Assembly: GCA_011050085.1 (NCBI GenBank)
Contig: DRGL01000064.1
Coordinates: forward strand, 1 to 64,000
DNA: 64,000 bases
Origin: Pricia antarctica
GTDB lineage: Bacteria; Bacteroidota; Bacteroidia; Flavobacteriales; Flavobacteriaceae
Reading direction: 5' to 3'
The notes beneath the pieces were generated by a model that saw nothing but the letters and a program-made list of their open reading frames with translations, made no database searches and was not told the origin of the DNA. The translations under genes were made by a program, and so were the position numbers. This document shows positions 1 through 64,000 of this stretch, one piece after another (position 1 is the first letter of the stretch; each line of letters opens with the position of its first letter).

Positions 1-641
1 GGTTTGATATCATAAGGAGGATAGGTCTCGTTCAACGAGACTAACGTTATGTTATTGGAATTAGGACGTTTTTCAATTTTCTTGACCAGAACCGCATCCT
101 CTAAAACGACAACATACATTTTATTGGGACTTACATCATCGATGTGTTCAACGGCTTTTGCCAAAACCCATTCTCCGGACTTTAGGTTGGGTAACATACT
201 ATCGCCCTCCACTTGAAACCCGCGATAGGTAGCATTTCTAAATTCTGGTATGGGCAAATCGAAAGCGGGTAATTGTTGATACCAGCTGGTATCATGAATA
301 TTTTGTGGATAACCCGCCGCAGCTTTGGCATTTACTAAGACCATATTCTCACGGTCACTAGAATCAACGGTCACCACTTTAGGGATGACACTTGTTTTGG
401 AAGTTTCCAAATACTTGTCCTCACTTTCGCCAAAAAGCCAAAGTGGATTGATTTTAAATTGTTTTAAAAGCTCCAAAACTACCTTGCCAGCAAGTTTGGT
501 CCGGCCCCGTTCTATGTCGGCCGTAGTACTGGAGACACCAAGCATAGCAGCAAACTCAGCTTGGGTATAACCTAAATCCCTTCGGATGTCTGCAAAACGT
601 TTTAAGGTAATTTCATTTTCCATACGTGAAACATTTTTCAT
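1..641 (-). CDS. XRE-family repressor with LexA-like S24 autopeptidase domain (partial, C-terminus off window)
   Basis: A helix-turn-helix of the XRE type covers about residues 11-70 (RRDLGYTQAEFAAMLGVS, then DIERGRTKLAGK). It is followed by an S24/LexA-type peptidase fold. The self-cleavage dipeptide is probably Ala109-Gly110 (KAAAGYP), the nucleophile Ser148 (EGDSMLPNL) and the general base Lys187 or Lys188 (VLVKKIEK); the spacings match LexA. The gene runs off the left edge after about 213 residues and is nearly complete. Start: ATG at 641 (MKNVSRMENE), or the in-frame ATG at 623. It is divergent from a putative DNA-repair radical-SAM operon, with an array of dyads between them, so a DNA-damage-inactivated repressor of that operon and of itself is inferred. 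A phage-type repressor is the alternative, but no phage genes are nearby. Confidence 0.9.
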   Translation of the reverse strand, partial: MKNVSRMENEITLKRFADIRRDLGYTQAEFAAMLGVSSTTADIERGRTKLAGKVVLELLKQFKINPLWLFGESEDKYLETSKTSVIPKVVTVDSSDRENMVLVNAKAAAGYPQNIHDTSWYQQLPAFDLPIPEFRNATYRGFQVEGDSMLPNLKSGEWVLAKAVEHIDDVSPNKMYVVVLEDAVLVKKIEKRPNSNNITLVSLNETYPPYDIK

Positions 642-771
642 TTTAATGAGGTGATAGTCTTCTGACTACAGATTAGAGATATTCTAAAATCTATGTAGGT
701 AATCCCTAATTGAACCCTATAAATGCAATAAAGCCTTACATCTTCAGCACCTTATCACAACACATTGAAAT

Positions 772-800
772 CAAAGATACACATTTTGGATATATTCCAA
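772..800 (-). promoter_or_regulatory. Bacteroidota-type promoter of the XRE/S24 regulator
   Basis: Read on the minus strand, TATCTTTG at 779-772 is an exact match to the -7 consensus TAnnTTTG. A TTG lies at 800-798, 18 bases upstream. The first and best dyad (783-803) sits between and over these two boxes, which would suit autorepression. Transcription would begin around 765, giving a leader of about 125 bases. Confidence 0.55.
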
Positions 801-860
801 AATATTTATTGGATTATTTCCATAATTAGGAATTATTCCATAATTTTGGATTAATTACAA
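783..860. promoter_or_regulatory. Array of four operator-like dyads between the divergent genes
   Basis: Four dyads share one plan: GGA-N5-T(C/A)CA with an A/T centre. Dyad 1 (783-803) has perfect 8-base arms ATTTTGGA and TCCAAAAT around TATAT. Dyad 2 (810-822) is TGGA-TTATT-TCCA. Dyad 3 (828-840) is AGGA-ATTAT-TCCA. Dyad 4 (846-860) is TTGGA-TTAAT-TACAA. Their centres are 23, 18 and 19 bases apart. Dyad 1 overlaps the regulator's promoter, and dyads 3-4 flank and overlap the -7 box of the radical-SAM gene. That they bind the adjacent XRE/S24 protein is inference. Confidence 0.6.
841..848 (+). promoter_or_regulatory. -7 element of the radical-SAM repair operon
   Basis: TAATTTTG matches TAnnTTTG and lies 22 bases before the ATG at 871. 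No TTG is found 17-23 bases upstream; the nearest, at 809-811, is 29 bases away. The promoter may therefore be weak. It is overlapped by the fourth dyad and touches the third. Confidence 0.45.
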
Positions 861-870
861 ATCTGATCCT

Positions 871-2133
871 ATGTCCTTTGATAGAACCAAAGAGAAACTC
901 AATATTTTAGCTGATGCTGCCAAATATGATGTTTCCTGCTCCAGTAGCGGAAGCAAGCGTGTAAATACCAACAAAGGCTTAGGAGATAGTACAGGTATGG
1001 GTATTTGTCACAGTTATACTGAAGATGGTCGATGCGTATCGCTCTTAAAGATCTTACTGACCAATCACTGCATCTTTGATTGCGCCTATTGTGTGACTCG
1101 AAAAAGCAATGACATTAAACGGGCTGCTTTTAAAATTCAAGAGGTAGTAGACCTAACCATCAATTTTTATCGTCGTAATTATATAGAAGGACTATTTCTG
1201 AGTTCCGGGATTTTTAAAAGTGCCGACTACACGATGGAGCGGTTGATTGCCGTTGCCAAAAAGCTACGTACGGAAGAAGGTTTTAACGGCTATATTCATT
1301 TAAAATCAATCCCTGGGGCAAGTGACGAGCTCATGCGGGAAGCGGGTTTATATGCAGACAGACTTTCAGTAAACATTGAAGTCCCAACGATTTCCGGACT
1401 AAAATTATTGGCGCCAGATAAAAAACATGAAGATTTTATTAAACCAATGCTCAAGGTGAAAAATGAAATCATTCAGTTTAAGGAAGAAAAGAAAATTATA
1501 AAAAGCACACCGAAATATGCACCGGCAGGTCAAAGTACCCAGATGATTATTGGAGCAACAGGTGAATCGGATAAGGATATCATGTACTCCGCCTCCCATT
1601 ATTATAAGCAGTATAATATGAAAAGGGTGTATTATTCCGGTTATGTACCGGTAGCCCAAGACGTTCGATTGCCAGCTATTGGCACACAAGTACCCATGTT
1701 ACGGGAAAACCGTTTATATCAAACGGATTGGCTTTTACGGTTCTATGGTTTTGGGGTTCAGGAATTATTGAATACTTCCCACCCAAATCTTGATATAGAC
1801 GTAGATCCAAAACTGGGATGGGCGTTGCGAAACTTGGAACAATTCCCAATAGATATAAATACGGCAGAGAAACAAATATTGGCAAGGGTACCAGGCATAG
1901 GTTTACAATCGGTACATAAAATAATTAACGCCAGACGATTTCGAAAATTGAACTGGGAGCATCTGAAAAATATTGGTATCGCCCTCAACCGAGCCAAATA
2001 TTTTATTGTTTGTGATTCGAGCAAATGGGAGCGAATTGACCGAGAACCCCAAACCATAAAAGGAATGATATTAAAAAATTCTACTGGTAAATTTAGAAAA
2101 GAATATAGCACGCAACTTAACCTATTTACATAA
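871..2133 (+). CDS. Putative DNA modification/repair radical SAM protein (TIGR03916 type)
   Basis: The radical SAM motif C67-x3-C71-x2-C74 (NHCIFDCAYCVTR) would bind the 4Fe-4S cluster that cleaves S-adenosylmethionine. Further cysteines at 23, 46 and 55 (GICHSYTEDGRC) precede it, as I recall for this family. The C-terminal third holds a helix-hairpin-helix (ARVPGIGLQSVHKIINARRF), a DNA-backbone binding element. The family is known by genomic link to DUF4130 and uracil-DNA-glycosylase-like proteins; its reaction is not established. The protein is 420 residues. It heads an operon, with 31 bases to the next gene, and its DUF4130 partner is one gene further on. Control by the divergent XRE/S24 repressor is inferred. 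Confidence 0.9.
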   Translation: MSFDRTKEKLNILADAAKYDVSCSSSGSKRVNTNKGLGDSTGMGICHSYTEDGRCVSLLKILLTNHCIFDCAYCVTRKSNDIKRAAFKIQEVVDLTINFYRRNYIEGLFLSSGIFKSADYTMERLIAVAKKLRTEEGFNGYIHLKSIPGASDELMREAGLYADRLSVNIEVPTISGLKLLAPDKKHEDFIKPMLKVKNEIIQFKEEKKIIKSTPKYAPAGQSTQMIIGATGESDKDIMYSASHYYKQYNMKRVYYSGYVPVAQDVRLPAIGTQVPMLRENRLYQTDWLLRFYGFGVQELLNTSHPNLDIDVDPKLGWALRNLEQFPIDINTAEKQILARVPGIGLQSVHKIINARRFRKLNWEHLKNIGIALNRAKYFIVCDSSKWERIDREPQTIKGMILKNSTGKFRKEYSTQLNLFT

Positions 2134-2164
2134 TCCTAATTCCCCGAAAAAATGCAGCAGCGCT

Positions 2165-3175
2165 ATGACAGAAGATCAAAATTTGACACGTGGGCAAAAA
2201 ACCTACCTAAAACGAATCGTCAATGATTTTAAGGAAAACGCCCATTCGGTATTAAATGAAATTTCAGATTTACAGGAACGTTTAATTCATGGTAGTGATG
2301 ATGAACCCACATTATTCGAACAATTTGAGATCACCAAAGAGCAAATCGAGGGTAAAAAAGTAGAAATCAACTCAATTTATGATTCTATTTTCAAGCCCTC
2401 ACCATCCGGTAAAAAATCTATGGCCTTACAACTACATTCATTTCTAGAGGAATTTGAACAGCAAAAAGATTCCTTGACCCGAATAAGGGTAGACATAGAG
2501 GAATTCAATCATCAACTGTTTGGCCGTTACGACGAACAGGGAAACCAAGTTTTGGGAATAGAGGAAAAGATAAAATGTAAAATAGAAGAATTTGAAAACC
2601 TATACAGCCTGAATTATCAAAAACAGGAAAAATTATTTATCAAAATAGAGGGCTTATTAAAGGGAGCAAGTACCGTGGCGTTGGCCAAAGCTTTTAAAGA
2701 CCACAAAGACTCTTTCCATAAAATGAATATTGTATGGTCGGCCGTTTTTATTATTTCCATTTTGGCTATGATGGGCTTATCCATTTTCGCTTTCATTTAT
2801 GCCAAATTCGAGTTTGATGAAATGTGGAAGTACACCTTGGGCAACCTACCATTTTTGGGCGGTGTAGTTTGGTTGGCTATCTATGCCAGCAAACAACGTA
2901 GTCAGAATAAACGTCTACAACAGGAATATGCCTTCAAGGAAGATGTTGCCAAAATATATTATGGCCTTAAAAAAGAAATCGAAGAATTAGGCGATTCACC
3001 TTTGGGTCAAAAATTAAATGAACGAGTACTTGAAGTGCTTGTTGAAGTAGTGTCATTGAACCCAAGCCAGACCTTGGAAAATAGTTCTCATGATGATAGG
3101 GGTCCTATTATGGAGGCACTACATATTCTTAAAGATAAAATTAACGAAAAACAAGTTCCACTCAATCCTAAATAA
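2165..3175 (+). CDS. Uncharacterised coiled-coil protein with two membrane segments
   Basis: I do not recognise a named family. The 336-residue protein has a charged, helical N-terminal part (about 1-185) rich in Glu/Lys/Gln heptads. Two hydrophobic segments follow at about 189-213 and 225-242, then a second helical stretch (ASKQRSQNKRLQQEYAFKED). There is no signal peptide, so both long arms probably face the cytoplasm with a short membrane hairpin between them. It lies inside an operon, 31 bases after the radical-SAM gene and 7 bases before the DUF4130 gene. That pair is usually adjacent, so a role in the same process, such as tethering or damage sensing at the membrane, is possible but unproven. 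Confidence 0.8.
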   Translation: MTEDQNLTRGQKTYLKRIVNDFKENAHSVLNEISDLQERLIHGSDDEPTLFEQFEITKEQIEGKKVEINSIYDSIFKPSPSGKKSMALQLHSFLEEFEQQKDSLTRIRVDIEEFNHQLFGRYDEQGNQVLGIEEKIKCKIEEFENLYSLNYQKQEKLFIKIEGLLKGASTVALAKAFKDHKDSFHKMNIVWSAVFIISILAMMGLSIFAFIYAKFEFDEMWKYTLGNLPFLGGVVWLAIYASKQRSQNKRLQQEYAFKEDVAKIYYGLKKEIEELGDSPLGQKLNERVLEVLVEVVSLNPSQTLENSSHDDRGPIMEALHILKDKINEKQVPLNPK

Positions 3176-3182
3176 AAATGGT

Positions 3183-3959
3183 ATGGAAAATGCAAAAACA
3201 TTTATCTACGATGGAAGTTTCAATGGCTTCTTGACGACAATTTTTGTAGCTTTTGAAGAAAAGGCTCAGGTTGCTGATATTCAGAAGAACAGTGTCAATC
3301 AAAATGGTCTTTTTTCAGAATCCGAGACTATTTTTACACATATAGAAAAAGCCAAGCGAGTATGGAACGGTATCCAGAAAAAGAATTATACCGCGATGAA
3401 GCAAATTTATTTTGCCTACTTGAGTGAAACACAAGGTATCGAAATATTGTTATATCGCTACATCAGAAAACTGTTCGCGACCCAAGAAGCAATACAATCT
3501 GATTATTCGGATAGCTTAGTTTTAAAAATTAGTCAGCTGACGAAGTCCGTTGGTCGTGAAAAACATCGCATGGAAGCTTTTGTAAGGTTTCAACTGACCC
3601 AAGATGATATTTATTTCGCCAATATTGAACCTGATTTCGATGTACTGCCCCTAATTTCAAAACATTTCCGTTCTAGATATGCGGACCAACAGTGGTTAAT
3701 TTATGATGTGAAGCGACAATACGGCATTTTCTACAATCTTGAAAGGGTAGAAATAGTAGCATTGGATTTGAAAGAAATTTATGCGAACAGCATACATAAA
3801 AAAGATCCTTTTTTAACTGATGAATATAACTTTCAAGATTTGTGGAACAATTACTTCAAGAGTACCAATATCAAATCACGAATCAATACGAAACTACATA
3901 CGCAACAAGTTCCTAAGCGATACTGGAAATATCTTTCGGAGAAAAGAGAAGCCGTTTAA
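3183..3959 (+). CDS. DUF4130 / TIGR03915 putative DNA metabolism protein
   Basis: The product is 258 residues from ATG 3183 (MENAKTFIYDGSFNGF). Family hallmarks are YDGSFxGFL at the N-terminus and VRFQLTQDDIYFANIEPD followed by a FRSRYADQQWLIYDVKRQYG block near residue 180. An ATG about 90 bases upstream in frame would lie inside the previous gene and lacks family similarity, so the later start is preferred. Members are the standard genomic partner of the radical-SAM protein encoded at 871, and in some species are fused to a uracil-DNA-glycosylase-like domain. The biochemical activity is unknown; a role in DNA repair is inferred from context. uvrA begins 78 bases downstream. Confidence 0.88.
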   Translation: MENAKTFIYDGSFNGFLTTIFVAFEEKAQVADIQKNSVNQNGLFSESETIFTHIEKAKRVWNGIQKKNYTAMKQIYFAYLSETQGIEILLYRYIRKLFATQEAIQSDYSDSLVLKISQLTKSVGREKHRMEAFVRFQLTQDDIYFANIEPDFDVLPLISKHFRSRYADQQWLIYDVKRQYGIFYNLERVEIVALDLKEIYANSIHKKDPFLTDEYNFQDLWNNYFKSTNIKSRINTKLHTQQVPKRYWKYLSEKREAV

Positions 3960-4010
3960 AAGTTAGTAGTTTATGGTATTCTCCTTCTTCTTAATTCATT
4001 GTCAAAATCG

Positions 4011-4018
4011 TACCTTTG
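4011..4018 (+). promoter_or_regulatory. Candidate -7 element before uvrA
   Basis: TACCTTTG matches TAnnTTTG and lies 19 bases before the ATG at 4038. No well-placed TTG is present upstream. uvrA may therefore have its own start site as well as read-through from the repair operon. Confidence 0.35.
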
Positions 4019-4037
4019 CCGCCTTGCTGTGGAAAAA

Positions 4038-6908
4038 ATGATAAAATACGAAGAGAACATAGAAGTACAGGGTGCTCGCGTCCATAATCTTAAAAATATA
4101 GACGTCACAATACCAAGGGAAAAATTGGTAGTAATTACCGGGCTTTCCGGTAGCGGAAAATCGTCTTTGGCCTTTGACACTATCTATGCCGAAGGACAAC
4201 GACGCTACATCGAAACATTTTCTGCCTATGCCCGTCAATTTTTAGGCGGATTGGAGCGGCCGGATGTGGATAAAATCGACGGTCTTTCACCTGTTATTGC
4301 CATCGAGCAAAAAACTACCTCGAAGTCCCCAAGATCTACTGTTGGTACAATAACCGAAATCTACGATTTTTTACGTCTTTTATTTGCTCGCGCCGGTACG
4401 GCATATAGCTATAATACGGGTGAAAAGATGGTGAGTTACAGTGATGCTCAGATTAAGGCACTAATTATGGCGGACTTTGACGGCAAAAAAATTAATATTC
4501 TGGCCCCTGTCATTAAATCCAGAAAAGGTCATTATCGGGAGCTTTTTCAACAAATCGGTAAGCAGGGTTTTGTCAAGGTCAGGGTAGATGGTGAGGTAGT
4601 TGATATTACCAAGGGCATGAAAGTAGACCGGTACAAGACTCATGATATCGAAATCGTAATCGATAGATTGATGGTCAAAGACACCGAAGATCTTGATAAA
4701 CGCCTTACCGAATCCATTAATACCGCGATGTATAGTGGTGACGATGTGTTGATGGTGCTGGAAGAAGGCGAATCGACGGTCCGCTATTTCAGTCGTGACC
4801 TGATGTGCCCAACTACAGGAATATCTTACCCAGTTCCCGAGCCAAATACGTTCTCCTTCAACTCCCCAAAAGGAATGTGCCCAAATTGTAATGGTTTGGG
4901 ACATATATACGAAGTAAATGAAAATAAAATCTTCCCAGATAAAAAGTTATCCATCAAATCAGGAGGTATTGCTCCATTAGGTGACTACAAAAAATCATGG
5001 GCCTTCAAACAAATAGAAACTATTGCCCAACGCTATGATTTTAAAATAACCGATCCGATAAATGACATTCCCGATAAAGCCATGATGGTTCTATTGCACG
5101 GTGGACATGAAAGCTTTGAGATTGATTCCAAGACCTTGGGCGTCAAACGCAACTATAAGATAGATTATGAGGGCATATCACACTTTATAAAAAATCAATT
5201 CGAGGAGGCTGGTTCGACTTCTATCAAAAGATGGGCAAAGAGTTACATGGATAAAGTGGTTTGCCCTACCTGCGAGGGTTCAAGGTTACGTAAAGAATCA
5301 CTTAACTTCAAGATTGATGAAAAGAATATAGCTGAATTGGCTCATCTTGACATTTCTGAATTGGCCCAATTTTTCGAAGGATTGAACCAAAGATTGGAAG
5401 GTAACCAGCAAGTCATTGCTGAAGAAATTATTAAAGAAATTAAGACGCGCATCCAGTTTTTATTGGATGTGGGTCTAGATTATCTTTCCTTAAACCGAGG
5501 TTCTAAGTCGCTATCCGGTGGTGAAGCGCAACGCATACGTCTGGCTACACAGATAGGATCACAATTAGTAGGTGTTCTTTATATTTTGGATGAACCTAGT
5601 ATTGGTCTTCACCAACGTGATAATGACCGGTTAATCAAATCTTTGGAAGCACTTCGAGATATTGGAAATTCCGTAATCGTGGTAGAACACGACCGCGATA
5701 TGATTGAAAGGGCGGACCACGTCATTGATATCGGTCCAAGAGCAGGAAGACATGGTGGTGAAATAATATCCGAAGGACTTCCAAAAGACTTGAAGAATTT
5801 CAACACCCTGACCGCGGATTACATTACGGGTGCGAGAGAAATAGCTGTACCGGAAAATCGCAGAAAAGGTAATGGAAAAAAAATAACTCTATCGGGTTGT
5901 ACTGGCAATAACTTAAAAAATGTCACCATCACGATTCCGTTGGGTCAGATGATTGGCGTTACAGGAGTCTCAGGCAGTGGGAAATCCACATTAATCAATG
6001 AAACCTTGTATCCAATTATGAACGCCCATTATTTTAACGGTGTCAAAAAACCGATGCCGTACAAAAAAATTAAGGGTTTGGAACATATTGATAAGGTTAT
6101 CGATATTAACCAGTCACCTATTGGGCGTACACCGCGATCAAACCCTGCTACCTATACTGGGGTTTTTGGAGAGATTCGTTCGCTATTTGCCAAAACTCCT
6201 GAAGCTGCAATTCGTGGCTACAAACCCGGCCGTTTCAGTTTTAATGTGAAAGGGGGACGCTGTGAGACCTGCGGAGGGGGCGGTGTTCGGATTATCGAAA
6301 TGAATTTCTTACCTGACGTCTATGTTGAATGTGAGACCTGCAATGGAAAACGCTTTAACCGCGAGACACTTGAAATCAGGTACAAGGGGAAATCGATATC
6401 AGATGTACTTAACATGACTATTAACGAATCCGTCGAATTTTTTGAACTAATCCCTAAAATACATCGTAAGTTAAAGACCATACAGGATGTTGGATTGGGT
6501 TATGTTACTTTAGGGCAACAATCAACAACCTTATCTGGCGGAGAGGCACAAAGGGTCAAATTGGCGACCGAACTATCGAAACTAAATACAGGAAATACCT
6601 TTTACATTTTAGACGAACCCACCACGGGTCTACACTTTGAAGACATACGGGTACTAATGGAAGTTTTAAACCGTTTGGTTGACAAAGGAAATACGGTTTT
6701 GATTATCGAACACAACATGGATGTCATTAAAATGATGGATTATCTAATCGATATCGGCTATGAAGGTGGTCGCGGTGGTGGTATGGTTGTTGCGAAAGGA
6801 ACACCGGAAGTCGTGGCAAAAGACAAGAAAAGTTACACGGCTGAATATCTAAGAAAAGAGTTATCCCCTAAAAGAATATTAAAAGAAAAGGAACAGGTCG
6901 GAATTTAA
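4038..6908 (+). CDS. uvrA: Excinuclease ABC subunit A (UvrA)
   Basis: UvrA is the damage-recognition ATPase of nucleotide excision repair and works with UvrB and UvrC in the cytoplasm. The 956-residue protein has two ABC ATPase halves. The first Walker A is [10 protein letters not shown] near residue 37 and the second GVSGSGKST near 640; both signatures read LSGGEAQR. Zinc-finger cysteines are visible in [17 protein letters not shown], and CETCGGGGV paired with CETCNGKR. Start: ATG 4038 ([20 protein letters not shown]), which matches the family N-terminus better than upstream codons. It follows the putative repair operon by 78 bases, so the region is rich in repair genes. Length is normal. 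Confidence 0.98.
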
Positions 6909-7112
6909 ATAGGGTTCCGAACACATGGAAAAGGTATACGCTTGGTCTGTTTTATGGAAATAAAATTTAAAGTTGGCAAGCTCCGGTAAGAATGTATGGA
7001 ATATTTGATTTCATATAAAATCCAGCCATCCTAAACATCCATATCCTTGAAAATCTTTTCGAGTTTCATTTTAGATACCTCCGATAAAAGGAATTACAAA
7101 TACACTTAGTAT

Positions 7113-7799
7113 ATGCGAAAAGAACAACATCATAAGGGCTGGAACGAGATAAAAACCAATGACTCCTGGGCCATTTTCAAGATAATGGGCGAATTTGTAA
7201 TGGGATACGAGAAATTGGGCACCATCGGACCCTGTGTTTCAATCTTTGGGTCGGCACGTACCAAACCAGGTGATACCTATTATGAATTGGCAGTCGATAT
7301 CGCCCATAGTATTTCAGAAGCTGGATACGGTGTTATCACGGGCGGTGGACCAGGTATTATGGAAGCCGGTAATAAAGGAGCTAATCTTGCAGGGGGAACA
7401 TCGGTAGGTTTAAATATTGACCTCCCCTTCGAACAACATGATAACCCGTTTATCGACCCTGACAAAAGCCTTGATTTTGATTATTTTTTCGTTAGAAAGG
7501 TAATGTTCGTTAAATATTCACAAGGTTTTGTAGTCATGCCAGGTGGTTTTGGTACATTGGACGAACTTTTTGAAGCTATCACCTTAATTCAAACCAATAA
7601 AATAGAAAAATTTCCTATTATTTTAGTAGGTACCGATTTTTGGTCGGGACTTATGGACTGGGTCAAAAATACCATGTTGGTAGCTAAGAACGTCAGTCCG
7701 CATGATTTAGACCTAATACATATTGTTGATACTAAGGAAGATGTTGTAGAGATTATCGACTCGTTCTACAAAGGTCGTTCGCTAAGTCCTAATTTTTAA
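7113..7799 (+). CDS. LOG family protein (cytokinin riboside 5'-monophosphate phosphoribohydrolase type)
   Basis: The 228-residue protein has the lysine-decarboxylase-like Rossmann fold of TIGR00730. Signature segments are GGGPGIMEAGNKGA (near residue 87) and PGGFGTLDELFE (near 144), which hold the substrate- and phosphate-binding residues. Characterised members hydrolyse nucleoside 5'-monophosphates to base and ribose 5-phosphate; the old name 'lysine decarboxylase' is wrong. The substrate here is not known. Start: ATG 7113. The next gene begins 8 bases after the stop, so the two are probably co-transcribed. Confidence 0.93.
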   Translation: MRKEQHHKGWNEIKTNDSWAIFKIMGEFVMGYEKLGTIGPCVSIFGSARTKPGDTYYELAVDIAHSISEAGYGVITGGGPGIMEAGNKGANLAGGTSVGLNIDLPFEQHDNPFIDPDKSLDFDYFFVRKVMFVKYSQGFVVMPGGFGTLDELFEAITLIQTNKIEKFPIILVGTDFWSGLMDWVKNTMLVAKNVSPHDLDLIHIVDTKEDVVEIIDSFYKGRSLSPNF

Positions 7800-7807
7800 T
7801 AGCTTAC

Positions 7808-10660
7808 TTGAAAAAAATTTCCCCCATACAGCTAGTAATTCTACTGCTTTCCCTGTTTTCATGCATTGGAAAACTATACGCGCAGCATGAAAATACAATT
7901 AGTGCAAACCTTGATGGAGAAACCAAGGAGATAACCATTCAACAGGAATTTCTTTATGAAAATTCTTCCAGTTCAACCTTGAATGAAATTTATTTTAATG
8001 ACTGGGCCAACGCATATGCCAGTAAGAGAACTGGATTGGCCAAACGTTTTGAGGAAGAATTTAAAAAAAGTCTTCACCTAGCAAGAAAGGATGAAAGGGG
8101 GTACACTACCATAATGAGCGTGGTAGACGATGCCTATAGAGGCTTACGATGGGAAAGAACTAAAGAAGAAGATATTTTGAAGGTCGAATTGAATGCTCCG
8201 CTACCCCCTGGAGAATCGACCAAACTCTTTTTTTCATATACGATAAAACTTCCTGAAAATAAATTTACACCTTATGGATACGGGAAAAACAATACCTATT
8301 ATCTAAAAGATTGGTATTTGACCCCTGCCGTTTTTGACGGCGTCTGGCACCTATATTCCAACAAAAACCTCGAAGACCTATACACCGGTATTACGAATAC
8401 CGCTATTAATTTTACTTATCCCGACCAGCTATATCTTGCTTCGAATTTTAGGGTTTTATCTAATACTACGTTACTCAACGGACAAATAGCACAGTTGCAG
8501 GGGGTAAAACAAAGAAACGGCGAACTCATTCTGACGCCCGAAAATCGGTTCACTACCCACGTCACCGAAGAAATGACCGTTATTACAGATCTCCAGGCTT
8601 CCAACTACAGTGAGATTTCCCAAGGCATTTCTATTAACAGGGTCACGCAATTCATAGAAACCCATTTGGGCGAGTACCCTCATGAACAGTTATTGGTAAG
8701 CGAAATTGATTATGAAAAAAATCCGTTATACGGTATCAATCAATTACCATCGTTTATTCGTCCCTACGAGGAACAGTTTCAGTTCGAGATGAAATTCCTA
8801 AAAACTGCCTTGATTAATATGTTGGAAGAAACCTTGTTTCTTGATCCTAGAAAGGAACAATGGTTAAGCGATGCCATTGCAAATTATCTCATGATTGCGT
8901 ACGTAGATGAGTATTATCCCGATCAGAAACTATTGGGCAAACTATCTAAAATTTGGGGTATCCGCAGTTTTAATTTCGCTAAAATCAGCTTTAACGAGCA
9001 ATATCCGCTGCTATATATGCTTGTCGCCCGGAAGAATATTGATCAATCTTTGAGTACGCCAAACGATTCGTTAACCCGATTTAACCAAAAAATAGCGAAT
9101 AAATATAAGGCAGGTCTTGGCCTATCGTATGTAGGGAGCTATATCGGAAAGGAAAAGGTAGATAAAAGCATAAAAACTTTTTATCAATATTATAATCTGA
9201 GCCGTGCAAAAATTCTTGATTTTGAATCTATTTTAAAACGCTCAACGGATATAGACATCAATTGGTTTTTTAGAAGTTATGTACACACCGATTGGAAAAT
9301 TGATTTTAAAATTAAGAAAGTAGAGAAAACAGAAGATTCGCTTAGAGTCACGCTAAAAAATAAATCAGGAACGAATGTACCTATTTCACTATTCGGCTTG
9401 CGCAATGACTCTGTAGTTTCAAAGTATTGGTTTGCAAACATCAAGACTGAAAAAACCGTAACTATTCCCAAAAAGGATGAAAAAAGGTTAGTCTTAAATT
9501 ACGATCAGAGAATTCCAGAATTTAACCAACGTGACAATTGGAAATCCTTGGGTGGATTTTTGTCCAGCAATAAGAAATTGAAATTTACCTTTTTTAAGGA
9601 TGCCGAAAACCCCTATTATAATCAGGTTTTCTACGTACCGGTAATAACGTTCAACCTCTATAACGGATGGACGCCTGGACTACGCCTCTATAACAAGACG
9701 TTTTTAGAAAAGCCATTTATATATGATGTAGAACCCTCGTATTCATTTCGTGAAAAGGCATTAGTGGGTTCCGGTGGTCTAACCTACAGAAAGTATCTCA
9801 GCAAAAGCGGACTTTACGTCGCGAATTATCGAATCGGTGGATCAACCTATCATTTTCAGGAAAACTCAAGATACACCACCATTACACCCTCGATAAGTTT
9901 TGGTTGGCGTCCTGAAAACCTGATATCGAATAAAAGGGATATTCTAACATTTCGATACGTAAACGTTCTTCGAGACAAAGATGAGCGCTTGGGTGATTTC
10001 AAGACCCCCCCGGATTATAGTGTATTGAATGCCAGGTACACCAGTGGAAATCCGGGAATCATCAATTACCTGTCTTGGTTCGGGGATGTGCAACACGCCA
10101 GTGATTTCACCAAAGTAGCCTTTGAACTAGAATATCGAAAGCTTTTCGAAAGTAATCGACAATTCAATCTGCGTTTTTTTGCCGGTAAATTCTTGAGAAA
10201 TAAAACTACCGACTATGCGGACCCTAATTTTTTCAGTTTTGCACTCGATCGCCCTACCGATTATCTTTTCGATTATGGTTATTTAGGACGATCGGAAGAG
10301 TCCGGTATCTATAGCCAACAGATTATAATCGCTGAAGGCGGCTTTAAATCTTTTCTTCCGGAACAATTTCGTTTTGCCAACGATTTCTTGGCCACAGTAA
10401 ATACCAGCGTAAACCTTTGGCGATGGATCGAAGTTTACGGTGATGCCGGAGTGGTTAAGAATAAAGAAATACCCGCTAAGTTCGTTTACGATTCTGGTGT
10501 ACGCCTAAATCTTTTAACGGATTACTTCGAACTATATTTACCTATATATTCCAATAATGGATGGGAAGTATCGCAACCGAATTATGGAGAAAAAATACGT
10601 TTTATTGTTACTTTAAGTCCGAAAACATTAACGGGACTTTTTACAAGAAAATGGTTTTAA
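7808..10660 (+). CDS. M1-peptidase-like domain without HEXXH, joined to a probable outer-membrane beta-barrel
   Basis: The start is a TTG at 7808, followed by a signal peptide (ISPIQLVILLLSLFSCIGKLYAQ). Residues about 25-480 resemble the gluzincin/aminopeptidase N fold: WLSDAIANYL near residue 352 corresponds to the WLxEGxAxY helix of M1 enzymes. The zinc motif HEXXH is absent from the whole protein; the expected helix reads LINMLEETLF. Residues about 600-950 alternate hydrophobic and polar residues with many Tyr/Phe/Arg strands and end in KWF, as outer-membrane barrels do. So this is probably a surface-anchored, non-zinc (perhaps inactive) peptidase-like protein. I believe flavobacterial homologues share this loss. 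It forms an operon with the LOG gene 8 bases upstream. Confidence 0.75.
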   Translation: MKKISPIQLVILLLSLFSCIGKLYAQHENTISANLDGETKEITIQQEFLYENSSSSTLNEIYFNDWANAYASKRTGLAKRFEEEFKKSLHLARKDERGYTTIMSVVDDAYRGLRWERTKEEDILKVELNAPLPPGESTKLFFSYTIKLPENKFTPYGYGKNNTYYLKDWYLTPAVFDGVWHLYSNKNLEDLYTGITNTAINFTYPDQLYLASNFRVLSNTTLLNGQIAQLQGVKQRNGELILTPENRFTTHVTEEMTVITDLQASNYSEISQGISINRVTQFIETHLGEYPHEQLLVSEIDYEKNPLYGINQLPSFIRPYEEQFQFEMKFLKTALINMLEETLFLDPRKEQWLSDAIANYLMIAYVDEYYPDQKLLGKLSKIWGIRSFNFAKISFNEQYPLLYMLVARKNIDQSLSTPNDSLTRFNQKIANKYKAGLGLSYVGSYIGKEKVDKSIKTFYQYYNLSRAKILDFESILKRSTDIDINWFFRSYVHTDWKIDFKIKKVEKTEDSLRVTLKNKSGTNVPISLFGLRNDSVVSKYWFANIKTEKTVTIPKKDEKRLVLNYDQRIPEFNQRDNWKSLGGFLSSNKKLKFTFFKDAENPYYNQVFYVPVITFNLYNGWTPGLRLYNKTFLEKPFIYDVEPSYSFREKALVGSGGLTYRKYLSKSGLYVANYRIGGSTYHFQENSRYTTITPSISFGWRPENLISNKRDILTFRYVNVLRDKDERLGDFKTPPDYSVLNARYTSGNPGIINYLSWFGDVQHASDFTKVAFELEYRKLFESNRQFNLRFFAGKFLRNKTTDYADPNFFSFALDRPTDYLFDYGYLGRSEESGIYSQQIIIAEGGFKSFLPEQFRFANDFLATVNTSVNLWRWIEVYGDAGVVKNKEIPAKFVYDSGVRLNLLTDYFELYLPIYSNNGWEVSQPNYGEKIRFIVTLSPKTLTGLFTRKWF

Positions 10661-10780
10661 ATTTCACTCTATAATATAACTTACCTTTACGGTTGTACAT
10701 CCTTTTGTTTTTTTAAAAGATCCTGCGTAATTTTCTTCTAATTATTGAGTACTTTATGAAAATATCCTTTTGAGCCAGGA

Positions 10781-10811
10781 TTGTTTAAATACTTTTGAAT
10801 CGATATTTTTG
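10781..10811 (+). promoter_or_regulatory. Promoter of the fused E1 dehydrogenase gene
   Basis: TTG at 10781-10783, then 20 bases, then TATTTTTG at 10804-10811: a full match to the Bacteroidota promoter. Its position rules out the upstream in-frame TTG at 10795 as the start codon and supports ATG 10831, leaving a leader of roughly 13 bases. Confidence 0.75.
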
Positions 10812-10830
10812 TCCAAGTCAAAAAAAATTC

Positions 10831-13242
10831 ATGAATCTATCTCCCAAAACAAGCAGTGACATCTCCTTCGAAGACTTCAAGACGCAAATCTTGGACGATT
10901 ATAAATTGGCGGTGCTTAGTAGAACCTGCAGTTTAATGGGAAGAAAAGAGGTTTTGACCGGCAAGGCTAAGTTCGGAATTTTCGGTGATGGTAAGGAGTT
11001 GCCGCAATTGGCAATGGCCCGTTCCTTTAAAAAAGGGGACTTTAGAAGCGGATATTACAGGGATCAGACGTTTATGTTGGCTCTAGGCCTTTTGACACCG
11101 AAAGATATGTTTCATGCCCTCTACGCGACCACTGATATTACAAAGGAACCCATGAGTGCCGGACGTCAAATGGGCGCCCATTATCTCACATATAGCCTAA
11201 ACGAAGATGGTACTTGGCGAGACTTAACAGAACAGAAAAACAGCAGTGCCGACATCTCATGTACCGCAGGTCAAATGCCGAGGCTATTAGGGCTCGCTCA
11301 GGCTTCAAAAATGTACCGCAACCTAAAAAATGTCGATGCTTCCAAATTTTCCAAAAATGGAAATGAAGTAGCTTGGGGCACTATCGGGAACGCTAGCACT
11401 AGTGAAGGAATGTTTCTGGAAACGATTAATGCAGGCGGGGTTTTACAGGTTCCTATGGTTATCAGTATTTGGGACGACGATTATGGCATCTCGGTGCCTC
11501 CGGAATACCATTCAACCAAAGAAGATATCTCTGAAATGTTGAGTGGCTTTCAGCGCAATGAAGACCAAGCTGGTTATGAAATGCTCAAGGTAAAAGGATG
11601 GGATTATACCGCGCTGATGCACGCCTACGAAAACGCTGCCGATATCGCCCGCGATGAGCATGTACCGGTAATCATACACGTTACAGAACTTACGCAGCCA
11701 CAGGGCCATTCCTCTTCAGGATCACACGAGCGCTATAAAGACCACAAACGCTTGGAATGGGAAAAGGAACACGATTGCAATAAAAAATTTAGGGAGTGGA
11801 TTTTAGAGACCGGTATTACCACCGATGACGCTTTAAAGAACATTGAAAAAGCCATCACCAAAGAAGTACGTAGCGCAAAAAAAGAAGCTTGGTCCGAATT
11901 CCTCGCTCCACACAAAGCTTTAAAGAAAACCTTGGTCGCCCTACTTGACCAAGCAGCCTCCGTAAGTCAAAATAGACATTTCATTACCAAGATAAAAAAT
12001 GATCTTATTGCCATTGAAGAACCGATAAAGAAGGAACTCGCCGTAAGTTCTCGTAAAGCATTACGTTATCTCTTAGGTGAAAACTTTCAGGAAAAAGAAG
12101 CCCTTTTGGATTGGACCAATAACTTTCTTGCTGAAACCCAGCCCATGTTCAGTGCTGATCTGTATAGCGAACATTCCAATAAGGCGACCAGTATAACAGA
12201 AGTAAAGCCAATTTACCCTGAAAGCCCTAAGAAAGTAGACGGCCGCATAATTATTAGGGATAATTTTGATAAGTTATTTGAAAAATATCCGAATACTATT
12301 GTTTTCGGGGAAGATACGGGAACCATAGGTGACGTTAATCAAGGATTGGAGGGGCTGCAATCAAAGTATGGAAAACTACGCGTGTCGGATACTGGAATAC
12401 GAGAGACTACCATAATTGGTCAAGGAACGGGTATGGCGCTTCGAGGTTTACGACCCATTGCCGAAATTCAATATCTGGATTATATCTATTATGCGTTGGC
12501 AACCTTGACCGATGACGTTGCTTGCCTCAGATACCGTACGTTTGGCAAACAAAAGGTACCGTTGATCGTGCGTACCAGAGGTCACCGACTGGAAGGAATA
12601 TGGCATTCCGGTTCCCCGATGGGAACCTTGATACATGCTTTACGAGGTATGTATATTCTATCTCCAAGAAATATGACACAGGCAGCGGGCTTTTACAATA
12701 GTTTACTAAAGAGTGACGAACCCGCACTGGTCATTGAAAGTTTAAACGGGTATCGTTTAAAGGAGGACCTACCAATGAATCTAGGGGAGATGTGCACACC
12801 TATCGGCGTAGTAGAGACTTTGAAAAAAGGAAAAGATATTACTTTGGTTTCCTATGGGTCAACTTTGAGGATTGTGTTACAAGCTACGGAAGAACTGAAA
12901 GAAGTTGGAATAGACGCGGAGGTTATAGATGCCCAGACGTTACTCCCTTTTGACATTCGCCATGATACGGTAAAGAGCGTACAGAAAACTGGTCGGATTC
13001 TCGTAATCGATGAAGATGTTCCCGGGGGATGCTCTGCATATATTCTAAACGAAATTATTGAAAAACAGGGCGCCTACAGGTTTCTGGATAGTGCTCCTCA
13101 AACTTTGAGCGCCAAGGCCCATAGACCTGCTTATGGTACCGATGGTGATTATTTTTCCAAACCTAATGTAGAGGATGTTTTTGAAAAAGTCTATAATTTA
13201 ATGAACGAAAGCGATCCAGAAAATTTTCCTGCACTTAGATAA
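10831..13242 (+). CDS. 2-oxoacid dehydrogenase E1, alpha and beta subunits fused (branched-chain type)
   Basis: This thiamine-diphosphate enzyme would decarboxylate branched-chain 2-oxoacids (from Val, Leu, Ile) and pass the acyl group to an E2 lipoyl protein. The 803-residue chain is an alpha subunit (about 40-400, with IGNASTSEGMFLETINAG and the DDDYGISVP loop) continuous with a beta subunit (about 470-800, FGEDTGTIGDVNQGL, HRLEGIWHSGSP, PGGCSAYIL). Such fusions are common in Bacteroidota. Start: ATG 10831 (MNLSPKTSSDISFED), because the promoter overlaps the earlier TTG. E2 and E3 are not in the window. Pyruvate as substrate cannot be excluded. Confidence 0.9.
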   Translation: MNLSPKTSSDISFEDFKTQILDDYKLAVLSRTCSLMGRKEVLTGKAKFGIFGDGKELPQLAMARSFKKGDFRSGYYRDQTFMLALGLLTPKDMFHALYATTDITKEPMSAGRQMGAHYLTYSLNEDGTWRDLTEQKNSSADISCTAGQMPRLLGLAQASKMYRNLKNVDASKFSKNGNEVAWGTIGNASTSEGMFLETINAGGVLQVPMVISIWDDDYGISVPPEYHSTKEDISEMLSGFQRNEDQAGYEMLKVKGWDYTALMHAYENAADIARDEHVPVIIHVTELTQPQGHSSSGSHERYKDHKRLEWEKEHDCNKKFREWILETGITTDDALKNIEKAITKEVRSAKKEAWSEFLAPHKALKKTLVALLDQAASVSQNRHFITKIKNDLIAIEEPIKKELAVSSRKALRYLLGENFQEKEALLDWTNNFLAETQPMFSADLYSEHSNKATSITEVKPIYPESPKKVDGRIIIRDNFDKLFEKYPNTIVFGEDTGTIGDVNQGLEGLQSKYGKLRVSDTGIRETTIIGQGTGMALRGLRPIAEIQYLDYIYYALATLTDDVACLRYRTFGKQKVPLIVRTRGHRLEGIWHSGSPMGTLIHALRGMYILSPRNMTQAAGFYNSLLKSDEPALVIESLNGYRLKEDLPMNLGEMCTPIGVVETLKKGKDITLVSYGSTLRIVLQATEELKEVGIDAEVIDAQTLLPFDIRHDTVKSVQKTGRILVIDEDVPGGCSAYILNEIIEKQGAYRFLDSAPQTLSAKAHRPAYGTDGDYFSKPNVEDVFEKVYNLMNESDPENFPALR

Positions 13243-13389
13243 TATCCTATTACCATTGTCGAAAATGTATGTCAAATTTGGCCATTTCATAAATTTTAAG
13301 AATTTTACTTTTGACTTGAATGTAATGTTCAATTTATTTTTTAAAAGCTTATCTTAAGGAGATTTTTTACACAATTAATTAAAGAATAG

Positions 13390-13764
13390 ATGCAAAGTAC
13401 CTTAAAAGATATCGGTTTAGCTGTTTTACGAATAGCACCTTCGGCTATGATGCTCGCCCATGGAATTCCAAAATTTCAAAAGGTCATAGGTGGCGACTTA
13501 GAATTTGGTGACCCTATAGGTATTGGTGCCGCACCTTCCCTATTCTTGGCCGTAATTGGTGAGGTGATTTGTCCACTACTCATAATAATCGGCTTCAAGA
13601 CGAGATGGGTAGCGATTCCCTCCGCCATAACTATGGCTGTAGCGGCGTTTATCGTGCATGGAGCCGATGATTTTGCCACAAAAGAAAAAGCACTGATGTA
13701 CTTAACTTTCTTTGTAGCCATAATTTTATTGGGTCCTGGAAAATATAGTGTGGACCGGAAGTAA
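13390..13764 (+). CDS. DoxX family membrane protein
   Basis: A 124-residue protein with about four hydrophobic helices. The DoxX pattern is clear: GLAVLRIAPSAMMLAHGIPKF at the start, then AVIGEVICPLLIIIGFKTRWVAIPSAI. Family members are small inner-membrane proteins whose function is mostly unclear; some are linked to quinone or thiol redox chemistry. Its stop is 2 bases from the stop of the convergent holA. A second DoxX gene lies at 36721. Confidence 0.85.
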   Translation: MQSTLKDIGLAVLRIAPSAMMLAHGIPKFQKVIGGDLEFGDPIGIGAAPSLFLAVIGEVICPLLIIIGFKTRWVAIPSAITMAVAAFIVHGADDFATKEKALMYLTFFVAIILLGPGKYSVDRK

Positions 13765-13766
13765 TA

Positions 13767-14768
13767 TCAAACGATTTTTACCAAAAGTTCTTTAAGAAGA
13801 TCAGCTTGGGCGAGGGCATTTGCCCCTACTCCTTTGCCTTTTAAATCCATTTCGCGCAAATGCGACACCACACCGCTTACCTGTTTCATTGGGTAATTTC
13901 GCGCGGCAATCCGAAATTCGTCTACAAAATATGGGTTTACACCAAGAGCGCTCGTAACGCTTTTTGGAGAATGATCGGATAACCCATGATATTTAAGCAA
14001 TTGAATAAAAAAGCTCGTCAACAAAGTAACAGTCAGCACGAAAGGATTGTCTTTAGGATTTTGCGCGAAATAATTGATAATGCGAGTAGCCTTTAGAACA
14101 TCTCGCTCACCAATCGCTTTTTTTAGTTCGAAATTATTATAATCCTTACTGATACCGATATGCTTCTCGATATCTTCAGGAGTTATTTCTGAATTTTGGG
14201 GCAACACGAACTGCAACTTTTCAAGTTCATTGTTTATACGGCTTAAATCTGTGCCCAAAAACTCGGTAAGTAATATAGCTGCCTTGTGTGAAATACTATA
14301 GCCCTTAGCCTGCAGATGCTTTCGTATCCAATCGGGGACACGATTCTCATATAACTTTTTACTTTCGAAGATTACGCCTTGTTCCTTGATTACCTTGTAT
14401 AATTTCTTCCGTTTGTCCAATTTTTTATACTTGTAACAAATGACCAAAACGGTGGTGGGTTGAGGATTTTTAGCGTAATCTGTCAACTGCTCTATGGTTT
14501 TGAAAAGATCTTGACCTTCTTTGACGATTATCACCTGCCTTTCGGCCATCATAGGATAGCGTTTGGAATTTGAAACGATATCATCAACGGAAACATCCTT
14601 CCCATACAATACCATTTGATTAAAACTTTTTTCTTCTTCCGCAAGAACGTTTTTCTCGATAAAACTTGATATGGCATCGATGTAATAAGGTTCTTCACCG
14701 AATAGAAAGTACAAAGGTTTTATATTCCCGTTTTTAATATCGCTAACTATCCGTTTTGCTTCGTCCAT
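13767..14768 (-). CDS. holA: DNA polymerase III delta subunit
   Basis: HolA opens the sliding clamp within the clamp-loader complex. The 333-residue protein has an AAA+-like N-terminal domain (KPLYFLFGEEPYYIDAISSFI), the middle region KNPQPTTVLVICYKYKKLDKRKK, and the C-terminal helical collar (NPKDNPFVLTVTLLTSFFIQLLKYH, QADLLKELLVKIV). Start: ATG 14768. It is divergent from the HsdR_N gene with only 26 bases between start codons, an arrangement I believe is common in this phylum. Length is normal for the family. Confidence 0.95.
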   Translation of the reverse strand: MDEAKRIVSDIKNGNIKPLYFLFGEEPYYIDAISSFIEKNVLAEEEKSFNQMVLYGKDVSVDDIVSNSKRYPMMAERQVIIVKEGQDLFKTIEQLTDYAKNPQPTTVLVICYKYKKLDKRKKLYKVIKEQGVIFESKKLYENRVPDWIRKHLQAKGYSISHKAAILLTEFLGTDLSRINNELEKLQFVLPQNSEITPEDIEKHIGISKDYNNFELKKAIGERDVLKATRIINYFAQNPKDNPFVLTVTLLTSFFIQLLKYHGLSDHSPKSVTSALGVNPYFVDEFRIAARNYPMKQVSGVVSHLREMDLKGKGVGANALAQADLLKELLVKIV

Positions 14769-14794
14769 TCCAAAAAAATCATCACATTTGTGCC

Positions 14795-15241
14795 ATGCGA
14801 CCGCTTAACTTCCCGGCCTATGACTTTCGTCTCAAAAATAACGAAAATAATACCCAAATTTTTGATGTCATCCGTAAAAAGTTCGTGATTCTGCAGCCCG
14901 AAGAATGGGTACGCCAGCATGTAGTGCGCTACCTTATTATAGATAAAAATTATCCCATTAGCTTAATCAATGTTGAAAAGCAACTTACCATCAACCACAT
15001 TAAAAAACGCTATGATATTGTAGTATTTACTCCAGAGGGTCACATTGCTATTCTAGTAGAGTGCAAAGAGCCGAAAATACCCATTACCCAAAAAACCTTC
15101 GATCAAATAGCGAGGTATAACCGACAATTAAAGGCAGAGTATCTTATGGTAACCAACGGATTGGAACATTACTATTGTAAAATGGATTTCAGGGCCGAAA
15201 AATATAGGTTTCTTAGCGATATTCCTGATTTTAGCCGTTAA
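14795..15241 (+). CDS. Stand-alone type I restriction HsdR N-terminal (PD-(D/E)xK) domain protein
   Basis: 148 residues from ATG 14795 (MRPLNFPAYDFRLK). It matches the HSDR_N_2 family: a nuclease-like core with RYDIVVF, then ILVECKEPKIPI, giving the D...ExK arrangement of PD-(D/E)xK enzymes, and QIARYNRQLKAEYLMVTNG. There is no helicase or translocase part, so it is not a restriction enzyme subunit in the usual sense; its role is unknown. A TTG start at 14756 would overlap holA and is rejected. The glycosyltransferase gene follows after 12 bases. CACATTTG at 14783-14790 is one base off a -7 box and would give an almost leaderless mRNA. Confidence 0.9.
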   Translation: MRPLNFPAYDFRLKNNENNTQIFDVIRKKFVILQPEEWVRQHVVRYLIIDKNYPISLINVEKQLTINHIKKRYDIVVFTPEGHIAILVECKEPKIPITQKTFDQIARYNRQLKAEYLMVTNGLEHYYCKMDFRAEKYRFLSDIPDFSR

Positions 15242-15253
15242 TTTGCCATCGTT

Positions 15254-16255
15254 TTGCGCACTGCCATCGCCATACTCAATTGGAACGGAGAGATACTGCT
15301 TGAGAGATATCTCCCATCTGTTGTACTTTATTCTGAAGGAACAGACATCTATGTCATCGACAACGCATCTACAGACACGTCGGTGCAATTTGTAAGAACT
15401 AATTATCCTCGGATAAAAATTATTCAAAACTCGACTAACGGTGGTTTTGCCGGGGGATATAATGAAGGATTGAAACAGATTGATGCCGATATTTTTTGTT
15501 TGCTAAATTCAGATGTAGAAGTAACAGAAGGATGGTTGGATCCTGTATTAGACCTGTTTGAACGCATGCCAGATGTTGCTATCATACAACCTAAAATATT
15601 GGATTTGATGCGCAAAGACCACTTTGAGTACGCTGGAGCTGGTGGCGGATTCATCGACCAACTAGGATATCCATTCTGTCGGGGCCGTATTTTTCAATCC
15701 TTGGAAAAGGATATTGGGCAATATGATGATACTTGTGAAATATTTTGGGCCACAGGTGCTTGTATGTTCATAAAAAGTAAGGTGTATTGGCAACTCGAAG
15801 GCTTTGACCTAGACTACTTCGCACACCAAGAAGAAGTCGATCTCTGTTGGCGCGCCAAAAACGAGGGCGAGAAAGTATATTATGTAGGAAATTCGAAAGT
15901 GTATCATTTGGGAGGGTCGACCTTAAGCAACATGAATCCCAAAAAAACCTATTTAAATTTTAGAAATTCCCTGTTCTCGATTACAAAAAACCTACCTAGG
16001 AGAAAAGCCCTGGCCATTATATTTATAAGGCTGCTTCTTGACGGTGTAGCTGCACTACGTTTCATTGCACAATTTAAATATAAACACTGCTTTGCAATTT
16101 TACGCGCACATTTAAGTTTTTATAGACAGTTTCATAAGATGTACCACAGACGCGAAAAAGCTAATTTTATTATAAAGTATTATCTTACAAAGTCCATTGT
16201 TTGGTCTCACTTCGTAAATCAGATAGACAAATTCAATGTATTAATAAAAGATTAA
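15254..16255 (+). CDS. Glycosyltransferase family 2
   Basis: 333 residues, with a TTG start at 15254 giving MRTAIAILNWNGEILLERYL; no better ATG is available and this N-terminus fits the family. The GT-A fold is shown by VIDNASTDTS, GGFAGGYNEGLKQ and LLNSDVEVTEGWL (metal/nucleotide-sugar site), then WATGACMFIKS and DYFAHQEEVDLCWR. It is of the rhamnosyltransferase-like subtype and may be linked to cell-wall or surface polysaccharide. A hydrophobic stretch near residue 258 may associate with the membrane. The acceptor and sugar are unknown. It follows the HsdR_N gene by 12 bases. Confidence 0.92.
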   Translation: MRTAIAILNWNGEILLERYLPSVVLYSEGTDIYVIDNASTDTSVQFVRTNYPRIKIIQNSTNGGFAGGYNEGLKQIDADIFCLLNSDVEVTEGWLDPVLDLFERMPDVAIIQPKILDLMRKDHFEYAGAGGGFIDQLGYPFCRGRIFQSLEKDIGQYDDTCEIFWATGACMFIKSKVYWQLEGFDLDYFAHQEEVDLCWRAKNEGEKVYYVGNSKVYHLGGSTLSNMNPKKTYLNFRNSLFSITKNLPRRKALAIIFIRLLLDGVAALRFIAQFKYKHCFAILRAHLSFYRQFHKMYHRREKANFIIKYYLTKSIVWSHFVNQIDKFNVLIKD

Positions 16256-16256
16256 C

Positions 16257-16296
16257 TAATTTTGCCACGGCAAAAATGGACGATCGCCTAATTTTG
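16257..16296 (+). promoter_or_regulatory. Two tandem -7 elements and an inverted repeat before the OmpA-family gene
   Basis: TAATTTTG occurs twice, at 16257-16264 and 16289-16296, both exact matches to TAnnTTTG. Between and over them is an inverted repeat TTTTGCC-AC-GGCAAAA at 16260-16275. Neither -7 box has a TTG at ideal distance. The ATG is at 16353. Two start sites, or a promoter with an operator, are possible. Confidence 0.4.
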
Positions 16297-16352
16297 GCAC
16301 TTATTTTGAACAATCAAATCAAAACAATAACTAATATTTAGTATCCATCATT

Positions 16353-17210
16353 ATGAAAAAAATCATTTTAGGCTGTTTAGGTGCTTCTCTGTTGCTTACA
16401 TCTTGCGTTTCGAGCAAGAAGTACGGTGAACTTGAAGCCAAACAAAAAGAAACACAAGACCTTTTAAATTCCGCAACGGTTAAGTTGAACGATTGCTTGG
16501 AAGAGAAAGCAACCAATTCATCTAAGTTGAAAACCTTGCAAGATCAAAATGCTTTCTTACAGGCAAACAACCAGGAATTGATCAACAATATGGGCAATAT
16601 GACTACCTTAACTTCTAAGGGTGCCGAAAATCTTGAAAAGTCATTAGAAAGTCTTAAGGAAAAAGACCTTACTATCCGCAAATTACAGGATGCCATTACA
16701 CGCAGAGATTCTGTAAACCTTTCACTAGTTCAAAGTTTGAAAGGAGTGTTGGGTAACCTTGATGATGAAGATATTGAAATTAGCGTTGAAAAAGGTGTTG
16801 TTTTCGTTTCTATTTCTGATAAATTGTTATTCAGCAGCGGTAGCTACAACGTTACTAATCGGGCTAAAGAAATCTTAGGAAAGGTGGCGAAAGTAGTCAA
16901 CAACAAACCTGATTTCGAGTTTATGGTCGAAGGCCACACCGACGATGTGCCATATAGAGGTGGAAATGGTGTACTTGTTGACAACTGGGATTTAAGTGTA
17001 AAACGGGCTACATCTGTAGTACGTATTCTTCAAAAGGATTTCAATGTAGATCCAAAAAGAATGACTGCTGCCGGTAGATCGGAATACATTCCAGTATCTA
17101 TGACCGAAAAATCAAAAAACCGAAGAACCCGTATCGTAGTACTTCCAAAAATCGATCAGTTCTATAGTATGATTGAAGAAGGAATGGATGATCCAGCGAT
17201 TAATAACTAA
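16353..17210 (+). CDS. OmpA/MotB family peptidoglycan-binding lipoprotein
   Basis: 285 residues. A lipoprotein signal (MKKIILGCLGASLLLTSC) puts Cys18 at the lipid anchor. A coiled coil fills about residues 25-125 (LEAKQKETQDLLNSATVKL, NLEKSLESLKEKD). The OmpA domain follows: FSSGSYNVTNRAKEILGKVA, VEGHTDDVPYRG, WDLSVKRATSVVRIL, AAGRSEYIPV and NRRTRIVVLPK, containing the residues that bind diaminopimelate. It probably tethers the outer membrane to peptidoglycan. It is likely well expressed and ends in a strong terminator at 17234. Confidence 0.94.
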   Translation: MKKIILGCLGASLLLTSCVSSKKYGELEAKQKETQDLLNSATVKLNDCLEEKATNSSKLKTLQDQNAFLQANNQELINNMGNMTTLTSKGAENLEKSLESLKEKDLTIRKLQDAITRRDSVNLSLVQSLKGVLGNLDDEDIEISVEKGVVFVSISDKLLFSSGSYNVTNRAKEILGKVAKVVNNKPDFEFMVEGHTDDVPYRGGNGVLVDNWDLSVKRATSVVRILQKDFNVDPKRMTAAGRSEYIPVSMTEKSKNRRTRIVVLPKIDQFYSMIEEGMDDPAINN

Positions 17211-17233
17211 AATTTAAGATTATCATAAATACA

Positions 17234-17265
17234 AAACCGCAGCTCAATGAGCTGCGGTTTTTTTT
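17234..17265 (+). terminator. Rho-independent terminator of the OmpA-family gene
   Basis: A 12-base stem, AAACCGCAGCTC at 17234-17245 pairing with 17249-17260, closes a 3-base loop and runs into eight T residues. Confidence 0.92.
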
Positions 17266-17419
17266 GTTTTAGAGACCTGATACTTTTAAACTTTATCCCA
17301 AAACTTTGGGCCAAGTCTGTCCTGATTATTATTTTTTTTTATAGAAAAATGGAATGCACGGTTGCACAATGATACATTCTAGTATATTGCCCAATGAATT
17401 GAACTTAAAAATCAATTAA

Positions 17420-18043
17420 TCAGTTGAAGATTTCCAAATCGCCTTTTCCCTCACGTAAAACGACTGGCTCACTACCGGAAAGATCGATTACCGTAGACGC
17501 CATGTTGTCACCATACCCACCATCGATTACGACATCGACCAACTTGTGCCATTTTTCAAAAATCAGTTCGGGATCAGTAGTGTATTCCAAGACCTCGTCT
17601 TCGTCATATATTGAGGTTGAAACTATAGGATTTCCCAAACTCTCTACCAATGCCTTAGCTATGTTATTATCGGGTACGCGAATACCAACTGTTTTTTTCT
17701 TCTTAAAATCTTTTGGAAGATTGTTGTTTCCAGGAAGAACAAACGTATACGGACCGGGCAAGGCCCGCTTCAAAATCTTAAAGGTTGCCGAATCTATTTG
17801 ACGCACATAATCGGAAAGGTTACTTAAATCGGCACAGATAAATGACCAATTCGCCTTAGCCAATTTAACACCCTTAATACGTGCAATTTTCTCAAGTGCT
17901 CTTGAATTGGTTATGTCACAACCCAAGCCATATACGGTATCGGTCGGATAAATCACCAGACCACCTTTGCGTAAAATATCGCCAATATGTTTTATAATTC
18001 TCGGATCGGGATTTTCTTCGTACAACTTTATAAATTCGCTCAT
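17420..18043 (-). CDS. tsaC: L-threonylcarbamoyladenylate synthase (Sua5/YrdC/YwlC)
   Basis: The enzyme makes threonylcarbamoyl-AMP from threonine, bicarbonate and ATP, the first step of tRNA t6A37 modification. The 207-residue protein consists of the YrdC domain only: GGLVIYPTDTVYGLGCDITN, then KRALPGPYTFVLPG, KKKTVGIRVPDN and NPIVSTSIYDED. It lacks the C-terminal Sua5 domain. Start: ATG 18043. It lies 26 bases downstream of the helicase gene on the same strand, so co-transcription is likely. The YciO subfamily is a less likely alternative. Confidence 0.92.
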   Translation of the reverse strand: MSEFIKLYEENPDPRIIKHIGDILRKGGLVIYPTDTVYGLGCDITNSRALEKIARIKGVKLAKANWSFICADLSNLSDYVRQIDSATFKILKRALPGPYTFVLPGNNNLPKDFKKKKTVGIRVPDNNIAKALVESLGNPIVSTSIYDEDEVLEYTTDPELIFEKWHKLVDVVIDGGYGDNMASTVIDLSGSEPVVLREGKGDLEIFN

Positions 18044-18069
18044 CTTTTTTAGTGATTATCTTAAAGGCG

Positions 18070-20406
18070 CTATTCAGAGGTAATTACCTCCAATTTCGCG
18101 AATCGTAACAGCAATTTCTTAATATCGCCTTTTTCGAATTGAATTTCCGCTTTTTTATCATTGCCGGCACCTTCCATTTTTAAGACCTTTCCCCTACCGA
18201 ATCTAGTGTGGTTTACGGTAGAGCCCTCTTGTAAGCTTGGATCCACTGAATTCGTATTTCCAACGGGAACGGCTAGTTCCGGTTTTAGTTTGCGGAGCTT
18301 TCGTAATTGATTTTCATTGGGTCTACCCGCTTTAGGCGCTACACCTTGGGTAGGTTTGCTTTGGCGCAATCGACTCTTATCTACGTCCCCGAAAATATCG
18401 GCATCGATCATTGGTTTATAGCGATATCCGGGATTATCGATGGGCGTCAGGTTTTCGACGTACTGTCCATCGATTTCCTCTAAAAAACGACTCGGTTCGG
18501 CATCGATCAATTTACCCCATCGGTAACGGTTTTGGGTATAGGTGAGATACGCCTGCTTTTCGGCCCTTGTCAAGGCAACGTAAAAAAGACGGCGTTCTTC
18601 CTCTAATTCGCTTCGCGTATTCATACTCATGGCCGAAGGAAAAAGATCCTCTTCCATACCAACGATGTACACATATGGAAATTCAAGCCCTTTGGCCAAG
18701 TGTATGGTCATCAGGGCAACACGGTCGTCATCTCCGGTATCCTTATCCAAATCGGTGGCCAAAGCGACGTCTTCCAAAAACTCCGAAATGCTTCCGGTGG
18801 CGTCAGCGAGCTCTTTTTGGCCCTCTACAAAATCTTTGATACCATTGAGCAGCTCTTCGATATTTTCCATTTTGCCAATTCCTTCCGGAGTACCATCCTT
18901 CTTAAACTCCAAGAGCAAACCGGTTTTTTTGGCCACATGTTCAGCAAGGGTAAAAGCGTCTACACCCTCGTTCATGATCTGAAAACTTTTGATCATGGTA
19001 GTAAAATCCTCTAGCTTCCTTTTAGTACCGGAGTTAATTCGCAAATCGATTTTATCCAAATTTTCAATAACCTCGAAAATGGATCGCTTATAATGATTGG
19101 CGGCAACGGTCAATTTGTCGACTGTTGTCTGGCCGATACCTCTTGATGGAAAGTTGATAATACGCTTTAGTGCTTCCTCGTCTTTGGGATTGATGACTAA
19201 CCGTAAGTAAGAAAGTACATCTTTGATTTCCTTACGTTGATAAAAAGATAATCCCCCATAAATACGATAAGGGATGTCTCTCTTTCGAAGTCCGTCTTCA
19301 ATCGCTCGCGATTGGGAATTGGTACGATAAAGAACGGCGAACTGACCGTTGGGCAATTGTTCGTTCATTCTGTGGTCCCAAATCGAACCTGCAACGTATC
19401 TACCTTCTTCAGCATCTGTCGGACTGCGATGTATTTTGATCTGTCCACCTTCGTCATTGTCCGTCCATACGACCTTTTCCAACTGGTTCTTATTTTTGGC
19501 AATGATGGAATTGGCAGCGTTTACAATATTTTTGGTCGATCGGTAATTTTGTTCCAAACGATACATACCTACATTCTCATAATCGCGCTGAAAGTTTAAT
19601 ATATTACTGATATTCGCCCCTCGAAAAGAATAAATACTCTGGGCGTCATCCCCTACGACACATATATTTTGGAATCGGTCGGCCAAGGCTTTCACAATCA
19701 AGTATTGGGAGTGGTTCGTATCTTGGTACTCATCGACTAGAATATAACGGAATCGATTTTGGTACTTCGCCAAAACTTCGGGAAATCGGGTCAAAAGCTC
19801 GTTGGTACGCAATAGTAAATCATCAAAATCCATCGCCCCGGCCTTAAAACATCGGTCAACGTAATTCTGATAGATTTCACCCATTCTTGGCCGTTTGGCC
19901 ATGGCGTCGTCTTCCACTAATTCCGGATTTTGAAAGTAGGCCTTAACAGTGATTAGATTATTTTTATAAGTAGATATGCGGTTCTGTACCCGTTTGTATT
20001 TATAGATATCCTTGTCCAATCCCATTTCTTTTATAATCGCGGAAATCAGGCGTTGGGAATCTTGGGTATCATAGATCGTAAAGTTGCTGGGAAAGCCCAG
20101 TTTAGCGCCATCAAAACGAAGCAGTTTAGCAAAAACGGAATGGAAAGTACCCATCCAAAGGTTTTTGGCCTCGGATCCACCAACAATATCAGCGATACGC
20201 TTTTTCATTTCCCGAGCGGCCTTATTGGTAAAGGTAAGTGCCAAAATATTAAACGAATCTACGCCTTGGTCCATCAGATGGGCAATGCGATAGGTCAATA
20301 CCCGAGTTTTGCCGGACCCTGCACCTGCAATAACCATTAAGGGTCCGTCTTTGTGGAGTACAGGGGCTTTTTGGGCCTCGTTCAATTGATCTATAAATTG
20401 CTTCAA
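18070..20406 (-). CDS. pcrA: UvrD/PcrA-type ATP-dependent DNA helicase
   Basis: A superfamily 1A 3'-5' helicase of 778 residues, acting in nucleotide excision and mismatch repair or in removal of RNA polymerase. Motifs in order: Walker A GAGSGKTR, Ia LALTFTNKAAREMKKRI, II VDEYQDTN, III VVGDDAQSIYSFRGA, IV LEQNYRS, V VALMTIHLAKGLEF, VI LFYVALTRAEK. The C-terminus (VNHTRFGRGKVLKMEG) is the Tudor-like element found in PcrA. The start is TTG at 20406: an in-frame TAA lies just upstream and no ATG intervenes. Confidence 0.95.
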   Translation of the reverse strand: MKQFIDQLNEAQKAPVLHKDGPLMVIAGAGSGKTRVLTYRIAHLMDQGVDSFNILALTFTNKAAREMKKRIADIVGGSEAKNLWMGTFHSVFAKLLRFDGAKLGFPSNFTIYDTQDSQRLISAIIKEMGLDKDIYKYKRVQNRISTYKNNLITVKAYFQNPELVEDDAMAKRPRMGEIYQNYVDRCFKAGAMDFDDLLLRTNELLTRFPEVLAKYQNRFRYILVDEYQDTNHSQYLIVKALADRFQNICVVGDDAQSIYSFRGANISNILNFQRDYENVGMYRLEQNYRSTKNIVNAANSIIAKNKNQLEKVVWTDNDEGGQIKIHRSPTDAEEGRYVAGSIWDHRMNEQLPNGQFAVLYRTNSQSRAIEDGLRKRDIPYRIYGGLSFYQRKEIKDVLSYLRLVINPKDEEALKRIINFPSRGIGQTTVDKLTVAANHYKRSIFEVIENLDKIDLRINSGTKRKLEDFTTMIKSFQIMNEGVDAFTLAEHVAKKTGLLLEFKKDGTPEGIGKMENIEELLNGIKDFVEGQKELADATGSISEFLEDVALATDLDKDTGDDDRVALMTIHLAKGLEFPYVYIVGMEEDLFPSAMSMNTRSELEEERRLFYVALTRAEKQAYLTYTQNRYRWGKLIDAEPSRFLEEIDGQYVENLTPIDNPGYRYKPMIDADIFGDVDKSRLRQSKPTQGVAPKAGRPNENQLRKLRKLKPELAVPVGNTNSVDPSLQEGSTVNHTRFGRGKVLKMEGAGNDKKAEIQFEKGDIKKLLLRFAKLEVITSE

Positions 20407-20519
20407 ATCTTTAAATTTTTACAGTTTGTGAATTTAGCCATAAATCCCTTTATCCTAAAATCTTGTTGTTTCAATTTATAAACATATAATTCCTTTATAT
20501 TTAACCCAACACTAGGTGT

Positions 20520-21050
20520 ATGAAAAATTTATATTTCATTTTGATTCTGTTTCTAGGTCCTACTATTTTCGCTCAGGAAATTTCCGATGGTCCTGTAATT
20601 AAAGAGTTTGGGGAAGTTTATAAAGTTTCACCGGACTATAAGGTAGATACCGAAATGGACTTCAAAGTTGTTTTTGATATCGAAAGTTCCGAAAAAGCTT
20701 TTGATGGACTTAGTAGCAGTTTAAATACTCCCGCTCGTTTTCTTAACATGCATGCCCAAAGTGGTGTTCCGGTTGCCAATATGACCGTCGCACTGGTCAT
20801 TCATGGTGAAGCCTATAAGGACATTTTAACTGATGCTGCTTATAGTGAGCGTTTTAAAATGAACAATCCCAATCACGAACTTATTGAAGCGCTTTTATCT
20901 TCCGGTGTTGAAATCATTTTATGCGGACAGACTGCAGGGCATAAAAAAATTGTTAAAAAGGATATTATACCGGGCGTTCAGACGGCCCTATCAGCCATGA
21001 ACGCCCTTGTGCAATTACAAAATAAAGAGTATCAGCTTATTAAATTTTAA
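20520..21050 (+). CDS. Exported DsrE-like protein
   Basis: 176 residues with a signal peptide (KNLYFILILFLGPTIFAQ). The mature part has the DsrE/DsrF-type fold: KVVFDIESSEKAFDGLS, VALVIHGEAYKDIL, LIEALLSSGVEIILCGQTAG. The family is related to sulfur-relay proteins, but periplasmic members have no established reaction. A conserved-looking Cys sits in ILCGQTAG. The M20 peptidase gene starts 15 bases downstream. A near-consensus TATATTTA at 20496 may be its -7 box. Confidence 0.83.
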   Translation: MKNLYFILILFLGPTIFAQEISDGPVIKEFGEVYKVSPDYKVDTEMDFKVVFDIESSEKAFDGLSSSLNTPARFLNMHAQSGVPVANMTVALVIHGEAYKDILTDAAYSERFKMNNPNHELIEALLSSGVEIILCGQTAGHKKIVKKDIIPGVQTALSAMNALVQLQNKEYQLIKF

Positions 21051-21065
21051 ACAAACTACGTTCAA

Positions 21066-22340
21066 ATGAAAAAATTCAGCACTCTCGTACTGTTCTGTAT
21101 CGGTTTTCTAGCTTATAGTCAAGGTCCAAACTTAAGTAAGGATTATGATGCCGTTGCTGACAAGATTATCGAATGGCGTAGGGATATCCATAAAAACCCT
21201 GAACTCTCTAACCGTGAATTTAAAACGGCAGAGAAAATTACCGAGCATCTCAAATCTTTGGGTATCGAAGTCCAAACGGGCGTCGCACATACTGGCGTAG
21301 TAGGAATTTTAAAGGGGAAGAAGCCGGGTAAAACGATTGCCTTACGCGCAGATATCGACGCTCTACCGGTCTTGGAACGTAACGACCTTCCGTTTAAATC
21401 TACTGTAAAAGCGGATTATAAGGGGGAACAGGTTCCTGTAATGCATGCCTGCGGTCATGACGCACATATTGCCATATTAATGGGTGTTGCCGAGGTGTTA
21501 TCAAAGAACACCGATAAAATAAATGGGACGATTAAATTTATTTTTCAACCTGCCGAAGAAGGTCCACCTCCCGGAGAAGAGGGAGGCGCGCTTTTAATGG
21601 TCAAGGAAGGGGTATTAAAAAATCCGGATGTCGACGCTATTTTCGGACTGCATATCAAGTCACAAACCCCCGTGGGAACTATCCGCTATAAATCAGGAGG
21701 CACTATGGCGGCAGCGCAAAGTTTCACCATAAATGTTAAAGGAAAACAGAGCCATGGCTCAGAGCCTTGGTCGGGTGTTGACCCTATATTGATCAGTGCC
21801 AAGATTATAGATGGCCTTCAGACCATTATTAGCCGTGAGACCAAATTAACCCAAGAGGCAGCGGTCATAACCGTAGGCAAAATTACCAGCGGCGTTCGAT
21901 TTAACATCATTCCCGAATCGGCAGAAATGATAGGTACCATCAGAACCCTTGACCAAGGTATGAAGGAGCACATCAACCGTAGGATGAACGAAATGGTTCC
22001 CGCTATCGCAAAGGCATATAATGGCGAGGCTACCATCGAAATACGGGATGCAACGGAAATTACCTACAACGAACCGGCACTTGTCGAACAAATGTTACCA
22101 ACAATAAAACGCGTAGCGGGTGAGGCTAACGTTCAATCCCAAAATGCCGTCACCGGGGCAGAGGACTTCTCATACTACCAAAAAGAAATACCTGGATTTT
22201 TCTTCTTTCTGGGTGGAATGGCTGCTGGGACAACGGAATCATTTCCGCACCATACCCCTGATTTTCGAATTGACGATAGTGGCCTTCAACTTGGTGTCCG
22301 GGTATTGACTGAAATGAGTCTGGACTTTCTAAATGATTAA
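21066..22340 (+). CDS. Exported M20 family amidohydrolase
   Basis: A 424-residue zinc-dependent amidohydrolase of the M20D type (hippurate/IAA-amino acid hydrolase-like). A signal peptide (MKKFSTLVLFCIGFLAYSQ) places it in the periplasm. Metal and catalytic segments: IALRADIDALPV, HACGHDAHIAILMG, FQPAEEGPPPGEEGGALLM, FGLHIKS, and AEDFSYY near the C-terminus; a dimerisation domain lies between (GKQSHGSEPWSGVDPI). It probably cleaves N-acyl amino acids or small peptides; the substrate is not known. Operon with the DsrE-like gene. Confidence 0.92.
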   Translation: MKKFSTLVLFCIGFLAYSQGPNLSKDYDAVADKIIEWRRDIHKNPELSNREFKTAEKITEHLKSLGIEVQTGVAHTGVVGILKGKKPGKTIALRADIDALPVLERNDLPFKSTVKADYKGEQVPVMHACGHDAHIAILMGVAEVLSKNTDKINGTIKFIFQPAEEGPPPGEEGGALLMVKEGVLKNPDVDAIFGLHIKSQTPVGTIRYKSGGTMAAAQSFTINVKGKQSHGSEPWSGVDPILISAKIIDGLQTIISRETKLTQEAAVITVGKITSGVRFNIIPESAEMIGTIRTLDQGMKEHINRRMNEMVPAIAKAYNGEATIEIRDATEITYNEPALVEQMLPTIKRVAGEANVQSQNAVTGAEDFSYYQKEIPGFFFFLGGMAAGTTESFPHHTPDFRIDDSGLQLGVRVLTEMSLDFLND

Positions 22341-22365
22341 TCTCCCGTAAAGACTTAGAATACGA

Positions 22366-23136
22366 CTATCGGCCCATCCATCCGCCGTCTACCAAAATCG
22401 TTGTACCGTTCATGTACTTGGAAGCTTCTGAACATAGAAAGACAATTGGTCCCTTGAAATCATCCGGCTGACCCCATCGTCCGGCAGGTATACGTGATAA
22501 AATGGACTCCGACCTTTCTTCATCGCTACGTAGGGCTTCGGTGTTATCAGTACTTATATATCCGGGCGCTATAGCATTTACGTTGACTCCTTTACTGGCC
22601 CATTCATTCGAAAACGCCATGGTCATCTGTCCGATAGCTCCTTTACTTGCGGCATATCCTGGCACTGTAATTCCCCCTTGAAAGGTTAATAATGAAGCGG
22701 TAAACACTATTTTTCCAGCACCGCGTTTTACCATTTCTTTACCGATTTCACGCGTCAAAATAAAAGGTGCCGTTTGATTTACCTCAATGACCTTGTCCCA
22801 ATAGGCATCAGAATGTTCAATGGCCGGGGCGCGTAAAATAGTTCCCGCGTTGTTGATTAGGATATCGATTTTAGGAAAATCATCCTTTACAGTCTCTATA
22901 AAGGCATTGAGGTCTTCCCGATTACCGAAATCGCAGGCATAGGCTTTAAATTTTCGTCCAATACCTTCAACCTCCTGTTCGACCATACTGCCATGTTTTT
23001 CTAAAGTGGCACTTACCCCGATAATATCCGCGCCGGCTTCGGCTAACGCTAAGGCCATTGCTTTGCCAATGCCTCTTTTGCATCCTGTGACCAGTGCTGT
23101 TTTTCCCTTAAGGCTAAAACTGTTCAATACACTCAT
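22366..23136 (-). CDS. kduD: SDR oxidoreductase, 2-dehydro-3-deoxy-D-gluconate 5-dehydrogenase (KduD) type
   Basis: A 256-residue short-chain dehydrogenase: NAD(P) motif TGCKRGIGKA, NNAGTILRAPAIEH, catalytic Ser in TASLLTFQGG and YAASK. The segment APGYISTDNTEALRSD and the C-terminus LVDGGWMGR resemble KduD, which converts 2,5-diketo-3-deoxygluconate to 2-keto-3-deoxygluconate during pectin and uronate breakdown. The uronate cluster next door supports this. It is divergent from altronate dehydratase with 275 bases between. Gluconate 5-dehydrogenase is an alternative. Confidence 0.82.
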   Translation of the reverse strand: MSVLNSFSLKGKTALVTGCKRGIGKAMALALAEAGADIIGVSATLEKHGSMVEQEVEGIGRKFKAYACDFGNREDLNAFIETVKDDFPKIDILINNAGTILRAPAIEHSDAYWDKVIEVNQTAPFILTREIGKEMVKRGAGKIVFTASLLTFQGGITVPGYAASKGAIGQMTMAFSNEWASKGVNVNAIAPGYISTDNTEALRSDEERSESILSRIPAGRWGQPDDFKGPIVFLCSEASKYMNGTTILVDGGWMGR

Positions 23137-23273
23137 AGATTTTTTTTAGCGTTTATTATTTTTATGAAATGATATGTTTACGATAAAATAGGCATAAAAC
23201 CACAGGCATATAAGATGATGAATCTTCTTGTCTCTATAATGAGGCCTATAGCACAAAAAATAGCTATTAATTC

Positions 23274-23301
23274 AAAAATAAGCATTCAAAGCCTTATTTT
23301 T
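23274..23301. repeat. Inverted repeat between kduD and uxaA
   Basis: AAAAATAAG at 23274-23282 is complementary to CTTATTTTT at 23293-23301, separated by 10 bases. It sits in the divergent intergenic region and could be an operator or leader hairpin. No regulator gene is nearby, so the role is open. Confidence 0.35.
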
Positions 23302-23411
23302 AGCCTGATATGAAATTTAAGTTTTCGAGAGGGATTTGGTTTTTATTGAGAAACAAAATAGAGCTCCATAGATAACATCGAAAGCCATAAGTACACAAAA
23401 TCAGAATATAG

Positions 23412-25064
23412 ATGTCAAAAAAATATGTACAATTGCACCCCAAGGACAATGTTCTGGCGGCTTTGATCGATTTGGCCGAAGGCACATCGATTCGGCACAA
23501 CAGTAAGGATTTTAGGTTGGTGTCCGCCACCAAGGCCAAACATAAGTTTTCGGTCAACGACCTTCAGCCGGGTGATAACATTTATATGTACGGTGCCCTT
23601 GTAGGGAAAGCCACCAAAAGTATTGCCCTTGGAGAAACCATAACCACCGAAAATATTGTACACGCTTCTTCAGATTATGCCGTGGGAAGTAAAAATTTAT
23701 CCTGGGATGTCCCCGACGTTTCTAAATGGGCTCATACCACGTTTGATGGATATCACAGAGCTGATGGTAAGGTGGGTACGGCAAATCATTGGTTGGTCAT
23801 TCCCCTAGTATTCTGTGAAAATAGGAATGTTGACGTGCTTAAATCTGCTTTGCTGAAATCTTTAGGCTATCAGACGGAGACCGATTTTGTTGTCGATACG
23901 GAAGCTTTGATTCGCCAGTATCAAGCCGGTGCTACGGATGAGCAACTTTTATCTTCATCTATAATTAGGAGTTCTAAGGATATGAAACGCAACCGAACCT
24001 TTCCCAATGTTGATGGTATAAAATTCTTGAATCACCAGGGCGGATGTGGTGGTGTACGACAGGATTCTGAAACTTTGTGCAATTTATTAGCGGGCTATAT
24101 TACGCATCCGAATACTGCCGGTGCGACTATTTTAAGTTTGGGATGTCAAAATGCCCAATTTCAAATTTTGGAGAAGGCTATCAAAAAAAGGGACGCTAAT
24201 TTTTCAAAACCGCTGTACGTTCTCGAACAGCAAGGAAGCAAGAGTGAACGACATTTTATTGAAGAGGCCGTCAAAAAAACCTTTTTAGGATTAGTGAAGG
24301 CCAATGCCACTGAACGGCGGCCCGCTCCCCTATCCCATTTGGTCTTAGGGTTGGAATGCGGCGGATCGGACGGTTTTTCAGGAATCTCGGCCAATCCTGC
24401 GCTAGGCTATGCCTCTGATTTATTAGTGGCTTTGGGTGCGACCACTGTATTGTCAGAATTCCCCGAACTTAATGGTGTGGAACAGGAACTGATCAACCGT
24501 TGCGATTCCAAAGAAAATGCCGAGAAATTTGCCGAATTAATGCGTGCCTATTCCGAAAGGGCAGTTGCCGTAGGTTCAGGATTTGAAAACAATCCTTCTC
24601 CAGGTAATATTAAAGACGGACTGGTCACTGACGCCATGAAGTCTGCAGGAGCAGCAAAAAAAGGGGGTACAAGTCCCGTTACCGATGTACTTGACTACGC
24701 TGAACCCGTATCCAAAAAAGGACTAAATTTATTATGCACCCCTGGTAACGATGTCGAAAGTACTACGGGCTTGGCCGGTTCGGGCTGTAATATCATCTGT
24801 TTTACAACAGGTCTGGGTACACCTACCGGAAACCCTATAGCACAGGTTATAAAAATGTCAAGTAATAACGCACTAAGTGAACGAATGAAAGACCTAATCG
24901 ATTTCAATACAGGTACTATAATTACCGGCGAAGACACTATCAAAAGTAAGGGAGAGGAACTTTTGGATTATATCATCGAAGTGGCAAGCGGTAAAGTTAC
25001 ACCTGCTGCAGTACGATTGGGACAGGAAGACTTTATACCTTGGAAACGAGGCATTTCACTGTAA
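23412..25064 (+). CDS. uxaA: Altronate dehydratase (UxaA family)
   Basis: UxaA dehydrates D-altronate to 2-keto-3-deoxygluconate in galacturonate catabolism. The 550-residue protein has an N-terminal SAF domain (LHPKDNVLAALIDLAEG, ending near residue 100). The large catalytic part follows: YHRADGKVGTANHWLVIP, NHQGGCGGVRQDSE, TILSLGCQNAQFQ, LGLECGGSDGFSGISANPA, LLCTPGNDVESTTGLAGSG and FTTGLGTPTGNPIAQV. The Cys residues in GGCGG and ECGG are typical metal ligands of this family. Galactarate dehydratase belongs to the same superfamily, but the neighbouring KDG kinase and aldolase favour altronate. Confidence 0.9.
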   Translation: MSKKYVQLHPKDNVLAALIDLAEGTSIRHNSKDFRLVSATKAKHKFSVNDLQPGDNIYMYGALVGKATKSIALGETITTENIVHASSDYAVGSKNLSWDVPDVSKWAHTTFDGYHRADGKVGTANHWLVIPLVFCENRNVDVLKSALLKSLGYQTETDFVVDTEALIRQYQAGATDEQLLSSSIIRSSKDMKRNRTFPNVDGIKFLNHQGGCGGVRQDSETLCNLLAGYITHPNTAGATILSLGCQNAQFQILEKAIKKRDANFSKPLYVLEQQGSKSERHFIEEAVKKTFLGLVKANATERRPAPLSHLVLGLECGGSDGFSGISANPALGYASDLLVALGATTVLSEFPELNGVEQELINRCDSKENAEKFAELMRAYSERAVAVGSGFENNPSPGNIKDGLVTDAMKSAGAAKKGGTSPVTDVLDYAEPVSKKGLNLLCTPGNDVESTTGLAGSGCNIICFTTGLGTPTGNPIAQVIKMSSNNALSERMKDLIDFNTGTIITGEDTIKSKGEELLDYIIEVASGKVTPAAVRLGQEDFIPWKRGISL

Positions 25065-25069
25065 AGGTT

Positions 25070-25953
25070 CTAGTTCCACCAACACATAAAATCTTCCAAT
25101 ATTCCAAAATTTAGTCTAGATGAACTAGTTGCACAATTGATCAGGGTACCGATATGTTCAATGGTTATCCGTACTTAATCGCTAATCCGTAATGTGAAGT
25201 CGTCTGGGGGTATGATGCCAGTACCTGTCATCAAAATGCACCCATTAAGAAAATTACATTCCCTAAACAAGAATTCTACCAATTCACCATGTTTTCGTTT
25301 CATTTGGCTAATTGGTATATTATTTGAAAAAGTTACCTCACTATACCATACAATTTCCAACTCTATTTTTGTATCTGGTGGAATAGGATTTTCCGAAACA
25401 TAAAAACAGGAACCTAAGCCCGCACATCCTTCGTAGGTTTTAGCTTGTGGAAGATATAAGGGGTTTTCGCCCTCGATACTTCGCGAGCTCATATCATTCC
25501 CGATACTATAACCTTCTATCGTACCTTTAGAAGTAATTAGCAAGGTCAGCTCAGGTTCCGGAACGTCTCATCCTGAATCCTTACGTATGCGTACCTTTCC
25601 GCCATGACCGACAGCGCGTTGTGCCGTAGCTTTGAATAAAGTTCAGGCCGATCTGCGTCATTGACCCGATCGTAGAAACTACCGCCACCCGCTTTTTTGG
25701 ATTCTTCCGTTCGATCTTCACGACTTCGCATATAGGTTACGCCCGAGGCCCAAATTTCTTGATTACCCATTGGGATATCTAAAGTGTCGGGGAAACTATA
25801 ATTTTCTACCATTTTGAGTTCTTTTATATCATGCTTAACGGCTTCGAAAAGATATTCACGATTTAAAAACGTATTACAATTATCCACTTTCATTACATAA
25901 AATGCATCCTTATAAAAAATTGCAGCGTCTTCATTAACCTTATAAATTTTTAT
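25070..25953 (-). pseudogene. Decayed fumarylacetoacetate-hydrolase-family gene with four lesions
   Basis: Read on the minus strand, this resembles the FAH-family 2-keto-3-deoxy-sugar-acid dehydratase/hydrolase group (GNQEIWASGVTYMRSREDR, YDRVNDADRPEL, then VPEPELTLLITSKG, IGNDMSSRSIEGENPLYLPQ, LMTGTGIIPPDDFTL). Four faults are visible. The expected first codon before KIYKVNEDA is ATA at 25953-25951, not ATG. One base is missing near 25634-25636, so ELYFKAT becomes ELYSKLR. TGA at 25570-25568 replaces an expected Trp codon before DVPEPE. TAA at 25177-25175 replaces an expected Glu codon, after which similarity continues (VRITIEHIGTL) to a TAG at 25072-25070. With the missing base restored the frame would be about 294 codons, normal for the family. 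Product lost. Confidence 0.88.
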
Positions 25954-26074
25954 TTTTTTATCTATTTTAACCCTCTAAATATAGTGCTATAGATTCCTTA
26001 TCAAAAGCCTTGGTAAACGATTCTATTTGTAAAAAATATTGTATTAACTTGGAACACCAATAAAACAAAGGTCT

Positions 26075-26881
26075 ATGTTCGATTTAAAAAATAAAAATGC
26101 CATAATAACCGGTGCCAGTGGTGCCTTGGCAGGAAGTATAGCAAAAAGTCTTTCTAAGTCAGGGGTTCATGTTGCCCTTTTGACCCGTAACAAATCTTCG
26201 GTAAGCTCGTTACTAGAGGAGATAGCGGATTATAATGGAAGAGCCATTGCCTATGAAGCCGATATTTTAGATGAGGAGTCGCTTCGAAAAGCCAAAAGTC
26301 AAATATTAGATGATTTCGGAAGCATTGATATTCTGCTAAATATCGCCGGCGGAAATTTACCCGGTGCTACCATAGCCCCCGACAAAACAATTTTTGACCT
26401 TTCTATTGATGACTTTAAAAAAGTTACGGATCTCAATCTGAATGGTACAGTATTACCATCCTTAATCTTCGGGGAGGTGATGGCAGACCAGAAAGAAGGT
26501 GTAATTATTAATTATTCCTCCATGGCGGTCGAGCGGGTTATAACTAGAGTGGCCGGCTATTCGGCGTCGAAGGCCGCAATGGAAAACTTCACTAGATGGA
26601 TGGCTGTAGAAATGGCTTTGAAATTCGGAGAAGGCGTTCGTGTTAATGCTATTGCTCCAGGATTTTTTATAGGCAAACAGAATAAGGCGCTATTAACAAA
26701 CGAAGATGGCTCTTATACTCAACGCGGTAACGACATCATACGAAATACACCTATGGGAAGGTTTGGCAATATCGAAGAACTTAATGGTAGCATCCATTTT
26801 TTATGTAGCGACGCAGCTAGATTTATAACCGGTATCGTACTTCCCGTAGATGGTGGTTTTAGTGCTTTTAGCGGGGTTTGA
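26075..26881 (+). CDS. SDR-type D-mannonate oxidoreductase (fructuronate reductase)
   Basis: 268 residues of the SDR fold: [34 protein letters not shown], catalytic [14 protein letters not shown], and [20 protein letters not shown]. It would interconvert D-fructuronate and D-mannonate with NAD(H), replacing the unrelated E. coli UxuB. The assignment rests on the mannonate dehydratase gene 91 bases downstream on the same strand and on the distinctive AIAPGFF...NKALL segment seen in such neighbours. Start: ATG 26075. A different sugar-acid substrate is possible. Confidence 0.83.
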
Positions 26882-26972
26882 TAAAATTAGTTTTTTAAGA
26901 ATTTATCAGTCATCCGATGCCGGGTACCCAAAAGGCCTAAGGAATTTAACTTTCGGATTTAAACAAAAAGTA

Positions 26973-28193
26973 ATGGAACAAACATGGCGATGGTACGGTC
27001 CAACTGATTCAGTTAGCCTTCAAGATATTAAGCAGGCAGGGGCAACCAGCATCGTAAACGCTCTACACCATGTTCCAACTGGGGATGTTTGGGAGGTTTC
27101 CGAAATTCGAAAACGTAAGAAAGCTATAGCCGATGGTGGACTTGTGTGGTCTGTTGTGGAGTCCCTTCCCGTTCACGAAAGCATAAAAATTCAAAAAGGC
27201 GACTATATTCAGCATATAGAAAATTACAAACAAAGTCTTCGCAACTTAGGTTCCTGTGATGTCAATATTGTTTGCTATAATTTTATGCCCATATTGGATT
27301 GGACACGTACAAGTCTGGATTATGAAGTAAATGATGGTTCGAAAGCATTACGGTTCGAATTCATTGCGCTTGCCGTATTCGACCTGTTCATTCTAAAACG
27401 GCCCAAGGCTGAGGTCACTTATAGTCCAGAACAAATCGAAGTTGCCAAAATCCGTTTTGAACAGATGTCAGAAAATGACATCTGGGAATTAGTTAAAACT
27501 ATAATTGCCGGCTTACCAGGCTCAGCCAAAGGTTACCCCGTACCTGAAAAGGGATATGACCTAGGTCAATTTCAAATCCTATTGGATACGTACAACGGAA
27601 TGGATGAAGTGAAAATGAGAGAAAACCTCGTTCATTTCTTAAAAGAAGTTATTCCCGTTGCAGAAGAAAATGGCATTTATATGTGCATTCATCCCGACGA
27701 CCCACCTTTTTCGATTTTAGGATTGCCTCGCATCATGGGCACAGAAGATGACTATGCCCATATATTCAATAATGTCAAATCAATTCATAACGGAATTACC
27801 TTTTGCACAGGCTCTTTGGGTGTTAGGGAAGATAATGATATTATAAAAATGTTCAAGAGGTTCGCCGATCGGGTACACTTTCTTCACTTACGGAGTACCC
27901 AACGTGATGGTCATGGCAACTTTTATGAATCAAATCACCTAGAGGGCGATGTACCCATGTACGATTTGATTAAGGAGATTGTACTGGAAGAAAAAAAACG
28001 CAAAAATCAGGGTCAAAAAAACGCGCAAATCCCCATGCGCGCAGACCACGGACATCAAATGTTAGATGACCTTAAAAAAATTACGGTTCCCGGATATTCC
28101 GCCATCGGTCGTTTGCGGGGTCTCGGGGAATTACGTGGATTGGAAATGGGAATACGCAAAAGTTTAGAAGATTTGGAATTTCAGGGCAATTAG
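26973..28193 (+). CDS. uxuA: Mannonate dehydratase
   Basis: UxuA converts D-mannonate to 2-keto-3-deoxygluconate using Fe2+ or Mn2+. From ATG 26973 the protein is 406 residues and starts [20 protein letters not shown], as in E. coli UxuA; in-frame codons upstream overlap the previous gene and lack similarity. Metal-site segments are visible: [52 protein letters not shown] and [10 protein letters not shown]. It is probably co-transcribed with the upstream SDR gene and ends at a strong hairpin at 28245. Confidence 0.96.
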
Positions 28194-28244
28194 ATGAAAC
28201 TGTAAATACCAAAAAAATTCAGCAAGACCGATTTTATAAAATTG

Positions 28245-28275
28245 AAACTCCGGAAAAATTGGTTTTCCGGAGTTT
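28245..28275. terminator. Hairpin between convergent uxuA and KDPG aldolase genes
   Basis: A perfect 13-base stem (AAACTCCGGAAAA at 28245-28257 with 28263-28275) and a 5-base loop. The ends are A/T-rich, so it could terminate both convergent transcripts, although the T-run on either side is short. Confidence 0.75.
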
Positions 28276-28307
28276 AAGGTAAATAGTAATTGTGTTAAGA
28301 CCCTTGG

Positions 28308-28976
28308 CTAACTTCTTAGCCTTTTGATTAAAGCTAAGGTCTCCCTCACCCTTGTTTCGAGACCTTCAAAATCATTGTTGGCCAGTATATCTTTGCTAAT
28401 CATCTGAGACCCCATTCCTACGCAGGTTACACCTGCATCGAACCATCCTTTGAGGTTCTCCTCATCGGTGCTAACACCACCCGTTGGCATAACGCTAGTC
28501 CAAGGTTGCGGCCCTTTGATAGCCTTTACGAAACCTGGACCGTAAATATCACCTGGAAAAAGTTTTACGATTTCGCAACCCAGTTCCTCCGCTCGGTTAA
28601 TTTCCGTAAGCGTTCCACAACCGGGAGACCAAAGTACTTTTCTTCGGTTACAGACTAAGGCGATATCTTCACGCAAAGTCGGGGTAACTATAAAATTTGC
28701 TCCCATTTGCATAAACATGCTAGCCGCCGCCGCATCCGTAATAGAACCAACGCCCATAACCATACCGGGAAGTTCTTTAATTGCGAACTTATTGAGTTCA
28801 TGAAAAACCTCAAAGGCAAAATCCCCACGTGCCGTAAATTCCATTAGACGTGAACCGCCATTATAACATGCGTTTAGCACCTTCATTCCGAGGTCGATAT
28901 CCGGATGGTAAAAAAGCGGTACCATGCCGGTTTCCTCCATGGTGTGTACTACTTGTATTCTCGTGTATTGCGCCAT
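28308..28976 (-). CDS. kdgA: 2-keto-3-deoxy-6-phosphogluconate / 4-hydroxy-2-oxoglutarate aldolase
   Basis: The class I aldolase splits 2-keto-3-deoxy-6-phosphogluconate to pyruvate and glyceraldehyde 3-phosphate. The product is 222 residues from ATG 28976 (MAQYTRIQVVHTMEETG). The Schiff-base lysine is in CEIVKLFPGD and the catalytic Glu in SRLMEFTARGD; the phosphate loop is VMPTGGVSTDEENLKGW. Sixteen more codons upstream in frame lack similarity. It lies 112 bases downstream of KDG kinase on the same strand and takes that enzyme's product. Confidence 0.95.
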   Translation of the reverse strand: MAQYTRIQVVHTMEETGMVPLFYHPDIDLGMKVLNACYNGGSRLMEFTARGDFAFEVFHELNKFAIKELPGMVMGVGSITDAAAASMFMQMGANFIVTPTLREDIALVCNRRKVLWSPGCGTLTEINRAEELGCEIVKLFPGDIYGPGFVKAIKGPQPWTSVMPTGGVSTDEENLKGWFDAGVTCVGMGSQMISKDILANNDFEGLETRVRETLALIKRLRS

Positions 28977-29088
28977 TTTATTTCTGTTACAAATATGCAA
29001 GTCAGACACTACTGCCTGTATCAACTAAACAAAAGCATTTATTAGTCTACCAAAGAAGCATCAATACCTGCAAAATATTAATTAAAAA

Positions 29089-30129
29089 TTATCGTGCTAC
29101 CCGTCCCGATGCATCGCCGCCCATCAGTTTTTCAACCTCATCAACCGTTACCAAATTGGCATCACCTGAAATGGTGTGCTTTAAACAAGATGCAGCTACG
29201 GCAAAGTTCAATGCATTTTGATCGTCTTCGGGATATTTTAATAACCCGTAAATCAAACCTCCCATAAACGAATCTCCCCCTCCTACTCTATCTACAATAT
29301 GAGTGATTTGATATTCTGGGGATTGAAACATCGTTTCCCCATCATAAAGTACTCCTGCCCAAGTATTATGGGAAGCTGAAATGGAACCTCTCAAGGTTGT
29401 AATTACCTTTTTGGCATCTGGAAATTTCTTCATCATCTGCTGGCAAACGGATAGAAATGCCTCCGCTTTAACATGCTCTCCTTGGGTAGTGATGTCTAAA
29501 CCTTCTGGTTTAATACCGAAATGTTTTTCCGCATCTTCCTCATTACCGAGAATGACATCACAGTATGAGGTCAGCTCGGTCATGATTTCCTCGGGCTCAA
29601 CGCCATATTTCCATAATTTAGCTCGGTAGTTCAAATCTGTAGATACCGTCACTCCCTTATCTTTTGCCGCTTTAACTGCCTCGAGGCATACATCCGCCGC
29701 ACCTTGTGAGATGGCAGGCGTGATGCCCGTCCAATGAAACCATTCCACACCGTCGAAAACTACATCCCAATCAATCATGCCCTTTTTGATTTCGGCAATG
29801 GCGGAATGCGCACGGTCATACACAACTTTACTTCCACGGGTTACTGCTCCTGTCTCTAGAAAATAGATTCCCAAACGGTCTCCTCCAAACACAATTTTGT
29901 CGGTACCAACGCCCCTTTTTCGCATTTCCATCAAAGCACATTCGCCGATATCATTTTTAGGTAAACGGGTTACGAAATCAACCGGTACCCCATAATTGGC
30001 CAGTGAAACTGCCACATTACTTTCACCACCGCCATAGACGACGTCAAAATTTGTCGTCTGCGAAAATCTTAAAAATCCTGGAGGGGACAATCTTAACATA
30101 ATTTCCCCGAAAGTCACTACTTTTTTCAT
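29089..30129 (-). CDS. kdgK: 2-dehydro-3-deoxygluconokinase (PfkB family)
   Basis: KdgK phosphorylates 2-keto-3-deoxygluconate at the 6 position with ATP, joining the uxaA, uxuA and kduD branches. The 346-residue PfkB-type sugar kinase has the N-terminal FGEIMLRLSPPGF and GGGESNVAVSLANYG, and the C-terminal catalytic IVDRVGGGDSFMGGLIYG with GGGD in place of the usual GAGD. Start: ATG 30129. It is followed by KDPG aldolase on the same strand. The upstream sequence has TAATATTTAG, only loosely like a -7 box. Confidence 0.93.
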   Translation of the reverse strand: MKKVVTFGEIMLRLSPPGFLRFSQTTNFDVVYGGGESNVAVSLANYGVPVDFVTRLPKNDIGECALMEMRKRGVGTDKIVFGGDRLGIYFLETGAVTRGSKVVYDRAHSAIAEIKKGMIDWDVVFDGVEWFHWTGITPAISQGAADVCLEAVKAAKDKGVTVSTDLNYRAKLWKYGVEPEEIMTELTSYCDVILGNEEDAEKHFGIKPEGLDITTQGEHVKAEAFLSVCQQMMKKFPDAKKVITTLRGSISASHNTWAGVLYDGETMFQSPEYQITHIVDRVGGGDSFMGGLIYGLLKYPEDDQNALNFAVAASCLKHTISGDANLVTVDEVEKLMGGDASGRVAR

Positions 30130-30335
30130 TTACTAAATATTAGTATTACCATGTTATGTACATGAATTTCTATTTTATACTTTACTAATATAGGTGTTCT
30201 TTTACGCTTCCCAAAAATAGCTTTTCAATTTTGTAGGAAAAATGAGAAATAGTTCAAAATTTACCAAATCCCTTAAAAAAATCCGGAACACTTTTTTATC
30301 TTCAAGTCTTAAAACAAACTAAAAAACAAGTAAAT

Positions 30336-30767
30336 ATGAAACAATTACTCTTCTCTCTTACCTTATCATTTTTTGCGACGATAAATTTTATATCCGCACA
30401 AAGCGAAGATGAGACTGCCATAAAATCTAAATTAATCGAGCAACAGGAAGCATGGTCCAATAATGATTTAGAAGGGTTTATGCAGGGCTACTGGGAGTCT
30501 GATTCGCTTACGTATTATAGTGGAGGGAAAGTTACTCAAGGATGGCAAACCACTTTGGACAACTATGAAAAAGGATATCCAAGTAAAAAAGATACCGGAA
30601 CCTTACGTTTTCAGATTGATGCCATTACGGAGATTACCAAAGATGCCTATTATGTGATGGGACAATATTTTCTAACGAGGGAGGCCGGCGATAAGAACGG
30701 TACTTTTATGATAATTTTTAAAAAAATTAATGGGAAATGGAAAATTATTGCCGATTCTTCCTGTTAA
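30336..30767 (+). CDS. Exported DUF4440 / SnoaL-like protein
   Basis: 143 residues with a signal peptide (KQLLFSLTLSFFATINFISAQ). The mature part is a single NTF2-like fold: IKSKLIEQQEAWSNNDLEGFMQGYWESDSLTY, TDxY-like TTLDNYEKGYP and FMIIFKKINGKWKIIADSS. DUF4440 proteins bind small ligands or act as isomerase-like enzymes, but most, including this one, have no known substrate. It stands alone. A broken NTF2-like gene lies at 39885-40351. Confidence 0.85.
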   Translation: MKQLLFSLTLSFFATINFISAQSEDETAIKSKLIEQQEAWSNNDLEGFMQGYWESDSLTYYSGGKVTQGWQTTLDNYEKGYPSKKDTGTLRFQIDAITEITKDAYYVMGQYFLTREAGDKNGTFMIIFKKINGKWKIIADSSC

Positions 30768-30918
30768 TAGTTATTTGATGATGGACTAAAACTAAAATTC
30801 CCAATAACTCTGGACCTTAAACTACTAAAATTTGTGATGACAAATTTTTAAAGGATGACCTCTATTTCTAGTGCAAACTTTTCAACTTTGTACTGATTAT
30901 AGCTGTCTCAAAATATAA

Positions 30919-31842
30919 TTACTGCTCCATAGTTTCGGGAAGCGGATAATAATTGATTTTTCGAGTTTTATACGTATTATCAGGAGTGATTATCTCCTTT
31001 ACCCAATTATTGAATGTAGTTCCATCAAACTGGTAAATATAATTTTTGGTAACCGTGAGATTTTGCTTTTGCGTTGTCTTCTTTGACAAAATTCCGTTAT
31101 CATAGCTGTAAATGATAGCTTCTTGTGGTATCCATTTCTCGGTTGAACCATCGTAAAGAAAGTCATTTCTTGAAACCAACATTTGACTGGTGTTAAACAT
31201 TTCTACCGATTTCGTGTTAAGCTTAGCATCAAAATACTTTATGGTAGATTTTAATAAATTTTCTGAACCATCTGCTGCTGCTTCGTTCCAGGTTTTAACA
31301 ACTTCTAATGGTCTACCATTGATGGTTTGGGTCATTATTTGTTTTCCGTCTATGGTATCGTAAGCTATAAGGGTTTCATCTGTTCCATCGGTATCTGTTC
31401 TGGTCAAATTTATTAATTGCCCCTCTTCGTTATAGCTATAAACATTTTGTTCTAACAGTTGTTTCGTGTATGAAACTATTTTTTCAGTAACCTTTCTATT
31501 AGTAAGGGAATCGAATTTGTAAAAATTAGCAATCGAGGTAGATTTGTCAAAGGTATTATCAAAATAATTTTCTACCCTTTTCTCTATGAGCTCGTTATTT
31601 TGAAATTTATAGTAGGTAGTTTCATAGTCAAAGTCATTAAACCGGGTTATGGATTTGGTCAATCGACCAATTGTATCAAAATGGTATTCTTCTTTCCCAT
31701 AATCCGTAATCACCAAACAGGATTTTACATTCCCCTTTAAACCGAAATCCTCTATCTTGAAAGTTTTAATCGCTTGGGATGCAAGTACATATGGTAATCC
31801 TAGCAGAAGTATGAGAAAAAGGAAAATACATTGTCTGAACAT
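30919..31842 (-). CDS. Exported protein with YD/RHS-like beta repeats, uncharacterised
   Basis: From ATG 31842 the product is 307 residues: a signal peptide (FRQCIFLFLILLLGLPYVLASQ), then a chain of short beta repeats of the YD type (YHFDTIGRLTKSITRF, YKFDSLTNRKVTEKIV, YSYNEEGQLINLTRTD, YFDAKLNTKSVEMF, YSYDNGILSKKT, YIYQFDGTTFNNW). Such repeats form beta strips in RHS-like proteins, here without a toxin or protease part. The longer reading from 31893 overlaps the promoter and is rejected. Probably periplasmic or surface; function unknown. Confidence 0.75.
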   Translation of the reverse strand: MFRQCIFLFLILLLGLPYVLASQAIKTFKIEDFGLKGNVKSCLVITDYGKEEYHFDTIGRLTKSITRFNDFDYETTYYKFQNNELIEKRVENYFDNTFDKSTSIANFYKFDSLTNRKVTEKIVSYTKQLLEQNVYSYNEEGQLINLTRTDTDGTDETLIAYDTIDGKQIMTQTINGRPLEVVKTWNEAAADGSENLLKSTIKYFDAKLNTKSVEMFNTSQMLVSRNDFLYDGSTEKWIPQEAIIYSYDNGILSKKTTQKQNLTVTKNYIYQFDGTTFNNWVKEIITPDNTYKTRKINYYPLPETMEQ

Positions 31843-31847
31843 GGTTA

Positions 31848-31881
31848 CAAAATTAGGACTTATTCGGGCAATGTAAAACAA
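31848..31881 (-). promoter_or_regulatory. Promoter of the YD-repeat protein gene
   Basis: On the minus strand TAATTTTG at 31855-31848 matches TAnnTTTG, with TTG at 31881-31879, 23 bases upstream. The -7 box ends only 5 bases before the ATG at 31842, so the transcript would be leaderless or nearly so. Confidence 0.5.
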
Positions 31882-32056
31882 AAGCTGTTCCAAAATTAAA
31901 GAGCCGACTTAATATAGGTAAAGGGCGTTGCTTCTTAGGATTGCTATACTATATTTGATGATAATCTAGGGTACTAAGATTTTCTTTTTCTGTTTACGAT
32001 AACCGGTCACCAATAACTTATTTAAAAAAGCCAGTAGATTCCAGATAACAGTCCAC

Positions 32057-32086
32057 AAAAAAAGCATCCATTTAATGGATGCTTTT
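32057..32086 (-). terminator. Terminator of the first fasciclin gene
   Basis: An 11-base stem (AAAAGCATCCA at 32060-32070 with 32076-32086) with a 5-base loop. Read on the minus strand it runs into seven T residues (32063-32057). Confidence 0.88.
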
Positions 32087-32109
32087 AATTATAAACTTTA
32101 AATGGAATA

Positions 32110-32679
32110 TTATTCTGGCATAATAACCGAATCAATTGCGTGAATTACACCATTTGAAGCAGCTACATCAGCTTGCGCGACTGTGGCCGTACCCCCTTTT
32201 GCATCCGTAAGCATAACACTGTCGCCATCTAGTGACAATGTAAGTTTATTACCTTGTACGGTTTCAACGACGTACTCACCGCCATTATCATTGATGGCCT
32301 TTACTACATCAGCTGCCATTACTTTTCCAGCAACTACATGATAGGTCAAAATTGAAATTAAGGTCGATTTATTCTCTGGTTTCAATAAAGTCTCCACAGT
32401 TCCATCGGGTAAGGCTTCAAATGCCGCATTTGTGGGTGCAAATACAGTAAAAGGACCTTCAGCGCTTAAGGTATTGACCAAATCGGCTGCTTTAACCGCC
32501 GCTACTAAAGTGCTGAAATTCTCATTACCGGCAGCTACACCTACAATATTTGGGGTATCTTGTACAATTACTTTAGTTAGCTTGGGTGTAGGATCGGTGT
32601 TTAAATTGTTCCCTGCAAACGCAGTACCTACTGTTAAAACGATTGCCATTGTACTTCCTAATAAACTTTTCATTTTCAT
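32110..32679 (-). CDS. Exported fasciclin (FAS1) domain protein
   Basis: 189 residues: a signal peptide (MKSLLGSTMAIVLTVGTAFAG), then one FAS1 domain. FAS1 hallmarks are STLVAAVKAADLVNTLSAEGPFTVFAPTNAAFEALP (the FAPTNxAF box), LTYHVVAGKV (the H box) and ASNGVIHAIDSVIMP. FAS1 domains act in adhesion; the partner is unknown. It has its own terminator. A more divergent copy lies at 54201-54764. The near-consensus TACATTTA at 32704-32697 may be its -7 box. Confidence 0.92.
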   Translation of the reverse strand: MKMKSLLGSTMAIVLTVGTAFAGNNLNTDPTPKLTKVIVQDTPNIVGVAAGNENFSTLVAAVKAADLVNTLSAEGPFTVFAPTNAAFEALPDGTVETLLKPENKSTLISILTYHVVAGKVMAADVVKAINDNGGEYVVETVQGNKLTLSLDGDSVMLTDAKGGTATVAQADVAASNGVIHAIDSVIMPE

Positions 32680-32855
32680 ATTTTTTATGTTCAGGTTAAA
32701 TGTAACACAGTTTACATCAAATGAAAAACTATTTTGTTCAAAGTTTTGTTAAAAACATTAAACAAAAAATTATCGCTTTTTTAGATAGAAATTTCATTGC
32801 TTATGGGAGTATAATTTAGTGGCTTAGTGGTAAACTATAGTATAAACTTGGATAC

Positions 32856-32889
32856 AAAAAAGCCCGTCAGGTTTACCTGACGGGCTTTT
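32856..32889 (-). terminator. Terminator of dnaK
   Basis: A stem of about 14 bases (32858-32871 with 32876-32889, core GCCCGTCAGG/CCTGACGGGC) with a 4-base loop. On the minus strand it ends in a run of T residues. Confidence 0.92.
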
Positions 32890-32921
32890 GTTTGAATAAT
32901 AACTAATCGTAACGAAAATAA

Positions 32922-34838
32922 TTATTTTACCTCTTCGAAATCAACGTCCTCAACATTATCGCCTTCTTTGGTGTCGGCTTTAGCTTCTGTAGTATCCTGA
33001 CCGTTTTCGGCAGGGTTTCCAGCTTGCTGACCATCGGCCTGTGCTTTGTACATTTCTTCGGAAGCAACTTTCCATGCCTCGTTTATCTTATCCAAAGCAG
33101 GCGTGATTAAAGCTAAATCTTTACTTTCATGAGCTTTCTTAAGCTCTTCTAAAGCTGCTTCAATCGGCTTTTTCTTGTCATCGGAGAGTTTTTCACCAAA
33201 TTCCTTCAACTGCTTCTCGGTTTGGAATATCATACTATCCGCCTCGTTCAACTTATCGGCAGTCTCTTTGGCTGCTTTGTCCGATTCAGCATTTGCTTCA
33301 GCTTCAGCCTTCATCTTTTTGATTTCCTCTTCGGTCAAACCGGAAGAAGCCTCGATACGAATATCCTGTGACTTATTTGTCGCTTTGTCCGTTGCTGAAA
33401 CTTTGATGATACCATTGGCATCGATATCAAAGGTTACCTCAATTTGTGGTGTACCCCTTTGTGCTGGTGGAATACCATCTAAATGGAATCTACCAATAGT
33501 CTTATTGTCAGTTGCCATAGCACGTTCACCTTGTAATACGTGAATCTCTACGGATGGCTGATTATCAGCCGCTGTGGAGAATACCTGTGATTTCTTTGTC
33601 GGTATCGTGGTGTTGGCTTCTATCAATTTCGTCATTACACTTCCCATAGTTTCAATACCTAAGGATAATGGTGTAACATCTAATAACAATACATCTTTCA
33701 CGTCACCTGTCAATACACCTCCCTGAATTGCAGCACCAACGGCAACTACTTCGTCGGGATTAACACCTTTCGATGGTTTTTTTCCAAAGAATTTCTCGAC
33801 GGCTTCCTGTACGGCAGGTATCCTTGTTGATCCACCGACCAAAATAACCTGGTCAATATCACTTTTTGACAACCCGGCCGCTTTTAAAGCATTTGAGCAC
33901 GGATCAATTGTACGCTTAACCAAATCTTCAATTAACTGCTCAAATTTTGAGCGTGTCAATGTACGAACCAAATGCTTTGGTCCTGAAGCAGTAGCAGTAA
34001 CATAAGGAAGATTGATTTCGGTCTGTGCCGAAGATGACAACTCTATTTTAGCTTTTTCAGCAGCTTCCCTCAGACGTTGCAATGCCATTGCATCACTACG
34101 CAAGTCAATATCTTCATCTTTTTTAAATTCTTCTGCCAACCAGTCAATTACTTTCTGGTCTACATCATCACCACCCAAGTGGGTATCACCTTCTGTAGCA
34201 AGTACTTCAAAAACGCCATCACCCAATTCCAGGATGGACACATCATGTGTACCACCACCAAAGTCAAATACGACTACTTTTTGGTCTACATCTTTTTTAT
34301 CAAGCCCGTAAGCCAATGATGCAGCGGTCGGTTCATTGATAATTCGTTCTACGGTCAAACCTGCAATCTCACCAGCTTCCTTTGTTGCTTGTCGTTGCGA
34401 ATCGTTAAAGTAGGCAGGAACTGTAATTACGGCACGGGTAACATCCTGTCCCAGATAATCCTCTGCAGTTTTCTTCATCTTTTGAAGAATCATTGCAGAA
34501 AGCTCTTGGGGGGTGTACATACGACCATCGATATCAACCCGAGGCGTATCATTATCACCTTTAACTACTTTATATGGTACACGTTCCGCTTCTTTTTTTG
34601 ACTCGGAATACTTATTGCCCATAAAACGTTTTATGGAATAAATCGTTTTCTCTGGATTGGTTACCGCTTGTCTTTTTGCCGGATCACCTACCTTTATTTC
34701 GCCACCTTCTACAAAGGCGATGACGGATGGCGTAGTCCGCTTTCCTTCTGCGTTTGGAATTACTACCGGCTCGTTACCTTCCATTACGGAAACGCAAGAG
34801 TTGGTCGTACCCAAATCAATTCCTATAATCTTGCTCAT
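32922..34838 (-). CDS. dnaK: Chaperone protein DnaK (Hsp70)
   Basis: 638 residues, the usual length. The ATPase domain shows [37 protein letters not shown] and [22 protein letters not shown]; the substrate domain [13 protein letters not shown] and the lid follow. The C-terminus ends [14 protein letters not shown], as in bacterial DnaK. It folds and protects proteins in the cytoplasm with DnaJ and GrpE, whose genes are not in this window. Start: ATG 34838. Upstream I see no CIRCE element and no clear TAnnTTTG box. Confidence 0.98.
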
Positions 34839-35224
34839 GTTATATATATTAAATTAGTATCGTTTCTAAATTCGATAACTAAATGTCAAACAATATGCCA
34901 AGGGAATAAAACTGACAGGATGTCATTTTAAAACCATACAGTACGCCGAATTAGTTGAAATTGTCGTAATGTAAAGGTTCAAGGCTCTGATGCGGCACAT
35001 GATGTATCCTAATCATGTTAGGCCAGATTAAAGAATAAGGTATAAACCTATAATAGAATTTCAATGCATTTGGTGGTTACCTGATTAGAAAATTTATTGA
35101 AGCCTGAAATCAAAAAAGCGTGACCTACTCCCCTACGCATTTGATTCTGTTTTCAAAGGATCTAATACTTTCATAAACGAAATTGCATTTTCTATCTTTA
35201 CGCCAAAGCTAAATTAGTCTGACC
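34839..35224. other. Intergenic region between divergent dnaK and sdaA (386 bases)
   Basis: It holds both promoters. TATCTTTA at 35193-35200, one base off TAnnTTTG, probably serves sdaA. A short inverted repeat CCTAA-N5-TTAGG lies at 35008-35022. No coding signal or RNA gene is seen. Confidence 0.5.
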
Positions 35225-36652
35225 ATGGAATGTATCAGTATCTTTGACATGCTAAAAATCGGTATTGGGCCTTCGAGTTCACATACTCTCGGACCTTGGC
35301 GGGCGGCAGAAAGATGGATTTCGGAATTGAAGGCCGCGGGACTTTTTGAGGAAGTAGACAAAATTAAGGTGCATATCTACGGTTCGCTATCCTTAACTGG
35401 CAAGGGCCACGCAACCGATTATGCCATAATGCTTGGCTTGACGGGTGCCGACCCTGTCGAAATTCCCATTGCCAACATACATACTATAGTAAAGGATATA
35501 CAGGATGGTCACATCTTAAATTTTGGGAATACCCGAAAAATAAACTTCAATCCCACAGAGGCCATTATATTCCATAAAAAATTTCTTGAATTCCATGCTA
35601 ACGGAATTCAATTTGAAGCCTTTTTGACTTCCGGCAAAAGGAAAGTGAACACCTTTTATTCTATAGGGGGCGGATTTGTTGTAGTCAAAGAGCGGAAAAA
35701 CGCCAAGCGCAAACAAGCCACTTTTGATACTTTTCCCTTTCCCATTCAAAATGGTAATCAACTTTTAGGATACTGTACATCCAAAAAAATGCAAATTTCG
35801 GAAATAGTACTTGAAAACGAGCGTTCGCTTCGAAACGATGCTGAAATCGATGCTGAAATTCAAAAGATTTGGAATACTATGTTGGAGTGTATGTATATTG
35901 GTTGCCATACACAGGGTAAACTGCCCGGTGGTCTCAATGTGCAACGCCGTGCCTATCAATTGAATAGGGATATGCTCCTGAATACGAATGCATATGCATC
36001 ACCTGAGGAGTGGCTTACTACCATTAGAAGCACCGAAGTCAAATTCCGACAGATATTAAAATGGGTGAGTTGTTTTGCCCTCGCCGTGAATGAGGTGAAT
36101 GCCTCATTGGGTAGGGTGGTAACAGCACCGACTAATGGAAGCGCAGGCGTAATTCCCGCCGTGCTTATGTATTATTTGGTGATTGAAAACCATGAAGCGG
36201 ATTTCAGACATATCAAGCAATTCTTATTGGTTGCGGGCGAAATCGGTAGCATCTTTAAAAAAGGAGCGACCATTTCCGCGGCCATGGGCGGCTGCCAAGC
36301 TGAAATCGGTGTGTCCTCCGCCATGGCCGCTGGTGCTATGACCGAACTCCTAGGCGGGTCTCCCGAGCAGGTTCTAATGGCGGCAGAAATAGCCATGGAA
36401 CATCATTTGGGACTAACGTGCGATCCTATTGGCGGACTTGTTCAGATTCCCTGTATCGAACGAAACTCTATGGGGGCCATTAAGGCTATCAATGCCGCGG
36501 AACTTGCTCTCGGTTCTAATCCGAAAGATGCTAAAGTGCCGCTAGACAAGGTAGTGGAAACGATGTGGGCAACCGCTAAGGACATGAGTTCGAAATATAA
36601 AGAAACTTCGGAGGGGGGTCTAGCTGTGGGAATTAATATGAGTGATTGTTGA
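35225..36652 (+). CDS. sdaA: L-serine ammonia-lyase (iron-sulfur, single chain)
   Basis: The enzyme deaminates L-serine to pyruvate with a 4Fe-4S cluster. The 475-residue chain joins the beta domain (SIFDMLKIGIGPSSSHTLGPW, near residue 3) to the alpha domain (GRVVTAPTNGSAGVIPAVLMYY, KKGATISAAMGGCQAEIGVSSAMAAGA, LGLTCDPIGGLVQIPCIERN). The cysteines in GGCQAE, LTCDP and IPCIE fit the cluster ligands. Start: ATG 35225. A DoxX gene follows after 68 bases. Confidence 0.96.
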   Translation: MECISIFDMLKIGIGPSSSHTLGPWRAAERWISELKAAGLFEEVDKIKVHIYGSLSLTGKGHATDYAIMLGLTGADPVEIPIANIHTIVKDIQDGHILNFGNTRKINFNPTEAIIFHKKFLEFHANGIQFEAFLTSGKRKVNTFYSIGGGFVVVKERKNAKRKQATFDTFPFPIQNGNQLLGYCTSKKMQISEIVLENERSLRNDAEIDAEIQKIWNTMLECMYIGCHTQGKLPGGLNVQRRAYQLNRDMLLNTNAYASPEEWLTTIRSTEVKFRQILKWVSCFALAVNEVNASLGRVVTAPTNGSAGVIPAVLMYYLVIENHEADFRHIKQFLLVAGEIGSIFKKGATISAAMGGCQAEIGVSSAMAAGAMTELLGGSPEQVLMAAEIAMEHHLGLTCDPIGGLVQIPCIERNSMGAIKAINAAELALGSNPKDAKVPLDKVVETMWATAKDMSSKYKETSEGGLAVGINMSDC

Positions 36653-36720
36653 TACGAAAGTTATAATCCTAAAAATGCGAGATACTACAGAAAATAGCAG
36701 GAACGTAACCCATCGCCCCT

Positions 36721-37128
36721 ATGACAAATGATAAAATTAAAAGTATGGCTTATCTCCTCACCAGACTACTTTTGGGGGTAAGTATGTTTGGCCATGGAAT
36801 GGTACGCTTACCCAAACTTACGGGATTTAGCAATTACATAGTGGACAGTTTTAAAGATTCTGTGTTACCGGAAATACTAACATTAGCCTTCAGTTATATG
36901 ATTCCCTTCTGGGAATTTAGTGTTGGCATACTACTCATAATTGGTCTTTTTACCAGACAATCGCTAATCGCAAGCGCAATATTGATGATCATCCTAATAT
37001 TTGGAAGTACCATGGTGGAAAATTGGGAGGCCATAAATTCCCAAATTTTACATGGACTTCTCGCAACGGGTCTGTTGGCGACCATAACGCATAATCTATA
37101 TGCTGTAGACAATCATTGGAGAAAATAG
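36721..37128 (+). CDS. DoxX family membrane protein
   Basis: 135 residues with about four hydrophobic segments: MAYLLTRLLLGVSMFGHGMVRLPK, FSYMIPFWEFSVGILLIIGL, QSLIASAILMIILIFGSTMV, and LLATGLLATITHNLYAVD. The RLLLGxxMFGHGMVRL start resembles the DoxX protein at 13390, although the sequences differ. Function unknown. It may be co-transcribed with sdaA. Confidence 0.8.
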   Translation: MTNDKIKSMAYLLTRLLLGVSMFGHGMVRLPKLTGFSNYIVDSFKDSVLPEILTLAFSYMIPFWEFSVGILLIIGLFTRQSLIASAILMIILIFGSTMVENWEAINSQILHGLLATGLLATITHNLYAVDNHWRK

Positions 37129-37166
37129 TAAACTCCCAAATGTTATTTAGAATACCTAAATCACCT

Positions 37167-38111
37167 TTATTTTGAGACTCGAGGCGTAACTACAAACTTC
37201 CGAAATGAAATCGGCCCGTGATCACCTTGAATCATAAACGCGCCAGGCTCACCCTCTTTACTATCGATAGCACCACCGGTAATTCCAGGAATATTCTGTT
37301 GGTTGATAATCGTTTTTCCATTAGCCACGATGGTCACTCGGCGACCTACCAAAGTAATGTCATAGGTCTGCCAATCGCTGGCCGGATTTGCTGCCATTTC
37401 ATTGGGAGTCAAAAATCCGTAAACGCCTCCAAAAAGAACGTTGCTTGGATCACTACCGTAGTCATCGGTTATCTGCACTTCATAACGACCTCTCAAATAT
37501 ATACCGCTATTACTTCCTTCGGGAACTTTAAATTCTACGTGCAGTTTGAAATCCTCAAACTCCTGTTCCGATATCAGATTCGAACCTGATTCCGGACTTT
37601 TTAAAACACCGTCCTCAACCATCCACTGATTTTTCTCGCCACTCGGCTTCCATCCTTCTACATTCTTTCCATTAAAAAGTTGAATTGGTTTGCCCCATTT
37701 CGGATTCTCGGTGTAGGCCAATTTCGGAGCTCGGGTAGCCGCCCAATCATATGTTTTTCCATCGGTGTATACCAAAGTCCCTTCTAAGGTTTCCCCATTT
37801 ATTTTCCCATCAAATTGTAAATCCGTATCGGCGTCTTCCCATTGTGGGGGAATTGTAAAGCTGAATGTATCGTTATTATGCTCAATTTCGGATATTGGAC
37901 GTGCACTTCCATTCGCATATACGAAATAACCTACCAAAGTTTTTACTCCCGAATGCTTGATTTCCAACCATGATGGCAATTCTTCGCCATCTTTTTGAAT
38001 TACCATATCCCATTTCCCTTCAATTGGGTTTTCCTGTTGTGCCATTACGGTAGATAAACCGAGCGCAGAAATGGTAAAAAAACATGCTACTAACTTCAAG
38101 GATATTTTCAT
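37167..38111 (-). CDS. Exported DUF1080 protein (3-keto-glycoside hydrolase-like)
   Basis: 314 residues. After a signal peptide (LKLVACFFTISALGLSTVMAQ) there is a lipocalin-like N-terminal beta domain (about 25-130: NPIEGKWDMVIQKDGEELPSW). A DUF1080 concanavalin-like domain follows (about 140-310: IQLFNGKNVEGWKPSG, MVEDGVLKSPESGSNLISEQEFEDF, SGIYLRGRYEVQITDDYG, PGAFMIQGDHGPISFRKFVV). Pfam names this fold 3-keto-disaccharide hydrolase. It is divergent from a Tat-exported Gfo/Idh oxidoreductase, which could make the 3-keto substrate. The pairing is an inference. Confidence 0.9.
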   Translation of the reverse strand: MKISLKLVACFFTISALGLSTVMAQQENPIEGKWDMVIQKDGEELPSWLEIKHSGVKTLVGYFVYANGSARPISEIEHNNDTFSFTIPPQWEDADTDLQFDGKINGETLEGTLVYTDGKTYDWAATRAPKLAYTENPKWGKPIQLFNGKNVEGWKPSGEKNQWMVEDGVLKSPESGSNLISEQEFEDFKLHVEFKVPEGSNSGIYLRGRYEVQITDDYGSDPSNVLFGGVYGFLTPNEMAANPASDWQTYDITLVGRRVTIVANGKTIINQQNIPGITGGAIDSKEGEPGAFMIQGDHGPISFRKFVVTPRVSK

Positions 38112-38287
38112 GTGTCTTATTTTTTTTAACGGCGATAAATATAAGAATCAGTACGGAGACTGATTTGAAAGCAAAGGATTATTTTTCATGTTTTTAAATA
38201 TTTTGTGGATAAAGAATAATAATGTTCCCTATCCTATAAATTTTAATACCTTTAAATGCTTTTTTACTTAAAACAAATCACAATACC

Positions 38288-39754
38288 ATGAAGATTAAAA
38301 AGGATACCATTTCAAATACTACGCGTAGGTCGTTTCTTAAAAAAGGCGCACTTGCCTCTTCTATTTTCATCGTTCCGAGGCATGTGCTTGGGGGCGTTGG
38401 TTACTTGGCACCAAGTGACCGGCTAAACCTTGCAGCCATAGGTGCTGGCGGAAAAGGAGCAAGCGATATCAGAAACGCTTCCGTAGACGGCCGTGAAAAA
38501 GTGGTCGCTCTTTGTGATGTAGATTTTGAAGGTTCTGCAAAGGCTTCCGTTGAACTTTTTCCGAAGGCCAAAAAGTATGCTGACTATCGGGAAATGTTGG
38601 ATAAGGAGAAAGGTATTGACGCCGTAACCATTTCTACACCAGATCACGTGCATGGGCCTGCAGCAAAATATGCGATGGAAAGGGGAATACACGTTTATGT
38701 TCAGAAACCCATGACACATAATATTCGCGAGGCGCGAATGCTTACTCAAATGGCTCGAGATAATAAGATCGTTAGCCAAATGGGAAACCAAGGCGGTTCG
38801 AACGAGCTTTTAAAAATCGTTCAGAAATGGGTCGATGACGGAAAGATAGGAGCTATATCCAAGGTACAGGTGTGGACGAATCGTCCCGTTTGGCCGCAAG
38901 GTGGCGCCATGCCAGCCCCGGACCCAAGCTTAAAACCAGATGCATTGGATTGGAACCTATGGCTCGGCCCTGCCGAAGAAAAACCATATATACCCAATTT
39001 GCATCCTTTTAGTTGGAGAGGTTGGTGGGATTACGGTACCGGTGCTCTAGGTGATGTAGGTTGCCATTTGATCGATATTCCTTTTAGAACGTTACATCTA
39101 AAATATCCAACGGCGGCCGAATGTAGTGTGGGTTCCGTTTTTTCACAAATGTGGACGCCCAATTACCATCCTGAAGGCTGCCCTGCCTCTTCTTTTATTA
39201 CCTTGAATTTTGATGCTACGGAAAAAACAAAAACACCTTTTGAAATGACTTGGAGCGATGGTGGTATCCGTCCATCCCATCCCGATATTATTCCCGCAGA
39301 TAGCGATATTGGAGGTAAGGATAGCGCGAACGGGGTGATGATTATCGGTGAAAAAGGTATTATCACGACCAATATTAATGACAGTTCTCCCCTAATGCCA
39401 AAACTATACTTGAACGATGGTACTACAGAATTCGGACCGGATACGGAACCGAATCTTGAGCCCGAATACGGACATCAGCGCAAATGGGTCAATGCTTGTA
39501 AGGCAGGCTTCGAAAGCGACCTTCACAAAGGGCTAACATCTTCGTTCGACTATGCCGGTCCGATGACCGAAACCGTATTAATGGGAAATCTTGCCATTCG
39601 TAGTTATATGTTGCGTAGGGAAAATTCGGAAGGTAATGAAGAATTCTTCGGTAGAAAAAAATTGCTGTGGGATGGGGAGAACATGCGTATTACCAATCTC
39701 GAAGAGGCGAACCAGTTTGTGGGTCGCCAATATAGAAAAGGTTGGGAAGTATAG
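38288..39754 (+). CDS. Tat-exported Gfo/Idh/MocA family oxidoreductase
   Basis: 488 residues. The N-terminus has a twin-arginine signal (TTRRSFLKKGALASSIFIV), so the folded enzyme with bound NAD(P) is sent to the periplasm. The Rossmann part reads LNLAAIGAGGKGASDIR, ALCDVDFEGS and TISTPDHVHGPAAKYAMERG, with VYVQKPMTHNIREAR carrying the family Lys of the EKP-like motif (here QKP). The C-terminal domain includes WWDYGTGALGDVGCHLIDIPF. Members oxidise or reduce sugars, including 3-keto sugar chemistry. It faces the DUF1080 gene. The substrate is unknown. TACCTTTA at 38247 may be its -7 box. Confidence 0.92.
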   Translation: MKIKKDTISNTTRRSFLKKGALASSIFIVPRHVLGGVGYLAPSDRLNLAAIGAGGKGASDIRNASVDGREKVVALCDVDFEGSAKASVELFPKAKKYADYREMLDKEKGIDAVTISTPDHVHGPAAKYAMERGIHVYVQKPMTHNIREARMLTQMARDNKIVSQMGNQGGSNELLKIVQKWVDDGKIGAISKVQVWTNRPVWPQGGAMPAPDPSLKPDALDWNLWLGPAEEKPYIPNLHPFSWRGWWDYGTGALGDVGCHLIDIPFRTLHLKYPTAAECSVGSVFSQMWTPNYHPEGCPASSFITLNFDATEKTKTPFEMTWSDGGIRPSHPDIIPADSDIGGKDSANGVMIIGEKGIITTNINDSSPLMPKLYLNDGTTEFGPDTEPNLEPEYGHQRKWVNACKAGFESDLHKGLTSSFDYAGPMTETVLMGNLAIRSYMLRRENSEGNEEFFGRKKLLWDGENMRITNLEEANQFVGRQYRKGWEV

Positions 39755-39884
39755 AAATTTGATATTAAAATATTGTTTGGCTAGTGCTGTTTTTGGTAAG
39801 CCGTGTTTTTTAGGATAGGCGAAATGCAGTTGTTAGTATGTATGAGTGCGTAAGCCAAGTTTGAGCCGCTAATACATATAAATA

Positions 39885-40351
39885 CTAATTTTCGCCTCTT
39901 GCACAGCCATCCTTTAGACCGGTATCGATAATGTAAATGATTTTCCAATTTTCGCCATCCTTGAACAGTTGAAAGGAATTGACCCCGCAGTGGTCCACTT
40001 TCCCATCGCGACTAAATTCATAGGGAGTCCAGACATTTGCCATAGGACCATCGATTTGAATTGAGTACGACTTGATAGTTTCTTTGAAGGTTACAGTTTT
40101 GGGAATACTGACGAGAGCTTTTAAAAATTCATCAAAATCTTGCTCGCGAATGGACGCTTTTCCCGTAGCGTCAATTGTTATTCGTTGCATTACTACATTC
40201 TCGTACACCATTTGACGTATTCGAGTAGAATCTTGCTGATGAAATCGTTCGAAAAAACTTTCTATGGTTTTTTGTACTTGTATTTTTCCGGATTTTGAGC
40301 GGAACCACTGACAATAACTAGATATAATAAAAGGGATATTATATTTCTCAT
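39885..40351 (-). pseudogene. Frameshifted exported NTF2/DUF4440-like gene
   Basis: An ATG at 40351 starts a signal peptide (MRNIISLLLYLVIVSGSAQ) that soon hits a stop (PEKYKYKKP). One frame over, sequence resumes as IQVQKTIESFFERFHQQDSTRIRQMVYENVVMQ and continues through an NTF2-like fold (FQLFKDGENWKIIYIIDTG) to the stop at 39885. Adding one base restores a single frame of about 155 codons. The likely site is the five-T run at 40283-40287 on the plus strand. The rest of the gene looks intact, so the loss is recent, or a sequencing error in a homopolymer. Confidence 0.8.
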
Positions 40352-40501
40352 AACTAACAATTTAGACCAAAGTAATGAAAATTTTCAAGAGCATTGTTCG
40401 ACAATAATCTCCTACTGGGCCTGAACCTAGTGCAAACGGAATAACCGCTTAACCTAAAACAATTTCCTTACATTTATCCCAAGTAATCCAAATAAACATA
40501 G

Positions 40502-41320
40502 ATGTCTACAGCAAAAAAAGAATACAAACGGGTAACGGTAAAATCCCTGGTTGACATGAAAAAGCACGGGGAGAAAATCTCCATGCTTACCGCTTACGAT
40601 TATTCAATGGCCAAAATTGTCGATTCAGCCAATGTAGACGTTATACTTGTAGGTGACTCTGCCAGTAATGTCATGGCAGGACATGAAACAACGCTGCCGA
40701 TTACCTTGGATCAAATGATTTATCATGCAACCTCGGTCATACGTGCTGTAGAAAGGGCCCTGGTCGTTGTTGATATTCCCTTCGGGAGTTATCAAAGTGA
40801 CCCGAAAGAAGCTTTGCGTTCCGCGATTCGAATCATGAAAGAAAGTGGAGCTCATGCCGTAAAATTAGAGGGCGGTGTCGAAATCAAAGAGTCTGTAAAA
40901 CGAATCCTTAATGCGGGCATTCCGGTAATGGGCCATTTGGGACTAACACCACAAAGTATTTATAAATTCGGTACGTATACGGTTCGCGCCAAGCAAGATG
41001 AGGAAGCGGAAGCCTTAATTGAGGATGCTCTCCTCTTGGAAAAACTAGGATGTTTTAGTATCGTATTAGAAAAAATACCGGCAACACTCACCAAGAAAGT
41101 ATCCGAAAGTCTCACCATTCCCACCATCGGTATTGGTGGAGGAAAATATGCTGATGGACAAGTTCTGGTCATTCATGATTTATTGGGAATGACCCATGAG
41201 TTCAACCCCCGCTTCTTGCGACGGTATATGAATCTTTACGAGGAAATGGGTCAGGCGATTTCAAATTATGTATCCGACGTGAAAAGTCGTGATTTTCCCA
41301 GCGACGAAGAGCAATATTAG
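40502..41320 (+). CDS. panB: 3-methyl-2-oxobutanoate hydroxymethyltransferase
   Basis: PanB adds a hydroxymethyl group from methylene-tetrahydrofolate to 2-oxoisovalerate, the first committed step to pantothenate and coenzyme A. The 272-residue protein shows the family blocks [81 protein letters not shown] and FNPRFLRRY. Metal ligands are the Asp residues in GDSAS and the Glu in KLEGG. Start: ATG 40502. The pseudouridine synthase gene follows after 28 bases. TACATTTA at 40469 is near a -7 box. Confidence 0.97.
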
Positions 41321-41348
41321 GTTGTAGAGTGAACAAAATAGTTGTCTA

Positions 41349-42047
41349 GTGGCTAACAAAATACTTTCAAATCCTACAAATCTTCAAGTGCTTTACGAAG
41401 ACAATCATCTCATTGCCATTAATAAAAGACCTGGAGATATAGTACAAGGCGACAAGACCGGTGATATGCCGTTAAGCGAAGTCGTAAAATTGTATCTCAA
41501 GGAAAAATATAATAAGCCCGGCAATGTATACCTTGGAGTGGCCCATCGATTAGATCGACCAACATCGGGAATTGTTGTATTTGCCAAAACCTCAAAGGCG
41601 CTTCCACGGCTCAACAAACTATTTGCCGAAAAAAAAACCACCAAAACCTATTGGGCGGTTGTAAAAAATATTCCTGCAAAGGATGTTGATACGCTGGTGC
41701 ATTGGCTTAAACGAAATCCGAAACAAAACAAGTCGTATGCCCACCCTAAAGAGGTTGATGGTAGTAAGAAGGCAATACTAGATTATCGCTTAATCAAGAA
41801 ACTGGATAATTACTATCTACTTGAAATCGACCTTCTAACCGGTAGGCATCATCAAATAAGAGCGCAACTATCCGCTATTGGCTGCACGATTAAGGGCGAT
41901 CTCAAATATGGATTCGATCGCAGCAACAAAGATGCCAGCATCCATCTGCATGCACGTCATCTCAGTTTTGTTCATCCCGTTAAAAACGAAGTGTTGAACT
42001 TGACCGCAGCCCCGCCCCAAGACCCCGTTTGGGATGCTTGCGTTTAA
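41349..42047 (+). CDS. RluA family pseudouridine synthase
   Basis: 232 residues from a GTG at 41349 (MANKILSNPTNLQVLYEDNHLIAINKRPGDIVQGDKTGD). The catalytic motif HRLDRPTSGIVVFAKTSKAL holds the active Asp; GRHHQIRAQLSAIGCTIKGDLKYG is the second RluA block. It isomerises uridine in rRNA or tRNA; there is no S4 domain and the target is unknown. Probably co-transcribed with panB. Confidence 0.93.
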   Translation: MANKILSNPTNLQVLYEDNHLIAINKRPGDIVQGDKTGDMPLSEVVKLYLKEKYNKPGNVYLGVAHRLDRPTSGIVVFAKTSKALPRLNKLFAEKKTTKTYWAVVKNIPAKDVDTLVHWLKRNPKQNKSYAHPKEVDGSKKAILDYRLIKKLDNYYLLEIDLLTGRHHQIRAQLSAIGCTIKGDLKYGFDRSNKDASIHLHARHLSFVHPVKNEVLNLTAAPPQDPVWDACV

Positions 42048-42213
42048 ATTATTACAGAACGAACTAGGTTTAAGGATAATTTTAATGAATTATTGGACTT
42101 CAATGTCAAAAGCACCCTTTTGCATCCGAAGTAGTCGCTATTCTTAATCTCATATTTTAAGAAAATAACGTAATTTAGTGAATAAGCCTATGGTTATCCA
42201 AATAAACCATCCT

Positions 42214-42753
42214 ATGAAAAAGATGATAGTGCTCTCAACTTTAGTTTTGCTCTCCTCTTGTGGCACCTATAATTCCATCGATAATTTTTACGATGCCCAC
42301 AAAGAAGACGACCAAGTAACTGCTATACGCGTGCCCCGGTTTATGATGTCGATGCTCGGTACTATTTCACCGGAAATGAAATCATTGGTAGGCAATACCA
42401 AAGATCTTCGCTTTATGCAGTTCCCCAGTGCCACTGTGGAGCGAACGACTTTCTTGAACCAGCAAATGAACGGTATTACCGGAAGTTCGTTTATCGAGGT
42501 ATTTCGAAAGAATGATAATCTTAACCGTAACGTGGTGTCCATTCGTGAAAAGCGTGATGCGGTAAAGGAAATTCTCATTTACAACAACAATAACCGAAAC
42601 GGTTCATTCCTATATTTCAATGGTGATTTTGATCCCGCTAAAGTCCGTCAAATGGCCCAGAACGAAGAATTCCAAAAGTTGGGAGAAGGTTTAATCGACC
42701 AGTACAATTTAGGATCGAAGCCGAGTGTAGACCAACAACAAAATACGAACTAG
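42214..42753 (+). CDS. DUF4252 lipoprotein
   Basis: 179 residues from ATG 42214, chosen because it opens a lipoprotein signal (MKKMIVLSTLVLLSSCGTY) with the lipobox Cys at 16; twelve codons upstream in frame would displace it. The mature part (VTAIRVPRFMMSMLG, MQFPSATVERTTFLNQQMNG, SIREKRDAVKEILIYNNNN, GDFDPAKVRQMAQ) matches DUF4252, a Bacteroidota family of unknown function. TAATTTAG at 42171 is one base off a -7 box. Confidence 0.85.
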   Translation: MKKMIVLSTLVLLSSCGTYNSIDNFYDAHKEDDQVTAIRVPRFMMSMLGTISPEMKSLVGNTKDLRFMQFPSATVERTTFLNQQMNGITGSSFIEVFRKNDNLNRNVVSIREKRDAVKEILIYNNNNRNGSFLYFNGDFDPAKVRQMAQNEEFQKLGEGLIDQYNLGSKPSVDQQQNTN

Positions 42754-42764
42754 ACTTCCCATAA

Positions 42765-43640
42765 TTAACGATAGGAACGTATGCTTTCGACCACAACAGA
42801 GGTCAAAATCAGGATCCCACCAAATATGGTTGTCAACACAGGAACCTCGGACATAAACAAGGCTCCGATTAAAATACCGTAAACGGGCTGAATGCAACTG
42901 AGAATGCTGACCGTTGTAACAGAAAAGTACTTGAAACAATTTATAAATAGGCTGTGACCCAATACTGTTGTAATTAGTGCTACCCCTAACAATCCCTGCC
43001 ACTGCTCCCCTACTAGCCTAATGTCATAAACAAAATAGACGGGCAATAATAGTACACCAACAATAATCATTTGATAGGTCATCAATAGCGAACCTTGATA
43101 CCGATCTACCTTTGTTTTCAATATCAGATTACGAATTGCGTAGCATATGGCAGATAACAAACCGAATGCAATGGCTATCGTGTTTTTATTGCCAAATGAA
43201 AAATCAGGTATCAAAAAATATAAGCCGAGGAGTACTAAAAACCCCAGAAGTAAGTGGGATTTTTGAAATCGGGTCTTTAGGAAGAGCGGCTCCAAAAACG
43301 AGGTAAATACGGGATAAGTGAATAACGACAACATGCCAATCGCTACATTAGACAGCTGTAAGGCATGAAAATAAGCTAGCCAGTGGCCGGCCATGAGTAA
43401 TCCGCTTAACACAATTGCCCATCTGTCCTTGCTATGAACGGCGAAGGAGATACCCTTAAATTTACAGTATAAAGCTAGAAAAACCAACGCCAATACTGCT
43501 CGAACCGCAATGGTCAAAGGCACGGGTAAGGTTATAAACTTACCGAATGGCCCAGAGGTGCTCAACAGCAACATGGCCAAATTGATTTCTATAAAATTTT
43601 TGGAATTGAAAGTAGTGGCTCGGTTCAAAAATCTGCACAA
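42765..43640 (-). CDS. DMT superfamily (EamA) transporter
   Basis: 291 residues with about ten hydrophobic segments in two EamA repeats. The first includes MLLLSTSGPFGKFITLPVPL and WAIVLSGLLMAGHWLAYFHALQLSNVAIG; the second FGLLSAICYAIRNLILK and TTVLGHSLFINCFKYFSVTTVSILSCIQPVYGIL. Such proteins export metabolites; the substrate is unknown. The start is uncertain: TTG 43640 gives the full first helix, while the first in-frame ATG would cut into it. TATCTTG at 43655-43649 may be part of its -7 box. Confidence 0.9.
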   Translation of the reverse strand: MCRFLNRATTFNSKNFIEINLAMLLLSTSGPFGKFITLPVPLTIAVRAVLALVFLALYCKFKGISFAVHSKDRWAIVLSGLLMAGHWLAYFHALQLSNVAIGMLSLFTYPVFTSFLEPLFLKTRFQKSHLLLGFLVLLGLYFLIPDFSFGNKNTIAIAFGLLSAICYAIRNLILKTKVDRYQGSLLMTYQMIIVGVLLLPVYFVYDIRLVGEQWQGLLGVALITTVLGHSLFINCFKYFSVTTVSILSCIQPVYGILIGALFMSEVPVLTTIFGGILILTSVVVESIRSYR

Positions 43641-43874
43641 TTAGAGGGCAAGATAAACGCATATTAGCTCATCTCCAAAAGCAAATTGATAGTAGACTTT
43701 AGATTATCAGCAAAAGTGAATCGAAGAAGGTTAAAGTAAAGCATTATTTACAAAGGGTTTAACACCTAACTTTATCCGAAGTCTTTTAAACTTTCTATTT
43801 TATGAAAAGTATTCGCTACGTTGTTATTGTCGAATACGATATTATGAATTAGGAATTTGAAGGTAGTTTCACTT

Positions 43875-43882
43875 TATCTTTG
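43875..43882 (+). promoter_or_regulatory. -7 element of selO
   Basis: TATCTTTG matches TAnnTTTG; a TTG at 43857-43859 is 15 bases upstream, a little close. The box covers the in-frame TTG at 43880, which therefore cannot be the start codon and favours the TTG at 43916. Confidence 0.55.
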
Positions 43883-43915
43883 CAGATAAAAAGCTTAACA
43901 AAAAAGGTTAAAATT

Positions 43916-45484
43916 TTGACAGTAAATCTAGAAATAAGGGACACATTCAATACACAGCTTCCGGCTGACCCAATTTCGGAAAATCATAGACGGCAAGTAC
44001 ATGGGGCTTGTTTTTCTTTCGTGAAACCTAAGAAAACGGGGAACCCAAAGATGCTTCATGTTTCACCGGAAATGTTGACGACCTTGGGCCTGACAGGTCA
44101 AGATGCCAAAAGTAATATCTTTCGTGGCGTATTTACGGGGAATGAGATTCTACCGAACACGAAGCCTTACGCGATGTGTTATGGCGGCCATCAATTCGGG
44201 AATTGGGCGGGGCAGCTCGGCGACGGCCGTGCCATTAATTTAGGTGAAGTCGTTAGTAGGGGCAAACGTTGGGCAATTCAGTTGAAAGGCGCAGGCGAAA
44301 CTCCGTACTCCAGAACGGCTGACGGTCTGGCTGTCTTGCGCTCTTCGATTCGTGAATATCTCTGTAGCGAGGCTATGTTTCATCTAGGCGTGCCAACGAC
44401 AAGGGCCTTGTCGCTAGCGCTTTCGGGCGACCAAGTACTCCGTGACGTCTTGTATAATGGTAATCCTGAATATGAAAAGGGCGCTATCGTTTGTAGGGTA
44501 TCCCCATCATTTTTGCGCTTTGGCAACTATGAGATTTTTGCCGCCAGAAAAGAAGTGGAAACCTTGCGTACACTCGTCGATTATACCATCGCACAACATT
44601 ATCCGCAGTTGGGCAAACCATCTATGGATACCTATCTACAATTTTTTAAGGAAGTTGGGGAAAAAAGTATCAAAATGGTCATGCACTGGCAGCGCGTAGG
44701 TTTTGTACATGGTGTGATGAACACCGATAACATGTCCATTCTAGGGCTCACTATCGATTATGGTCCCTACGGATGGTTAGAGGGTTATGACCACGGATGG
44801 ACTCCGAATACCACCGATAGTGGGCAAAAGCGATACCGTTATGGAACACAACCCCAAGTTGTGCTTTGGAATCTCTACCAGTTGGCAAATGCCCTCTACC
44901 CTTTAATCGGTGATACCGCAGATTTGGAATTAATTTTAAATGGTCTCGAGGAAAAATTGGGAACGGCCTATCTGACGATGATGAGGGCAAAACTAGGTTT
45001 TAATTATGAGGATAACCATGATGTGGATTTCATTGAAGAGCTCGAAACCCTATTACAACGTTCCGAAACAGATATGACCTTATTTTTTAGGAATTTAGGT
45101 AATTTCAAAAAGGATGCATCTTCCGATGGACTATCCCTTATCACGGATGCTTTTTATAAACCTGATGAAATCAAGGATACGCTTAAAGCGGAATGGGAAA
45201 GCTGGTTTTCGAAATACGGCAAACGGCTCAAGAAAGAGGAACGTGAGGATTCTGAGCGAAAATTGGCCATGAATACGGTGAATCCTAAATATGTGTTACG
45301 CAACTACATGGCACAGTTGGCCATAGACGCAGCCGATAACGGAGACTATACTGTAATTGAAGAATTATTTAGTCTACTACGAAATCCGTATGATGAGCAA
45401 AAAAATGCTGAAAAATGGTTTGCCAAACGCCCTGAATGGGCACGTAACAAAGTAGGGTGCTCGATGTTGTCATGTAGCTCTTGA
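43916..45484 (+). CDS. selO: SelO/YdiU protein adenylyltransferase (pseudokinase)
   Basis: SelO transfers AMP from ATP to protein hydroxyls and is linked to redox stress. From TTG 43916 the protein is 522 residues (NLEIRDTFNTQLPADP). Family blocks: GGHQFGNWAGQLGDGRAINLGE, QLKGAGETPYSRTADGLAVLRSS, REYLCSEAMFHLGVPTTRAL, HGVMNTDNMSILGLTIDYGP. The C-terminus ends CSMLSCSS; the antepenultimate Cys occupies the place of selenocysteine in animal SelO. The -7 box at 43875 argues against the upstream TTG. It is followed by a small ORF and msrA. Confidence 0.95.
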   Translation: MTVNLEIRDTFNTQLPADPISENHRRQVHGACFSFVKPKKTGNPKMLHVSPEMLTTLGLTGQDAKSNIFRGVFTGNEILPNTKPYAMCYGGHQFGNWAGQLGDGRAINLGEVVSRGKRWAIQLKGAGETPYSRTADGLAVLRSSIREYLCSEAMFHLGVPTTRALSLALSGDQVLRDVLYNGNPEYEKGAIVCRVSPSFLRFGNYEIFAARKEVETLRTLVDYTIAQHYPQLGKPSMDTYLQFFKEVGEKSIKMVMHWQRVGFVHGVMNTDNMSILGLTIDYGPYGWLEGYDHGWTPNTTDSGQKRYRYGTQPQVVLWNLYQLANALYPLIGDTADLELILNGLEEKLGTAYLTMMRAKLGFNYEDNHDVDFIEELETLLQRSETDMTLFFRNLGNFKKDASSDGLSLITDAFYKPDEIKDTLKAEWESWFSKYGKRLKKEEREDSERKLAMNTVNPKYVLRNYMAQLAIDAADNGDYTVIEELFSLLRNPYDEQKNAEKWFAKRPEWARNKVGCSMLSCSS

Positions 45485-45542
45485 TTAATTAGTCTTTAAT
45501 AAAACCATTTTTAATTTTTAGACCACTGAATTCTAATTTTCA

Positions 45543-45854
45543 ATGACGTTGTATGAAATTTTAGCCTTGTTAAAATTGAATTTCAAGATTATGCTTAGAG
45601 ATAGATTACATCGTTTCCCCATTGGCTACTCAGAAGTAGCCTATAAAAATAAAAAGTATGGTGTTACAAGAACGGATTATAACCTTGGGAAGAGTATAAA
45701 ATTATACGCCGAGGAATTGGGCGGAAATGATTTCATCAGCTTGAATTACTATAGTACGGCAAAGGGTGAATGCCTAAAACCTTGCGAAATGCCAGAACAA
45801 AAAGTAATTGCTTTCTTGATGGATTTCGTGAATTTGACATCCCACGAAAAGTAA
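45543..45854 (+). CDS. Small conserved-looking protein between selO and msrA
   Basis: 103 residues, no signal peptide or membrane segment. The N-terminal part is helical and basic (LLKLNFKIMLRDRLHRFP); then GYSEVAYKNKKYGVTRTDYNLGKSIKLYAEELGGNDFISLNYY and GECLKPCEMPEQKVIAFLMDF. The Cys-x3-Cys pair (CLKPC) is suggestive given redox neighbours. I do not recognise a named family. It begins 58 bases after selO and ends 59 bases before msrA, so one transcript is likely. Confidence 0.75.
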   Translation: MTLYEILALLKLNFKIMLRDRLHRFPIGYSEVAYKNKKYGVTRTDYNLGKSIKLYAEELGGNDFISLNYYSTAKGECLKPCEMPEQKVIAFLMDFVNLTSHEK

Positions 45855-45913
45855 GGTTTACTTAAAAACTATGACAAAGGATTAAAAGAATTTTAAATTT
45901 AAATAACGAAATA

Positions 45914-46423
45914 ATGAGCGATTACAAAAAAGCATATATCGCAGGAGGCTGTTTTTGGGGCATGGAAGAACTTTTTCGGGTAAGACCTGGAGTAAGAGAT
46001 ACCGAAGTAGGTTATTTGGGAGGTCAAAATGAAACTCCCACGTACCAAAACCATCCTGGTCATGCCGAGGGTATAGAAATTACATATGATCCACGGGAAA
46101 CATCTTTTGTAAAACTATTGGACTATTTCTTTAGAATTCACAACCCGACCACGGTCGATCAGCAAGGTAATGATAGAGGTTCAAGTTATCGATCTACCAT
46201 ATTTTTCAAAAATGAGGAAGAAAAAAAGGAATCGGAAACGGTTATAAAATTGGTTAATGAAAGCGGTAGATGGAACGGTGATGCAGTTACCACACTAGAG
46301 CCCTTCACAGTCTTTTGGCCCGCTGAACCAGAGCACCAAGATTATCTAATAAAACATCCCAATGGGTATACGTGCCACTTTGAACGCTTCGACAGTTTTT
46401 TGAAAGAACAAAAACAAGTTTGA
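45914..46423 (+). CDS. msrA: Peptide methionine-(S)-sulfoxide reductase
   Basis: MsrA repairs oxidised methionine in proteins. The 169-residue protein carries the active site GGCFWGMEE with Cys13, plus [35 protein letters not shown] and the C-terminal EPEHQDYL. No obvious C-terminal resolving cysteine pair is present; the only other Cys is in GYTCHFERF near the end. It is last in a selO - small ORF - msrA row and faces a long gene-free region. Confidence 0.96.
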
Positions 46424-47211
46424 TTAAGATATTTTAAAACCTCAAGTAATAGCCTAATTGTTGGAAAATTATATGATTAGTAAAGGCTAAATCATATTTA
46501 CAATTATAAATCTTACAAAACTTAAGTAGTTTGCGATTATTATTCTGGTGTTTAACCATAAACATGGCAATCAGGGTTGAATTAACGTAAAATCTGATTG
46601 GATTAAAGTCCAAATTCGATTCTATTTTACAATAGTTAAAAAGATATATGAAAGAGAATTATTTTAAAGACAACCTTAAGGCTGAAGATTCATTTTCTTT
46701 TAAATGAATCTGAACATGCAGCAATAGTACATCTTCCTATCAACAGGGTGAAAGTGCTTAGGATATTTGCAGTAATGGCAATAGCGTCAACATTATAAAT
46801 TTGTTGATGCTATTGCCATTATTAACCTAGACCTAGATGTAAATCTTGACACCATTTCATTTGCTTTTTACAAAAAAAAAGCTTTGCGTGTTGAGCCCCA
46901 CCACCGACCTTCGAAAGTATCGTTTTACGGCAATGGTTTCAAAATACGACCTTAATTAAAACCTATAATCAAGCGTAGTTATGAAATATAATATTGTCCG
47001 CTTATATCTTTACATAAAGGTTTATCTATAAGACGGAAATCTTGAAGAGAATTTTAGGTGTGATATTATTTTCAGAATAAGCCAATCTAAAATAAACTTT
47101 TGGTCTTAATTCGCACTGCTAAAACAAGATTACTTTATGCCGTAATAGTTTGTCTTCCCATCAAATAAACAAATTGCAATTACATTCGGAAAAAAGAAAT
47201 AACATCCACAA
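46424..47211. other. Gene-free region of 788 bases with stem-loops
   Basis: No reading frame of note on either strand. It lies between two convergent genes, so neither needs a promoter here. It holds a long stem-loop at 46771-46823 and a smaller perfect one at 46686-46711 (10-base arms AGATTCATTT/AAATGAATCT, 6-base loop). No terminal repeats or transposase remnant are recognised. Confidence 0.6.
46771..46823. repeat. Long near-perfect inverted repeat (21-base arms)
   Basis: The core AATGGCAATAGCGTCAAC at 46774-46791 pairs with 46803-46820 with one G-U, around an 11-base A/T-rich loop. Three more pairs extend outwards, one of them G-U. No T-run follows, so it is not a classical terminator. 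GATATTTG at 46762-46769, one base off a -7 box, lies just upstream on the plus strand. A small RNA, a processing hairpin or a decayed miniature element are all possible. Confidence 0.6.
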
Positions 47212-48756
47212 TTACCGTGTTACTGCCATCGCTTTTTCCCTTATAATTTCTGAAACTGGCCGGTTCTCTAAATGGCTCTCGAGCCATGAGATAATATCCA
47301 GATACAAGAAAGCCCTTTTCTCATAGGGATGATTCTCATACTTTTTCAATTCCGTATGCAATTTTTGAAATTCAATTTTTAATTCATGCGGATATATTCC
47401 ACCTAGATTTCGAAGGAACTTTATCATTTCCTTTTGAACGGCATGCAAATCGTTCATTTTCAGCAAGAACTTATACGTACTTTTTAGTTGTATTTCGAGA
47501 TGATAATCCATTCCCGCTTCATAATGTGCAACTAAACTCAAAACCCGTGCAAAACACATCAGGTCTTCACGCATTTTTAAGTTTTTGTTATTTATGATTT
47601 TTTTCAAGTATTGAATACAGGTTTTATTATCACCAATTCCAAAATATAAACAGGCGATTTTATAGTACAACAACATGATATGATGGGCATCAATACGATC
47701 TTTATGTTTATTAATTCCGTATTCGACAATTTTGACAAGATATAATCCCTTCTTAAAAGTGCCTTCGAGAAAATGAAGGTTTAATTTATTGGCATTGACG
47801 TAAAGAAATATCAAAGAGGCTACATTGTCGTTCTTTGGGAAATCTTTGGCCCCAACCACCTTTTCAAGACGTTCAAGGGATTGTTTAAATTGAGATGCAT
47901 ATTTCACATAGAATAGTGATTCAAGTAAATAATGATTTCCTTTTATAAAGAATACGGGATTCAGATAGATTTGATCTTTGTGTTCATAGAATAGATCAAC
48001 CCACTTGCTCGCATATTTATAAGTTGATAAAAAATCTTGAATCAAAAAACTGTACCAGAGATAGGATTTATAAAGCCATAATTTTTCCCGAAAATCCAAA
48101 TCCTCAATCCGATATTTTGGCAAATGACTTTCAAAATAGGCTTTCACCTTTATGTAGTCATTGTCACTTCGCACATAACCTACCTTAAGCATTAATCCGT
48201 AAAGTTGTAAGGAAAGATTAGACAACTTACTGGTCATAACATTCTGGGCCGAGAGCTCTTTTGCCTGTACAGCGAGTTCATCGGCCCGATCGGGAATGCT
48301 TCTGGTAATATATTGGGTCTCGATTATTTTTTCTAGTTCAACGATTTCGTACGCGATGTTCTTTTCTTGATTCTCAATGGCGGTTGCCTTTGCCTTATCC
48401 AAAATTTTAAGGCTTTGCCTATAGAGTCCCTTTTGGTACAAAATGGTCGCAAAGTCAAGCTGCTCACGAATTTGCAATCTAATGGTCTGATTAACAGGGT
48501 TCAATCGTAAGCTGACTAATATTTGTTTGTATAGATGCGCCTTTAGATTAGACAACTGAGCCTTTTTCACAATTCCACTTTCTAAAATTGCTTTTTCGTC
48601 ATATTTCTTTATTTTGTCCATTAGATTAAAAAGCGCCAAAAATTTGGCATCGGTATTTACACCCAACCTACCAACATATAATTTAAATTGACGTTTTTCA
48701 GATTTTGAAAGTGATTTCACCAAAACGAACAAGGCATCCCTATGCGCATTTGTCAT
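47212..48756 (-). CDS. Uncharacterised 514-residue helical-repeat protein
   Basis: No signal peptide or membrane segment. It is almost entirely helical, with repeated pairs of amphipathic helices resembling TPR (TILYQKGLYRQSLKILDKAKATAIEN, YYKIACLYFGIGDNKTCIQYLKKIINN, FLYLDIISWLESHL). The N-terminus is LFVLVKSLSKSEKRQFKLYV. I recall similar proteins only as Bacteroidota hypotheticals. It probably scaffolds proteins in the cytoplasm. It is divergent from leuA with 229 bases between starts; Lys, Leu and Tyr are very common. Confidence 0.8.
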   Translation of the reverse strand: MTNAHRDALFVLVKSLSKSEKRQFKLYVGRLGVNTDAKFLALFNLMDKIKKYDEKAILESGIVKKAQLSNLKAHLYKQILVSLRLNPVNQTIRLQIREQLDFATILYQKGLYRQSLKILDKAKATAIENQEKNIAYEIVELEKIIETQYITRSIPDRADELAVQAKELSAQNVMTSKLSNLSLQLYGLMLKVGYVRSDNDYIKVKAYFESHLPKYRIEDLDFREKLWLYKSYLWYSFLIQDFLSTYKYASKWVDLFYEHKDQIYLNPVFFIKGNHYLLESLFYVKYASQFKQSLERLEKVVGAKDFPKNDNVASLIFLYVNANKLNLHFLEGTFKKGLYLVKIVEYGINKHKDRIDAHHIMLLYYKIACLYFGIGDNKTCIQYLKKIINNKNLKMREDLMCFARVLSLVAHYEAGMDYHLEIQLKSTYKFLLKMNDLHAVQKEMIKFLRNLGGIYPHELKIEFQKLHTELKKYENHPYEKRAFLYLDIISWLESHLENRPVSEIIREKAMAVTR

Positions 48757-48985
48757 CGTAATAATTAGAGTTTAAATGGTTGTTTTTTAGTATCTTATAC
48801 AATCCTAAATCGGACTTGGCGTTGTACTAATAATTGCATTCGACAGTTGTATTGTCTGATAGGTCTTATATTCGTAATAATCCATTTCGAATAATTCTAG
48901 ACTTTACCTAACATCGAGTATCTTCGAATGGGTATTGGAAAAGTTCGAACGATCTCAACATAAGCTAGCTAAAGTACAAAATATA

Positions 48986-50158
48986 ATGAGTAAAGATAAA
49001 GTACAGATTTTTGACACTACGTTACGTGATGGTGAACAGGTACCTGGTTGTAAGCTGGATGCTGACCAAAAACTGGTTATTGCAGCACGTTTAGATGAAT
49101 TGGGTGTCGATATTATCGAAGCGGGTTTTCCCAGATCAAGTCCTGGGGACTTTAAATCCGTACAATCTATTTCAAAATTGGTTAAAAATGCAACGGTTTG
49201 CGGTCTTACCCGTGCGGTCGAAAAAGATATAGAAGTAGCTGCCGAAGCTCTCAAATACGCCAAAAGACCAAGAATACATACTGGAATAGGTACCTCCGAT
49301 TCACATATAAAGTTCAAGTTCAATTCGAATCGAGAGGCGATTATAGAACGCGCGGTTCGTGCTGTCAAATACGCCAAAACCTTTGTGGAGGATGTTGAGT
49401 TCTATGCCGAGGATGCCGGTCGTACCGACAACGAATTTCTCGCCAAGGTCTGTGAGGCCGTTATTAAGGCAGGAGCGACCGTTCTGAACATTCCAGATAC
49501 AACAGGATATTGTCTTCCGGAAGAATACGGCGCCAAGATGAAATATCTAAAGGAAAATGTAAGGGGGATCGATGGCGCAATCCTCTCTTGCCATTGTCAT
49601 AACGATTTGGGCCTGGCCACTGCCAATTCCATAGCTGGGGTGATGAACGGTGCGCGACAAATTGAATGCACCATAAACGGCATCGGTGAGCGCGCGGGCA
49701 ATACTTCTCTAGAAGAAGTCGTGATGATTCTTCGTCAACACCCATCTTTGAATCTAGATACAAACATCAACAGTAGATTATTATACGATACCAGCCAGAT
49801 GGTCTCCCAGAAAATGGGAATGATGGTTCAGCCAAACAAGGCAATTGTTGGCGCAAATGCATTTGCTCATAGCTCAGGCATTCATCAAGATGGTGTGATA
49901 AAGAATAGGGAAACTTATGAGATAATGGACCCCGAAGATGTAGGTGTTAATGCGTCTACGATTGTACTGACCGCCAGAAGTGGCCGTGCGGCATTGGCCT
50001 ACCGGGCTAAACTCGTCGGCTACGAATTGACAAAACGTCAACTGGACGAAGTTTATGATGAATTTTTAAAATTTGCCGATGTGCAAAAAGAAATTACGGA
50101 TGCCGATATACCAGAAATTATAGAAGCTTGTAATTTGGGAATTGAAACAGTATCCTAA
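48986..50158 (+). CDS. leuA: 2-isopropylmalate synthase, short form
   Basis: LeuA condenses acetyl-CoA with 2-oxoisovalerate, the first step of leucine synthesis. From ATG 48986 the protein has 390 residues ([21 protein letters not shown]); in-frame codons back to TTG 48935 lack similarity. Family blocks: [23 protein letters not shown] (the metal-binding HxH), [12 protein letters not shown] and [18 protein letters not shown]. The C-terminal allosteric domain of the about 520-residue E. coli enzyme is absent, so leucine feedback by that domain is not expected. TATCTTCG at 48919-48926 is one base off a -7 box. leuB follows after 169 bases. Confidence 0.93.
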
Positions 50159-50327
50159 AGGAATATAATCACTTCAAGATAGCACTCTGATTCCCCGCGC
50201 GTAATTCACCTTTAAGTCATGGCGATATAAAGTTATTAGATTAATTTTACGTTCGCGTTACGCATTAATTCCATGCTATCTATTAGCTTACTGTTCCTGC
50301 AGCGCAATCATTCAGAGATTTAATACC

Positions 50328-51446
50328 ATGCATCTAAAAATAGCTCTTTTAGGAGGAGACGGTATCGGCCCGGAAGTACTGGCTCAATCAGTCAAATGTC
50401 TTCGAGCCGTTGAAGAGACCTTCAACCACCGTTTTACCTTTAACAAAGCACCTGTTGGTGCTATTGCTATGACAAGCACAGGTAAACCCCTGCCCGACGA
50501 TACCCTAGAATTGTGTAGGGAATCGGATGCCATATTATTCGGCGCTATTGGTGCATTAGAGTATGACAACAACCCCGAGGCTAAAATAAGACCGGAACAG
50601 GGATTACTTAGATTACGAAAAGAATTAGGACTCTTCGCGAGCATCCGGCCAATTCGAACCTTTCCTACCCTACTAGCCAACTCACCCTTAAAGGAAAAAA
50701 TTATTGCCGACACTAATCTGATTATTTTTCGGGAGCTCACAGGCGGTATCTATTTCGGGAAGAAAACAATAAACGCTAGTGGAACAGTTGCCTCCGATCT
50801 TTGCGAATACTCGGAGCAAGAAATTAGCCGGATTGCACATTTGGCATTTAAAGCGGCCAAAAAAAGAAGAAAGAAACTAACTCTAGTAGATAAGGCGAAC
50901 GTACTGGAATCATCACGGTTGTGGCGAAAAACGGTTACCGAAATAGGTCAAAGCTATCCGGATGTCGAATTGCAATGTTTATTTATCGACAATGCAGCCG
51001 TTCAAATGATGCTAAAACCGAATCAATTCGATGTTATTTTGACCGACAATATGTTCGGTGATATTCTTTCTGATTTAGGCAGTGTGATTATTGGTTCAAC
51101 TGGACTCTTGCCTTCGGCATCCGTTGGCACCGATAATGCTATGTTCGAACCCTTTCACGGATCGTATCCCCAAGCTAAGGGTAAGAATATTGCTAACCCT
51201 ATAGCATCCATATTAAGTACCGCGATGATGTTACAGCATTTTGGTCTGAATGAAGAAGCCAATGCCGTAATGACCGCGGTGCATAAATCTTTTGTAAAGA
51301 AAGTGGTCACTCCCGACGTGTTGGGCAGTAGTAAATACGGCACGGAATACGTAGGCGATTATATCACCGAGAACATTGTAGATTCCGATGAAAATTTCAA
51401 TCTCAATGACGAGAATATTTGGCTGGGTAAATCTACTATCATCTAA
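50328..51446 (+). CDS. leuB: 3-isopropylmalate dehydrogenase
   Basis: LeuB oxidises and decarboxylates 3-isopropylmalate with NAD+ to 2-oxoisocaproate. The 372-residue protein shows IALLGGDGIGPEVLAQSVK, GAIGALEYDNNPEAKIRPEQGLLRLRKELGLFASIRPI, RELTGGIYFGKK, LVDKANVLESSRLWR, LTDNMFGDILSDLGSVI and EPFHGSYPQAKGKNIANP. Start: ATG 50328. It lies in the leuA direction, 169 bases downstream. leuC and leuD are not in the window. Confidence 0.96.
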   Translation: MHLKIALLGGDGIGPEVLAQSVKCLRAVEETFNHRFTFNKAPVGAIAMTSTGKPLPDDTLELCRESDAILFGAIGALEYDNNPEAKIRPEQGLLRLRKELGLFASIRPIRTFPTLLANSPLKEKIIADTNLIIFRELTGGIYFGKKTINASGTVASDLCEYSEQEISRIAHLAFKAAKKRRKKLTLVDKANVLESSRLWRKTVTEIGQSYPDVELQCLFIDNAAVQMMLKPNQFDVILTDNMFGDILSDLGSVIIGSTGLLPSASVGTDNAMFEPFHGSYPQAKGKNIANPIASILSTAMMLQHFGLNEEANAVMTAVHKSFVKKVVTPDVLGSSKYGTEYVGDYITENIVDSDENFNLNDENIWLGKSTII

Positions 51447-51535
51447 TTTCCCAAAAAGAAAGTCTCGACGGCAGTTGTACAAATTAGTCCTTTAAAATTC
51501 CATCCTTCAAAGCTTATATTACAATAGCATTATTT

Positions 51536-51543
51536 TATCTTTG
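51536..51543 (+). promoter_or_regulatory. -7 element of pheT
   Basis: TATCTTTG matches TAnnTTTG and lies 51 bases before the ATG at 51595. No TTG is found at ideal distance upstream. Confidence 0.45.
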
Positions 51544-51594
51544 TCTTTTTTGATTTCGGTCCAACTTTTAAGCCGGAAATCCTAAACTCAAACC

Positions 51595-54021
51595 ATGCAG
51601 ATTTCTTATAATTGGTTGAAGCAATTCATCAAACCGGATTGGCCATCCTCTAAAACCGCCGAACTATTAACAGACTTAGGGCTTGAGGTTGAAGGTATAA
51701 CTACCTTTGAGTCCGTTAAAGGCGGACTAAAAGGCATTGTAGTCGGTCATGTACTTTCTTGTGAAAAACACCCTAATGCGGATAAGCTAAAGCTGACTTT
51801 AGTAGATATTGGAGTATCGGAGCCCGTTCAAATCGTATGCGGTGCACCGAATGTCGCTGTGGGTCAAAAGGTTCCCGTAGCTACAGTGGGCTCTATATTA
51901 TATAACGCTGAAGGAGAGGCCTGGCAAATTAAAGTCGGTAAGATACGCGGCGAAGAAAGTCAGGGAATGATCTGTGCGGAAGATGAGCTCGGCCTCGGGA
52001 CAAATCATGACGGTATTTTGATACTTGAAGATACCTTGACTCCCGGTACGCCCTGTTCTGAAATTTTCGAGGTTGAGATTGATGAAGTTTTCGATATAGG
52101 CCTTACCCCGAACCGTGCCGATGCCATGAGCCATTTTGGAGTCGCAAGAGACCTCAAAGCTGGACTTAGGCAGAAGAAAATTGATAAAGAGCTAATAACA
52201 CCTTCCGTAAGCCAATTCGGGGTTGACAATAGGTCTTTGAAAATTCAGGTTACCGTTGAAGATAGCAAGGCCGCACCTAGATATTGCGGCGTAACGATTA
52301 GCAATCTGAAGGTTAAAGCCTCACCGGATTGGTTACAGAACCGACTGCGCGCCATTGGGGCCAAACCTATTAATAATGTAGTTGATGTTACCAATTATGT
52401 ACTTCATGAACTTGGGCAGCCATTACATGCCTTTGATGCAGAAAGAATTTTTGGAAATAAAGTCATTGTCAAAACGCTTGCACCAGGTACCAAATTCATG
52501 ACGCTTGATGGTGAAGAACGTAGTTTGCACGAAGATGACCTGATGATCTGCGACGCTGAAAAACCTATGTGTATAGCGGGTGTTTTTGGCGGTATCAACA
52601 CAGGGGTTACCGAAAAAACTAAAGCGATTTTTTTAGAAAGTGCTTATTTTGACCCCGTACTGGTACGCAAAACCGCAAAAAGACATGGCCTCAACACAGA
52701 TGCTTCATTCCGATTTGAAAGAGGTATCGACATCGAAAACGTTGAATATGCCTTAAAACGGGCAGCTATATTGATTCAAGAACTTGCCGGTGGCGATATC
52801 ACTTCCGATGTTGTCGACTTTTATCCGAAACGTTTTGATGATAACCAAGTATTTTTAAGTTTCGATAAAGTTCATTCCCTTATCGGACAAGAAATACCGG
52901 AAGACACGATTAAATCCATTCTTGCTTCATTGGACATTAAGGTGAAGAATGTGACCCAAGCTGGTTTGGGCCTTTCCATTCCTTCTTACCGCGTTGATGT
53001 GCAGCGTGAAGTAGATGTGATTGAAGAGATACTTCGAATATATGGCTACAACAATATTGAATTCAAAAGGAAATTAAAGGCCTCCATCTCCACGACCTCT
53101 CGATTTGAGGATTATAAATTACAACACACTATTGGTAATGTATTGGCTGCCCAAGGCTTTTTTGAAATCATGGCGAACAGTTTGACTTCCCCGGAGTATG
53201 CCCAACTTTTAGGAGGTGAATATACCGATAGTTCGGTTACGATTTTGAACCCACTAGGATCCGAACTATCCGTTATGCGGCAATCCCTTTTATTTTCGGG
53301 ACTTGAAGCCTTATCATTTAATATAAATAGGAAAAATAGAAATTTAAAGTTCTTCGAATTTGGAAAAACCTACCAACAAACTTCCAAAGGCTTTGTTGAA
53401 CATAAATGTTTAAGTCTTTTCTTGACAGGAAATCGTCATCACGATAGTTGGACAGTTCAGGAAAAAAGAACAGATTTCTATTTTATGAAGGCTATGGTAA
53501 CCAATATTTTACAACGTTTAGGTATTACGGAAATGATTTCCGAACCTACAGAAAATCCGATTTTCGGTGAGGGATTGGCTATTACGGCAAACTCAAAAAT
53601 ACTTGCTATATTAGGTACGGTACATCGATCTATCCTACATAAAATGGATGTTGAGCAAGATTGTCTGTATGCCGAATTCAACTGGGAAAATGTAATCGCC
53701 CTAGCCGAGAAAAACGAAATAAGCTATACCGAAATACCAAAATATCCGCAAGTCAAGAGAGACTTCGCTTTACTTCTAGATAATAAAATTACGTTTAAGG
53801 AAATACATGACATCGCCTGGCGGACAGAGAAAAAACTTTTGAAGGAAATCAATCTCTTTGACGTATATACCGGCGATAATCTCCCTGATGGAAAAAAATC
53901 ATACGCTGTAACTTTCACCTTACAGGATGATCAACGCACCCTGACCGATAAGCAGATAGATAAAATCATGGATAAACTACAGAAAAGTTACGAAAACCAG
54001 TTAGGGGCCATACTCCGGTAA
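51595..54021 (+). CDS. pheT: Phenylalanine-tRNA ligase beta subunit
   Basis: PheT pairs with PheS to charge tRNA-Phe. The 808-residue chain has the usual order: an EMAP-like tRNA-binding domain at about 40-150 (VVGHVLSCEKHPNADKLKLTLVDIG), B3/B4 editing domain (GLTPNRADAMSHFGVARDLKA, NVVDVTNYVLHELGQPLHAFDA), B5 (PSYRVDVQREVDVIEEILRIYGYNNI), the synthetase-like core, and a C-terminal FDX-ACB anticodon-binding domain (KYPQVKRDFALLLD, VTFTLQDDQRTLTDKQID). pheS is not adjacent. Confidence 0.98.
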   Translation: MQISYNWLKQFIKPDWPSSKTAELLTDLGLEVEGITTFESVKGGLKGIVVGHVLSCEKHPNADKLKLTLVDIGVSEPVQIVCGAPNVAVGQKVPVATVGSILYNAEGEAWQIKVGKIRGEESQGMICAEDELGLGTNHDGILILEDTLTPGTPCSEIFEVEIDEVFDIGLTPNRADAMSHFGVARDLKAGLRQKKIDKELITPSVSQFGVDNRSLKIQVTVEDSKAAPRYCGVTISNLKVKASPDWLQNRLRAIGAKPINNVVDVTNYVLHELGQPLHAFDAERIFGNKVIVKTLAPGTKFMTLDGEERSLHEDDLMICDAEKPMCIAGVFGGINTGVTEKTKAIFLESAYFDPVLVRKTAKRHGLNTDASFRFERGIDIENVEYALKRAAILIQELAGGDITSDVVDFYPKRFDDNQVFLSFDKVHSLIGQEIPEDTIKSILASLDIKVKNVTQAGLGLSIPSYRVDVQREVDVIEEILRIYGYNNIEFKRKLKASISTTSRFEDYKLQHTIGNVLAAQGFFEIMANSLTSPEYAQLLGGEYTDSSVTILNPLGSELSVMRQSLLFSGLEALSFNINRKNRNLKFFEFGKTYQQTSKGFVEHKCLSLFLTGNRHHDSWTVQEKRTDFYFMKAMVTNILQRLGITEMISEPTENPIFGEGLAITANSKILAILGTVHRSILHKMDVEQDCLYAEFNWENVIALAEKNEISYTEIPKYPQVKRDFALLLDNKITFKEIHDIAWRTEKKLLKEINLFDVYTGDNLPDGKKSYAVTFTLQDDQRTLTDKQIDKIMDKLQKSYENQLGAILR

Positions 54022-54200
54022 AAGGTAAAGTGTAAAAGACCTTTTAAAATTCACCAATTACCAAAGTCGTTTTTTAATTGGACATAAAAGCATAGTCTTT
54101 CACTTACTCAAAGATTCAAAAAATATAAACGCTAAAGTTTATTATACCAAATCTTTAATTTTCAAAATTAAAATTACTGTTTAGGGTGCCATTCGAGATC

Positions 54201-54764
54201 TTACATTTTGCCAGGCCTTATAATTCCATCAATTTCATGGATAACACCGTTACGTTGGTTAGAATCAGCTACTACTATAGACGCCTTACTCCCGTAGCTA
54301 TCACTTAAAACAATATCGAGACCATTCATTGTGGCTGTAATAATATCTCCTTGAAGGGTTGTAAAAGTGGTAGTACCCTTACCTCTAGAAAGTGCCTTTA
54401 AAATATTTGATGCCGACAAGTTTCCTGCGACAATGTGATAACCAATAAAAGCTTTTAGTTCTTCTTTATTATCAGGATGGAGTAATTCGGTAATTGATGA
54501 ACCCAATACATTTTGAAAAGCCAAATCGGATGGTGCAAAGACAGTGAAGGGTCCAGGTAGGTCTAACAAATCCGCAAAATCGGTCCCCTCGAGCATAGCA
54601 AAAAACACTTGGTTTTTACCCGAGGATGCCGTAGATGTACGTATGGATTTCTGAACTTTTAACGAACTGCTCTCTTTTATGGAAGAAATAGCATGTTGTT
54701 GCGCGGATACTTCAGAAACAATCAAAATTAGCAAAAACCAACAAAATTTATCCAAAATTTTCAT
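54201..54764 (-). CDS. Exported fasciclin (FAS1) domain protein, second copy
   Basis: 187 residues: signal peptide (FCWFLLILIVSEVSAQ), a Ser/Lys-rich linker (SIKESSSLKVQKSIRTSTASS), then one FAS1 domain (LLDLPGPFTVFAPSDLAFQNVLG, FIGYHIVAGNLSASNIL, QRNGVIHEIDGIIRPGK). It shares the FAP(T/S)xxAF, H-box and NGVIHxID blocks with the protein at 32110 but is otherwise distant. Probably adhesion; partner unknown. Confidence 0.88.
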   Translation of the reverse strand: MKILDKFCWFLLILIVSEVSAQQHAISSIKESSSLKVQKSIRTSTASSGKNQVFFAMLEGTDFADLLDLPGPFTVFAPSDLAFQNVLGSSITELLHPDNKEELKAFIGYHIVAGNLSASNILKALSRGKGTTTFTTLQGDIITATMNGLDIVLSDSYGSKASIVVADSNQRNGVIHEIDGIIRPGKM

Positions 54765-54951
54765 CGAAAGAAAGCGTTGAGAAGGTAAATAAATGAGTAA
54801 AAATAAAAATCTCAGACAAATTACAACGAAAATACACGAGTTTGTGCTTGAGCTAATCCCTAATGCTGTATTAACGAAATATTAACGTTATGAGCGCTTA
54901 GACCAATTCAGAGAAGCGTTCTATTGCTTAACTTTGAGATAAAAGAAAAAA

Positions 54952-55668
54952 ATGCTATTTAAAAGAACGAACATCGAAGAGAAACTAAAGCATCTTAAGA
55001 GAGATGAAGAAGTTTTCAAATCCATTTTAAGGGAGGTACAAAACATTCTAAATGCCGATTCCTTATCCAGGGAACGGATTGAAAGTACTATTAGCGGAGG
55101 TAAGGATGCTAACGCAAATGCATTCGATTTTGAACTTCTAGATTCGGAACAGATCTATCATATCGACCAAATTAAAAAAATATGCATAGATTATCGCCTG
55201 CGATTTTTGCATTCCAAATACTTTAAAGGGGAGATTCCTGCGGAAGCAATTTCCAAGATAAAACATCTTGAAAAAGAGCACGATTTGGAGGTAAAAGGTT
55301 TCAAAATTATTGCACCATCGAAACTTTTTAAATTAGAGGATAAAGATGATCCACTTCTTTTTGCCCCCATTGGAAATAATTATTTTTATCTGGTCCATAA
55401 ATGGGGGAATGACCTTCATCCATTACGAAAATGGCTTATGTGGCCATTTAAAAGTGTTGTGAACCTAACTTTGCTAACCGTAGTTATTAGCTATTTTATA
55501 ACAACGCTGGTACCTCAAGGCCTCTTCTCGAAAAGTAGTTCGAGCGCGGAGTTCTGGATAGTTTTCTTTTTTATGTTCAAATCTATTGCCTCGGTTATAA
55601 TTTTCTACGGCTTTGCTTTAGGGAAAAATTTTAACCCTGCAATTTGGAACAGTAAATATTTTAACTAG
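54952..55668 (+). CDS. Uncharacterised membrane protein (238 residues)
   Basis: No family recognised. The N-terminal 165 residues are soluble and mixed helical (LKHLKRDEEVFKSILREVQN, DSEQIYHIDQIKKICIDYRLRFLHSKYF). Two membrane segments follow (SVVNLTLLTVVISYFITTL near 167 and FWIVFFFMFKSIASVIIFYGFAL near 203). No signal peptide, so the N-terminal part is probably cytoplasmic. It ends at a strong bidirectional terminator shared with the convergent lipoprotein gene. Confidence 0.8.
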   Translation: MLFKRTNIEEKLKHLKRDEEVFKSILREVQNILNADSLSRERIESTISGGKDANANAFDFELLDSEQIYHIDQIKKICIDYRLRFLHSKYFKGEIPAEAISKIKHLEKEHDLEVKGFKIIAPSKLFKLEDKDDPLLFAPIGNNYFYLVHKWGNDLHPLRKWLMWPFKSVVNLTLLTVVISYFITTLVPQGLFSKSSSSAEFWIVFFFMFKSIASVIIFYGFALGKNFNPAIWNSKYFN

Positions 55669-55692
55669 GCGTCTTATTATAAGAATTAGCTT

Positions 55693-55732
55693 ACTAAAAA
55701 GGCATCCTACTTCCAAAGGATGCTTTTTTAGT
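55693..55732. terminator. Bidirectional terminator between convergent genes
   Basis: A 16-base stem with one G-U (55693-55708 with 55717-55732; core GCATCCT/AGGATGC) and an 8-base loop, flanked by A-run and T-run so that either strand reads as stem plus poly-T. Confidence 0.9.
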
Positions 55733-55747
55733 TTATTTACCTTGAAT

Positions 55748-56887
55748 TCAATTGAAATAAATGGCGTATGGAATTCCATCTAAATCAAGATTTCCTTCAA
55801 ATTTAGGTTGTGGGACGGGATTTATTCTTAGGAGTCCTCCTTTATCACCGTTAACCGATTTCTTATATCCCACTAATAAAAGGTTATTGTCTTCATCATA
55901 ATGAACCATGGTGGTATTCTCAATTTCAAATTCAAATTTAAGTTGCGCTTCCGTTAAAAAGTTTTCAAAGGCATAAAGTACTGCTGAATTTTTATTGAAA
56001 TCGTATACGGCGGGTATAGTAGTATACGAGCTGAAAGTACCGGCTACCATTGCATAATACATAAGTCCATTACTGTCAAAATGCCGAAGCGCCGATTTTG
56101 TGAAGTTAGGGGCAGAACCTGGTCCATAATTAGTATATAAGAAAGTCATGGTTTTCCTGTCGATAGTAGTATGGAGTTCATCATATCCCACTATAATATC
56201 GCCATCTGGATTTTTGAATATATTTCTTGCATCGAAGCCGAGATTACCATTAAAAACTTCTGTCTTAGTGCTTGCGTCGATAACAATTAGCTTATGCTCA
56301 CCGGATACATCTTCATCGAGACTAAGAATGAACAGTCTGTTGTCTGAGAAAGTTAGTCCTACCGGATTATATTTAAGTGAAATATCTACATAAGTATTTT
56401 GATTATCTGTGATATCGATAGCCCTTACAGCAAAATCGGTAAGTTTTGCATCAACCTCCTTTTCATAAGCTACGTAAATGTTATCACCGCCCTTTACGAT
56501 AGCCTTTGGAATAAGGGAGCAAGTACCTAGGTCTTCAAACACTTCATAGCTTTCGGAACTATCGTCTTTAAAATTATGAATAGTTACGGTGCCGGTACAG
56601 CTTGAATTTTTGTGATACATGGTCAATATGGAACCATCTTCTGATATTAAAAGCGGTTCGAATCTACTGGTAAAACTACTTCCACCTTCGTTTAGAGTAA
56701 GGGTTTCTGCATCTCCATTTAAATGAGTGCCTTTTAGTTCACCATTGGATTTTAATAACAGGGTATAATCTGCGGTACTTTTTTGATTGATTTTTGTTCC
56801 ATCATTATCAGAATATTCTTCTGATTTGCTACAGCCCATGACTCCAAGTGCCACAAAAGCATAGATAAAATTGTAGGTTTTCATCAT
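55748..56887 (-). CDS. Uncharacterised lipoprotein with beta-propeller-like repeats
   Basis: 379 residues. A lipoprotein signal (MMKTYNFIYAFVALGVMGC) puts the lipobox Cys at 19, followed by an acidic linker. The rest is beta-rich with repeated strands (LLISEDGSILTMYHKNSS, AIVKGGDNIYVAYEKEV, GLTFSDNRLFILSLDED, KLIVIDASTKTEVF, MVHYDEDNNLLLVGYKKS), which suggests a propeller of unknown ligand. No family named with confidence. No operon partner. Confidence 0.75.
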   Translation of the reverse strand: MMKTYNFIYAFVALGVMGCSKSEEYSDNDGTKINQKSTADYTLLLKSNGELKGTHLNGDAETLTLNEGGSSFTSRFEPLLISEDGSILTMYHKNSSCTGTVTIHNFKDDSSESYEVFEDLGTCSLIPKAIVKGGDNIYVAYEKEVDAKLTDFAVRAIDITDNQNTYVDISLKYNPVGLTFSDNRLFILSLDEDVSGEHKLIVIDASTKTEVFNGNLGFDARNIFKNPDGDIIVGYDELHTTIDRKTMTFLYTNYGPGSAPNFTKSALRHFDSNGLMYYAMVAGTFSSYTTIPAVYDFNKNSAVLYAFENFLTEAQLKFEFEIENTTMVHYDEDNNLLLVGYKKSVNGDKGGLLRINPVPQPKFEGNLDLDGIPYAIYFN

Positions 56888-57080
56888 TTCGCAATTTGGG
56901 TTTAACGAATTTTAGCCAATATTGAGCATCTATTCATTTTCGACCCAATTATAGGTATAGGGACGTTTTGTACTCTTAAAATCCAAAGTCGGACTAATCA
57001 CGATAGTGAACGTACTGGGTTGAATTATATAGAATATAAAACGGAAATCGAATGTCGAACAAATGTCAAGAAACGCTGTT

Positions 57081-58709
57081 TTAGGCAGGTTCAGCGTACA
57101 TTTTTTCGCGCTGTTCCCGCAATGTCTTGTCGGACATGTATTCTTCGAACGTCAAATATCTATCGATATTGCCCTTTGGCGTCAACTCGATGATTCTGTC
57201 GGCAACGGTCTGTGCGAACTCGTGATCATGGGTGGTCAAGAGAACAGTTCCTTTGAAGTTTTTCAGGGAATTGTTGAAAGCAGTGATACTTTCAAGATCA
57301 AGGTGATTGGTAGGTTCGTCAAGCATTAGCACATTGGCGCGAAGCATCATCATTCGGCTTAACATACAACGTACTTTTTCGCCTCCTGATAGCACTGTGC
57401 ATTTTTTTAAGGCTTCTTCCCCACTGAAAAGCATCTTACCCAAAAATCCACGGATGTATACTTCTTCGCGCTCTTCTTCAGTTTTGGCCCATTGGCGCAA
57501 CCAATCTACCAAACTTACGTTCGTTTCGAAAAAGCGGGAATTATCGGCAGGTAAGTAAGATTGGTTTGTTGTGATGCCCCATTGCAACGTACCGGCATCT
57601 GCTCTTCTATTGCCATTTATGATTTCATAGAAAGCACTAGTTGCTCTTGAATCCTTTGAAATGACAGCCACTTTATCGCCTTTGGCCAAGTTTATGTGTA
57701 CATTATCAAAAAGCATTTCACCATCTTCCGTAGAAGCGGAAAGGTTATCAATGTTGAGAATCTGATCGCCCGCCTCACGTTCCCTTTCGAAGATTATTGC
57801 CGGATATCTTCTGCTTGAGGGTTTGATATCTTCAACCTTGAGCTTAGAGAGCATTTTCTTTCTCGAAGTGGCCTGTTTACTTTTGGCAACGTTAGCGCTG
57901 AACCTGGCAATAAATTCTTGTAGTTCTTTCGCTTTTTCTTCAGATTTTTTGTTCTGTTGCGCTCGTTGGCGAGCTGCTAACTGACTGCTCTCGTACCAAA
58001 ATGTATAATTACCTGAGTATAAATTCATCTTACCAAAATCTATGTCGGCGATATGGGTACAAACCGAATCCAAAAAGTGTCGGTCGTGAGAGACAACGAT
58101 AACCGTATTCTCATAATTGGCCAAGAAATTCTCTAGCCAGTTAATAGTTTCATAATCCAAATCGTTGGTTGGCTCATCCATTATTAGAACATCTGGATTT
58201 CCAAACAAAGCTTGCGCTAAAAGTACGCGTACCTTCAACTTTGAATCCATTTCACCCATGGTCGTATGGTGCAAATCTTCTTGTATACCCAAGTTCGATA
58301 AAAGTGCGGCAGCAGCGCTTTCGGCATTCCAACCGTCCATTTCTTCAAACTTAACTTGCAGCTCTCCTATTTTATCGGCATTTGCGTCGGTATAATCCGC
58401 ATAAAGGGCATCAATTTCCTGCTTTATAGTGAATAGGGGCTTGTTGCCCATAACAACAGTTTCTAAAACGGTAGAACCATCATGGGCATTATGCTCTTGT
58501 TCTAAAATAGACATCCTTTTTCCAGGCTCAAGATGTACATGACCCGAAGTAGGATCGATTTGTCCGGATAAAATTTTGAGGAAAGTTGACTTACCCGCCC
58601 CGTTAGCCCCTATTACTCCATAACAATTACCTTGGACAAAAGTTACGTTCACTTCATCGAATAGGATTCTTTTTCCAAATTGGACAGATAAATTTGATAC
58701 GGACAACAT
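57081..58709 (-). CDS. ABC-F family ATPase with one degenerate nucleotide site
   Basis: 542 residues, two ABC domains, no membrane segments: an ABC-F protein acting on ribosomes. The first domain has Walker A GANGAGKST (34-42) and Walker B VLIMDEPTNDLD, but its signature reads GEMDSKLKVRVLLAQAL, not LSGG. The second has a clear signature LSGGEKVRCMLSRMM and VLMLDEPTNHLD, but its Walker A is replaced by VISKDSRATSAF. One composite ATP site (Walker A of domain 1 with signature of domain 2) is therefore intact and the other lost. The linker is long and basic (ARQRAQQNKKSEEKAKEL). I believe homologues in the phylum share this. Start: ATG 58709. Confidence 0.92.
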   Translation of the reverse strand: MLSVSNLSVQFGKRILFDEVNVTFVQGNCYGVIGANGAGKSTFLKILSGQIDPTSGHVHLEPGKRMSILEQEHNAHDGSTVLETVVMGNKPLFTIKQEIDALYADYTDANADKIGELQVKFEEMDGWNAESAAAALLSNLGIQEDLHHTTMGEMDSKLKVRVLLAQALFGNPDVLIMDEPTNDLDYETINWLENFLANYENTVIVVSHDRHFLDSVCTHIADIDFGKMNLYSGNYTFWYESSQLAARQRAQQNKKSEEKAKELQEFIARFSANVAKSKQATSRKKMLSKLKVEDIKPSSRRYPAIIFEREREAGDQILNIDNLSASTEDGEMLFDNVHINLAKGDKVAVISKDSRATSAFYEIINGNRRADAGTLQWGITTNQSYLPADNSRFFETNVSLVDWLRQWAKTEEEREEVYIRGFLGKMLFSGEEALKKCTVLSGGEKVRCMLSRMMMLRANVLMLDEPTNHLDLESITAFNNSLKNFKGTVLLTTHDHEFAQTVADRIIELTPKGNIDRYLTFEEYMSDKTLREQREKMYAEPA

Positions 58710-58856
58710 AGTTCTTCATTTAAAAATTCGTGCAAAAATACAAATTTTTCACCGTCCGCACCCACTGAACAGGACTGATATGCATTTCATCGAAAGGCTT
58801 CTAGAGCGGCGCTTAGTTTTAACTAGCTATTAACAGCACCCAGTATTTCGGTTACG

Positions 58857-58864
58857 TATTTTTG
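58857..58864 (+). promoter_or_regulatory. -7 element of the thioredoxin-fold lipoprotein gene
   Basis: TATTTTTG matches TAnnTTTG. It overlaps the in-frame TTG at 58862, so the true start is the ATG at 58889, which also opens a lipoprotein signal. Confidence 0.45.
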
Positions 58865-58888
58865 ATAATACAACACGGCTACTCAACT

Positions 58889-60277
58889 ATGCTCAAACCC
58901 TTTTTCTACAGCTTACTTATTATCCTATCCGCATGCGGAGATGGCGGTAAAAATTCATCAGCAACTTATTTTGCGGGTGAAATAGTTAACCCTACCGATG
59001 ACTATGTTGTATTGTTCAGTGGCGACGTTGCCATCGACTCCGTTAAGTTGGATAACCAGAACAGATTTTCCTTTGTATTAGACTCTATTACGGAGGGGTT
59101 ATATCATTTCAACCATAATCCTGAACTCCAGTATGTGTTTTTAAGTCAAGGAGATAGCCTTGTCATTCGCTTAAATACCTTATACTTTGACGAATCCCTG
59201 ATTTTCTCAGGAAAAGGTGAAGAAATCAATAATTTTTTACTGGATAGATTTTTACAGCATGAAGAGGAGTCCCCTATGATACGTGCCCTTTATCAGTTGG
59301 AAGGGGAAGCTTTCGAGGATAAAATCGATTCCCTTATTAACGACGGTCTCACTGATCTTACCGATCTTAATAAAGAAGGGATACTTTCTGAAAAGGAAGA
59401 AAAAATAGGTAGGGCAAGCATTGTATATCACTATGATATTTTTAAAGAGGAATATCCCTTTAAACACAAAAGACGTACCGGCCACAAGGCCACCTCAAAA
59501 TTACCTGACGGATTTTATGATTATAGAAAATCATTAAATTTTAATGATAAGGATTTGACTTATCTAAGGCCTTACTATAATTACATGATCAATCATGTAG
59601 GTAACTTATCTTATATGGCCTGTACAAATGGTTGTGGAAATAATGATACCATAGTTCGAAACCAACTTCATTTCAATAAACACAAGTTAAAGTTTATAGA
59701 TAGTTTGGTCCAGGAGAAAGAGCTTAAAGATAATTTGTATCGGTACGTTGCAATAGACTATTTAGTAAACGTTCATGATTCACAGGAAAATAATAAAGCG
59801 TTTATCGACATCTTCCACAACGTATCAGGTAATAACCGCCACATGGAGGAAATAAATACCTTATATGAAGGCATTCAAAATCTTCAGCCCCAAAAAATGA
59901 TTCCGGATGTTGCGCTAAAAAACATAAGTGGACAAGTTGTTTCATTGCAAGATATCGCCAATGACAAAAAGGAAAAAACCGTATTCTATTTCTGGACCGG
60001 TACCGATCGAAGACATTTTGAAAATATTAGCAAAAGGGTGGCACGCCTATCGTCTGAAAATCCAAAATTCGCCTTCATCGGTATCAATGTAAAAACGGAC
60101 GAAAATAATTGGAAGGCGCTAGTTCAAAATTCGGAACTGGATATTGCGCAGCAGTTTCGATCAGACGATTTTGATACGCTAACTAAAGCTTTGGTCGTTT
60201 TTCCTTTGAACAAATGTATCATTACCAAGGATAATATGATTGTGGACGCCTTCGCCAATATTTATCAAACGTTTTAA
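58889..60277 (+). CDS. TlpA-like thioredoxin-fold lipoprotein lacking CxxC
   Basis: 462 residues from ATG 58889. The lipoprotein signal is MLKPFFYSLLIILSACGDG with Cys16. A DUF4369-like N-terminal beta domain (FAGEIVNPTDDYVVLFSGD, YHFNHNPELQYVFLSQGDSLVIRLN) is followed by a helical middle. A C-terminal thioredoxin-like fold (about 335-462) reads IPDVALKNISGQVVSLQDI and KTVFYFWTGTDRRHFENISKRV. The place of the redox CxxC holds GTDRRH, so it cannot act as a thiol oxidoreductase. A structural or binding role is more likely. Cytoplasmic-membrane or outer-membrane anchored, facing the periplasm. Confidence 0.82.
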   Translation: MLKPFFYSLLIILSACGDGGKNSSATYFAGEIVNPTDDYVVLFSGDVAIDSVKLDNQNRFSFVLDSITEGLYHFNHNPELQYVFLSQGDSLVIRLNTLYFDESLIFSGKGEEINNFLLDRFLQHEEESPMIRALYQLEGEAFEDKIDSLINDGLTDLTDLNKEGILSEKEEKIGRASIVYHYDIFKEEYPFKHKRRTGHKATSKLPDGFYDYRKSLNFNDKDLTYLRPYYNYMINHVGNLSYMACTNGCGNNDTIVRNQLHFNKHKLKFIDSLVQEKELKDNLYRYVAIDYLVNVHDSQENNKAFIDIFHNVSGNNRHMEEINTLYEGIQNLQPQKMIPDVALKNISGQVVSLQDIANDKKEKTVFYFWTGTDRRHFENISKRVARLSSENPKFAFIGINVKTDENNWKALVQNSELDIAQQFRSDDFDTLTKALVVFPLNKCIITKDNMIVDAFANIYQTF

Positions 60278-60323
60278 ATTTTGAAGTAAAGAACATTATA
60301 ATCAAGAAGGATAAATAAATAAG

Positions 60324-60360
60324 AAGGAGGAAACATCAACTTGACGTTTCCTCCTTTTTT
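60324..60360 (+). terminator. Terminator of the thioredoxin-fold lipoprotein gene
   Basis: An 11-base stem (AAGGAGGAAAC at 60324-60334 with 60346-60356) with an 11-base partly paired loop, followed by T residues to 60360. Confidence 0.85.
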
Positions 60361-60448
60361 ATTTTAGCATAATTTGAAAAACTTTTAGTAAAGCTTTCAA
60401 ATTTTAATAATGCTATATAAATTTTTAACATTAATAACCCCTACTGAT

Positions 60449-61102
60449 TTAGTTTCCTTTATTGTAATCAGCCAAGAATTTTTCAAGACCGCTATCGGTT
60501 AAAGGGTGCTTTAGCAAGCCTTTAATTGAAGATAAACTTCCAGTCATTACATCCGCACCAATTTTGGCACAGTTAATTATGTGCATAGTGTGACGTATAG
60601 AAGCGGCTAATATTTGTGTCTCATAGCCGTAATTGTCATAGATGTGTCGAATTTCTGCGATTAGGTTTAAACCGTCTGTAGAAATATCGTCCAATCGACC
60701 TATAAAAGGAGAAACATAGGTGGCACCTGCCTTTGCGGCCAATAACGCCTGACCAGCGGAAAAGACCAAGGTACAGTTCGTGCGGATACCATTATCGGAG
60801 AAATGCTTTAAAGCCCTTACCCCATCTTCGATCATTGGCACTTTTACTACAATCTGACCATGGAGTTCGGCTAGTTGCTCACCTTCTTTAACAATTTCAT
60901 CATAATCAGTAGAAATGACCTCGGCAGATACATCGCCGTCCACAATATCGCAAATCGCAACATAATGCTTTAAGATATTGTCCCTTCCCGTAATACCTTC
61001 TTTAGCCATTAAAGAAGGGTTGGTAGTTACCCCGTCTAAAACACCAAGTTCTTGTGCCTCTCGTATCTCGTCTAAATTTGCTGTGTCTATAAAAAATTTC
61101 AT
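60449..61102 (-). CDS. tal: Transaldolase / fructose-6-phosphate aldolase (TalC-FSA type)
   Basis: 217 residues, the short class I aldolase. The barrel is seen in [36 protein letters not shown], the Schiff-base Lys in [16 protein letters not shown], then [32 protein letters not shown] and [12 protein letters not shown]. Close relatives are either transaldolase (pentose phosphate pathway) or fructose-6-phosphate aldolase, and sequence alone does not settle which; transaldolase is the likelier housekeeping role. It lies 72 bases downstream of an SDR gene on the same strand. Confidence 0.93.
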
Positions 61103-61174
61103 GCTAGTTATTTAATAGGATTAATATGATTTTGGAATGAGAAAGTATTCCACTTAAAAATGAGTCTTGTAAAA

Positions 61175-61984
61175 TTACAATTTATAATGCTTAAGCAGGA
61201 GTTTCTCGTAGATTTTATCGGGCAATATACGTTTTAGAAATATTGATGTTTTCTGAAGCTTGTCCCCTACCCTGTAATGCACCTTTGGTTTTTTGGTGCA
61301 TATTATCGAGTAGACCTTTTTTGCCACGTCAATGGGATCCCCTGCATTATTGACATCATCATTGATCATTTTTAAGGTCTTACCATACGATTCGCTATAG
61401 GCAGAACGCTCTTTAATTGGCGCGTGATAGCGACTTGCCGCAATATTAGTAGCAAAATCGCCCGGGGCGATTGTTGTTACCTGTATGCCAAAACCTCTAA
61501 CCTCCATCCGAAGTGCTTCGGAAACAATATCCAATGCCCCCTTAGTTGCGGAATAGATGCCTCTGTATGGCAAACCCATTGCTCCGGCAATGGACGTAAT
61601 ATTTATAATAAGCCCTGAATTTTGCTTACGCATTTGGGGCAGAACACCCTTTGCCAAACGTATTGGGCCATTAAAATTTATATCAAAAGCTTTACTGATT
61701 TCAGTATCGGGAGTTTCTTCGATCGGACCTGTAATACCAACACCCGCGTTATTTATAAGTACATCGAGCCTACCCTCCCTCTTAAGGATTTTATCAATAG
61801 CCCTATCAATACTTTGTGTATCGGAAACATTAAGCTCTAAGAGTTCAAAACTGTCAAATTCCAGATGCTTAGACAAACTTCGTGTAGTGCCGTAAACTTT
61901 GAGACCTTTGGAGTGTAGATAAAGACCTATGGATTTGCCGATACCGGAAGAACCTCCGGTAATGAAGACTACTTTTTGCTGCAT
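61175..61984 (-). CDS. SDR family oxidoreductase
   Basis: 269 residues, classical SDR: TGGSSGIGKSIGLYLHSKG, NNAGVGITGPIEETPD, catalytic Ser in NITSIAGAMGLPYRG and YSATKGALDIVSEALRMEV. The C-terminal extension (KVYSIICTKKPKVHYRVGDKLQK, LPDKIYEKLLLKHYKL) is as in SDRs acting on lipids or retinol-like substrates. Substrate unknown. Start: ATG 61984. The SRP RNA gene ends 30 bases upstream on the same strand; transaldolase follows. Confidence 0.9.
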   Translation of the reverse strand: MQQKVVFITGGSSGIGKSIGLYLHSKGLKVYGTTRSLSKHLEFDSFELLELNVSDTQSIDRAIDKILKREGRLDVLINNAGVGITGPIEETPDTEISKAFDINFNGPIRLAKGVLPQMRKQNSGLIINITSIAGAMGLPYRGIYSATKGALDIVSEALRMEVRGFGIQVTTIAPGDFATNIAASRYHAPIKERSAYSESYGKTLKMINDDVNNAGDPIDVAKKVYSIICTKKPKVHYRVGDKLQKTSIFLKRILPDKIYEKLLLKHYKL

Positions 61985-62014
61985 ACCGGTAGTTGCATAT
62001 AAGGAATAAAAAAA

Positions 62015-62113
62015 TCGGCAAGCTACCTACATCGCACCGCTACGACCGTATACCCTTGCTGCGTTCCCACCCTGGGGGATTCTACAGGAGCTGGTCGTGT
62101 AGGACTTGCCGAC
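62015..62113 (-). ncRNA. ffs: Signal recognition particle RNA (small bacterial type)
   Basis: About 99 bases on the minus strand. The ends pair (5' TCGGCAAG with 3' CTTGCCGA; TCCTACA with TGTAGG). The apical part has the conserved SRP domain IV: CAGGGTGGGAACGCAGCAAGG, with the GGAA-type tetraloop and the asymmetric loop that bind Ffh. Seven T residues follow (62014-62008). With Ffh it targets membrane and secreted proteins. The promoter lies directly upstream. Confidence 0.92.
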
Positions 62114-62115
62114 TG

Positions 62116-62145
62116 CAAATATACGATCTTTTAATACTTTTACAA
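62116..62145 (-). promoter_or_regulatory. Promoter of the SRP RNA gene
   Basis: On the minus strand TTG at 62145-62143, 19 bases, then TATATTTG at 62123-62116, three bases before the RNA's first paired base. A complete Bacteroidota housekeeping promoter. Confidence 0.85.
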
Positions 62146-62154
62146 TAGTTTTGG

Positions 62155-62172
62155 TTAGAATTTCAATTCTAA
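62155..62172. repeat. Perfect inverted repeat between the SRP RNA and glutaminyl cyclase genes
   Basis: TTAGAATT-TC-AATTCTAA: perfect 8-base arms around two bases. It lies between the divergent promoters and could be an operator; no candidate regulator is nearby. Confidence 0.4.
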
Positions 62173-62191
62173 TTAATTCTTGGTAATTCGC

Positions 62192-62199
62192 TATTTTTG
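62192..62199 (+). promoter_or_regulatory. -7 element of the glutaminyl cyclase gene
   Basis: TATTTTTG matches TAnnTTTG and lies 42 bases before the ATG at 62242. No TTG at suitable distance. Confidence 0.4.
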
Positions 62200-62241
62200 T
62201 TGGCGAAATTCAAATTCACCTAACCTATTTAGACGTAGCTA

Positions 62242-63294
62242 ATGACCTCCTTAAAATACTTATACTGCAGCGTGTTCCTAACCGTTTTCATGGCATGTGG
62301 CGGTGATAACAATCCTGCATCCCTGTTTGAAATCGAATTACCTAATAAACAGAAAAGCTTTGCACAGAACGAGAGTGTTACAGTAAATCTTAACAATAAA
62401 AAGAATAAAACCATTGGTCAAGTAACTTATTCCATAGACGGTAAAGACCTGCCGGTATCGGATGGTAAGATTACATTAAATGTTCCCCATTTGGGCAACA
62501 AAATTTTGAAAGCTAACGTATCTTATGATGAAAGCTCCGCAGAGATTTCAAAAGATATAAAAATCTTAGCGCCCAATGCACCTGAGATATACACCTATGA
62601 GATTATTAACGAATATCCACATGATAATCGGGCCTATACCCAAGGTTTAGAATTTCATAACGATACACTTTATGAAAGTACTGGAAAAAATGGAAGATCT
62701 TCATTGAGGAGAGTAGACTTTAAAACCGGGAAAGTACTTCAACAAGTAGACCTTGACAAAACGTATTTTGGAGAAGGCCTTACAATTCTAAATAACAAAA
62801 TCTATATGCTAACGTGGAAAGCAGGAACAGGATTTGTATATAATCTCAAGGACTTCAAAAAAATCGATACGTTTCAGTATGGAAAAAGTAAGGAAGGTTG
62901 GGGACTCACCAACGATGGAAAAAGACTTTATAAGAGCGACGGTACCGAAAAAATTTGGTTCTTGAATCCAGATACCCTAATAGAAGAAGATTATATCGAA
63001 ACAGTAACAAATGCTTCTGTAAATGATAGCGCCAATGAACTTGAGTATGTTGATGGTAAAATTTATGCCAATGTGTACCAAAAATCAGGGGTAATGATAA
63101 TCGATGCCAAAAGTGGGGCTATCGAGGGTGTTGTCAATTTTGGTGGACTCAGCGATAAAGTAAAACACCATGCCACTTGGAGCGATACCGATAATGTGTT
63201 GAACGGCATCGCTTATCATCCAGAGCGAAAAACATTTTTTGTAACTGGTAAGGACTGGAATAAATTATTTGAGGTGAAAATCCAAAAAAAGTAA
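62242..63294 (+). CDS. Glutaminyl-peptide cyclotransferase, lipoprotein
   Basis: The enzyme converts N-terminal glutamine of peptides to pyroglutamate. The 350-residue protein has a lipoprotein signal (YLYCSVFLTVFMACGGD; Cys19), an Ig-like domain at about 30-110 (NKTIGQVTYSIDGKDLPVSDG), and the five-bladed propeller of the plant/bacterial QC family: AYTQGLEFHNDTLYESTGKN, YFGEGLTILNNKIYMLTWK, GWGLTNDGKRLYKSDG, LEYVDGKIYANVY and LNGIAYHPERKTFFVTGKDW. It acts in the periplasm or at the surface. Its stop overlaps the next start by one base. Confidence 0.93.
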   Translation: MTSLKYLYCSVFLTVFMACGGDNNPASLFEIELPNKQKSFAQNESVTVNLNNKKNKTIGQVTYSIDGKDLPVSDGKITLNVPHLGNKILKANVSYDESSAEISKDIKILAPNAPEIYTYEIINEYPHDNRAYTQGLEFHNDTLYESTGKNGRSSLRRVDFKTGKVLQQVDLDKTYFGEGLTILNNKIYMLTWKAGTGFVYNLKDFKKIDTFQYGKSKEGWGLTNDGKRLYKSDGTEKIWFLNPDTLIEEDYIETVTNASVNDSANELEYVDGKIYANVYQKSGVMIIDAKSGAIEGVVNFGGLSDKVKHHATWSDTDNVLNGIAYHPERKTFFVTGKDWNKLFEVKIQKK

Positions 63295-63686
63295 TGGCTT
63301 CAAATTTTGAAATAAGCATTACCGTTACTCAAGATGATCTTGATGAGTTAGAGCATGTAAACAATGTAAGATATGTACAGTGGATACAGGACATCTCAAA
63401 AGAACATTGGTTGACCGTTGCTCCGGAAACCATGCGCGCTGGAGTAATTTGGGTAGTCATGCATCATAACATAAATTACAAGGCTTCGGCACAATTAGGT
63501 GATGTCATCAAGGCTCACACCTTTATCGAAAAAAGTGGTGGCGCAACCTGTGTTCGTGTTGTTGAAATGCATAATGCAACAACAAATATACTATTGGTGC
63601 GCTCCAGTACAAAGTGGTGCCTACTAAATGAGACAACCTTAAGGCCTACCCGTATTTCTGAACCTATAAAGCAACTATTTGAATAG
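63294..63686 (+). CDS. Acyl-CoA thioesterase (hotdog fold, 4HBT type)
   Basis: 130 residues: the hotdog signature DLDELEHVNNVRYVQWIQDIS holds the likely catalytic Asp and the HVNN turn; MHHNINYKASAQLGDVIKAHTFIEKSGG is the central strand pair. It hydrolyses an acyl-CoA or acyl-ACP thioester; the substrate is unknown. The start ATG overlaps the cyclase stop by one base (TAATG), so translation is coupled. Confidence 0.9.
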   Translation: MASNFEISITVTQDDLDELEHVNNVRYVQWIQDISKEHWLTVAPETMRAGVIWVVMHHNINYKASAQLGDVIKAHTFIEKSGGATCVRVVEMHNATTNILLVRSSTKWCLLNETTLRPTRISEPIKQLFE

Positions 63687-64000
63687 AAATTCTTTGAGAT
63701 AATAGGTATGACTTTTATTCCTCAAGTTTCAATTCTTTGAATCATTGATTCAGATAAGTTGGTTTTGTAAAGATTCTACCTAGACGATACTATGGTTAAT
63801 TGTATGCTATTCAAAATTTTATTCATAAAAAATCGTTTCATATTAAAATGTAAAATACTTTTATATTTTTAGGTATTACTTACTAGAATCCACTTCGGTT
63901 AATACACTTTTAAACGTTTGCAAAGGGTGTTAGCTTTTCCTCAGTCGTCAATTACTATAATTTTCTTATCAAAAAAATCCTATAAAAATCGCATCATTGT
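63687..64000. other. Right-end intergenic region (314 bases)
   Basis: Very A/T-rich, with no coding frame, RNA gene or clear terminator. It may hold the promoter of a gene beyond the window; TATATTTT near 63862 only loosely resembles a -7 box. Confidence 0.4.

Follow-up and report, generated by a model that had tools for sequence, protein, structure and literature searches.

A predicted SOS promoter region shared by a non-canonical lexA gene and a radical-SAM/DUF4130 operon in Pricia antarctica

The window analysed here, a 64-kb stretch of Pricia antarctica DNA, begins with what is probably an autoregulated SOS promoter region common to a lexA gene and a divergent DNA-lesion operon, a reading that takes in both the regulation and the pair of enzymes. 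The locus comprises the following features:

3..641, minus strand: XRE/S24 non-canonical LexA-type repressor gene (ORF and Pfam domains, HTH and S24 peptidase)
772..779, minus strand: possible -7 element for lexA, TATCTTTG (uncertain; assumed consensus)
788..798, no strand assigned: predicted LexA box 1, GGATATATTCC (GGA-N5-TCC motif scan and conservation)
811..821, no strand assigned: predicted LexA box 2, GGATTATTTCC (same basis)
829..839, no strand assigned: predicted LexA box 3, GGAATTATTCC (same basis)
841..848, plus strand: candidate -7 element, TAATTTTG (match to the assumed Bacteroidetes TAnnTTTG)
871..2133, plus strand: radical-SAM protein gene, TIGR03916/COG4277 (family profiles)
2165..3175, plus strand: gene of a 336-aa protein (ORF; family unrecognised)
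3183..3959, plus strand: DUF4130/TIGR03915 protein gene without a UDG domain (family profiles)
4038..6908, plus strand: uvrA (NF001503, 1385.6 bits)

ORFs and family profiles confirm the divergent arrangement of repressor, radical-SAM and DUF4130 genes proposed in the initial annotation, as well as uvrA as the next gene. All three module genes listed there are present, but the 336-aa gene (2165-3175) inside the operon had been missed. The uvrA gene begins 78 bp downstream of the DUF4130 gene; the ORF as called spans 3999-6908 with a TTG start, and we read the Met at 4038 as the likelier start. No GGA-N5-TCC site lies ahead of uvrA in the scan of the 64-kb window. Adjacency of uvrA is not general: it lies within 250 bp in 15/80 related loci, and a match is found somewhere in the stretch covered in 58/80. 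Positions 1-12000 contain no Rfam family at gathering scores, and sigma-70 promoter and terminator scans gave chance level only. In PADLOC the repressor had two weak matches; the three operon proteins (radical SAM, 336-aa and DUF4130) had none at E≤0.01.

The repressor matches HTH_3 (PF01381, E = 2.3e-7) and Peptidase_S24 (E = 4.1e-13), both above the Pfam gathering score. Its 3' end is missing because the window begins at contig base 1, and its likely start is Met7 at 623, where by our reading the matches in relatives mostly begin. An alignment of 79 repressors, that of the window included, shows conservation of at least 97% at each of the residues A109, G110, S148, K187 and K188, in agreement with the self-cleaving-type residues (A109-G110, S148, K187/188) named in the initial annotation. 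The genome holds no second lexA homolog at E≤1e-4.

Based on domain make-up, catalytic sites and boxes, the repressor is assigned to the non-canonical LexA proteins of Bacteroidetes, a family characterised in PMC8565304, where its binding site (GGA-N5-TCC) and its response to mitomycin C are also described; for one GGA-group species LexA binding and mitomycin C induction are published there. The window repressor and the GGA-group LexA share the CI-type HTH plus S24 make-up, the A-G/S/K residues, and GGA-N5-TCC sites before the own gene, dinB-dnaE, SRAP and the COG4277 gene. Unlike the LexA of that account, the window lexA has the COG4277 operon as its immediate divergent neighbour, and the boxes between them form a fixed array, an arrangement that the sections of PMC8565304 covered do not describe.

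Across the 64-kb window GGA-N5-TCC is found 9 times (13.15 expected), and three of these sites lie in the 229-bp intergenic gap, where about 0.05 would be expected by our arithmetic. At least three boxes are present in 72/81 loci (170 bp counted per locus), and the spacing of 22-23/18 is kept in 70 of the 81. The motif TAATTTTG adjoins box 3 and is well conserved in the alignment of relatives; it fits TAnnTTTG, which we take to be the Bacteroidetes -7 promoter consensus, as perhaps does TATCTTTG. A further GGA-N5-TCC box at 47390 was set aside, as it lies inside an ORF.

The lexA gene is divergent from the radical-SAM operon in 79/80 related loci, while LexA stands beside radical SAM and DUF4130 in only 2/40 phylum-wide (Bacteroidota) loci; LexA adjacency is thus a clade feature. 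The radical-SAM and DUF4130 genes occur together in 80/80 related, 39/40 phylum-wide and 10/10 further loci, each of the three sets having been fetched by one gene or other of the pair. The expectation that the trio stays together across Bacteroidota therefore holds for the enzyme pair but fails for the regulator. In 31/40 phylum-wide loci the 500 bp upstream contain neither a GGA array nor a CTAA-N5-TTAG box, single GGA sites (8/40 loci) not being counted. The window pair has the order and strand of the TIGR03916/TIGR03915 (COG4277/DUF4130) pair, with both members above the curated cut-offs, and differs from it in the 336-aa gene between the two and in the absent UDG domain. Among viral contigs three stretches fit a pattern and none codes for a relative. 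Ten records of a phage collection matched; the one opened, L157, is labelled Acinetobacter, carries genes named glyS, glyQ and aidB and looks like bacterial chromosome, and eight of the other nine are unannotated faecal records; carriage by phages is conceivable.

The 336-aa protein appears coiled-coil-like by eye, with a hydrophobic stretch at about 186-217, and matches no family among the TIGR/NF and Pfam profiles. Homologs are found in 0/80 related loci; among the 148 other genomes of the family, 3 have distant ones, with no radical-SAM or DUF4130 gene nearby in stretches of 3.7-3.9 kb. In 25/80 relatives, a part of the Flavobacteriaceae, the operon gap is instead occupied by a small basic protein family, two scanned members of which gave no Pfam match over threshold (in its alignment L036, L037, L041 and L060 were omitted as non-homologous, and the second ORF of L063 and L077 was used).

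The DUF4130 partner gene claimed in the initial annotation is borne out by TIGR03915 (E = 4e-81, 272.3 bits against a curated cut-off of 112.25). It is possible, though we doubt it, that this protein belongs, as a divergent member, to the RecJ/DHH-type nucleases or phosphodiesterases, or is an inactive relative of the Cdc45 kind, and that it trims or holds DNA for the radical-SAM enzyme. When the DUF4130 model was compared with VIA-align, the 26 best rows were all DHH-superfamily (by title or recall), spanning about residues 1-216. PAP phosphatase (Z 9.0, rmsd 4.8, 192 aligned) and the RecJ-DNA structure (Z 8.1, rmsd 4.6, 188 aligned) were among the matches, yet such Z values of 8-9 lie near the stated tool background of 7-8; absence of a family from this comparison carries no meaning. 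The N-terminal YDG(S/T)xEG(L/F)L resembles what we take to be DHH motif I, but there is no conserved DHH motif, the letters DHH appearing in 2/28 sequences and at differing places. Foldseek gave TM scores of 0.38-0.39 for the best chains and none at E≤0.001, and with hhalign the RecJ and NrnA profiles did not outperform unrelated controls (E 0.34-0.91). L171_23 was excluded as a chance ORF, and alignment A4 was made without L021 and L077. The model may weakly resemble the DHH-DHHA1 proteins (RecJ, NrnA, Cdc45) in overall fold and differs from them in lacking a conserved DHH motif and sequence-profile similarity.

The radical-SAM protein matches TIGR03916 with E = 3e-200 (665.6 bits against a curated cut-off of 343.5). 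In Pfam, Radical_SAM is above its cut-off and HHH_3 just below, in keeping with the radical-SAM protein with a helix-hairpin-helix that had been annotated. The CX3CX2C motif comprises C67, C71 and C74; C23, C46-H47 and C55 lie N-terminal and the helix-hairpin-helix C-terminal. All six cysteines, three of them N-terminal (C23, C46, C55), and H47 are invariant in 130/130 sequences covering the region, and no invariant cysteine follows CX3CX2C.

Could this protein be a SplB-like photolyase that reverses a UV photoproduct through hydrogen-atom transfer? We regard this as unlikely. The radical-SAM core is joined to a helix-hairpin-helix, predicted SOS boxes lie upstream, and PMC3765255 supposes that DUF4130-linked radical-SAM proteins act as photolyase. 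Against this stand the cysteine pattern and the structural matches. Spore photoproduct lyase (SplB) has a conserved hydrogen-donor cysteine after CX3CX2C. This residue has no universal counterpart here, since the one candidate, C381, is a cysteine in just 108/131 sequences. In a search of profile A2 against solved structures, no photolyase came up at E≤10; weak matches to HydG-like and ThiH chains covered the radical-SAM core.

As there are six invariant cysteines and no further one, an auxiliary metal site is favoured over photolyase-type chemistry. From this pattern C23, C46 and C55, perhaps with H47, are the predicted ligands of an auxiliary site for an Fe-S cluster or a metal; as the structure prediction reaches a mean pLDDT of 60.7 on too shallow an alignment, it is the cysteines that point to this site. 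LipA, TYW1 and MiaB are radical-SAM enzymes with N-terminal auxiliary clusters and likewise have three invariant cysteines before CX3CX2C. The window protein differs from them in cysteine spacing and in its helix-hairpin-helix, and its own cluster is putative.

The operon could also be read as one for uracil base excision, the second gene being a uracil-DNA glycosylase, and PMC8565304, on the Bacteroidetes SOS response, names that gene COG1573 (COG1573-COG4277). A UdgX-type domain is indeed fused to DUF4130 in 5/5 alpha-/betaproteobacterial loci fetched; these operons have radical SAM followed by DUF4130, as here, with the domain at the DUF4130 C terminus, where the window protein has none. 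However, a UdgX-type profile (E≤1e-4) found no such domain, fused or in the stretch covered, in the 121 Bacteroidota loci (the window, the 80 related and the 40 phylum-wide ones). Single queries with Ung, the genome's other PF03167 protein and UdgX-type proteins (E≤1e-3) likewise gave 0/121, Pfam recognises DUF4130 alone in the window protein, and both UDG-superfamily genes of the genome are located on different contigs from this one. For this clade the glycosylase reading is very improbable and appears already largely refuted. In L157, too, no glycosylase is attached to DUF4130.

Damage (SOS) control of the radical-SAM operon is strongly supported at the sequence level by the LexA-type residues, the three boxes, the divergence in 79/80 loci and box clusters elsewhere in this genome, where dinB-dnaE is preceded by a two-box and the SRAP gene by a three-box cluster (spaced 24/19). 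The damage-inducible control proposed in the initial annotation is backed in this way but is not a fresh idea, PMC8565304 having predicted in 2021 that the COG4277 radical-SAM gene is under SOS control. Counted against it is that recA of the GGA-group species is not induced (PMC8565304). Genome-wide, GGAWWWWWTCC occurs at 150 places, of which 50 were covered; apart from the two clusters, one further pair of neighbouring sites (L190) and 15 loci with a single site each (L083-L097) were judged by ORF only, and no SOS gene was recognised there. A local or phage-derived switch, in which the repressor governs only itself and the adjacent operon, would suit its CI-like domain make-up and the mostly single sites beside genes not recognised as SOS, but is scarcely credible given the clusters before dinB-dnaE and SRAP, the lack of another LexA homolog and the published function of the GGA group (PMC8565304).

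In the SOS model, LexA would occupy the three GGA-N5-TCC boxes between the start codons in undamaged cells, as expected from the published group, repressing both lexA and the operon. Upon damage, a RecA filament would trigger LexA cleavage at A109-G110 via S148 and K187, and both sides would be expressed. The radical-SAM core would carry a [4Fe-4S] cluster on CX3CX2C and the auxiliary site on the N-terminal residues. It may work together with DUF4130 and act, through radical chemistry, on an abasic site or a damaged base in DNA, to which the helix-hairpin-helix and the conserved tail of DUF4130 would hold the two proteins. Since DUF4130 is fused to a UdgX-type domain in alpha- and betaproteobacteria, a damaged pyrimidine, or the abasic product derived from it, would be the likeliest substrate. 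This base-damage role leans on gene fusion in other bacteria, no glycosylase being attached in Bacteroidota or L157, and the reaction and substrate are put forward tentatively; the initial annotation was right to call the chemistry unknown. Perhaps, although we hold it rather doubtful, the pair represents an SOS-induced radical-SAM enzyme for DNA lesions that forms a new class; it would combine an auxiliary metal cluster (C23, C46, C55) beside the SAM cluster, a divergent DHH/RecJ-like partner presenting the DNA and an optional UdgX capture domain dispensed with in Bacteroidota, and some Flavobacteriaceae would add a small basic accessory protein. New are the 0/121 for UDG, the six-cysteine pattern, the weak DHH/RecJ likeness and the small basic protein; the type of switch was already known.

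The locus places a widespread DNA-repair-linked pair without an assigned reaction under the predicted boxes of an SOS repressor, and amends the view that the Bacteroidota system includes a uracil-DNA glycosylase. The N-terminal cysteines provide the points that would separate photolyase-type from auxiliary-cluster chemistry, and the fixed box array between divergent genes may serve as a compact model for the takeover of SOS control by a CI-like repressor.

The first 4 kb of the window begin with an XRE/S24 repressor gene, separated by a 229-bp gap from the gene for a radical-SAM protein. After this come genes for a 336-aa protein with no family assignment, for a DUF4130 protein and for UvrA:

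3-641, reverse strand: LexA-type XRE/S24 repressor, truncated at the 3' end, since base 1 of the window is also base 1 of the contig
788, 811 and 829: GGA-N5-TCC sites
871-2133, forward strand: radical-SAM protein (TIGR03916, 665.6 bits; cut-off 343.5)
2165-3175, forward strand: 336-aa protein, inside the operon and unlisted in the initial annotation
3183-3959, forward strand: DUF4130 protein (TIGR03915, 272.3 bits; cut-off 112.25)

Open reading frames and family scores thus agree with the proposed arrangement of a repressor divergent from a radical-SAM/DUF4130 module, with uvrA next. The residues read as those of a self-cleaving-type repressor (A109, G110, S148, K187 and K188) are each at least 97% conserved across the relatives. 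According to a published study, repressors combining a CI-type HTH with an S24 domain form two groups in Bacteroidetes and control the SOS response, with GGA-N5-TCC or CTAA-N5-TTAG as their sites; the GGA group is found mainly in Flavobacteriaceae, and in one of its species site binding and mitomycin C induction of the predicted targets, recA excepted, were demonstrated (PMC8565304). Based on domains, residues and sites, we assign the repressor to the GGA group as a putative non-canonical LexA.

The 64 kb contain 9 GGA-N5-TCC sites compared to 13.15 expected, and about 0.05 would be expected in the 229-bp gap. Among 80 close relatives, the best 80 of 200 matches to the radical-SAM protein, lexA is divergent from the radical-SAM gene in 79, at a distance of 97 to 716 nt; this count takes in L041, whose lexA is only a fragment at a contig end, and the exception is L051. 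Counted over 170 bp in these loci and the window (n = 81), three sites are present in 49, four in 23, two in 6, one in 2 and none in 1. The spacing of 22 or 23 and then 18 is kept in 70 of the 81, and a fourth site 23 bp further along is common in Allomuricauda/Flagellimonas loci. On the radical-SAM side the last element of the conserved block is TAATTTTG, in agreement with the Bacteroidetes -7 element TAnnTTTG. A mirror of this element is present towards lexA, but its role there is uncertain because in compact loci only a few bases would separate it from the start of the gene.

The genome contains one homolog of the repressor at E<=1e-4. GGAWWWWWTCC occurs 150 times compared to 73 for the reversed control, and therefore many single sites must be chance. 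Among the 50 of these 150 places that were listed, two of the clusters inspected stand before genes of SOS type: a pair of sites with a spacing of 19 bp lies 295 bp upstream of a DinB-type polymerase gene followed by DnaE, and three sites spaced by 24 and 19 precede an SRAP gene (L189, same genome outside the window, 3850-3903). All three genes stand on the GGA regulon list of PMC8565304. Another site pair (L190) and 15 single-site loci show no recognised SOS gene, judged by ORFs only. A pair of sites whose starts are separated by exactly 23 bp is unique in the genome to the lexA/radical-SAM locus; the 24/19 SRAP array comes close in geometry to the 23/18 array at lexA. A single site in the same genome, which may be chance, lies at least 73 bp upstream of a short PF03167 UDG-superfamily gene (L098, outside the window, 2119-2129).

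Across the phylum, TIGR03916 exceeds its cut-off in 93 of 296 sampled genomes. The 40 loci examined represent the same order, class or wider phylum (20, including one partial gene that scores below the TIGR03916 cut-off), the same family (15) and a single distant family to which most of the remainder belong (5). DUF4130 accompanies the radical-SAM gene in 39/40, whereas lexA is adjacent in 2/40, both with a GGA array and one (L130) probably from the same genome as L011. The radical-SAM/DUF4130 pair is therefore the conserved unit; the expectation that the regulator stays with it across Bacteroidota did not hold, and LexA adjacency is confined to one Flavobacteriaceae clade. A CTAA-N5-TTAG site lies 27-81 bp upstream in 7/40, which brings the loci with either kind of SOS array or box to 9/40; a single GGA site 187-432 bp upstream in 8/40 is not counted as an array.

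The operon has been named COG1573-COG4277, a putative base-excision system with UDG, in PMC8565304. A UdgX-type domain profile built from proteobacterial fusions finds no match at E<=1e-4 in the 121 Bacteroidota loci (window, relatives and phylum-wide). This profile does not recognise the Ung or the short PF03167 protein encoded in the same genome; single-query searches with both of them and with the fused domains were therefore added and likewise gave no match at E<=1e-3 in the same loci. A UdgX-type domain is fused to DUF4130 in 5/5 alpha- and betaproteobacterial loci (L151-L155), with a GEQPG and a KRRIH-like stretch in all four inspected (one by pattern match, three by reading); the fusion is missing from the Acinetobacter-labelled L157, from two loci of Bacillota and from two additional plasmid loci of Bacteroidota. 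The COG1573 label probably stems from the fused proteins. Radical SAM and DUF4130 form the core, and the glycosylase is an optional addition to it. The L157 record bears the name Acinetobacter phage. It has glyS, glyQ and an aidB-named gene next to the pair, and probably represents bacterial chromosome.

In the radical-SAM protein C23, C46, H47 and C55, besides C67, C71 and C74, are present in 130/130 sequences containing the region; the one left over from the 131 loci of Bacteroidota, Bacillota and Proteobacteria (L123) is partial. The three invariant N-terminal cysteines suggest an auxiliary cluster or metal site. LipA and TYW1 likewise possess one, and we liken the putative site to theirs. 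The donor cysteine of photolyase sits after CX3CX2C; C381, the only other recurring cysteine, is Cys in only 108/131, and thus a donor of this type is not universal. A profile search of solved structures gave no photolyase match at E<=10; the radical-SAM core weakly matched HydG-like and ThiH chains, and the C-terminus matched helix-hairpin-helix proteins of the RuvA/ComEA type.

The 336-aa protein has an N-terminal half that looks coiled-coil-like by eye and a hydrophobic stretch near residues 186-217. It has no match in any of the 80 related loci (best 80 of 200); distant homologs occur in 3 of 148 further genomes of the family and are not beside the pair in the stretches around them. The gene is probably an insertion in the Pricia antarctica lineage.

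A different ORF, of 46-75 codons and pI 9.4-11.2, occupies the gap between the radical-SAM and DUF4130 genes in 25 of the same 80 loci (L013, L019-L022, L024, L025, L027-L029, L047, L050, L052, L053, L061, L063-L066, L070, L072, L074, L075, L077, L079). Its core is approximately R-x-AIL-x-LGYDFV-x-FKSK-x-KKSL. Pairwise dN/dS, where computable, is 0.03-0.41, and therefore it behaves as a real gene under purifying selection; its presence requires 8 changes on the radical-SAM tree compared to 21.8 in shuffles. A profile from the 25 proteins finds no further member in the stretches covered, and two members scanned against Pfam gave no match over threshold. Four matches at E<=0.01 occur in 149 family genomes, two in the same gap and two weak ones without the pair in the surrounding stretch; Pricia antarctica has none at this threshold. 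In L063 and L077 the small ORF is followed in this gap by another of 87 codons, and the two genomes have similar versions of it.

An AlphaFold model of DUF4130 from 40 sequences reached a mean pLDDT of 79.1 and a pTM of 0.74; the final 26 residues, which are conserved, are modelled with low confidence. In a second-look structural alignment the 26 best rows are DHH-superfamily proteins (by title or recall), including PAP phosphatase (Z 9.0, rmsd 4.8, 192 aligned) and RecJ with DNA (Z 8.1, rmsd 4.6, 188 aligned), both Z near the stated background, and Cdc45 relatives. The best Foldseek chains have TM-scores of 0.38-0.39, none with E below 0.001. Sequence profiles of DUF4130 and DHH proteins give nothing beyond unrelated controls, and no DHH motif is conserved, its letters occurring in 2/28 sequences at different places. 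The modelled likeness to the DHH superfamily is a lead only.

Damage-inducible control of the module, proposed in the initial annotation, is well supported but had largely been anticipated by published work. The new elements are anatomical: an operator array shared by the two sides, the absence of a glycosylase, the signature of six cysteines, the small protein and the weak fold lead. As to the chemistry, we tentatively suggest that the system might carry out a radical reaction on a damaged pyrimidine or an abasic site.
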